The notes under the pieces: generated by a model
Told to the model about the DNA's origin: nothing
Databases searched by the model: none
Seen by the model: only the letters and a program-made list of their open reading frames with translations
Translations under genes and position numbers: made by a program
In this document: positions 1-42,739 of the stretch, piece after piece
Numbering within the stretch: the stretch's first letter is position 1
How the letters are laid out: each line of letters opens with the position of its first letter
NCBI GenBank assembly: GCA_012519285.1
Contig: JAAYQN010000060.1
Coordinates: 1 to 42,739, forward strand
Direction of reading: 5' to 3'
DNA: 42,739 nt
Origin: Clostridiales bacterium
GTDB taxonomy: Bacteria; Bacillota; Clostridia; Christensenellales; HGM11417

Positions 1-35
1 ACATCATCTTTCATACCCCTTCTCCTTTGGATTTT

Positions 36-2408
36 TTATATTATCAGGTCCTGCGGGCCGATATCGAATATTACGCCCATCTCTTGGCTGTAATGGGCCT
101 TGCTTAGCACCAATATTCCCGAGCCGTCGTCCGAAAGGCTGCTTATGGCCCCTTGCTGCCAAAGTTTTGAAAACTCGTGTTCGAACAGCGACACGCCGTA
201 CTTTTCGAGCTGCCTTATCAATGGGATCTTATCTCTAACCGCTTTATCTTTAGGCAAGCTCCTGTAACGTTCTATCAACTCTTCCGATTTATCGTAGCAA
301 ACTATGACTGCCTTCGCGTTTTTGTCTATCACTGAAAAACACTCATCGGCGGATTTAAAGGCCTGCGCGACTGTTCCGGGGAAAGGTGATTTGTTCCTGT
401 TGTAGTAATTTTTTTTGCCCGCGTCGTTTTGCGAGAGCATGGTGTAGACGGAAACGCCCGTCTTGGTCGGGTAATACATTATGTTTTTGCGGCGATGGTA
501 ATAGTAGTCATAGAACTTTTTCATCATGTCTCTGCTCGTGTCCAAAGAGGATTCTTCCCTGTAAATCTTGGAGGTGACTTCCTTTCCTTCCTTGATTTCT
601 TCAAGGTTGTTCAGGTTCTCGCTTGCTATGGGCACGATGTAAACTTCCTTGACAGGGTCCTCACCGTGGCGGTTGCACCTGCCCGCCGCCTGCGTTATGG
701 AATCAAGGCCCGCCATGGCGCGCACCACGCACCTGAAGGAAATGTCGACGCCCGCCTCCACAAGCTGAGTGGCGACGCAGATTATCGGCCTTTTCTCGTC
801 AAGTGCCTTTATTACAGCATTTATTACGTTTTTTTTGTGAGCCGAACACATCGAATTGGAAAGGTGGTAAAGCCCGAAGCGGCCGCCGTTTAAAAGCTTT
901 AGTTTTTCAAAGAGTGCCCTCGCGGTAACCTTTGTGTTGAGTATTGCCAGGCAGTTGCCGTTTTCGGTTGCCTTGTCGAATACAAACTGCGAGAGGCTGT
1001 CGATATCCATCTCGCGCTCGACCACGAGCTTTGTGCGCCTCAGCTTTTCAAAAGCTTCCTCGACGTTGTCAACAAGCTCGCAATCGGGGCTTAAAGGCAG
1101 GTTTTTCCTCTCCGCTTCGTGCAGCAGGGGCTGCGTGGCGGTGCAGAGCAGGATGGTGGAGCCGCAAACCTTTGAGAGAAAGGTTACCACTTCATTGAAC
1201 AGATGGACGCACTTTAGGGGAAGGGACTGTATCTCGTCGAAGATGATGACGGCTTCGGCCATGGAGTGGAACTTTCGCAGCTTACCGGCGGATGAGGACA
1301 TTACCGTCTCGAGAAATTCCACCATGGTGGTTATGATGATGGGGCTGTCCCATCTCGAAGTGGCGAGCTTCCTTATCTCGCACTCTCTTTCATCCTCAGG
1401 CAGGGTGATGTTGGAATGGTGCTCGAGGAGGAAGTCGCTTTGTTCGCCAAGGTTTAAGATGTCGCGAATATTCTTAGCAGTTTGTTCAATTATTGATAAG
1501 TAGGGAATTACATAGATTATACGTTTCTTGCCTTTTTCCTTACAATGATGCAGCGCAAACCTCAAGGAAGAGAGAGTTTTGCCTCCGCCGGTGGGGGCCG
1601 AGAGATGGTAAATCCCGCACTCTCTCTCCGCGGCCTTCCTACATTTATTGGATATGTCAGCGCGGATTTTATCGATGTCCCTGTCGTTTCTGAAACCGGA
1701 TATGTTGGCCTCGAAGGTTTCAATGAGGCCTTGCCAGTCGGCGGGCTTGTCCTGGTACCGCTGCTGCGCTTCAAACAGATAGGCGTCCAGGCGGTCGGCG
1801 TCAATCAGGCAGGAGTAGAGGTACTTGACGAGAAGGCCAAGCGCAAAGTTGGCGGAATGCATATCGGAATAATTTTCAAATATCGGCTTTATGAGCCGGC
1901 TTGCCTCAGTCTTTGCCCTTGAAAAAATGGCTTTTACCTGCTCGAGCTCGATATTTCCCACCATTTCTTCATAGCACAGATCGGGGGCAGGTTTGTCCAG
2001 CTTTTCCAAAAATGTCTCCGTTCCATCGGGAGAGCAGGCGTCGGCAAGGTCACTATGATGGCCGGCTATGGCCAGAGCGAGGATCTCCCTTAAGAACTGA
2101 GTGGCATTGTCGTCATCAGCGAGGTAGGACAAGATGGCGCCTTGAATTGAATGGAAAACGCTGCCGCGCCTGCCTTGCTCGCCCATGAGATAGTTTTGAA
2201 ATTTTGCCGTCGCCTTGCCTGCGTCATGCAAGTACGCAATCAGCTTGAAGATGTTTTCGGTTTGAAAAGGCTTTGCAAATTTGATTGCTAAATCAGCTAC
2301 GTTTGAAAGGTGTTTCTGCAGGGTCTGAAACCTGATTTGGCCGTCGGGGTCTTCAACCTTGCGGGCCATAATGCTGTCGTCTTTTATGATTTTAACCTTT
2401 GTATCCAT
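36..2408 (-). CDS. cas3: CRISPR-associated helicase/nuclease Cas3 (type I, N-terminal HD domain)
   Basis: 790 aa; HD motif LHDAGKATAKF and downstream GHHSD; Walker A SAPTGGGKT; DEIQ box; TATQP; VEAGVD and QAAGRCNRHG helicase motifs. Confidence 0.93.
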   Translation of the reverse strand: MDTKVKIIKDDSIMARKVEDPDGQIRFQTLQKHLSNVADLAIKFAKPFQTENIFKLIAYLHDAGKATAKFQNYLMGEQGRRGSVFHSIQGAILSYLADDDNATQFLREILALAIAGHHSDLADACSPDGTETFLEKLDKPAPDLCYEEMVGNIELEQVKAIFSRAKTEASRLIKPIFENYSDMHSANFALGLLVKYLYSCLIDADRLDAYLFEAQQRYQDKPADWQGLIETFEANISGFRNDRDIDKIRADISNKCRKAAERECGIYHLSAPTGGGKTLSSLRFALHHCKEKGKKRIIYVIPYLSIIEQTAKNIRDILNLGEQSDFLLEHHSNITLPEDERECEIRKLATSRWDSPIIITTMVEFLETVMSSSAGKLRKFHSMAEAVIIFDEIQSLPLKCVHLFNEVVTFLSKVCGSTILLCTATQPLLHEAERKNLPLSPDCELVDNVEEAFEKLRRTKLVVEREMDIDSLSQFVFDKATENGNCLAILNTKVTARALFEKLKLLNGGRFGLYHLSNSMCSAHKKNVINAVIKALDEKRPIICVATQLVEAGVDISFRCVVRAMAGLDSITQAAGRCNRHGEDPVKEVYIVPIASENLNNLEEIKEGKEVTSKIYREESSLDTSRDMMKKFYDYYYHRRKNIMYYPTKTGVSVYTMLSQNDAGKKNYYNRNKSPFPGTVAQAFKSADECFSVIDKNAKAVIVCYDKSEELIERYRSLPKDKAVRDKIPLIRQLEKYGVSLFEHEFSKLWQQGAISSLSDDGSGILVLSKAHYSQEMGVIFDIGPQDLII

Positions 2409-2815
2409 ATGTCCCTCTTAAATAATGCTATTTAAAGTTAATCAACGGGCCCACAAGGAAGCGTAAGCAAAATCATGCCATAGAATATAAGCTGCAAATT
2501 TGAGGCTTAATGATGTTTTTGCCTGAATGTGTTGGTAAGAGGCTATCTTTCAGAGCTTAACAAAATTATATAATAAAAAATATGCCAACGGTGTGTCATC
2601 ATTTAAAAATTTTTTTAAATTTTTATACAATTATACTATAACAGAAATGATTTTTCCACATTATTGATTATTTTCTGTGCGATTGCCTGAAAGCATAGGG
2701 AAAAGATGTCCAAGCCGAGGCCAAGGCGTGCTCAATGCATAAATGCAGAGGTGGGGGCTACAAATTATGGTGATTGAAAACGAAAAATCCCCGCTTATAT
2801 GCAGGGATTTGACTG

Positions 2816-2891
2816 TGGTGGAGATAAGGGGACTCGAACCCCTGACTTTCACAATGCCATTGTGACACTCTACCAACTGAGTTATATCCCC
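2816..2891 (-). tRNA. tRNA-Ala(GGC)
   Basis: Minus strand GGGGATATAACTCAGTTGGTAGAGTGTCACAATGGCATTGTGAAAGTCAGGGGTTCGAGTCCCCTTATCTCCACCA; cloverleaf folds; G3:U70 alanine identity pair; encoded CCA. Confidence 0.93.
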
Positions 2892-2892
2892 A

Positions 2893-2948
2893 AGATATAT
2901 ATGGTCTTATATGCCATTCAAGCGCTCTACCAATTGAGCTACACCCCC
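2893..2948 (-). pseudogene. truncated tRNA-like 5' half (Ala-GGC-like), no T arm or 3' acceptor strand
   Basis: Minus strand GGGGGTGTAGCTCAATTGGTAGAGCGCTTGAATGGCATATAAG: acceptor 5' strand, D arm and degenerate anticodon arm (31:39 mismatch); then AT-rich sequence leading directly into the intact tRNA-Ala. Confidence 0.75.
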
Positions 2949-3044
2949 ATGGCCAGCTTTATAAAATATATCATAATTCGCACGGTTTGACAAGCAAATA
3001 AAGAGATTGGGGACAGAATATAAAAGGCCGCATTGCGGCCTGCC

Positions 3045-3119
3045 TGGAGCGGGAAACGAGATTTGAACTCGCGACATTCGCCTTGGCAAGGCGACACTCT
3101 ACCGCTGAGCTATTCCCGC
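3045..3119 (-). tRNA. tRNA-Gly(GCC)
   Basis: GCGGGAATAGCTCAGCGGTAGAGTGTCGCCTTGCCAAGGCGAATGTCGCGAGTTCAAATCTCGTTTCCCGCTCCA; anticodon GCC. Confidence 0.95.
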
Positions 3120-3131
3120 TCGTTTTTCAAA

Positions 3132-3215
3132 TGGTGCGGACGAAGAGACTTGAACTCCCACATCAAAGATACCAGATCCTAAGTCTGGCGCGTCTGCCAA
3201 TTCCGCCACGTCCGC
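3132..3215 (-). tRNA. tRNA-Leu(TAG)
   Basis: GCGGACGTGGCGGAATTGGCAGACGCGCCAGACTTAGGATCTGG...TCCGCACCA; class II variable arm; anticodon TAG. Confidence 0.95.
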
Positions 3216-3331
3216 CCGTTTTTGAGTATCTAATAATATACCACAAAGCCATAAAAAAGTCAAAGCATTGGGACCCAAAAACCCCGCGGCGGACGGTGCG
3301 TAACGGCTCAGCCTGCCCTTTCCGGCAAGCC

Positions 3332-3523
3332 TTAAGCCCTCTTCACTTTGCCGCTCTTAAGGCACCTCGCGCACACGTAAACTTTCTCCGTGGCGCCGTT
3401 TTCCTTTACTATCCTTACCTTCTGAAGGTTTGCCTTCCAGAAGGTGGGCGTCTTTCTGTTGGAATGGCTTACCAGATTGCCGCTCATCTTCCCTTTATTG
3501 CAAACGCTACACACACGAGCCAT
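3332..3523 (-). CDS. rpmB: 50S ribosomal protein L28
   Basis: MARVCSVCNKGKMSGNLVSHSNRKTPTFWKANLQKVRIV...; internal ATG with GGAGGTGG RBS preferred over the longer ORF start. Confidence 0.93.
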   Translation of the reverse strand: MARVCSVCNKGKMSGNLVSHSNRKTPTFWKANLQKVRIVKENGATEKVYVCARCLKSGKVKRA

Positions 3524-3628
3524 GCTTCCACCTCCCGTCCATTTTAATTGCGCCTGAATTTGAGACCTAAATATAATATCATTTATCGTGAATTTTTGCA
3601 AGTAAATTAGCTCGCGACATTTTTGCCC

Positions 3629-3663
3629 AAAAAGGAAAGCCCCTTGACATCCGCAAGGGGCTT
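3629..3663 (-). terminator. intrinsic terminator downstream of pckG
   Basis: Minus AAGCCCCTTG...CAAGGGGCTT followed by TCCTTTTT. Confidence 0.75.
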
Positions 3664-3697
3664 GAAATGATGGAGGGTTACCCCGAATGGGTTAAAG

Positions 3698-5461
3698 TTA
3701 ATCAAGATTGGACTTTAAAATCTCAAGCTGCTTTAAAAGCTCTTTGGGCAGCCTGTCGCCGAACTGCCTGTAGAATTCGGTTATGCCCTCGACTTCCTTC
3801 ATCCAGGCATCTTTATCCACCTTAAGGAGTTCTCTGATAGTGTCTATCGTAAGATTGAGACCCTCGATGTTTATATCTTCGGGCTTTGGCAGGTAGCCGA
3901 TGGGGGCTTCCGCGGCGTCTACCCTGCCCTCGCACCTGGAGATTATCCAGTCGAGCACCCTCATGTTCTCGCCGTAGCCCGGCCAGATGAACTTGCCGTT
4001 GTCGTCGAGGCGGAACCAGTTGACGTTGAAAAACCTGGGCTTTTTGTCGTCGTCGATTTTCCTGCCCATGTCAAGCCAGTGCCGGAAGTAGTCGCCCATG
4101 TGGTAGCCGCAAAACGGCAGCATAGCCATGGGGTCGCGCCTTACCACGCCCACCTTTCCGGCGGCCGCCGCCGTGGTCTCCGACGCCATTATGGAGCCGA
4201 CGAACACGCCGTGCTCCCAGTCCCTCGCCTCGTATACCAGCGGGGCGGTCTTTGCCCTCCTTCCGCCAAACACTATTGCCGAAAGCGGCACTCCCTGAGG
4301 GTTCTCAAACTCGCTGCTTATGCAGGGGCAGTTCTTGGCGGGCGCGGTGAACCTGGAGTTGGGGTGGGCGCCCTTTTCGCCCGAAGAGGGGTCCCACCTG
4401 TTGCCCTTCCAGTCGACGGCGTTCCTGGGAGGCTCCTCATCCAGCCCTTCCCACCATACCGTGTTGTCGTCGAGGTCGTGCACGACGTTGGTGAATATGG
4501 TGTTTCTCTTTACGGTGGCAAGCGCATTGGGGTTAGACTTGGAATTTGTCCCCGGGGCCACGCCGAAGAAGCCGTACTCGGGGTTGACGGCGTAAAGCCT
4601 GCCGTCGCTGCCTTTCCTTATCCACGCTATGTCGTCGCCCACGCACCAGACGCGGTAGCCTTTCTTATAATACCCTTCGGGCGGGATGAGCATGGCGAGA
4701 TTGGTCTTTCCGCACGCGGAGGGAAAGGCCGCGGCGATATACTTTATGTCGCCGTCAGGTTTTTGCAGGCCCAAAATAAGCATGTGTTCCGCCATCCAGC
4801 CTTCCTGTTTGCCCTGATAGGAAGCTATCCTGAGCGCAAAGCACTTTTTGCCCAGCAGCACGTTGCCGCCGTATCCTGAATTGATGGACCAAATGGCGTT
4901 GTCCTCGGGGAAATGGCATATGTACCTGTCTTCTTCCGACAGCTGCGCCTTCGAGTGCAGGCCCCTCACGAAGTCATCGCTGTCGCCCAGCGCCTTTAGC
5001 ACCTCGGTGCCTACCCTCGTCATTATCCTCATGTTGAGCACGACGTATATGGAATCTGTGAGCTCTATGCCTATCTTGGAGAAGGGGGAGCCGATTACGC
5101 CCATGGAGTAAGGGATAACGTACATCGTCCTGCCCTTCATTGAGCCGTCAAAGAGCCTGGAGAGCTTGGCGTAAGCTTCCTTGAGGTCCATCCAGTTGTT
5201 GGTGGGGCCCGCGTCCTCCTTGCTCCTCGTGCATATGAATGTGCGGTGCTCCACCCTCGCCACGTCGTTTACCGCCGTCCTGTGAAGGAGGCAGCCGGGA
5301 AGCAGCTTTTGGTTTAGCCTTATGACTTCGCCCGTCCTTATCGCCTCTTCGGTGAGCTTTTCGTAAAGTTCCTCGCTGCCGTCAATCCACACCACGTCAT
5401 TGGGCTTGGTGAGCGTCTTGGCCTCTTCGACAAACCGCAAAACTTTTTTGTTGATGGTCAT
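3698..5461 (-). CDS. pckG: phosphoenolpyruvate carboxykinase (GTP)
   Basis: 587 aa; FPSACGKTNLAMLIPP nucleotide-binding motif; overall GTP-PEPCK pattern. Confidence 0.95.
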   Translation of the reverse strand: MTINKKVLRFVEEAKTLTKPNDVVWIDGSEELYEKLTEEAIRTGEVIRLNQKLLPGCLLHRTAVNDVARVEHRTFICTRSKEDAGPTNNWMDLKEAYAKLSRLFDGSMKGRTMYVIPYSMGVIGSPFSKIGIELTDSIYVVLNMRIMTRVGTEVLKALGDSDDFVRGLHSKAQLSEEDRYICHFPEDNAIWSINSGYGGNVLLGKKCFALRIASYQGKQEGWMAEHMLILGLQKPDGDIKYIAAAFPSACGKTNLAMLIPPEGYYKKGYRVWCVGDDIAWIRKGSDGRLYAVNPEYGFFGVAPGTNSKSNPNALATVKRNTIFTNVVHDLDDNTVWWEGLDEEPPRNAVDWKGNRWDPSSGEKGAHPNSRFTAPAKNCPCISSEFENPQGVPLSAIVFGGRRAKTAPLVYEARDWEHGVFVGSIMASETTAAAAGKVGVVRRDPMAMLPFCGYHMGDYFRHWLDMGRKIDDDKKPRFFNVNWFRLDDNGKFIWPGYGENMRVLDWIISRCEGRVDAAEAPIGYLPKPEDINIEGLNLTIDTIRELLKVDKDAWMKEVEGITEFYRQFGDRLPKELLKQLEILKSNLD

Positions 5462-5736
5462 ATTTTATCTCCTGAAAATAATTTTTCTCAAGTTATAAGC
5501 CTGCCGCAGCGCCTCGCTAAAGCAAGCTAAAGAAATTCAAACATTCCCCCATTATAAACTTCATATCCATTCTATCACATTTAGGCCTCTCGGGCAAATA
5601 AAGAGGCTTAACAATATGTAATACCTGCTATAAAAAATTATTTAACCTTTACCGTATGCGCCTTAATTGGCACAATGCGATGAAACAATGTATAAAGCGG
5701 ATACCCTTAACCATCATTACAGCCATGATGCGCATG

Positions 5737-5765
5737 AAAAAAGGCATCCCGTTTTACGGAATGCC
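5737..5765 (-). terminator. intrinsic terminator downstream of gap
   Basis: Minus GGCATTCCGTAAAACGGGATGCC then TTTTTT. Confidence 0.8.
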
Positions 5766-5783
5766 CTTAAAATCATTTGCTCA

Positions 5784-6800
<1,017 letters not shown>

Positions 6801-6896
6801 TTATTATTCTCCTTGTAAAAAATGATTTCGTTAAATTTTAAACATTTATTATATTATAAGCATATCGAATGATTTTATCAAGCAAAATTTTCCATC

Positions 6897-8012
6897 TTAT
6901 TTGAGGTTTTCGGGATTGAGGCAAGTAAGCTCCCCGGGGATGAAGAGCCCGTCCTTCCTTATCAGTTTGCCGTCAAAATAGATCTCTCCGCCGCCGTACT
7001 CGGGGGTGTGAACCTGCACGAGGTCCCAGTGAATCGCAGACTCGTTGCCGTTGTATGCCTCTTTATAGCTGCTGCCCGGCGTGAAGTGAATGGAGCCGCT
7101 TATCTTTTCGTCGAAAAGGATGTCGCCGATTGGCCTGATGATGTAAGGGTTTACTCCTATGGCGAACTCGCCCACGTAGCGCGCCCCCTCGTCGGTATCC
7201 AGCACCTTGATGAGCTTGTCGGTGTAATTTGCCGTGGCCTCAACTATCTTACCGTCCTTGAACAGCAGGCTGACGTTTTCGTACTTTACGCCCGAATTTA
7301 TGGAAGGCGTATTGTAGGTTATCCTGCCGTTGACGCTGCCTTTAATGGGCGCGGTGTAAATCTCGCCGTCGGGGATGTTGCTCCTGCCCGAGCACTTTAT
7401 CGCGGGCATGCCCTTTATGGAAAAGGTTATGTCAGTGCCTTGAGCGACGATGCGCACCTCGTCTGTCTTTTCCATCAGCTTCTTTAAGGCATCGAGCGCC
7501 CTGTCCATCTTGCCGTAATCGAGGTTGCACACGTCAAAAAAGAAATCCTCGAACGCCTCGGTGCTCATCCCCGCGAGCTGCGCGAAGGAGGGCAGCGGGT
7601 AGCGCAGGATAACCCACTTTGTTTTTGTCACCCTTATGTCGTGGTGCACGGGCTGGCTGTAATGGGACATGAAAATCTGTATCTTTTCAGGCGGGACGTC
7701 GCTGTACTCGAAGGAGTTTACGCCTCCCCTTATGGCGATGTATGCGTCCATGTCCTCCATCCTGTACTTGGCGTACTTTGCTAGGATGTCGCAGTGTTCC
7801 TCGCTGGTGCCAAGAAGCAGCTGCCTCTGCACGCGCGGGTCGGTGAGGCTGACTATAGGATAGCCGCCCACGGCATAGACCTCTCTTATTATCTCGTTTA
7901 TCAGCAAATGGTCCACGCCCGAACCCTCGATGAGAATCTTCTCGCCCTTTTTGAGCCTGCAGGAATAGTTTACGAGGTTTTTGGCAAGCTGGGAATACCT
8001 TACGTCTTTCAT
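6897..8012 (-). CDS. M29 family aminopeptidase
   Basis: 371 aa; KGEKILIEG N-terminus; EFAIGVNPYI, SIHFTPGSSY and HWDLV motifs of M29 (AmpS/PepS-type) aminopeptidases. Confidence 0.85.
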   Translation of the reverse strand: MKDVRYSQLAKNLVNYSCRLKKGEKILIEGSGVDHLLINEIIREVYAVGGYPIVSLTDPRVQRQLLLGTSEEHCDILAKYAKYRMEDMDAYIAIRGGVNSFEYSDVPPEKIQIFMSHYSQPVHHDIRVTKTKWVILRYPLPSFAQLAGMSTEAFEDFFFDVCNLDYGKMDRALDALKKLMEKTDEVRIVAQGTDITFSIKGMPAIKCSGRSNIPDGEIYTAPIKGSVNGRITYNTPSINSGVKYENVSLLFKDGKIVEATANYTDKLIKVLDTDEGARYVGEFAIGVNPYIIRPIGDILFDEKISGSIHFTPGSSYKEAYNGNESAIHWDLVQVHTPEYGGGEIYFDGKLIRKDGLFIPGELTCLNPENLK

Positions 8013-8236
8013 GGCCTTCCTCCCGTTTTCTAAGAAAATTATACATCAGTGAAGGGAAAAAGCAAAACATAAATTCTCTTTTGCAGCCGCTTTTTGGCAG
8101 GGTATAATGCTTTTTGGCGTTTTCATGTTCTTTTCATTATTATTATTTTATAATTGCCCAGATATGCATTAAACGTTATGAGTTTGGGAGAAAAAAGGTT
8201 ATAATAATTTATGGAAAAACAATCGGAGGTCGAAAG

Positions 8237-9178
8237 ATGCCACTTGTAACCACCAAGAAGATGTTTGAAAAGGCCTATGCGGGAGGATACGCCATAGGCG
8301 CTTTCAACGTAAACAATATGGAGACCATTCAGGCCATCGTCGAGGCGGGAAAACTCGAGAACGCTCCCCTCATCCTTCAGGTTTCCGCGGGGGCAAGAAG
8401 GTACGCCAATCCCACGTACTTGAAAAAGCTCGTCGAGGCGGCGGTAATCGACAGCGGCCTTCCCATCGCGCTTCACCTCGACCATGGCAATTCTTTCGAG
8501 CTGTGCAAGGATGCCATCGACAATGGCTTCACCTCGGTCATGATCGATGCTTCAAAATATCCTCTTGAAGAGAACATCAGGATTACAGAAAAAGTGGTCG
8601 AATACGCCCACGAGCGCGGCGTGACCGTCGAGGCGGAGCTGGGAAAACTCGCGGGAATTGAGGACGACGTTAACGTAGCCGACGAGGATTCCACGTTCAC
8701 AAACCCCGACGAGGTGTATGAGTTCGTTTCGAGGACCAACTGCGATTCCCTTGCAATCGCCATCGGGACAAGCCACGGCGCCTACAAATTCAAGGGAGAG
8801 CCAAGGCTTAGGTTCGACATACTCGAAAAGGTGGAAAAGCTCCTGCCCAATTTCCCCATAGTACTCCACGGCGCGTCCTCAGTGCCTGAAAATTACGTCG
8901 GGATAATCAACCAATACGGCGGCAGCATGCCGGGAGCGAAGGGAGTTCCCGAGGAGATGCTTAGGAAAGCTGCCACGATGGCGGTGTGCAAGATAAACAT
9001 TGACTCCGACCTGCGCCTCGCCTTCACCGCGGCGATAAGGAAATACCTTGCCGAAAACCCCTCCCACTTCGACCTCAGGCAATACCTCGGGCCGTCAAGG
9101 GAGGCCGTAAAGGAAATGGTAAGGCACAAGCTGGTAAACGTGCTCGGCTGCGCGGGAAAGGCGCACGAGATGCTATAA
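8237..9178 (+). CDS. fba: class II fructose-1,6-bisphosphate aldolase
   Basis: MPLVTTKKMFEKAYAGGYAIGAFNVNN; LHLDHG zinc ligands; LAIAIGTSHGAYKF; RBS CGGAGG before 8237. Confidence 0.95.
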   Translation: MPLVTTKKMFEKAYAGGYAIGAFNVNNMETIQAIVEAGKLENAPLILQVSAGARRYANPTYLKKLVEAAVIDSGLPIALHLDHGNSFELCKDAIDNGFTSVMIDASKYPLEENIRITEKVVEYAHERGVTVEAELGKLAGIEDDVNVADEDSTFTNPDEVYEFVSRTNCDSLAIAIGTSHGAYKFKGEPRLRFDILEKVEKLLPNFPIVLHGASSVPENYVGIINQYGGSMPGAKGVPEEMLRKAATMAVCKINIDSDLRLAFTAAIRKYLAENPSHFDLRQYLGPSREAVKEMVRHKLVNVLGCAGKAHEML

Positions 9179-9191
9179 ACACAAACATTAT

Positions 9192-9226
9192 AGCCCCATG
9201 GGAAGTTCCCATGGGGCTTCTTTTTG
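9192..9226 (+). terminator. intrinsic terminator downstream of fba
   Basis: GCCCCATGGGAAGTTCCCATGGGGCTTCTTTTT. Confidence 0.8.
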
Positions 9227-9901
9227 CTATTTGTAATGCGCTATGACGTCGTCGTTCTTTTTGTCATAGCTGGCAAGGGCGACGGATTTTACCTCCTCTT
9301 CGCTCATGCCGAGCTTGGAAAGCAGCCACTTTTTGTCCTTGCCTGCTTCCTTCAGCGCATTCTCTATTATTCGCCCGTCCATAATAAAATCAATGGAGAG
9401 GGAGGACTTTTCCTTGTCGAGGTTCATGTCGCCGCAGGTGGTAGGCGAGGCGTTTTCCTTCGGCAATATGGAGAGCTGCCCGTCGGTCTCGAAGATGCAG
9501 TACGCTATGTCGTTGACGTCAAAGAAATTTTTCTCGCGGCACATTGACAAGAACTGGTTGAGGTCGAGCTTGGATTTTACGAGGTTTTCGTAATTGAGCT
9601 TGCCGTTGTAGACCAAAATCAGGGGCGTGCCCTGCAAGAGCTTCCTTATCTTTATGGATTTTCTCGAAAGCAGGTTGATAATAAAATCCAGCGCGGCGTA
9701 CAGCGCCATGGCAATGAGGAAGTGGTATTGCGGTATCTGGCTGTCAACCGCCATCTGTGCGGCTATCGAGCCGATGGATATGCCCACCACATAATCGACA
9801 AATTCCAGCTGGGCGATCTGCTTTTTGCCCATTATCTTGGCTATGATAAAGAGCGCCAAAAACGATGATGTCGCGGTCAGGATTACCCTCAAAACTTCCA
9901 T
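9227..9901 (-). CDS. DUF421 (YetF-type) membrane protein
   Basis: 224 aa; N-terminal TM helices; GKKQIAQLEFVDYVVGISIGSIAA and GTPLILVYNGKL motifs. Confidence 0.85.
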   Translation of the reverse strand: MEVLRVILTATSSFLALFIIAKIMGKKQIAQLEFVDYVVGISIGSIAAQMAVDSQIPQYHFLIAMALYAALDFIINLLSRKSIKIRKLLQGTPLILVYNGKLNYENLVKSKLDLNQFLSMCREKNFFDVNDIAYCIFETDGQLSILPKENASPTTCGDMNLDKEKSSLSIDFIMDGRIIENALKEAGKDKKWLLSKLGMSEEEVKSVALASYDKKNDDVIAHYK

Positions 9902-9917
9902 ATGCCTTTCTTTTTCT

Positions 9918-10874
9918 CTATAGATTTATGCCTTTTTTCAAATTGCAGCTAAAGTAGCCGCCATTATCGTCCTTTTTCACCGCTGCCTTATTCTTTGAGA
10001 GGAACCTCACGAGCTGGTACACGTTTATCCATATCTCGCCCGGGCCGTCCTCCTGGCTGGGGTCGAAGATGAGCTGGAGGCCGAAATGCAGGTGAGGCCT
10101 GGTCTTCATGTTCCTGTTTTCCTTGAAGCTGTATCCCGTGACGCCGAGGTAGCCTATAACCTGGCCCCCCTCCACTCTCTTGCCCTTTTCCAGCCCTTCG
10201 GCATAGGGCTTGTCCTTCCTGAGGTGGGCATAATAATAGTAACGCAGCCCGTCCAAGGACCTTATGCCTATCCTCCAGCCGCCGAACCTGTTCCAGCCAA
10301 GCTCGGTCACTATCCCCCCTTCCACGGCTATTACGGGGGTGCCGATGGCTCCGAACATGTCATGGCCGAGGTGCACCCTCTTAAAGCCGTAGGTGCGCGA
10401 GTTGCCGAAGTCGTCGCTGCCGCTGTACCAAAAGCCCCTGGCGAGCGGGAAATAGGCTTTCAGGCCGTAGCCCACCTCCCCCGTCTCCTCTATCCTGTAA
10501 AATCCGATATATTCGGCGAATATGGAGCTGTACGCTTCGTGATAGTATTTGTAATATTTGTTGCCGCCGCAAATCTCAGCCATGGTAATGCCACCGTCGA
10601 GCTTCTCTATCAGGGCGTTGAGGTTTTTCAGATCCCTCTTATAACTGAACTTGTTACCGTTTTTCATGGCAAGGTAGGCGAGCAAGTCCACGAAGTTATA
10701 GTGCACCTTCTCCTTGACGGACTTTACGTCGAGCTCGTAGCACCTGTTCATGACTTCCGCCGTGGCGTTGAAGTCCACCCATTTTATGAAGCCGCCCTCG
10801 GCGCCCGCTCTCCCCCATGGGCAGAGCAGGAGCGCGACTATGAGGGTTATGGCGCAACTTTTAGCGTACTTCAT
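9918..10874 (-). CDS. M23 family metallopeptidase, secreted
   Basis: Signal peptide; HLGHDMFGAIGTPVIAVEGG and RPHLHFGL zinc motifs. Confidence 0.85.
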   Translation of the reverse strand: MKYAKSCAITLIVALLLCPWGRAGAEGGFIKWVDFNATAEVMNRCYELDVKSVKEKVHYNFVDLLAYLAMKNGNKFSYKRDLKNLNALIEKLDGGITMAEICGGNKYYKYYHEAYSSIFAEYIGFYRIEETGEVGYGLKAYFPLARGFWYSGSDDFGNSRTYGFKRVHLGHDMFGAIGTPVIAVEGGIVTELGWNRFGGWRIGIRSLDGLRYYYYAHLRKDKPYAEGLEKGKRVEGGQVIGYLGVTGYSFKENRNMKTRPHLHFGLQLIFDPSQEDGPGEIWINVYQLVRFLSKNKAAVKKDDNGGYFSCNLKKGINL

Positions 10875-11050
10875 ACCGTTATTTAGTATCCTAATAAGGG
10901 ATTGTTATTATGCACGGACCCCTATGGTAAAGTTTGCAAAAGCAGAGCCTTTTAAAATGACGCGCTATGAAACCCTGAATTTTGTGCCGACAGGCTGTTA
11001 AACTCTTTAAAAAAAGGCATACTACTAAAAAGGAGAAAGGAGAGCTTTGC

Positions 11051-11833
11051 ATGGACCAATCTGCCCAATTTGGCAGGAAGGCGCTGGCGTTCTTCCTGGT
11101 GCTGATTGCAGGGATTTTTTTGATAAAGAATTTGGACAGGATATTAAAGAAGGTGTTTTCGAGGAGGCAAATCGACGGGATTGTGGCGAGATTCATCACC
11201 TCGCTGCTTTACGTGGTGCTCTTCGTGCTGCTTGTGATATTACTGTTTGATATAATGCAGGTGTCGCTGGCGCCGCTGGTCACCATTCTGGGAGCGGTGG
11301 GGCTGGCGCTTTCGCTCTCGCTAAAGGACAGCCTGAGCAACCTCGCGAGCGGCATCCTGATTATCGCAACCAAGCTTTTTAAGCAGGAGGATCACGTAAA
11401 GATAGGCGATCTTGAGGGAATGGTGAAACAGATAAAATTCTTTACCACCGAGCTTTACACTTACGACAACAAGAAAATAATCCTGCCGAACAACGTCGTG
11501 GCATCCTCGGAGATAATAAATTACTCGGCGCTGGATATAAGACGGCTTGACATAGATTTTCTGGCGCCCTTTGGCACCTCGCTGGAAATAGTTCGGGAAA
11601 TACTTTACGAAATGCTGAGCTCGAGCGACCTGGTGCTCAAGGACCCTGCCCCCGCGGTGAAACTGCTAAAGCACACCTCGAGCACCCTCTTTCTCTCCGC
11701 CAGAATGTGGGTAAAAACCGACGATTACTGGACAGCTTATTTTGAAATGCAGGAAAAGTTATATAATCAGTTACTAAAGCATGGAATAGAAGTAAAGACT
11801 GATAAAGTAGAGGTAAAAATGCTTGAAGAATAA
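11051..11833 (+). CDS. MscS-family mechanosensitive ion channel
   Basis: TM helices then LGAVGLALSLSLKDSLSNLASGILI pore helix; start at ATG 11051 after AAGGAGAAAGGAG. Confidence 0.88.
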   Translation: MDQSAQFGRKALAFFLVLIAGIFLIKNLDRILKKVFSRRQIDGIVARFITSLLYVVLFVLLVILLFDIMQVSLAPLVTILGAVGLALSLSLKDSLSNLASGILIIATKLFKQEDHVKIGDLEGMVKQIKFFTTELYTYDNKKIILPNNVVASSEIINYSALDIRRLDIDFLAPFGTSLEIVREILYEMLSSSDLVLKDPAPAVKLLKHTSSTLFLSARMWVKTDDYWTAYFEMQEKLYNQLLKHGIEVKTDKVEVKMLEE

Positions 11834-12156
11834 AATGTACAATTTACAATGCGCAATTTGCAAGTTATTCTTTTTATCCAAAAATGTTCACTGACATCTC
11901 AATCTGGCAACAGACAGTATAACACAATAAGAAAAAATCCATATCAAAGACATAGTCTGCTTATTAATTGGTTGCGTGCTGGGGGGTTGCAAAGGGGGGA
12001 GCGCTTCGCGGGGTATGCCGTCCCTCCTTTGCGGTTTTTTGGTTATTTTTTTGCCCTATAAAAAAAGTAGTTATTAATCGTCATTTTTCCTTAGAAAGAA
12101 TAAAATCTTTAAAAAACATTAAAAAATAACTTTTCGCCGTTTTTTAGAAATTTTTC
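11834..12156. repeat. composite dispersed repeat, copy A
   Basis: AATGTACAATTTACAATGCGCAATTTGCAA, then GCAAAGGGGGGAGCGCTTCGCGGGGTATGCCGTCCCTCCTTTGC hairpin, then GGTTATTTTTTTGCCCTATAAAAAAAGTAGTTA; same order as copy B. Confidence 0.8.
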
Positions 12157-14424
12157 TTAAAAGATTTCTCTTTTTACTATATAATGCTTTGCCCCGCTTT
12201 CCTCCCAAAGCGTACCCTTATATCCTTTTGGCAGCCGCAGCTCCCACTCGCACCCGGGGGGCGCCTCCACCTTCAGAGCGATTTCTTCCCCCTGCCTCTG
12301 CCATTTTACCGCCACCTTGCCGCAAGGCAGCCGGTGCCAGCCTTCGGCAAAGCTGAGGTTTTCGATGAAGTTCGGCGCTATAAGCACGAAATTGAAACGG
12401 GTAAAATCGGGGTTTACGTTTATCCCGCATATCGCCTTGATAAACCACGCGCTGATGTCGCCGAAGAAATGATGGTTGAGCGAAGCGACGTTCTCGTCGT
12501 TAGCCCTCTTCATCTCGCCTTCCTTTAGCAAGAAGAAACATTCGGGCAGGCTGGTGGCGCCGAGGTTGGCGTAATAGCCGTAGCCGGGACAATCCGTCCG
12601 CGTTATCATCTTATATGCGAGGTCACTGTACCCATTTTCCGCCAGCACGTGGAAGATAACCCTCGCTCCTAATATCCCGCAATCGAATTGGTCATTCTTT
12701 TCCCTTATCGTCCTAAGAAGGTCGGAGAGCGCGGCTTCCTTTTCCCCTTCCTCAAACGCCCCGTAACAGAGCGCCATGGAGAAGGCGGTCTGTGTGGCGA
12801 TCTCCCTCTTCAGCCTTCCCTTTTCGATGAAGGCGGAGCGAAAGCCCTTCTTAAGCCTGCCGTAAAGGTCCTTGGCATAGGCAGCCTTTTCATCATTGCC
12901 AATCACCTCGAATATCCGGGCGGCTTTTTCGCAGATGTCCATGCACGTCAGGGTGTCGGTGACCTCGAGGGGGGTGGTGTAGTCGTCGCTAGCCCTGTCG
13001 ACGGGGCACCAGTCGCCGAGGCCGTAGGCGGCGAGGCCGTTCTCCATAAGCCTCGTGGACATGTATTTCAGGTATTTGAAGATGCTTTCGGCATTTTCCC
13101 GCAGCACTTCGATATCGCCGCGATATTTGTACAGATAGTAAGGTAGGTTAACAAGCACTATATCCCATGCCGGACCGTTCCCCCACTCAAAGCCCCATCC
13201 GCCGGTCGGGACAATTCCTGGCAGCGCCCCCCGCTCGTCGTGAGCCGCGCGTATGCTGATGAGCCACTGGCGCAAGCTGTTTTCCGCCTCAAGGTTGAGC
13301 AGTGTGTGCTCGGCGGAAAGCGCGGCATCGCCCGTCCAGCCGTTCTTTTCCCTGTGGGGGCAATCGGTGGGGAAATAGAAAAAGTTAGAGAGCGTGGAGT
13401 TGCGGGTCATTTCCTGAAGCCTGTTGGCGATGGTGTCGGAGCACGAAAAGCCTCCCCTCTCCTTTAAGTCAGAATGCATTATGAGGAAGGTCAGAAGGTC
13501 GCTGGTTGCCTGGCTGTCATCGATGCCTTCCACGTACACGTATTGAAAGCCGTGATAGGTAAAGTGTGGGACGTATATCTGCAGACCCTTGCCGTTGCAC
13601 ACAAATTCATCTCTCTGCCAGTAACCCTTCCTCGTCCTGTCGCCGAAAGAGATGTTGGCAAGGTCGAGCTTGCCGCCGTTTATCACTTCGCCGTGTGTGA
13701 GGGATATCCTTTGTCCCTCGTAGCCTTTTATTGCAAGGCGGCACACGCCGGCGCTGTTGATGCCAAAATCATATATGTACCCGTCGCCGCTCTTTATCAC
13801 CTTGAGAGGCTTTACCTCCCTTTTCACCGCTATGGGCTCGGCGAAGCTGAGCACAGGCTGGCCCTTGGGGGCGTCTGCCACAAAGCAGTTTTTCCAGCCG
13901 CTGTCGTCGTAGCCCACCTCCGCCCACGACAATATCTCGAGGCGGGAGTCATAATGCTCGCCGCAGCGCAGGTCGTCAAAGGTTATGGGGGAAGGTTTGG
14001 TCTTGAAGCTTTCGTCCGCCTCCAAAGCGAGCCCGCCATCTACCTTGAGCGCCAGCGCCACTTTGGGGCTGCTCCTGTAAGCAGCCTTGTCGAAAACCCA
14101 GATATTGCCGCCAAAGGCGTTTTGCATGCCGTTGCCGAGGATGAGGCCGATTACGTTCTTTCCCCTGACGAGGTATCCCGTTACATCGTAATTGTCGTAG
14201 TACAGCACCTGATCGGGATTGGTAATGTAGGGTGCCAAAAAGCCTTTTGTTATCCTCTGGCCGTTGACATACAGCTCATAAAAGCCCAGCCCACAAATGG
14301 TTATTTCCGCCGCCCTCGGCTGGTCCTGCAGCGAAAACACCTTTCTTATGTAAGGGGCGGGCACGTGGCTGTCAAAGTCACAAAACTGCCTGGTTGCGGA
14401 TATGAATTTCTTTGAGAATACCAT
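12157..14424 (-). CDS. alpha-L-rhamnosidase, GH78 family
   Basis: 755 aa; YELYVNGQRI, FPTDCPHREKNGWTGDA and WDIVLVNLPYYLY motifs. Confidence 0.88.
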   Translation of the reverse strand: MVFSKKFISATRQFCDFDSHVPAPYIRKVFSLQDQPRAAEITICGLGFYELYVNGQRITKGFLAPYITNPDQVLYYDNYDVTGYLVRGKNVIGLILGNGMQNAFGGNIWVFDKAAYRSSPKVALALKVDGGLALEADESFKTKPSPITFDDLRCGEHYDSRLEILSWAEVGYDDSGWKNCFVADAPKGQPVLSFAEPIAVKREVKPLKVIKSGDGYIYDFGINSAGVCRLAIKGYEGQRISLTHGEVINGGKLDLANISFGDRTRKGYWQRDEFVCNGKGLQIYVPHFTYHGFQYVYVEGIDDSQATSDLLTFLIMHSDLKERGGFSCSDTIANRLQEMTRNSTLSNFFYFPTDCPHREKNGWTGDAALSAEHTLLNLEAENSLRQWLISIRAAHDERGALPGIVPTGGWGFEWGNGPAWDIVLVNLPYYLYKYRGDIEVLRENAESIFKYLKYMSTRLMENGLAAYGLGDWCPVDRASDDYTTPLEVTDTLTCMDICEKAARIFEVIGNDEKAAYAKDLYGRLKKGFRSAFIEKGRLKREIATQTAFSMALCYGAFEEGEKEAALSDLLRTIREKNDQFDCGILGARVIFHVLAENGYSDLAYKMITRTDCPGYGYYANLGATSLPECFFLLKEGEMKRANDENVASLNHHFFGDISAWFIKAICGINVNPDFTRFNFVLIAPNFIENLSFAEGWHRLPCGKVAVKWQRQGEEIALKVEAPPGCEWELRLPKGYKGTLWEESGAKHYIVKREIF

Positions 14425-14487
14425 ACCTTTACTTCCTCGTGTTTAATGAGCAGTTTCCCTCGTTTTTTAAAGCCATTTATTGAAAAG

Positions 14488-14548
14488 ATATATCATAATA
14501 TGTAAAAATATGCAACTAAAAATATATCATAATATGTAAAATATGCAA
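14488..14548 (-). promoter_or_regulatory. duplicated 27-28 nt promoter-like module upstream of GH78 gene
   Basis: Minus TTGCATATTTT(T)ACATATTATGATATAT occurs twice, 34 nt apart; each has TTGCAT-N16/17-TATATT/C. Confidence 0.55.
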
Positions 14549-14564
14549 AAGAAGGGCGGCAAGC

Positions 14565-14595
14565 AAAAGAGCCCGAATGTTTCGGGCCCTTTTTT
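14565..14595 (-). terminator. intrinsic terminator downstream of YjzC-like gene
   Basis: Minus GGCCCGAAACATTCGGGCTCTTTT. Confidence 0.65.
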
Positions 14596-14607
14596 CCGCA
14601 CTTACCT

Positions 14608-14772
14608 TTATTTGCTGGTAGAGTAGGATTCCGCGTCCTTGATCCTGGTAGGTGGAACTCTGTGACCTGCGGGTACCCTTATTTCTCCCAAGGTATTGCC
14701 ATTGGCGTCTTTAACGTAAAGGGTAACGTCTTGATTAACCTCTTCGCCGGGCCTGAAAGTCTGGTTAGCCAT
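14608..14772 (-). CDS. YjzC-like uncharacterised small protein (54 aa)
   Basis: MANQTFRPGEEVNQDVTLYVKDANGNTLGEIRVPAGHRVPPTRIKDAESYSTSK; strong AAAGGAGGTAAAATC RBS; FxPGE...AGxRxPPT resembles YjzC. Confidence 0.6.
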   Translation of the reverse strand: MANQTFRPGEEVNQDVTLYVKDANGNTLGEIRVPAGHRVPPTRIKDAESYSTSK

Positions 14773-14968
14773 AAAGATTTTACCTCCTTTTATACTTGTA
14801 TTCTTAGTATTTGTATGGAAGGAAAATTTATACGTAACTTTTTTAAAAAAATTTACGGTTTTTAAAAAATCAAAAAGGGAACATTTTTTCTCTATAGTCT
14901 TTGTGGTTTTTATATTTTTATTTATTTTTATGGATAAAACATTTATTAAAGGCTGCTTTTTGTTCGCC

Positions 14969-15006
14969 AAAAAAAAACAAGCCGCTTTCGGCATTCTCGG
15001 CTTGTT
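14969..15006 (-). terminator. intrinsic terminator downstream of thioredoxin-reductase-like gene
   Basis: Minus ACAAGCCGAGAATGCCGAAAGCGGCTTGT followed by a long T run. Confidence 0.8.
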
Positions 15007-15058
15007 CTGATGTAAAAAAGGTTTGTTTTCTCGTCAGTTTTTCACTCCGGGCGGGCTT

Positions 15059-15913
15059 TTATTTCTTTTTTCGGAGGTATCTGGTTATGGCGATGGCGGC
15101 GTGGGCGCCGTCGGAAATCGCCTTTGCCACCTGGGCGAAGCCGCCTATGCAGTCGCCCGCGGCAAATACCCCCTCGACGTTGGTCATGTAGTTTTCGTCT
15201 ACCGCTATGCTGCCCTTGTCGGTGAGGATGCCGAGCTTTAGCGCAAAATCGTCCGCGCCGGCGCTGCCGAGCGCAATGAACACGCCGTCCAAGGAGAAAT
15301 CGGCGACGGTCGTCCTTATTCCCTCGACGCGCTCGGAGCCGTAGACCTCGAGTATCTTGTCTTTTACGACGGGAATGCCTTCGAGTGGGAACAGGGGCTG
15401 CTCGGTATCGGTAAAGATGGTAACCTCTTTCACAAAGTTTTTCAGATACTTTGCCTCGGAAAGCGCGAATTTGCCGTCGCCGATGACGCCCACCTTTTTG
15501 CCCTTATAGAAGAAGCCGTCGCACACCGAGCAGTAGCTTACGCCCCTGCCTTCAAGTCTCTGCACGCCCTCTATGGAGACGCTCTTCCTCTTTTTGCCGC
15601 AGGCAATCAGCAGCGTCTTTGCCTGGTAGCTTTGGCTAAGGGTCTTTACCGTAAACGCCTCGCCAAAATCAAAGCCCGTCACCTCGTCGTCGATTATCGG
15701 CACGCCGAAGTTTTCGGCTTGTTTAAGTCCGCTTCTGAACAGCTCTTCCGCCCGTATGGGCTGGGCAAAGCCGTAGTAGTTCTCGATGAGCCCTGCCTTT
15801 TGAAGCGAGCCCATGTCCTTGCCGATGACGAGTACCTCGAGGCCCGCCCTCTTTAAGTATATCGCCGCGCTGATGCCGGCCGGCCCTTTTCCTATCACGA
15901 CGGTGTCAAACAA
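15059..15913 (-). CDS. thioredoxin reductase-like NAD(P)/FAD-dependent oxidoreductase
   Basis: GKGPAGISAAIYLKRAGL FAD motif; CSVCDG redox CxxC; VFAAGDC. Confidence 0.88.
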   Translation of the reverse strand: MFDTVVIGKGPAGISAAIYLKRAGLEVLVIGKDMGSLQKAGLIENYYGFAQPIRAEELFRSGLKQAENFGVPIIDDEVTGFDFGEAFTVKTLSQSYQAKTLLIACGKKRKSVSIEGVQRLEGRGVSYCSVCDGFFYKGKKVGVIGDGKFALSEAKYLKNFVKEVTIFTDTEQPLFPLEGIPVVKDKILEVYGSERVEGIRTTVADFSLDGVFIALGSAGADDFALKLGILTDKGSIAVDENYMTNVEGVFAAGDCIGGFAQVAKAISDGAHAAIAITRYLRKKK

Positions 15914-15977
15914 AGCTATACCCTCTTTATTATTTTATGTAGATCAGCCCATTCGCGAGGAAGTCGCGCCATTACAC

Positions 15978-16385
15978 TCACTTATTGATGTCCTTCTTCC
16001 ATAGTCCGTGCAGGTTGCAGTACTCGAATGCAGCAATAGGGCAGTCGCCCTCGGCAAGCGTGAATGTAACCCTGGTCTCCTTGCCTATCTCTATGCACTT
16101 CCTGTAGCCGCCGCAGCAGGTCTGAAGGTAAATCCACTCGATGTGGTGCTCGGGCAAGCTTGGATGAAGCACCGAGCCAACGGTTACAGTGACCTTGTCG
16201 CCTTCTACTGTTACCACAGGCACGTGTTTTTCAGCCGAGGCGTCCACGGTATTGGGGACGAGCTCCTGCATTGGCTCGTCGCAGCAGATGGGAAGGGCTC
16301 CCGAGAACTTAATCATTCCCGCGAAGTTGCCGCAATGCCTGCACCTGAAAAATTTTTGCTCCCTGTTGATATCGCAGCACGACAT
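15978..16385 (-). CDS. dfx: desulfoferrodoxin (superoxide reductase)
   Basis: FFRCRHCGN...ICCDEPM N-terminal Cys domain; LHPSLPEHHIEWIYLQT; YCNLHGLWK active-site motif; ATG at 16385. Confidence 0.93.
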   Translation of the reverse strand: MSCCDINREQKFFRCRHCGNFAGMIKFSGALPICCDEPMQELVPNTVDASAEKHVPVVTVEGDKVTVTVGSVLHPSLPEHHIEWIYLQTCCGGYRKCIEIGKETRVTFTLAEGDCPIAAFEYCNLHGLWKKDINK

Positions 16386-16488
16386 TTCTATTCTCTCCTT
16401 TTTTTTATTACCAACTGACAAGAGCCGCGGCAAATACCTTATTTCCGACTCTATATTTTATGTTTAAACAGTTTTCAGGATAAATAAA

Positions 16489-16513
16489 CAAAAAAAGCCC
16501 TGAGTTTGGGCCT
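16489..16513 (-). terminator. intrinsic terminator downstream of ECF-S-like gene
   Basis: Minus GGCCCAAACTCAGGGCTTTTTTT. Confidence 0.7.
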
Positions 16514-16519
16514 TTTTCT

Positions 16520-17056
16520 TCACGCCTCCAGCACCTTTGCTCTCACCAGCGCTTTCCTTAAGCCTATCGCCGCGAAGAAATCTATGTTGCTGTGGATGAA
16601 GGTGCCCGCGCCGCAGCTTATGAGAATGTATTCAATAACAGGCATATCGGCAAGCGACAGCCATACTGCCGCATACACCGCCAAAATCTCAAACAGCGAG
16701 TGCACGGCGCCGACCGCAACCGACACTATCGCCATGTTTTTGATGTTGCTTAAGGGCAGCTTTTTCTGCAAAACTATGAGCAGCAGCACGAAGAATATGT
16801 GGCTGGCCGCGCGCAGCACGGTGATGATGTTACCTGTGGATATGAAGGCGATAGCGGTGCCGATCGTTGCGAACACGCCCACGTAAGGCGATATGAGGGC
16901 CCCGAGCATCAGGAATACGTGGGAAAGGGGAGTAAAAGACCAGAACCCGAGGTCCACCTTGAAGTTGAACGTAGTCATAACCCAGATGTAGAGGACGCTC
17001 AACGCAACCAGCATGGCGGAGAGCGCTATCTTCTTTGTCTTATTCATCTCTATCAT
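16520..17056 (-). CDS. ECF transporter S-component-like integral membrane protein
   Basis: 178 aa, about six hydrophobic helices; KKIALSAMLVALSVLYI start and PLSHVFLMLGALISPYVGVF typical of S components; substrate not assignable. Confidence 0.6.
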   Translation of the reverse strand: MIEMNKTKKIALSAMLVALSVLYIWVMTTFNFKVDLGFWSFTPLSHVFLMLGALISPYVGVFATIGTAIAFISTGNIITVLRAASHIFFVLLLIVLQKKLPLSNIKNMAIVSVAVGAVHSLFEILAVYAAVWLSLADMPVIEYILISCGAGTFIHSNIDFFAAIGLRKALVRAKVLEA

Positions 17057-17093
17057 TCCAAAAAAATTTTTTCAAATAGTCTTAAAGCGGTTG

Positions 17094-17303
17094 TCAATGC
17101 CCGCAGCTGCAGCCTTCCCCGCAGCCCGAACAGTCCCCGCTGCAGCCCCCTCCCCCTTTGCCCAGGGAGATTAAGCATTTGCCGGTATAGTTCATGCCCG
17201 AAAGTTCGCCGCAGTTCGGGCACCTTTCGCTCGCCACGTCCCGCTTTACCAGCTTCTCGAACACGTTGCCGCAGGAAGGGCACTTGAACTCCTTTAAGGG
17301 CAT
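17094..17303 (-). CDS. FmdB-family zinc ribbon protein with Cys-rich tail
   Basis: MPLKEFKCPSCGNVFEKL...CPNCGE...GGGGCSGDCSGCGEGCSCGH. Confidence 0.85.
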   Translation of the reverse strand: MPLKEFKCPSCGNVFEKLVKRDVASERCPNCGELSGMNYTGKCLISLGKGGGGCSGDCSGCGEGCSCGH

Positions 17304-18242
17304 CTATTTTATCTTCCTCGTCTTGTTGATTAGGAGCAGCGCAAAGCAGACCGTGAGCGGGAGGGTTATGGCGAGCACGAGCCAGAAGCCCGCGGGATTG
17401 CCCCCAAAGGGCACGGGCACGTTCATTCCCCACAGGCTGGCGATCAGGGTGGGCAGCGACATGATAATGGTAATGATGGTAAGCAGCTTCATCACTATGT
17501 TGACGTTGTTGTTTATTATTGAGGCAAAGGCGTCCATCGTACCAGTCAATATCTCCCTGTAGATGTTACACATCTCTATCGCTTGCTTGTTTTCTATGAT
17601 GAGGTCGTTTAAAAGGTCCATCTCCTCGGGCATGTCTTTGAGTTCCTCGAACTTGGCGATCTTCTCTATGACAACCTGGTTGGCCTTTGAGGCGGTGGAA
17701 AAGTATACAAGCGATTTCTCGAGCTCGAGCAATTGGAAGATCTCCTTGTTCTTCATGGATTTCTGCAGCTCGCTCTGAATCCTGTGGCTGGTCTTGTCTA
17801 TCTGCTTAAGGTAGGACAAAAACTTAACGGAGTTTCTGTAAAGTATCTGAAGTATGAATTTAAGAGGCCTTTCGGTTGAGAAACTCTTTATGCGACCCTC
17901 GGCGAAATCGTTTGTTATTGAGGTTTCCTTGAGGCAGACGGTGACGAAATTCCCTTCGCCCGTTATTATGGAAAGCGGAATTGTGTTGTATACGTAATTG
18001 TCGTTCTCTTCCTCGATTATGGGAATGTCGACGATTATCATTCGGAAATTGCCTTCGTAATCGATGTGGGCAGATTCCTCTTCGTCGAGGGAGGCCTTAA
18101 GCATGTCATCCGGTATTCCGGTCTGCTTGGAGACGAGGTCGACCTCGTTGTCGGAAGGGTTTATCATGTCAATCCAGGTGTTTTTCTGAATGCTCTCAAG
18201 GGTCATAAGCGTTCCGCCGACGCTCTTTCTTACCGTAATCAT
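17304..18242 (-). CDS. corA: CorA-family magnesium/divalent cation transporter
   Basis: C-terminal two TM helices with GMNVPVPF (GMN motif). Confidence 0.92.
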   Translation of the reverse strand: MITVRKSVGGTLMTLESIQKNTWIDMINPSDNEVDLVSKQTGIPDDMLKASLDEEESAHIDYEGNFRMIIVDIPIIEEENDNYVYNTIPLSIITGEGNFVTVCLKETSITNDFAEGRIKSFSTERPLKFILQILYRNSVKFLSYLKQIDKTSHRIQSELQKSMKNKEIFQLLELEKSLVYFSTASKANQVVIEKIAKFEELKDMPEEMDLLNDLIIENKQAIEMCNIYREILTGTMDAFASIINNNVNIVMKLLTIITIIMSLPTLIASLWGMNVPVPFGGNPAGFWLVLAITLPLTVCFALLLINKTRKIK

Positions 18243-18420
18243 TTGAGTCCTACCTCCTGCCTTAAATTAATAAAGTGCGGAAGAACCGCACCTTAAACTA
18301 AGGCTTGGAAAGGCAAGCTCAAACCTCAGATTAAGGCAGTTCCCGCGTATTTTCATTCCTTCGACTGTTACCTAAAGGGTCTTCCATGACTCTCTCCTAT
18401 CGGTACATTAAGACAATTTT
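18243..18420 (-). promoter_or_regulatory. candidate structured regulatory leader RNA upstream of corA
   Basis: Overlapping alternative stems: CCTTAATCTGAGG/CCTTAGTTTAAGG, AAGGTGCGG-TTCTT-CCGCACTTT with T-rich tail, and CTGCCTTAA/TTAAGGCAG next to GGAGG. Confidence 0.5.
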
Positions 18421-18524
18421 ACTACAATTATACGGTTTAAGCAACTGTTTATTCACAAAAAAAATATATATTTGCGGTGAGTTATGGTATAATTATAGGG
18501 AGAAATCGTTTCGGAGGAAAAAGC

Positions 18525-19313
18525 ATGAGCAAGGTGGCTTTGGTAACCGGGGCGAGCAGGGGCATTGGCCTCGCTATCTCCAGGAAACTGGCTGAGATGG
18601 GCTACACTGTTTACGGGGCGGCGAGGGTGCCTTTTTCGCAGCCGGGGGTAATCAGCGTTCAGCTCGACGTCACAAAGCCCGAGCAGATAGAGCAGGCGGT
18701 GGAAGATATCATCCAAAGAGAAGGGCGGCTGGACCTTTTAGTCAACAACGCCGGGATGGGCATATCGGGCGCGGTGGAAAAGACGGCGGAAGAAGAGGCG
18801 AGGTACATCTTTGACGTCAACCTGTTCGGCCCGTTCTTTATGATAAAGAAATGCCTGCCCTACCTTCGCGAGAGCAAGGGCAGGATAATAAACATAAGCT
18901 CGGTTGCGTCCCGCCTGTGCATACCGTTTCAGGCGTTTTACAGCAGCACCAAGGCGGCGCTGGAGGCGCTCTCCTACGCGCTTATGCCGGAGGTGGCACC
19001 GTTCGGCGTGAAGGTGACTAACATCCTGCCCGGCGACACCAGGACAAACTTCACCGACGCGCGAAAGAAAAGCTTTGAAAAGGACGACCCCGTCTACGGC
19101 GAAAGGATATGGCGCTCGGTGAGCGTCATGGAAAAGGACGAGCGCGGCGGCATGTCTCCCGAAAAGGTGGCAAACGCCGTGGCAAAGGTCTTAAAGAGGA
19201 AAAACCCTCCCGTCATAAAAACCGTCGGCTTCCAGTACAAGCTGTTCCTCTTCTTAAACAGGCTGCTGCCAAAAAAGCTGGTGATTTGGATAATAGGGAA
19301 ATTGTATGGATAG
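18525..19313 (+). CDS. SDR family NAD(P)-dependent oxidoreductase
   Basis: VALVTGASRGIGLAI; NNAGMG; YSSTKAALEAL (YxxxK). Confidence 0.92.
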   Translation: MSKVALVTGASRGIGLAISRKLAEMGYTVYGAARVPFSQPGVISVQLDVTKPEQIEQAVEDIIQREGRLDLLVNNAGMGISGAVEKTAEEEARYIFDVNLFGPFFMIKKCLPYLRESKGRIINISSVASRLCIPFQAFYSSTKAALEALSYALMPEVAPFGVKVTNILPGDTRTNFTDARKKSFEKDDPVYGERIWRSVSVMEKDERGGMSPEKVANAVAKVLKRKNPPVIKTVGFQYKLFLFLNRLLPKKLVIWIIGKLYG

Positions 19314-19756
19314 GCGCAATGTACAATTGACAATCTGCAATGTGCAATCGAGAAATTATAATATAGAGATAATTCGATATATTTTTCAGCCTTATTAACA
19401 GGTTATACGAGATTTTTTCATGATGCTTTCCAGGACAATATGGTACAAGTCTCTATTCTGGACAGAATATGCCTATTCTTAACGAAATAATATATTAAGA
19501 TGTTTGCGTGCGAGGGGGAAATGAAAAGGGGGGGAGCGCTTCGCGGGGTATGCCGCCCCCCTGCCGTTTTTTTGGTCACTTTTTGGGCGCGTCAAAAAGT
19601 GACTACAAATAGTACATTATTTCTTATGAGAAATAAACTGAAAATAAAAAATCAGTCTTAAAACATTTAAAAAAATTGTATAATTTTAAAAGCCGCTTTG
19701 AAAACAGTTTTCAAAGCGGCTTAATGTTTTTGCATACTTTTTCCCAAAAAGTTTTC
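19314..19756. repeat. composite dispersed repeat, copy B
   Basis: AATGTACAATTGACAATCTGCAATGTGCAA, then GGGGGGAGCGCTTCGCGGGGTATGCCGCCCCCC, then GGTCACTTTTTGGGCGCGTCAAAAAGTGACT. Confidence 0.8.
19690..19722. terminator. bidirectional terminator hairpin between convergent genes
   Basis: Perfect 16-bp dyad AAGCCGCTTTGAAAAC-A-GTTTTCAAAGCGGCTT with flanking T/A runs. Confidence 0.8.
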
Positions 19757-21223
19757 TTAAAGTATCACTTCCCCCTCAATCCAGCTGGTTATAAAGCTCT
19801 CGAGCTGCACGCCGCTCCCCCGTTCCATGCAGTAGATGAAGCTCTGCGGGGTGGCGTGTGAAAAGGCGTTTTCCTTGTAGTATTTCCTGATGCCCTTGAA
19901 GAATTTCTCGTCGCCTATGCTCTTTCTCAGAGAGTCGAACATTAGCTCGCCCTTTATGTAAGTCATATACAGGTATTCCGTCTCGCTGGCGTACTCGTTC
20001 ACCGCCCTGTTCATGCTGGTGTCGGTGCTGCCCATTATCTGCTTGTAGATGTCAACAAAGGTCTTGTAGCTCTTTAAGGTGCTCTCGATGAGCTGTTCCC
20101 TCGTAATGTTGTACTGGGGGTTGTTTTCGTAAAAGAGCACGGTGCTGTACTCTGCGAGGCCCTCGTCGAGCCAGGCGCACTCCACCTGGTTGCTGCCGAC
20201 TATGGCGTACCACCACTGGTGCGCCGTCTCGTGAACTATGGTCTCCTTGCGGCTGTCGGCGTTTGCGGCGTCGGATATGTAAACGAGGGTGGGATACTCC
20301 ATGCCGAGATGGGCAAACCCCGTCTGCACCACCGAGAGTACGCCGTACTTGTATTTGCCGAACAACCTGTTAAAGGTTTCAAGGCTCTCCACGGCTATCC
20401 CGAGCGAGACCTCATAATCGGGGTCGTCGTAATAGTAGTAAAAAATCTCGACATCCTCTACTTCGGCTGTTGCCACATTGAAGCCCTTTGACAACACGAA
20501 AGCGAAGTCCCTCACCGCTTTTGCCCTCGCTGTATACACCGTCTTTCCGCCTTCGATTACAGCCTCCGCTCTGCCGGTAAAAGCGGCTTTGTAGCCCTCG
20601 GGCACGGTCACGCTCATTTCGTAATTGGCGCAGTCGGAATAGAAGGGGTCGCCGTTGCTGTAATAGGGCGTCTTCTTATAGCTTCCCTCCTCGTACACGC
20701 AAAGTATGGGGTACCAGTTGCCGAAGTTTACCGAGTTGTCGTTATAGCCCAGCCTGTGCCACACGTTTGGGAGAGTGAGGTTGAATTCGATGTCCACGAT
20801 GACCCTCTCTCCGGGGTAAAGCTCGTCGCTGAGCGGCACCGTTAAAATATCCATGTCCGTACCGCCTACGCTGTGGCTGACCTCGACGCCGTCCACGCAC
20901 ACCTTCATTATCTCTATGCCGCCGTAGCTCATGCCGTTGCGGTAAGCTTTCTCCAACAAGTGATTGTTAATGGGTCTTATGGCAGCTCCCTGCCGGTAGG
21001 CATTTGCGTAGAGGTGGAAGCACAGCTCGGACAGCGGCAGTTCCTCGTTGTTTACGTAATCCAGCTTTTGGTTGGCATACAACCGCTTGTTCTCCTCGTC
21101 GTACACCGCCTCGATAGTATAGGTGGAAAGCTGCTTGCTCACCCTGTCTATCTCGCTGAGCGAGCAGGAGCAAGCCAGTGCGATGTAGACAATCGATATC
21201 AAAAAGATCAAAGCCTTTTTCAT
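19757..21223 (-). CDS. M1 family metallopeptidase, putative lipoprotein
   Basis: HETAHQWW...LDEGLAEY zinc motif; N-terminal ALACSCS lipobox-like signal. Confidence 0.87.
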   Translation of the reverse strand: MKKALIFLISIVYIALACSCSLSEIDRVSKQLSTYTIEAVYDEENKRLYANQKLDYVNNEELPLSELCFHLYANAYRQGAAIRPINNHLLEKAYRNGMSYGGIEIMKVCVDGVEVSHSVGGTDMDILTVPLSDELYPGERVIVDIEFNLTLPNVWHRLGYNDNSVNFGNWYPILCVYEEGSYKKTPYYSNGDPFYSDCANYEMSVTVPEGYKAAFTGRAEAVIEGGKTVYTARAKAVRDFAFVLSKGFNVATAEVEDVEIFYYYYDDPDYEVSLGIAVESLETFNRLFGKYKYGVLSVVQTGFAHLGMEYPTLVYISDAANADSRKETIVHETAHQWWYAIVGSNQVECAWLDEGLAEYSTVLFYENNPQYNITREQLIESTLKSYKTFVDIYKQIMGSTDTSMNRAVNEYASETEYLYMTYIKGELMFDSLRKSIGDEKFFKGIRKYYKENAFSHATPQSFIYCMERGSGVQLESFITSWIEGEVIL

Positions 21224-21410
21224 ACATTACCTCAAGCGAAAATCCATGTCCTACAAGATATAGATATGAGAAATTGCCTCTTTTTATGTCTTTTGAGCGA
21301 TTATCAATATCCTGAATGTGGTTTTTTGTCATAATATCAGGGCCCGCCCTCGACGGGGGCTGAAAAGCTCACGCTCTTATCCCGTTTCAACCTTTTAAAA
21401 GCAACTCTTT

Positions 21411-21953
21411 TTGCGATTAAAAAGTATATTTTTTGCCTTTGCCGTCAATAATTCCTTTACCATGCTCGGAAAGCGCTTTATCCAAAAAGGCAGAAGGGCG
21501 TTACGCAAGGCCGTCATCCTGCTCTTCGCGGCGGCCTACATATGCTCGTATCCCGTTCCGCGGGAAGTGTACCAGCTGGGGCTGGCGAGCGAGGCGGAGG
21601 TAAAGTTTTACGCGGCCAATTTGCCGCAGCAGCTTCCCTGCGGCAGCGTAGTCTACAACGGCATAAACTACGAGGTCACATCCAGCCTCAAGGAGGCGGG
21701 AAAGCTGAGAGAGCGCCTCGAGGTAACTTATCAGACTGTGGTCTTTGAAGGAGGGGCGGATTATGTGATAAGGTTCTTAAGGCCTGTCATCGTGGAAAAG
21801 CAGCAGGTCACGGGCGGCACGCTCTATACCGGCTATTGCGGCATGATAGCGGGAAGGCAAATAACGTACAAGGGCCGCCCCGTCAACGTTCAGATATTTG
21901 AAAAGGGCGGCAAGGTTCACATAGGAAGCCCAACCATTTTCGGAAGTTTTTGA
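21411..21953 (+). CDS. hypothetical membrane-anchored/secreted protein (start uncertain: TTG 21411 or ATG 21462)
   Basis: Hydrophobic N-terminus, no recognised domain; same strand as the SpoIIQ-like gene 63 nt downstream. Confidence 0.6.
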   Translation: MRLKSIFFAFAVNNSFTMLGKRFIQKGRRALRKAVILLFAAAYICSYPVPREVYQLGLASEAEVKFYAANLPQQLPCGSVVYNGINYEVTSSLKEAGKLRERLEVTYQTVVFEGGADYVIRFLRPVIVEKQQVTGGTLYTGYCGMIAGRQITYKGRPVNVQIFEKGGKVHIGSPTIFGSF

Positions 21954-22016
21954 AAAGCGACGTATAAAATTATTTTTTTTGTCAAGAATTTAAAAAGCTT
22001 AAACGGAGGGTTATAA

Positions 22017-22631
22017 ATGAAGATAAAGAATTTCTTTAAGAAAATCGGGAGCTTTTTGAAGAGAAACGTCTACTACGTCATCCTGTTCCTGTGCATCTCG
22101 GGCATCGCCACGATGATCGTGCTCGCTTCCATCAACAAGACGGGGGCGCCGGGAGGAAACAACAACATCATCGGCAACGAGGACGACGACGATGACGACG
22201 TCGGCGGCACCCCCATCCTGTTCCTCGTCCCCGTGCAGGATTACCAGGAGGGAACTGCCTTCGAGGAAGTGCCTGTGTTCAGCGAGACGCTGAACGACTG
22301 GAGGACGCATCCCGCCATTGACTTTAAGACCGATGGCGCCAAAGAGGTGTACGCATGCTTTGACGGCGTCGTGCACGACGTGTACAAGAATTTCTTTGAG
22401 GGAAACGTCGTAATAATCAAGCACAACGACGAGCTGTTTTCAATCTATAAATCGCTCTCCGACGACGTCAGGGTGCAAGAGGGCGCCACTGTCAAGAAAG
22501 GCGACCTCATCGGGTACACTTCGGACAACATGAACACAGAACACAAGGAAGGCGCTCATCTGCACTTTGAAGTGGAGTACAAAGGAGACCTTATAGACCC
22601 CAAGAGTTACTTCGAGACCGGGGACAAATAA
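22017..22631 (+). CDS. M23 family peptidase, SpoIIQ-like
   Basis: Single N-terminal TM; Asp-rich linker EDDDDDD; HPAIDFK and HLHFE zinc motifs; GGAGGG RBS. Confidence 0.8.
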   Translation: MKIKNFFKKIGSFLKRNVYYVILFLCISGIATMIVLASINKTGAPGGNNNIIGNEDDDDDDVGGTPILFLVPVQDYQEGTAFEEVPVFSETLNDWRTHPAIDFKTDGAKEVYACFDGVVHDVYKNFFEGNVVIIKHNDELFSIYKSLSDDVRVQEGATVKKGDLIGYTSDNMNTEHKEGAHLHFEVEYKGDLIDPKSYFETGDK

Positions 22632-22645
22632 GGCTCCCAAACTTT

Positions 22646-22690
22646 AAAAGGCTTTTGGCTAAAAGCTTGCCAAAAGCCTTTTTATTTTTT
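22646..22690 (+). terminator. intrinsic terminator downstream of SpoIIQ-like gene
   Basis: AAAAGGCTTTTGGC...GCCAAAAGCCTTTTTATTTTTT. Confidence 0.85.
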
Positions 22691-22711
22691 GTTTAAACTC
22701 TAAACGATGTC

Positions 22712-24229
22712 TCAATTTATCCCCTCAAACATCTCTTCCACCTTTTTCCCGTCGGGCTTTTTGGTAAACGCGCTGACTACGGGCGTGATTATCATGGAAA
22801 AGGCCATGGTGAGGACGCCGATAAGGGGCGCCCTGGCTATGCCGCCCTTTATCACAGCCATTATCCCCGTAAAGTCGCCGTTGGGATAGATCGAGCCCAG
22901 AATTGCCACCATAGCCACGGTGAAAGCCACCCCGCCTATCATGGATGCCATGGCGGCAGCCGAAGTTACTCTTTTGCTGTAAAGGCCCAGAACGTAAGGG
23001 CCAATAAAGCAGCCCGACAGCGTACCCCAGCTGAGGCTCATCAGCGTCACTATGGCGTCGATTTTGGCTATGGCGAGCAACGCCGAAATCAGTATATACA
23101 CTACGCAGAGGACCTTCATTACCAGGTTTACCTTATTGTCTTGGGCATCCCTGTTTATGTAGCCCTTGTAGATGTCAATGGCAAGCGAGGAGGAGCCGCT
23201 TATGGCAAGCGCGGAGAGGGTTGACATGCTCGCTGACAGCAGCATGACGACGATGAGGCCGAGCAGCCCCGCGGGGATATACCTCTCAAGCAGAGTGGGC
23301 ATCACCACGTCGTAGCCGCCGGCGGGAAGCTCGCTTAAAAAGAGCTTTCCCAGTCCGCCGATAAAGTAAGCGCCGCCGCCTGTCACGAGGGCAAAGAGCG
23401 TGCTTATCACGGTTGCCCTCTTTATCGCCACGCTGTCTTTCACCGCGTAGTATTTATGTATGACCTGAGGCAGCGCCCACACGCCGAAGGAGGTCAGCAT
23501 AACCACTATAATCAGGTTGAATATGTTGTTATCTATCAGGCCGCCGCCCGTGCTTTGCGGAAAGAGCCCCAGCCCGTCCCGGGAGAGTTCTAAAAGCCCA
23601 TCAAAACCAACCTGTGGCTGAGCGACGAATATGCCTGTCACTGCAGCAACGCCTATGAGCATAATAATCCCCTGCATGAAATTGGAGAGCGCCGTGCCCA
23701 AATAGCCGCCAAAGAACACATATAGGGCGGTCAGCGCCGCCATAATTGCCACGCACCAAATGAAGTTTATGCCGAACACCATCTCGAAGGCGTGCGCCAG
23801 ACCTTGGTACACCGAGGCCGAATAAGGCAGCAGGAAAATGAATATTATTATCGCCGAGGCCAGCTTAAGCCTGCCGTCGAGATACCTTTTCTCGAAAAAT
23901 CCCGACATCGTGGTGACCTGAAGGCGGTTGGTCAGCTCCCTCGTCCTCCTTGCGAGCAGCATCCACGCTATCAGCGAGCCTATCACGGCGTTCCCTATCC
24001 CGATCCATACCGCTCCCAGCCCGTAGCTCCAGCCGAATTTGCCCGCATAGCCCACGAAGATGACCGCCGAAAAGTAGGTTGTGCCGTAGGCGAACGCCGA
24101 CATCCAGGCGCCCATTCCCCTGTTCGCGAGCACGAAATCCTGCGTGGTCCTGCCCCTGTTGCGGCTGTAGACTGATATAGCCACGATGGCGAGCATGTAA
24201 AGCAGCAGTGTGATTACGTTGAAAAACAT
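22712..24229 (-). CDS. sodium:solute symporter family protein
   Basis: 505 aa, multi-TM; SSS features including FVLANRGMGAW and SASMSTLSALAISGSS. Confidence 0.88.
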   Translation of the reverse strand: MFFNVITLLLYMLAIVAISVYSRNRGRTTQDFVLANRGMGAWMSAFAYGTTYFSAVIFVGYAGKFGWSYGLGAVWIGIGNAVIGSLIAWMLLARRTRELTNRLQVTTMSGFFEKRYLDGRLKLASAIIIFIFLLPYSASVYQGLAHAFEMVFGINFIWCVAIMAALTALYVFFGGYLGTALSNFMQGIIMLIGVAAVTGIFVAQPQVGFDGLLELSRDGLGLFPQSTGGGLIDNNIFNLIIVVMLTSFGVWALPQVIHKYYAVKDSVAIKRATVISTLFALVTGGGAYFIGGLGKLFLSELPAGGYDVVMPTLLERYIPAGLLGLIVVMLLSASMSTLSALAISGSSSLAIDIYKGYINRDAQDNKVNLVMKVLCVVYILISALLAIAKIDAIVTLMSLSWGTLSGCFIGPYVLGLYSKRVTSAAAMASMIGGVAFTVAMVAILGSIYPNGDFTGIMAVIKGGIARAPLIGVLTMAFSMIITPVVSAFTKKPDGKKVEEMFEGIN

Positions 24230-24307
24230 GTTAACCTCAAAACAATTTCTTAATGTATTTCCAGCCTCATTTGCATATTGTCAATTTTATTCATTGCGGC
24301 AAAAAGT

Positions 24308-27133
24308 TTAAAGGATATTCAGCTTTTTCCTCAGGAAAAGACCCGTCTGACTGGCGGGATTTTGCGCCACCTCTTCGGGAGTGCCGCAGGCCACCACCAT
24401 TCCCCCGGCGTCCCCCCCTTCAGGCCCGAGGTCGATGATGTAGTCCGCCACCTTTATCACGTCGAGGTTGTGTTCCACAACGATTACGGTGTTTCCGCCG
24501 TCGGAAAAGCGCTTAAGGATTTTTATCAGCTTGTACACGTCGTCCACGTGCAGTCCCGTGGTGGGCTCGTCGAGGATGTAAACCGTCCTGCCCGTGCTCC
24601 TCTTGGACAGCTCGGAGGAGAGCTTTACCCTCTGCGCCTCGCCGCCCGAGAGCGTGGTGGAAGGCTGACCCAGCCTGATGTACCCGAGGCCCACCTCTTT
24701 GAGCGTCTGCAGCTTGTTGCGGATGGCAGACAGGTTCTCGAAGAAATCGTATGCCTCGTCCACGGTCATCTCCAGCACCTCGTAGATATTCTTGCCCTTG
24801 TAGCGCACCTGCAGCGTCTCCCTGTTGTACCTCCTGCCGTGGCAGACCTCGCAGGGAACGTAGATGTCGGGCAAAAAATGCATCTCTATCTTTATTATCC
24901 CGTCGCCCTTGCAGTGCTCGCACCTTCCGCCCGGCACGTTGAAGGAAAAGCGCCCCGAGCGGTACCCCCTCTCCCTGGCGTCCGGCGTCTCGGCAAAGAG
25001 TTCCCTGATTAAGGTGAACACCCCGGTATAGGTTGCGGGATTGGAGCGTGGCGTCCTGCCTATGGGGCTCTGGTCAATGGCTATCGCCTTGTCAAGCCCC
25101 TCGAACTCTATGCTGTCGAAATTGCCCTGGAAAATGGAAGATTTGTTGAGCGTCCTGGCAAGGTATGGGTAGAGTATCTCGTTTATCAGGCTTGATTTGC
25201 CGCTGCCCGAAACCCCCGTATTGCAGGTGAAAAGGCCTATGGGTATATCGACGTCGATATTCTTTAAATTGTTCTGCCTCGCTCCCCTTATCTTTATAAA
25301 GCCGTGCTCGGGCTTTTTCCTCTCCTCGGGCACGGGTATGAATTTCCTGCCGCTTAAGTATTCGGCGGTGATGGAGTCTGCCTGCAGGATTTCTTCATAT
25401 GTGCCCTGCGCCACTACCTCGCCGCCGCCTATGCCCGCGCCGGGGCCTATGTCGATGATATGATCTGCCTCCTTCATGGTTTCCTCGTCGTGCTCCACCA
25501 CTATCACGGTGTTGCCGAGGTCGCGCAGGCTCTTGAGCGTGGCGAGCAGCTTGCCGTTGTCCCTCTGGTGGAGGCCTATGCTGGGCTCGTCGAGGATGTA
25601 CAGCACGCCCGTAAGGCCGCTGCCTATCTGAGTGGCAAGCCTTATCCTCTGCGCCTCGCCGCCCGAGAGGGTGCCCGCGCTGCGGCTGAGAGTGAGGTAA
25701 TCCAGGCCTACGTTTGTCAGGAAATTGAGTCTTGAGTAAATCTCGTTGAGTATCCTCTCGGCTATCATCAGCTCTACGTGGGTTATGCGGCCCTTCAGCC
25801 CGAGGATAAATTCCTTCAGCCTGGAAATTGAGAGCTCGCACACCTCGTGGATGTTTTTGTCCCCCACGGTGACTGAGATCGCCTCTTTCTTGAGCCTCTT
25901 TCCGCCGCATACCTCGCAGGGCATGACCTTCATGTACTTTTCTATCTCAGCCTTGACGTACTCGCTGGTGGTCTCGCGATATCTCCTGGCGAGGTTGTTC
26001 ATTATGCCTTCGTAAGGCGCCTCGTATTTCCCGTGGAAAGTGGAGGAGCGGTACTCCATCTCCAGCTTCTCGTCGCCCGTGCCGTATAAGATTATGTCGA
26101 TTATGCGGCGGGGAAGGTATTTTACCGGGATGTCAAGGCTGAAGTTGTACTTTTTTGCGAGCGCCTTGAAGTACATCTCGCTTATCTTGCCGTTCTCTAT
26201 GTTCCAGCCCGAAATGCTGAACGCTCCCTCGTTTATGCTCTTTTCCCTGTCGCCGATGACGAGGTCCTCATCCAAAACCTTCTTAAAACCCAGGCCGTGG
26301 CAGGCGCCGCAGGCGCCGAAGGGGCTGTTAAAGCTGAATAAACGGGGCTCTATCTCCTCTATGCTTATGTTGCATTCGGTGCAGGCGTACTTAGTGCTGT
26401 AAGGGATGGGCTTGCCGTCGGCGTTGACGCTGACAAGGCCCTCGGTAAGCCTGAGCGCCGTCTCCAGGCTTTCGGCGAGGCGTTTTTCGATGCCTTCCCT
26501 TATCACCAGCCTGTCCACTATTATGCTGATGTTATGCCTTACGTTCTTGTCCAGCCTTATCTCGTCCTCGAGGCTGACCACCTTGCCGTCTATGTTTGCC
26601 CTGACGAATCCGCTCCTGCGGTAGTAGGCGAACTCCTTGGCATACTCGCCCTTTTTGCCCCTCACCACAGGGGCCTCGAGCATTACCTTGGTGCCCTCGG
26701 GCATTGCCATTATGCTGTCCACTATGGTGTCGACGCTCTGGCGTGTTATCTCCCTGCCGCATTCGGGGCAGTGGGCGTGGCCTATGCGCGCGAAGAGAAG
26801 TCTCAGGTAATCGTAAACCTCGGTGACGGTGCCCACGGTGGAGCGGGGGTTGTTTGATGTGGACTTTTGGTCGATGGCGATGGCGGGCGAAAGCCCCTCA
26901 ATGGAGTCCACGTCTGGCTTTTCCATCTGCCCTAAAAACTGGCGCGCGTAAGAGGAGAGGCTCTCCACGTAACGCCTCTGCCCCTCGGCGTATATTGTGT
27001 CAAAGGCGAGCGTGGACTTGCCGCTTCCCGAAAGGCCTGTAAGCACCACCAGCTTGTCGCGCGGGATTTTTACGTCTATGTTTTTTAGGTTGTGTTGCCT
27101 TGCGCCCTTTATCTCTATATATTCCTGCCTCAT
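24308..27133 (-). CDS. uvrA: excinuclease ABC subunit A
   Basis: [35 protein letters not shown]; duplicated ABC signatures; zinc CxxC motifs. Confidence 0.97.
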
Positions 27134-29085
27134 GCCTTCAGCCTCTTGCGTAGCTGCGCTATGGTGTTGCGAAGTTTAATCGCCGCCTCAAAGTCGAGGT
27201 TAGCCGCCGCGAACCGCATCTGCGCCAAAAGCCGCTCGATCTCCTTGGGAATGTCGTTCAGGTCGACCGTGAGCGGGTCGGACAGCTTCTTGGTTATCTC
27301 CAGCGTGTTCTTGACTTCCTTGACTATGGTCTTGGGCGTTATGTTGTGCTCTTTGTTGTACTCCATCTGCTTATTTCTACGGCGACGGGTCTCCTCTATC
27401 GCCCTCTGCATGCTGCCGGTGACGGCGTCTGCGTACATGATGACCCGCCCCTTGATATTCCTCGCCGCCCTGCCTATGGTCTGAATCAGCGAGGTCTGGC
27501 TGCGCAGAAAGCCTTCCTTGTCGGCGTCGAGTATGGCGACCAGCATAACCTCGGGAAGGTCCAGCCCTTCCCTCAAGAGGTTGATTCCCACGAGCACGTC
27601 GAACTCGCCCGAGCGCAGCCCGTTGACTATGTCCACGCGCTCGAGGGTGTCTATCTCGCTATGCATGTAGCGCACCTTTATTCCCTGACCCTTGAGGTAA
27701 TTGGTCAGGCTCTCGGCCATCTTTTTGGTGAGGGTGGTGACGAGCACCCTGCCGCCTTCAGTCACGGTCTTGTTTATCTCGGAGATAAGGTCGTCGACCT
27801 GGCCCTTTACGGGGCGCACCTCGACCTCGGGGTCGACTAGCCCAGTGGGCCTTATAATCTGCTCGGCGACGTTGCCCGCGCGCGAAAGCTCGTAGGGGGC
27901 GGGCGTGGCGGAAACGTATATCACCTGCGTTATGCGCTCGTTGAACTCCTTAAAGGTGAGGGGCCTGTTGTCGTAAGCCGCGGGCAGCCTGAAGGCATAG
28001 TCCACGAGGTTTTTCTTCCTCGAGTAGTCGCCATTGTACATTGCCCTAATCTGCGGCAGGGTCATGTGGCTCTCGTCGATGAACATTATGTAGTCATCGG
28101 GAAAGTAATCCAAGAGGGTGTACGGCGGCTCGCCGGGCTTTCTGCCATCGAAATACCTCGAGTAGTTCTCGATTCCGTTGCAGTAGCCCACTTCCCTCAT
28201 CATCTCGAGGTCATAATTTACCCTCTGCTTTATCCTGTGCGCGGCGATTATGTTGCCTTCGTCCAAAAACTCCCTGTGCCTTATCTCGAGGTCCCGCTCG
28301 ATTTCCTCGAGCGCCCTCTTTAAGATGTCGCTTTCCACAGCATAATGGGTGGCGGGGAAAACCATGGCGTGCCTAAGCTGCGACACAACCTTGCCCGAGA
28401 CCGCCTCTATCTCGCATATCCTCTCTATCTCATCGCCAAAGTATTCCACCCGCAGCGCCACCTCGGTATGGCTTGCGGGAAAAATCTCTATGACGTCCCC
28501 CCTCACCCTGAAGGTGGAGCGGCGAAACTCCATCTCGTTCCGCTGGTACTGGATGTCTACCAGCTTCGAGATGAGCTTGTCCATGGGGTATTCATGCCCC
28601 GGCCTCAAAGATATGCTCAGCTTAAAGTATTCCTCGGGGGCGCCCAGGCCGTAGATGCAGGAGACCGAGGCGACGACGATGACGTCCCTTCGCTCGGCGA
28701 GGGAGCTGGTGGCGGAATGCCTCAGCTTGTCTATCTCGTCGTTTATTGACATATCCTTTTCTATATAGGTATCCGTGCTGGGGATGTAGGATTCGGGCTG
28801 GTAGTAGTCGTAATAGCTCACGAAGAATTCCACGCGGTTTTCGGGAAAAAATTCCCTGAACTCGTTGCAAAGCTGGGCGGCGAGAATCTTGTTGTGTGCG
28901 ATGACGAGGGTTGGCCTTTGCATTCTCTCTATGATGTTGGCCATGGTAAAGGTCTTGCCGCTGCCCGTGACGCCAAGCAGCACCTGTTCCCTGAGGCCCT
29001 GTTCTATGCCGTCTGCCAGGCTCTCGATGGCCTGGGGCTGGTCCCCGAAAGGCTTGTATTTTGATTTAATCTTAAAGCGGCTCAT
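27130..29085 (-). CDS. uvrB: excinuclease ABC subunit B
   Basis: [34 protein letters not shown]-terminal UVR domain. Confidence 0.97.
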
Positions 29086-29438
29086 AGTAGCATGAGTATT
29101 CTGGTGATTAAAAATCCGAGTAAGGCCGTGGCTATGGTGAGAATTATCTTGAAATACACCATCCTGCGGTAGTGCAAAAGCTCCCTGTCAAAGCCCTGCC
29201 CCTTGGCAGTGAGCGCGATGCAGTAGACGCGCTCGCCCTTGCTGTCCTCGCTCTCGATGAGCTCGAAGTAGCCGTCGTACTCCAGCGTCTTCAGGATGTC
29301 CTTCAATTCCCTCTTTGAGATGTCAATGTTGTAGGGAATCCTTTTAAGTATCTCAATGGGCGGAAGCAGGACGGTACTCTTTCCGCCGCTTAAGTCCAGG
29401 ATTGCCTTTAAGACATACTTTTCCTTTTTGTTCAGCAT
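29082..29438 (-). CDS. small protein: winged-helix-like N-terminus plus C-terminal TM helix (paralog 1)
   Basis: [14 protein letters not shown]...[10 protein letters not shown]...[21 protein letters not shown]; 4-nt ATGA overlap with uvrB. Confidence 0.75.
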
Positions 29439-29504
29439 AACCCCCACCGATTACTTTGCATTAGTGCATTTGGCAGCGCCTCAAGATAGGCGCCTCGACT
29501 TTGC

Positions 29505-29876
29505 CTACCCCAATAAGGAAATTATTATCGCGTGTATCACCGCGCCCAGCGCTCCCCCGAGCACGGAGCCCAAAAACGCCATGACCACCAGCCTGCCGTA
29601 GGAGAAGTGGTTTTTCATCTTCTCTTCCAGCGTCTCCTTGTACAGGCGCCCCTTGGGGAGCGGGGCGAGGCAGTACACGTTTTCGTCGGAGTATTTGCAC
29701 TTTATATATTCCCTCTCCTCAAGGTAGCTTATTATGTCGGCGAGGCCATCCTTGTCGGGGCGCATCTTGGACGGTATCTGCGCCAAAAGGTCTTCGCATT
29801 TTATAATCTTGTAGGAGCCTTCCTCGCACATGCCGTTTATGGTAAGCAGCACCATTTCCGTTCTCTTGTCAAGCAT
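29505..29876 (-). CDS. small protein: winged-helix-like N-terminus plus C-terminal TM helix (paralog 2)
   Basis: MLDKRTEMVLLTING...VYCLAPLPKG...LVVMAFLGSVLGGALGAVIHAIIISLLG; alignable by eye to its neighbour. Confidence 0.75.
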   Translation of the reverse strand: MLDKRTEMVLLTINGMCEEGSYKIIKCEDLLAQIPSKMRPDKDGLADIISYLEEREYIKCKYSDENVYCLAPLPKGRLYKETLEEKMKNHFSYGRLVVMAFLGSVLGGALGAVIHAIIISLLG

Positions 29877-30105
29877 TTTTTAACCCTCCAAAACCTGCCA
29901 AATAGAGGTAAAAAATCCGACATCCCAAAAACCATTGTTTTTAAGTATATCACATTCCCGCACGTTTTGCAATTTATAAATAGTATAAGTAAAAGATATT
30001 GCTTTAAACAAACGATGTGGTAAATGTTGTAAATAAATCTGGCGTGTCAAATAAGCGGTTGTAATCCTCCTTGCGGTTTCTTTTGGCGCAAAAAGGGCAA
30101 TCTTA

Positions 30106-30134
30106 TTGACTTTTCATTTCTCTTGTGATAAAGT
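30106..30134 (+). promoter_or_regulatory. sigma-A-type promoter for XRE-cupin/ligase operon
   Basis: TTGACT-N17-TAAAGT. Confidence 0.5.
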
Positions 30135-30272
30135 AAATATCAAAAAAACCCCTGCAGGACGGACGTTTTTTATCGCAAAGCGGGCATTTTGCGCTTTGCG
30201 GCTTTTAATAGATTTCGGGCTAAGGCGGACGCGTGTTTATATTTTATTGCCAAAAAAGGAGGTTTCATTACC

Positions 30273-30839
30273 TTGGAAAAAATCAAGCAGATCGCCGAGA
30301 GGATTAAGGGGCTTAGGACCATTTTGGAGTTCTCCCCCGAGGAGATGGCAAAGGTGTGCGGCGTCAGCGTTGAGGAGTACCTTGCGGCGGAAGAGGGGAA
30401 ATACGATTTCTCCTTTACCTTCCTCTACCACTGCGCAAACAAATTCGGCGTAGACATAGCAGAGCTGGTATCGGGCGAGGCGCCGAAGCTCTCCCACTAC
30501 ACCATAACGAGGGCAGGCAAGGGGATGCCCATCGAGAGAAGGCAGGGGTTTAAGTACCAGCACCTGGGGCACCTCATGAAGAACAGGAAGGCCGAGCCCT
30601 TCAGGGTTCTGGCGAGGTACAGCGAGGAGGAGCAAGGAAAGCCAATTGAGCTCTCGAAGCACGAGGGGCAGGAATTTGACTACATCTTAAAGGGCAAGCT
30701 CAGGTTCCAGTTTGAGGACCATATAGAGATATTGAACGAGGGGGACGCAGTGTACTACGATTCCGGGCACGGGCACGGAATGATAGCGACGGGCGGCGAT
30801 GACTGCGAGTTTCTGGCAATCGTGTTCAAAAAGGAGTAG
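30273..30839 (+). CDS. XRE-family transcriptional regulator with C-terminal cupin domain
   Basis: HTH N-terminus then cupin (HEGQEFDYILKGKLRFQFEDHIEILNEGDAVYYDSGHGHG); TTG start after AAGGAGGT. Confidence 0.87.
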   Translation: MEKIKQIAERIKGLRTILEFSPEEMAKVCGVSVEEYLAAEEGKYDFSFTFLYHCANKFGVDIAELVSGEAPKLSHYTITRAGKGMPIERRQGFKYQHLGHLMKNRKAEPFRVLARYSEEEQGKPIELSKHEGQEFDYILKGKLRFQFEDHIEILNEGDAVYYDSGHGHGMIATGGDDCEFLAIVFKKE

Positions 30840-30844
30840 TTTTT

Positions 30845-32500
30845 ATGGAACTTATCTATAAAAAATATGTCATCGATGAGACGGACGAGAACGGGGTATT
30901 AAAGAGCATAAAGTTTAAGTATAATGACGATTTCAACTTCGGCTTTGACGTCATTGACGCGCTCGGCGACAAGATTCCAGGCAAGAGGGCGATGGTGTGG
31001 GTGTCCGAGCGCGGCGAGGAGAAGGTGTTTACCTTCCGCGACATAAAGGTTTACTCCTCCAAAGCGGCAAATTACTTCAAGTCGCTCGGCATAAAAAAGG
31101 GCGACAGGGTGATGCTCATTCTAAAGAGGGATTACCAGTTCTGGTACGCGATAAACGGGCTGCATAAGGTGGGCGCCATAGCTATCCCGGCGACACACCT
31201 TCTCACCAAGGAGGACCTCATTTACAGGTTCAACGCCGCAGGAGTCAAAGCCGTTGTTTGCGTGGGAGAAGAGCCCATCCTCACGAGCATTGAAAACGCC
31301 CTGCCCCACTCGCCCACCGTCACGATTCTGTCCATAACAAAGACGCACAGGAAGGGGTGGGACAACTTCGACGACGGCGTGGAGAAGGCGTCGGATTACT
31401 TTCCTCGCTCCGCAAATTCCAACAAGGCGGACGACCTGATGTTGATGTACTTTACCTCGGGCACGACGGGGTACCCAAAGATTTCGTCGCACAGCTTTAC
31501 ATACCCGCTTGGGCACGTGTCCACGGCAAGGTTCTGGCACAACGTCGACCCCGACGGGCTGCACCTGACGGTGTCCGACACGGGCTGGGCAAAATCCATG
31601 TGGGGCAAGCTTTACGGCCAGTGGCTGTGCGAGGCGTGCATTTTCACCTATGATTACGAGAAATTTGTGGCGCACGATATTCTGACGCTGATTCAAAAGT
31701 ACAAGATAACTACCTTCTGCGCGCCGCCCACCATCTATCGCTTTTTCATCAAGGAAGACCTGTCAAAATACGACCTCTCGTGCTTAAAGTACGCCACCAT
31801 AGCGGGCGAGGCGCTCAATCCCGAGGTATACAATCAGTTCTTAAAGCACACGGGCGTAAAGCTAATGGAGGCTTACGGTCAGACCGAGCTCACCGTGACG
31901 GTGGGCAACTTCGTGGGGATGACGCCCAAGCCGGGCTCGATGGGAAAGCCCAACCCGCAATACGACGTCGACCTCATCGACGAGCACGGAAACAGCGTGC
32001 GCCCCGGCGAGATTGGCGAAATAGTGGTGTACACTCACAATCCCGCCTGCGGCTTCTTCAAGGGTTACTATATAAACGGCAAGGTGGAGCCCGCCTGGGG
32101 AGAGGACAACATCTACCACACCGGCGACACCGCGTGGAAGGATGAGGACGGATACTACTGGTACGTGGGCAGGACGGACGACCTCATCAAGTCCTCGGGT
32201 TACCGCATAGGGCCCTTCGAGATAGAGAGCGTCATAATGGAGCTTCCGTACGTGCTCGAGTGCGCCGTAACCGGCGTCCCCGACCCCATAAGGGGAACGG
32301 TGGTAAAGGCGACGATAGTGCTCGCCAAAGGATACGAGCCCTCGGAAGAGCTCAAGAAGGACGTGCAAAACTACGTCAAAAAGCATACCGCCCCCTACAA
32401 ATACCCCCGCATAGTGGAGTTCGTGAGCGAGCTGCCAAAAACCATAAGCGGCAAGATAAGAAGGGTGGAATTGAGGGAGAAGGACAAAAAGCAAGGTTAA
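30845..32500 (+). CDS. AMP-dependent acyl-CoA synthetase/ligase
   Basis: YFTSGTTGYPK, GQTE, YHTGDTAWKDEDGYYWYVGRTDD, KTISGKIRR. Confidence 0.93.
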   Translation: MELIYKKYVIDETDENGVLKSIKFKYNDDFNFGFDVIDALGDKIPGKRAMVWVSERGEEKVFTFRDIKVYSSKAANYFKSLGIKKGDRVMLILKRDYQFWYAINGLHKVGAIAIPATHLLTKEDLIYRFNAAGVKAVVCVGEEPILTSIENALPHSPTVTILSITKTHRKGWDNFDDGVEKASDYFPRSANSNKADDLMLMYFTSGTTGYPKISSHSFTYPLGHVSTARFWHNVDPDGLHLTVSDTGWAKSMWGKLYGQWLCEACIFTYDYEKFVAHDILTLIQKYKITTFCAPPTIYRFFIKEDLSKYDLSCLKYATIAGEALNPEVYNQFLKHTGVKLMEAYGQTELTVTVGNFVGMTPKPGSMGKPNPQYDVDLIDEHGNSVRPGEIGEIVVYTHNPACGFFKGYYINGKVEPAWGEDNIYHTGDTAWKDEDGYYWYVGRTDDLIKSSGYRIGPFEIESVIMELPYVLECAVTGVPDPIRGTVVKATIVLAKGYEPSEELKKDVQNYVKKHTAPYKYPRIVEFVSELPKTISGKIRRVELREKDKKQG

Positions 32501-32504
32501 ACGA

Positions 32505-32531
32505 TAAAGCCCCGCATTTGCGGGGCTTTAA
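32505..32531 (+). terminator. intrinsic terminator hairpin
   Basis: AAAGCCCCGCATTTGCGGGGCTTTA. Confidence 0.75.
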
Positions 32532-32694
32532 TTGTGGAAAGATATTTGTTTTTACATAGAATAAGCTATTAAAATAAATTCCTTATATTTCTCATAAATT
32601 CCCTTATGGGTATTATTAGCATCCCGTTCGCCTCTCTTATTATTATGGTATAATTGTGCCACAATAACACCACGATGTCAATGTGTTTTTAAGC

Positions 32695-32719
32695 AATAAA
32701 AACCCCGCCGTAGCGGGGA
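32695..32719 (-). terminator. intrinsic terminator downstream of rpsI
   Basis: Minus CCCCGCTACGGCGGGGTTTTTATT. Confidence 0.8.
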
Positions 32720-32724
32720 GAATT

Positions 32725-33138
32725 TTAACGCTTTGAGAATTGCGAGGCCCTTCTGGCCTTCTTGAGGCCGTACTTTTTCCTCTCCTTCATCCTTGGGTCG
32801 CGCGTCAAAAAGCCTGCTTTCTTGAGGGGCGCCTTGTACTCCTCGGACGCCTGCACCAGTGCCCTTGAGATGCCGTGCCTGATGGCTCCCGCCTGGCCGG
32901 TGAAGCCGCCGCCGTACACGTTTACCTCCACGTCGAATTTGTCGAGGGTTGAGGTGAGCTCAAGCGGCTGCCTGACTATAAGCTTGAGTGTTTCAAGGCC
33001 GAAGTAATCGTCGATAGACCTTCTGTTTATCCTTATGTTGCCGCTGCCGTTGGGAATAAGCCTCACGCGGGCGACAGCCTTCTTTCTCCTGCCGGTGCCA
33101 AAATACTGCAACTTCTTCTTCAATGAGACCTTAGCCAT
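32725..33138 (-). CDS. rpsI: 30S ribosomal protein S9
   Basis: [40 protein letters not shown]. Confidence 0.97.
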
Positions 33139-33139
33139 T

Positions 33140-33583
33140 TTACTTTACCTCACTCAAGTTTATAGCAATTGGCTGTTGCGCTTGATGCTTATGCTCGCTG
33201 CCCCTGTAAACCCTGAGCTTTTTGAGCATCTTTCTGCCCAGGGAATTCTTGGGCAGCATCCCCTTTACAGCGTGCATAACCGCAAAATCAGGCTTCTCCT
33301 GCAGGAGCTTTTTGTACTTTATCTCCTTGAGGCCGCCGATGTAACCGGTAAAGTACCTATAGGTCTTTTGGTCAAGCTTCTTGCCCGTCAGGACCACCTT
33401 ATCGCAGTTGATTACGATGACGTGGTCCCCGCAATCCACGTGCGGGGTGTATGTGGGTTTATGTTTCCCCTTCAGGATCGCCGCAACTCTGCTCGCCAGC
33501 CTGCCAAGGGGTATATCCGTCGCGTCCACTATATACCAATTTCTTTCAACTTCTGACGGCTTAGCCATGTAAGTCTTGGACAT
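33140..33583 (-). CDS. rplM: 50S ribosomal protein L13
   Basis: [49 protein letters not shown]. Confidence 0.97.
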
Positions 33584-33633
33584 TTTTTCCTCCGAACCGA
33601 AAACTGTTGTAAAGTTTTTTAAGCCTCAAAATA

Positions 33634-33706
33634 GCTACACTGGAACAAAGGCGTGATTGCAAGGCAATCACAGCGTTGTTGTAGCGTGCTTATGCACGCC
33701 GCCTTT
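33634..33706 (-). ncRNA. structured rplM 5' leader (L13-leader-like three-way junction)
   Basis: Outer stem AAAGGC/GCCTTT encloses hairpins GCGTGC-ATAA-GCACGC and GTGATTGC-CTT-GCAATCAC; competing GCTACA/TGTAGC pairing. Confidence 0.65.
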
Positions 33707-33780
33707 TATGAAACAAGTGAAAATACTGCAAAATGTCAACGCTTGCGGCGCTTTCGCTTTGCGATATTTTCTCGGTTATC

Positions 33781-33820
33781 AAAAAAATTTAGGCTTAACG
33801 GGGCTAAGATAAGCCTAAAA
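33781..33820 (-). terminator. intrinsic terminator downstream of truA
   Basis: Minus TTTAGGCTTA...TTAAGCCTAAA then TTTTTT. Confidence 0.8.
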
Positions 33821-33915
33821 TCAAAGACCATTATATTTTATAATGGATAAAATAGGTTGTCAACTAAATATTAAGGTGATTTTTTAAGCACGCCCCTAAA
33901 ATCGCGGGGCTCGTC

Positions 33916-34653
33916 TTAGTACTCCACTCCCTTTAAAAACAGGCCGCATGAAGGGGCGGTAAAGCCCGCCCACGCCCTGTCACCACTCTTTAGGATGCGG
34001 ACTACCTCGCCGGGCTCTATCTTTCCCCTGCCCACGTCTATGAGGGTGCCGGCGATTATTCTCACCATGTGGCGCAAAAAGCCGTTTCCGCACACCTCGA
34101 TCTCTATCTGGTCGCCGTTTCGGGCTATCTCGATATAATATATCCGCCTCACCGTGCCCTTTACCGAGCTTCCCGAAGCCATGAAGGCGGAGAAGTCGTG
34201 TTCGCCGACAAGGTATTTTGCCGCCTCCCTCATGCGCTCGATGTCGAGCTCATAGGGGATGTGGGCGAAAAGCTCCCTCCTCAAAGGGCTGTCAACCTTG
34301 GACGTGTACAGCTTGTATACGTATGTCTTTCTCTTTGCGCCATAGCGCGCGTGAAATCCCTCGGGAGCACGCCCGCTTGACGTTATCCTTATGTCCTTTG
34401 GCAAGAGGGGGTTTACGGCGAAGGGGAATTTGTCGTCCGGAATGGGGCAGTCGGTATCGAAATGGGCGACCTGCGCCAGGGCGTGCACCCCCTCGTCGGT
34501 CCTGCCGCTTGCCACCAGCTTTACCTTGTGGCCGCACGCCTTCTCAAGCGCTCTGACAAGCTCTTGCTGTACGGATGGGCCGTTTTTCTGCGCCTGCCAG
34601 CCGCTGTACGAAGTGCCCTTGTACTCTATCGTAAGGAGTATTCTCCTCATCAT
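33916..34653 (-). CDS. truA: tRNA pseudouridine(38-40) synthase
   Basis: YKGTSYSGWQAQ; ASGRTDEGVHALAQVAHF; NGFLRHMVRIIAGTL. Confidence 0.96.
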   Translation of the reverse strand: MMRRILLTIEYKGTSYSGWQAQKNGPSVQQELVRALEKACGHKVKLVASGRTDEGVHALAQVAHFDTDCPIPDDKFPFAVNPLLPKDIRITSSGRAPEGFHARYGAKRKTYVYKLYTSKVDSPLRRELFAHIPYELDIERMREAAKYLVGEHDFSAFMASGSSVKGTVRRIYYIEIARNGDQIEIEVCGNGFLRHMVRIIAGTLIDVGRGKIEPGEVVRILKSGDRAWAGFTAPSCGLFLKGVEY

Positions 34654-35468
34654 ATCGCCGGAAAGAGGGCCATTACCTTGTCAATTATGATAAAGGCCAT
34701 TATGTTTAGGCTTACAAACAGGGCGATGTGGTCGCGGTAGGTAACTTTGAGCTTCTTCATCTTCGTCCTGCCCTTGGAGCCGGTGTAGCAGCGGGAGTCC
34801 ATGGCGTCGGAGAGCTCGTTAGCCCGCCTGAAAGCGCTTATTAAAAGGGGTATGAGGATGGGCAGCAGCGCCTTTGCGCGCGCCACAATGTTGCCGCTCT
34901 CAAAGTCCGCCCCCCTCGCCTTCTGCGCGTTTATTATCCTGTCGGTCTCCTCCATCAGCGTGGGGATAAAGCGCAGCGCAATGCTCATGATGAGCGCCAG
35001 CTCATGCACGGGAAACCTCACCGCCTTTAAGGGCTTTAGCAGGCTCTCTATGCCGTCGGTAAGCGCCACGGGCGTGGTGGTGAGGGTAAGCAGCGAGCTT
35101 CCCATAATAAGCATTGACAGCCTCACCGCCATCAGCACGGTGAACCTTATCGCACGGTCGGTGATTTGGATTATCCAGAAAGACAGGACGGGCGTCCCCT
35201 CCCTGTAAAACAGCAGGTTGAGCACCGCCGAAAAGATAATGAGGAACAATATGGGCTTTATGCTCTTCAGCACCTTTGAGACCGCCACCCTCGAGAATGC
35301 CACGCCGAAAAGCAGAAGCAGGGCGCAGGCGCCCAGCGCCGCCCACGAGGAGGAGAGGAAAATCGCGGCGATAAACAGCACCACGAGGATGAGCTTTACC
35401 CTCGGGTCGAGGCGGTGCACGTAGGAATCCACAGGGTAATACTGCCCGAACGCCACGTCCCTAAGCAT
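34650..35468 (-). CDS. ecfT: ECF transporter transmembrane component EcfT
   Basis: SYVHRLDPRVKLILVVLFI; internal start MLRDVAFGQYYP; position next to ecfA genes. Confidence 0.93.
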   Translation of the reverse strand: MLRDVAFGQYYPVDSYVHRLDPRVKLILVVLFIAAIFLSSSWAALGACALLLLFGVAFSRVAVSKVLKSIKPILFLIIFSAVLNLLFYREGTPVLSFWIIQITDRAIRFTVLMAVRLSMLIMGSSLLTLTTTPVALTDGIESLLKPLKAVRFPVHELALIMSIALRFIPTLMEETDRIINAQKARGADFESGNIVARAKALLPILIPLLISAFRRANELSDAMDSRCYTGSKGRTKMKKLKVTYRDHIALFVSLNIMAFIIIDKVMALFPAI

Positions 35469-36363
35469 ACTTCCCCTCCTCTTTGAGCCTCTCAAACAGC
35501 AGCCCCGCCGCCTCCTCGGCGTTAAAAGGCAGCCTGTCAAAGCTTATTCCCTTTTGGCGCAGCAGCTTGAAGAGCCTTACAGCCTCCGGCACCTCTATCC
35601 CCTTTTCCCTAATCAGCTCGTCGTCGGAAAAGAGCTCTTGGGGAGACCTTACGCAGATAATTTTACCCTCGCTTATCACCGCTATCTTGTTGCAGTTTGA
35701 GGCTATCTCGTTCATGTTGTGAGAGATCATCACTATGGTGGGGCAGTAATTTTTCTTAAGCTCATGCAGAAGCCGTAGTATCTCCGCCTTCCCCCTCGGG
35801 TCGAGGCCGGCAGTAGGCTCGTCCAGCACCAAAATTTTGGGCCTCATCACTATGACGCCCGCTATCGCCACGCGGCGTTTCTGGCCGCCCGAGAGGTCAA
35901 AAGGCGACTTGTCCTTAATCTTCTCGTAGTCGAGACCCACCATGGTTATCGCCTCGCGCACCCTCTCCTCTGTCTCCGCCTTAAACCTGTCGGGATCTCT
36001 CTTTAACTCCTTTTTGCTGCGCTTATAGTAGTTTCTAAAGCCAAAAGCGACGTCGTCGAACACCGTCTCGGCAAACAATTGGTATTCGGGGTACTGGAAC
36101 ACCATGCCCACGTTGCTGCGAAGTTCCCTCAAATCCGCACCCTTCTCCGCGGGGTCCATGCCGTCGACGCGGACGTTGCCCCTGGAAGGCTTTATGAGCG
36201 CGTTGAAGTGCTGCACGAGAGTGGATTTTCCGCTGCCCGTGTGGCCGATTATTCCGAAAAAGTCCCCGTCCTCTATCACGAGGTTTATGTCGTTAAGCGC
36301 CTTCTTGGCGAAGGGAGTATTGGGATTGTAGACGAAACTCAGATGCTTTACAATAATTGACAT
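35461..36363 (-). CDS. ecfA2: ECF transporter ATPase (EcfA2-type)
   Basis: GHTGSGKSTLVQH; SGGQKRRVAIAGV; LDEPTAGLDP. Confidence 0.94.
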   Translation of the reverse strand: MSIIVKHLSFVYNPNTPFAKKALNDINLVIEDGDFFGIIGHTGSGKSTLVQHFNALIKPSRGNVRVDGMDPAEKGADLRELRSNVGMVFQYPEYQLFAETVFDDVAFGFRNYYKRSKKELKRDPDRFKAETEERVREAITMVGLDYEKIKDKSPFDLSGGQKRRVAIAGVIVMRPKILVLDEPTAGLDPRGKAEILRLLHELKKNYCPTIVMISHNMNEIASNCNKIAVISEGKIICVRSPQELFSDDELIREKGIEVPEAVRLFKLLRQKGISFDRLPFNAEEAAGLLFERLKEEGKYA

Positions 36364-37220
36364 ATCCTCTCGAAAAGCTCCTCCGTAGTAAGCACATCAG
36401 CCTCGATGGGCACTCCTTTATCCTTTAATATCCTTGCAACTTTTGCGGCAAAGGGCACCGAAAGCCCTATAGATTTAAGGTAATCGTACCGGGAAAACAC
36501 CTGTCTGGGCGTACCCTCGAGCACCTTCTCGCCGTCGTTTAGCACTATTATCCTGTCCGCCAACGAGGCCTCTTCCATGAAGTGAGTAATGAGCACGACG
36601 GTCATTCCCTGCTGCTTGTTGAGGCTCTTTACCACGTCGAGCACCTCTTTCCTCCCCAAGGGGTCGAGCATGGCGGTTGACTCGTCGAGCACGAGCACCT
36701 GAGGCTGTATGGCGAGAACGCCCGCTATGGCTATCCTCTGCTTCTGGCCGCCGGACAGCCTGAACGAGGATGCCATCCGGTACCCTTCCATCCCCACGCA
36801 CCTTAACGCCCAATCCACCCTGCGGCTGATTTCATCGGGCTCTATGCCGATATTCTCGGGCCCGAAGGCGATGTCGTCCTCAACTATGGTGGCTATCATC
36901 TGGTTGTCGGGGTTCTGGAACACTATGCCCACTCTCTTCCTTATCTCGAACAGCTTTTCGAGTTCGCGGGTGGACATGCCAAAAACCGTGATCGTTCCCT
37001 TTTCGGGAAAGAGCAGGCCGTTCATCAGCTTTGCTACCGTGGATTTGCCGCTGCCGTTGTGGCCCAGGATGGCGACGAATTCCCCTTTTTGTATGGAAAA
37101 GGAGATGCCCCTCACCGCGTAATCGGAAGGGCCGAAATCAGTCAGCACTTCCTCGGGCGGCCTTAAGTCGCCTGTCTGATTATATCTAAACGTGACGTTA
37201 TCAAACCTTATTGCTTCCAT
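36348..37220 (-). CDS. ecfA1: ECF transporter ATPase (EcfA1-type)
   Basis: GHNGSGKSTVAKLMNGL; SGGQKQRIAIAGV; LDESTAMLDP. Confidence 0.94.
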   Translation of the reverse strand: MEAIRFDNVTFRYNQTGDLRPPEEVLTDFGPSDYAVRGISFSIQKGEFVAILGHNGSGKSTVAKLMNGLLFPEKGTITVFGMSTRELEKLFEIRKRVGIVFQNPDNQMIATIVEDDIAFGPENIGIEPDEISRRVDWALRCVGMEGYRMASSFRLSGGQKQRIAIAGVLAIQPQVLVLDESTAMLDPLGRKEVLDVVKSLNKQQGMTVVLITHFMEEASLADRIIVLNDGEKVLEGTPRQVFSRYDYLKSIGLSVPFAAKVARILKDKGVPIEADVLTTEELFERICQLL

Positions 37221-37376
37221 CGCAAAACCACATTTTTCCGAAAATTACTAATTATTATATCATAAAAAGGCAAGGGTGTAATGTAAAATAGCGCCCCTTT
37301 TTACCCTTTTGGATAAAATCCCACCTCAGCGGATAAAGGGCAGCCTCATTATTTGCCTCATAAAAGGGTTTATGAT

Positions 37377-37405
37377 TTGACTATTATTACGCATAATTAT
37401 ATAAT
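37377..37405 (+). promoter_or_regulatory. sigma-A-type promoter for nifJ
   Basis: TTGACT-N17-TATAAT. Confidence 0.7.
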
Positions 37406-37560
37406 ATATGTGGCCTAAAAAGGCAATCTTTTTAAGCCCTTGTCTTGAGGAAGCGCGTTTTTTAAGGGATTTTTAAGGGACAAGCAGGCATAAGGTCGTG
37501 TAAACCCTCGGGGTTTACGCCTTTGTTTTAGGTAAATTGAAAGAAGTTTTTATTTTTTAG

Positions 37561-41094
<3,534 letters not shown>

Positions 41095-41109
41095 TAGATA
41101 CGCTAAAAA

Positions 41110-41149
41110 GGCTGCCGTTCTGATGCATATCATTTTGGCAGCTTTTTTT
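41110..41149 (+). terminator. intrinsic terminator downstream of nifJ
   Basis: GCTGCC...GGCAGCTTTTTTTA. Confidence 0.75.
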
Positions 41150-41224
41150 ATGGGCAAAATAATGGATGGTTGTCAAATAGTAGCGAGGACAGGTAATAAA
41201 TATTATTTTGAGTTTACCAAAAGG

Positions 41225-41998
41225 TTAAAATGTTTTTGCATAGGCTTTTTTAAAAAGATAGAAGAGTACATATATTCCAACTATTACGGCCAATGCAGCT
41301 GTGATGATAACAGTATAGGTATCCCAGACCAATCCTTCCCCGTGATTTGGGATTAACATTCCCCCAAAATTGTAAATGGCGTGCATGGCAGCGCAGGGCC
41401 AGATATGCCCATAGTGGAGCAGCGCGACCGCCCACATTCCCCCTATCAGGAATGAATAGCCAACCTGCAGCAGCGTGGGGGCAATGCCCGCCCCCGCAAG
41501 CACGTTGAAGAAATGTACCCCGCCGAAGACCGCCGACGAGAGCAAAATCGCCCTAAAGACCTCCCGCTCACTCTTTGCCTTTTCCAGAAATATCAAGAAT
41601 ATTATCCCCCGAAAGACCGTTTCCTCGAAAAAGCCTACGCTCAGGCACTCGAGCGCAAACAGCGCAACCGTGCCGGCGCTCGAGGTTACGCGCGCACCTC
41701 CTGAAATTATTCCGATAAAGGGAAAGTTGTTCACGCACACCAGCAGGCAGGGAAGGGTGAGCAAGAAAGGCCTCCAAAAAGGCTTGCCGCAAGGATTAAT
41801 CAGCCTCCCGTAGCCAAGTCTTTTCATCAGCATAATGGCGAGCACGCCGCCTGCCCCCCTCGTCAGGATGGACTTGACCATCCCGGACAGCTTCTCGTCG
41901 CCGAAGAAATCTATCTTGACAAGCTCCAGCGCCGCAAATCCAATCATGGCGAGAAAAAATATGATGTTGAAAGCCGTGGTTTTCCTGTCCATTGTCAA
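41225..41998 (-). CDS. CPBP family intramembrane metalloprotease
   Basis: FFEETVFRGIIF (EExxxR), FGGVHFFN, multi-TM. Confidence 0.85.
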   Translation of the reverse strand: MTMDRKTTAFNIIFFLAMIGFAALELVKIDFFGDEKLSGMVKSILTRGAGGVLAIMLMKRLGYGRLINPCGKPFWRPFLLTLPCLLVCVNNFPFIGIISGGARVTSSAGTVALFALECLSVGFFEETVFRGIIFLIFLEKAKSEREVFRAILLSSAVFGGVHFFNVLAGAGIAPTLLQVGYSFLIGGMWAVALLHYGHIWPCAAMHAIYNFGGMLIPNHGEGLVWDTYTVIITAALAVIVGIYVLFYLFKKAYAKTF

Positions 41999-42166
41999 AA
42001 AACCTTGCTTCCTACATTATAGCATATAGGAAAAGGGTTTGCACGGAAATTGTGCAGGTAATGGCAATATTTGCCCCAAAAAAAGGAGAAAGGCAAAGGG
42101 CTTTTCCCTTTGCCTGCCACCCGGACCTCTATGGCTGGAGTTACCTCATATGGCTGAAATTAATTT

Positions 42167-42739
42167 TTATCTTCCCAAGCTCTTAAGTTCCCTGAAAATG
42201 AGCTCCTTCAAGTCCGACATGTGCTTTGCCTTCTTTTCCCTGCAGTAATCGCGGTAGCAGTAGAGGAAGGAGTTGAGGCAGTAGAACAGTATCACGAAAG
42301 AGGGAAGCACGATGGAGAGCAGAAATCCCCATCGGGACTGAATGAACAGTACCACGTTGCCTATCCACGGCAACTTGCCTTCATATACGCCGATGACGAA
42401 ATCGGTGCTCCTTTGTGGATCCTCCGCATCTGCGTTGTCGCCTTTGGTTGCTATGTATTCCCCGCCCGACAGCACCTTGGTTATCCTGTGCGTGTTGAGC
42501 TGCACCTCCTTGGTGCCGTCACCGTCAGTGTCGATGAGGTCGTAAAAGGTTACCACCTGCCCCACCGAAACCGCCTTCTTTTCTTCCTTATCAAGCACCC
42601 TGATGAAAATCAGGTCGCCTTTGTTAAAGGAGTCGGGGTTTTCCCCCACCATGGATTCCGAGCGCGCGGCGAGCGCGGCGTAGCCGAAGAAAGAGGAGTA
42701 CCCTTTGCCCTGTGAGGTAAAGGCGAGCAGTGAAGCGAT
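42167..42739 (-). CDS. signal peptidase I, SipW/ER-type (5' end beyond window)
   Basis: Frame open to the right edge; upstream residues ...ALAARSES precede the listed Met, giving SESM; THRI in place of the catalytic-Lys region; C-terminal TM. Confidence 0.75.
   Translation of the reverse strand: MASLLAFTSQGKGYSSFFGYAALAARSESMVGENPDSFNKGDLIFIRVLDKEEKKAVSVGQVVTFYDLIDTDGDGTKEVQLNTHRITKVLSGGEYIATKGDNADAEDPQRSTDFVIGVYEGKLPWIGNVVLFIQSRWGFLLSIVLPSFVILFYCLNSFLYCYRDYCREKKAKHMSDLKELIFRELKSLGR

Follow-up and report, generated by a model that had tools for sequence, protein, structure and literature searches.

The leader of the corA gene described here is probably a translation-dependent, Mg2+-sensing leader-peptide attenuator of the MgtL kind, equipped with an intrinsic terminator. 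The window, i.e. the whole stretch of DNA that was analyzed, comprises 42,739 nt of a Clostridiales bacterium (GCA_012519285.1, contig JAAYQN010000060.1, positions 1 to 42,739). In Escherichia coli and Salmonella, early acidic residues interspersed with proline in MgtL cause the ribosome to drop off at low Mg2+, which turns mgtA on, and completed translation of MgtL turns mgtA off (PMC11282234). This drop-off is a case of intrinsic ribosome destabilization (IRD) and depends on Mg2+ (PMC9718836); MgtL, MgtQ and IRD are all established experimentally (PMC11282234, PMC8092293, PMC9718836). In the literature searched, sensing of Mg2+ through ribosome destabilization by a nascent peptide is documented only for the enterobacterial mgtA and mgtB genes and suspected for corA. 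The principle is known; in the papers searched we came across no account of it from Bacillota, upstream of corA and mgtE and coupled to intrinsic terminators. For the window, we infer drop-off at low Mg2+, the direction of regulation and the ligand.

Gene neighborhood and promoter

The genes and signals surrounding the leader are the following.

17304..18242, minus strand: corA, the gene proposed to be regulated, encoding a 312-aa CorA-family transporter (PF01544, E=3.6e-51; GMN motif in SLWGMNVPVP)
17094..17303, minus strand: fmdB, encoding a 69-aa FmdB-family zinc-ribbon protein (TIGR02605, 35.4 bits; PF09723, E=1.9e-10)
16520..17056, minus strand: gene of a 178-aa protein, without match in Pfam or NCBIfam
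18253..18258, minus strand: corA Shine-Dalgarno sequence AGGAGG, paired in the predicted full-length RNA
18416..18444, minus strand: candidate promoter TTGCTT-17-TAAAAT, with the same spacing in the related locus L083 (TTGCAA-17-TAGAAT)

This CorA is the only one found in the source genome, which is 86% complete and in which a second copy was sought and not found; its substrate is assumed to be Mg2+. CorA-family proteins can also carry Co2+ or Ni2+. The start of fmdB abuts the corA stop and the two genes are likely co-transcribed; the gene of the 178-aa protein probably belongs to the same operon, and its assignment as an ECF-S component in the earlier note is left unconfirmed by the Pfam and NCBIfam models. 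The TATAAT box that the earlier note placed upstream of the leader is present at 18432-18427 but lacks a -35 element and lies inside the spacer of an alternative promoter, TTGCTT-17-TAAAAT at 18444-18416, which is the probable promoter of the leader as judged by comparison with L083. A scan for consensus promoters detected none in the window leader.

An ORF in place of an aptamer

The earlier note took the leader for riboswitch-like and suggested that about 90 nt of its upstream part could form an aptamer. This region turned out to be an unannotated 18-codon ORF with its own Shine-Dalgarno sequence and the predicted product MEDPLGNSRRNENTRELP.

18392..18398, minus strand: leader-ORF Shine-Dalgarno sequence AGGAGAG, a few nucleotides before the ATG
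18331..18387, minus strand: leader ORF of 18 codons, MEDPLGNSRRNENTRELP*, with equivalents in 47 of 81 corA leaders
18376..18384, minus strand: codons 2-4, Glu-Asp-Pro (E2 D3 P4), a putative ribosome-destabilizing motif comparable to the EPDP of MgtL (PMC11282234), in 56 ORFs conserved for the acidic residue at codon 2 and for Pro at codons 4-5

It reads AGGAGAG-AGTC-ATG GAA GAC CCT TTA GGT AAC AGT CGA AGG AAT GAA AAT ACG CGG GAA CTG CCT TAA and is presumably translated. Two traits of MgtL-like leaders are found together, a short ORF with a Shine-Dalgarno sequence that leads into a Mg2+ transporter gene and, in its first codons, acidic residues and proline conserved as amino acids. MEDPLGNSRRNENTRELP lacks the run of codons for a single amino acid, tied to the regulated gene, that an amino-acid attenuator of the trp or his kind would have.

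A metal-sensing riboswitch with its aptamer at about 18328-18400 would account for the strong competing helices of the leader and for the metal transporter downstream. We nevertheless hold it to be highly improbable, and the aptamer reading was rejected, since the region is an ORF conserved as a peptide start, Rfam offers no match and homologous leaders keep their amino acids with almost no nucleotide conservation. Within the window, only tRNAs matched Rfam at gathering score, and in a second Rfam search the best hit (E=1.6) fell far under its gathering score. In keeping with the earlier note, which did not recognize the leader as an M-box or another class, no riboswitch or leader family matched, the M-box model RF00380 included. 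With the window leader as query, nhmmer and blastn returned almost no nucleotide similarity from about 140 other corA and mgtE leaders, the best match being L083 (E = 0.016). The conservation anticipated upstream of related corA genes exists at the level of protein but not of RNA.

Leader ORFs before other corA genes

Short ORFs preceded by a Shine-Dalgarno sequence were scanned in 81 leaders, those of 80 CorA homologues (46-56% identical) and that of the window, and labeled when codon 2 was D/E, codons 3-6 included a P and the ORF lay within 320 nt of the corA start. Such an ORF occurs in 47 of the 81 leaders against a mean of 1.75 in dinucleotide shuffles (40 rounds, maximum 6); it is found in none of them on the reverse strand, and of 140 other genes taken from these loci only 3 are preceded by one. 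A wider sample of Bacillota corA leaders gave 13 out of 29, against 1.0 in shuffles. Mapped with a looser label (71 rows) onto a tree of 112 CorA proteins, the ORF is scattered across Bacillota and undergoes 17 changes; the homologues do not count as independent samples. A Clostridium clade of 12 lacks the ORF, as does Methanosarcina.

The 56 ORFs share the consensus M-D-x-[D/G]-P-x-[S/N]-R, in which an acidic residue (D/E) at codon 2 and proline at codons 4-5 are conserved; conservation stops at about codon 8. Positions 1 and 2 of codon 2 are invariant while position 3 varies (0.55), and codon 5 draws on all four Pro codons. Because the amino acids are kept and the third codon positions are free, selection acts on the start of the peptide and not on an RNA aptamer. 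Further versions of the peptide include MDSDPGGS and MDSGPLPNSYRKK.

A variant ORF of 10-16 codons, MDSSDGS, MDGSDDS or MDLSDSS, acidic and devoid of an early proline, ends 34-49 nt before corA in five leaders (L003, L004, L006, L018, L020) that belong to a clade of uncultured Clostridia and Christensenella-like genomes. Ten corA leaders from Clostridium sensu stricto (L024, L026, L046, L048, L053, L054, L060, L073, L075, L080) have neither a leader ORF nor an M-box. The M-box was considered as a substitute where corA leaders lack the ORF and rejected, being plausible in the corA leader of L021 only.

Competing structures and the predicted switch

Folding delimits the following elements downstream of, and overlapping with, the leader ORF.

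18320..18346, minus strand: antiterminator 5' arm (folding), overlapping the leader ORF over its final five codons plus stop
18277..18307, minus strand: antiterminator 3' arm (folding), including the entire 5' arm of the terminator
18271..18295, minus strand: intrinsic terminator TAAGGTGCGG-TTCTT-CCGCACTTTA, then TTAATTTA (folding, shuffles and homologous hairpins in L082 and L083)

Three competing pairings had been proposed. The first, CCTTAATCTGAGG with CCTTAGTTTAAGG, is real (12/13 pairs, -18.4 kcal/mol); when the RNA is folded only as far as the terminator, the base of this pairing is extended, CGCGGGAACTG pairing with TGCGGTTC...CCGCG, so that the whole 5' arm of the terminator is covered and the antiterminator spans 18346-18277. 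The second, the terminator hairpin, proved real as well (18295-18271, -13.7 kcal/mol), with a poor U tract (TTTATTAATTT); 3 terminator-like sites were counted against 0.5 expected from shuffles. In two relatives of the same family, L082 and L083, the same hairpin GGTGCGG...CCGC stands in the same position behind a leader ORF, with a perfect T run (GGTGCGGAATTTTTCCGCGCC-GTTTTTTTT and GGTGCGGTTTTTTCCGCACC-TTTTTTT, respectively), and the window terminator is therefore taken as its homologue. The third pairing, the supposed lock on the corA Shine-Dalgarno sequence, is a perfect 9-bp complement but has a probability of about 0 in the folds and was rejected as the main lock; in the full-length RNA the Shine-Dalgarno sequence is hidden in a different helix. 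The attenuator design itself was upheld, antiterminator and terminator being mutually exclusive, most strongly in the window and its family. The leader ORF ends inside the switching stem, its final codons and stop, CTGCCTTAA, forming the segment common to the first and third pairings.

The effect of a translating ribosome was simulated codon by codon by blocking a footprint made up of the 15 nt before the A-site codon and 13 nt beginning with its first base. With the ribosome anywhere in codons 2-10 of the window ORF, the terminator has a probability of 0.01; this value climbs through codons 11-14 and reaches 0.96-0.98 from codon 15 to the stop; in this model, a ribosome lost early would result in read-through and one that finishes would result in termination, which is the in silico behavior expected of an MgtL-like leader. 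Over the 12 leaders bearing a terminator, the mean shift of this probability is +0.41, against -0.01 when the intervening sequence is shuffled (maximum replicate mean 0.12). The switch is predicted in 7 of them (the window, L082, L083, L063, L069, L043, L045), does not appear in the folding of L017, L025, L059 and L070, and is reversed in L038.

The proposed mechanism would operate as follows. RNA polymerase would transcribe the leader and a ribosome would initiate on the 18-codon ORF. With ample Mg2+, the ribosome would pass Glu-Asp-Pro, reach codons 12-18 and the stop, and mask the 5' arm of the antiterminator; the terminator would then form and corA would be off. When Mg2+ is scarce, the ribosome would be lost within the first codons, the antiterminator (18346-18277) would sequester the 5' arm of the terminator and corA would be transcribed, probably together with fmdB and the next gene.

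It could be argued that the switch is mainly translational, with the ORF ribosome opening or closing the corA Shine-Dalgarno sequence and the hairpin 18271-18295 hardly terminating. The weak U tract would fit, and so would the hidden Shine-Dalgarno sequence of the full-length RNA, whose accessibility rises from 0.09 to 0.33 when the end of the ORF is blocked; moreover, many ORF-bearing relatives that lack a terminator have hairpins hiding the Shine-Dalgarno sequence instead. Both family relatives, however, retain the terminator, each with a perfect U tract, and it is on the terminator that the predicted switch acts, and we regard this explanation as rather unlikely for the window. Since the full RNA hides the corA Shine-Dalgarno sequence, a translational layer may still be added to the attenuator. 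Overall, no intrinsic terminator could be detected in 44 of the 58 leaders bearing the ORF, and blocking the ORF end in these 58 changed Shine-Dalgarno accessibility without consistency (more than 0.2 higher in 9, lower in 1); a Shine-Dalgarno sequestration switch common to all leaders was rejected on account of this inconsistency. Given the scarcity of clear terminators and the directionless accessibility test, most ORF-bearing leaders probably rely on a second expression platform or on Rho.

Comparison with characterized leaders

The closest resemblance is to the MgtL/mgtA leader, where a very short ORF also stands at the beginning of a Mg2+-importer leader, with acidic residues and proline at codons 2-5 followed by basic residues and with the same rule, predicted for the window, that completed translation means off. 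The window peptide can be aligned to E. coli MgtL as ME-DPLGNS-RR, although its motif of two acidic residues and one proline is weaker than EPDP. The two systems differ by phylum, by transporter (CorA and MgtE versus a P-type ATPase) and by the mode of termination, which is predicted to be intrinsic in the window and is Rho-dependent for mgtA (PMC11282234).

CorL likewise is encoded in the corA leader of Salmonella and E. coli and its translation lowers corA expression (PMC11552253), but it contains few acidic or proline residues (PMC11552253) and its leader is Rho-dependent. That leader is the 'corA motif' of Stav et al. 2019, whose reported occurrence is limited to Gammaproteobacteria and related metagenomes (PMC6429828). 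In MgtQ, the product of an ORF between mgtC and mgtB of Salmonella, Asp2 and Glu5 destabilize the ribosome and alternative stems set the output (PMC8092293); MgtQ differs in affecting translation of mgtB within an operon instead of a terminator. The M-box (ykoK, RF00380) is a Mg2+-responsive leader of Mg2+ transporters in Bacillota as well, with an RNA aptamer and no peptide, and is missing from the window; neither an M-box nor MgtE was found in the source genome (86% complete).

Leader ORFs before mgtE and the nature of the signal

A gene-blind search of 291 genomes of the class for a Shine-Dalgarno sequence followed by MD-x-[D/G]-P returned 30 loci, many of which lie inside long genes. The true short ORFs with a strong Shine-Dalgarno sequence (GGAGGT or GGAGTG) precede either corA (7 loci) or mgtE (L091-L093 and L101, identified by Pfam MgtE_N, CBS and MgtE). 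In a directed sample of mgtE leaders, the labeled ORF was found in 17 out of 30 against 0.4 in shuffles (maximum 4), and in 21 when ORFs overlapping the gene start or further away are counted too. Several of the peptides resemble each other and MgtL, as illustrated by MDSGPLPNSYRKKSNN before mgtE of L121, MDSSPLPNSKRRKLNSREL before corA of L016 and MEDPLGNSRRNENTREL in the window. What the otherwise unrelated families CorA and MgtE have in common is Mg2+, and this suggests Mg2+ as the signal.

The peptide could instead report another failure of elongation at acidic or proline codons, through EF-P, an EttA-like ABC-F protein, charged tRNA, or Co2+/Ni2+ transported by CorA. The possible Co2+/Ni2+ transport by CorA-family proteins and the metal-binding zinc ribbon encoded by the neighboring fmdB are compatible with such a signal. 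EttA indeed acts on MgtL via acidic residues (PMC11282234) and the mgtP leader senses charged tRNA-Pro (PMC8092293). tRNA charging is a poor fit, as the Pro codons are single or few and codons for one amino acid do not form a run. The same start is moreover found before mgtE, which encodes an unrelated Mg2+ transporter and is often under M-box control, and this makes Mg2+ the simplest shared signal. A signal other than Mg2+ thus seems unlikely.

The recurrence of an acidic-proline start before two unrelated families of Mg2+ transporters in many Bacillota suggests that magnesium is gauged by ribosome drop-off. We incline to the view that Bacillota possess a widespread and so far undescribed translation-based Mg2+ sensor, consisting of drop-off peptides upstream of corA and mgtE that are coupled either to intrinsic terminators or to hairpins hiding the Shine-Dalgarno sequence and that stand, in some mgtE leaders, behind an M-box. 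No earlier description of corA or mgtE leader peptides in Firmicutes was encountered in the literature searched, in which subscription journals are thinly covered, so that novelty is unproven. If true for CorA and MgtE across Bacillota, measurement of Mg2+ through ribosome stability would be general in bacteria, having evolved independently of Proteobacteria or being shared with them, and the corA and mgtE leaders devoid of a riboswitch would be explained.

An M-box precedes 9 of the 20 mgtE loci scanned. In L119, L126 and L128, it is followed after about 70-95 nt by an acidic-proline ORF that ends 13-17 nt before mgtE, so that a single leader combines two unlike Mg2+ devices. In the mgtE leaders of L101, L121, L123, L125, L126 and L128, a stretch comprising the ribosome binding site and the ORF start (e.g. 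GGTGGTAATATGG) pairs with another in the second half of the ORF (e.g. CCATAATTGCCACC), and in some of them this second stretch can also pair directly upstream of the mgtE Shine-Dalgarno sequence; these predicted pairings look like a 1:2 versus 2:3 switch such as proposed for MgtQ. Finally, L041 carries on the minus strand, at about 3352, a short ORF with a Shine-Dalgarno sequence, MEGDPRGRGL, 113 nt before a gene encoding 181 aa, a possible further target.
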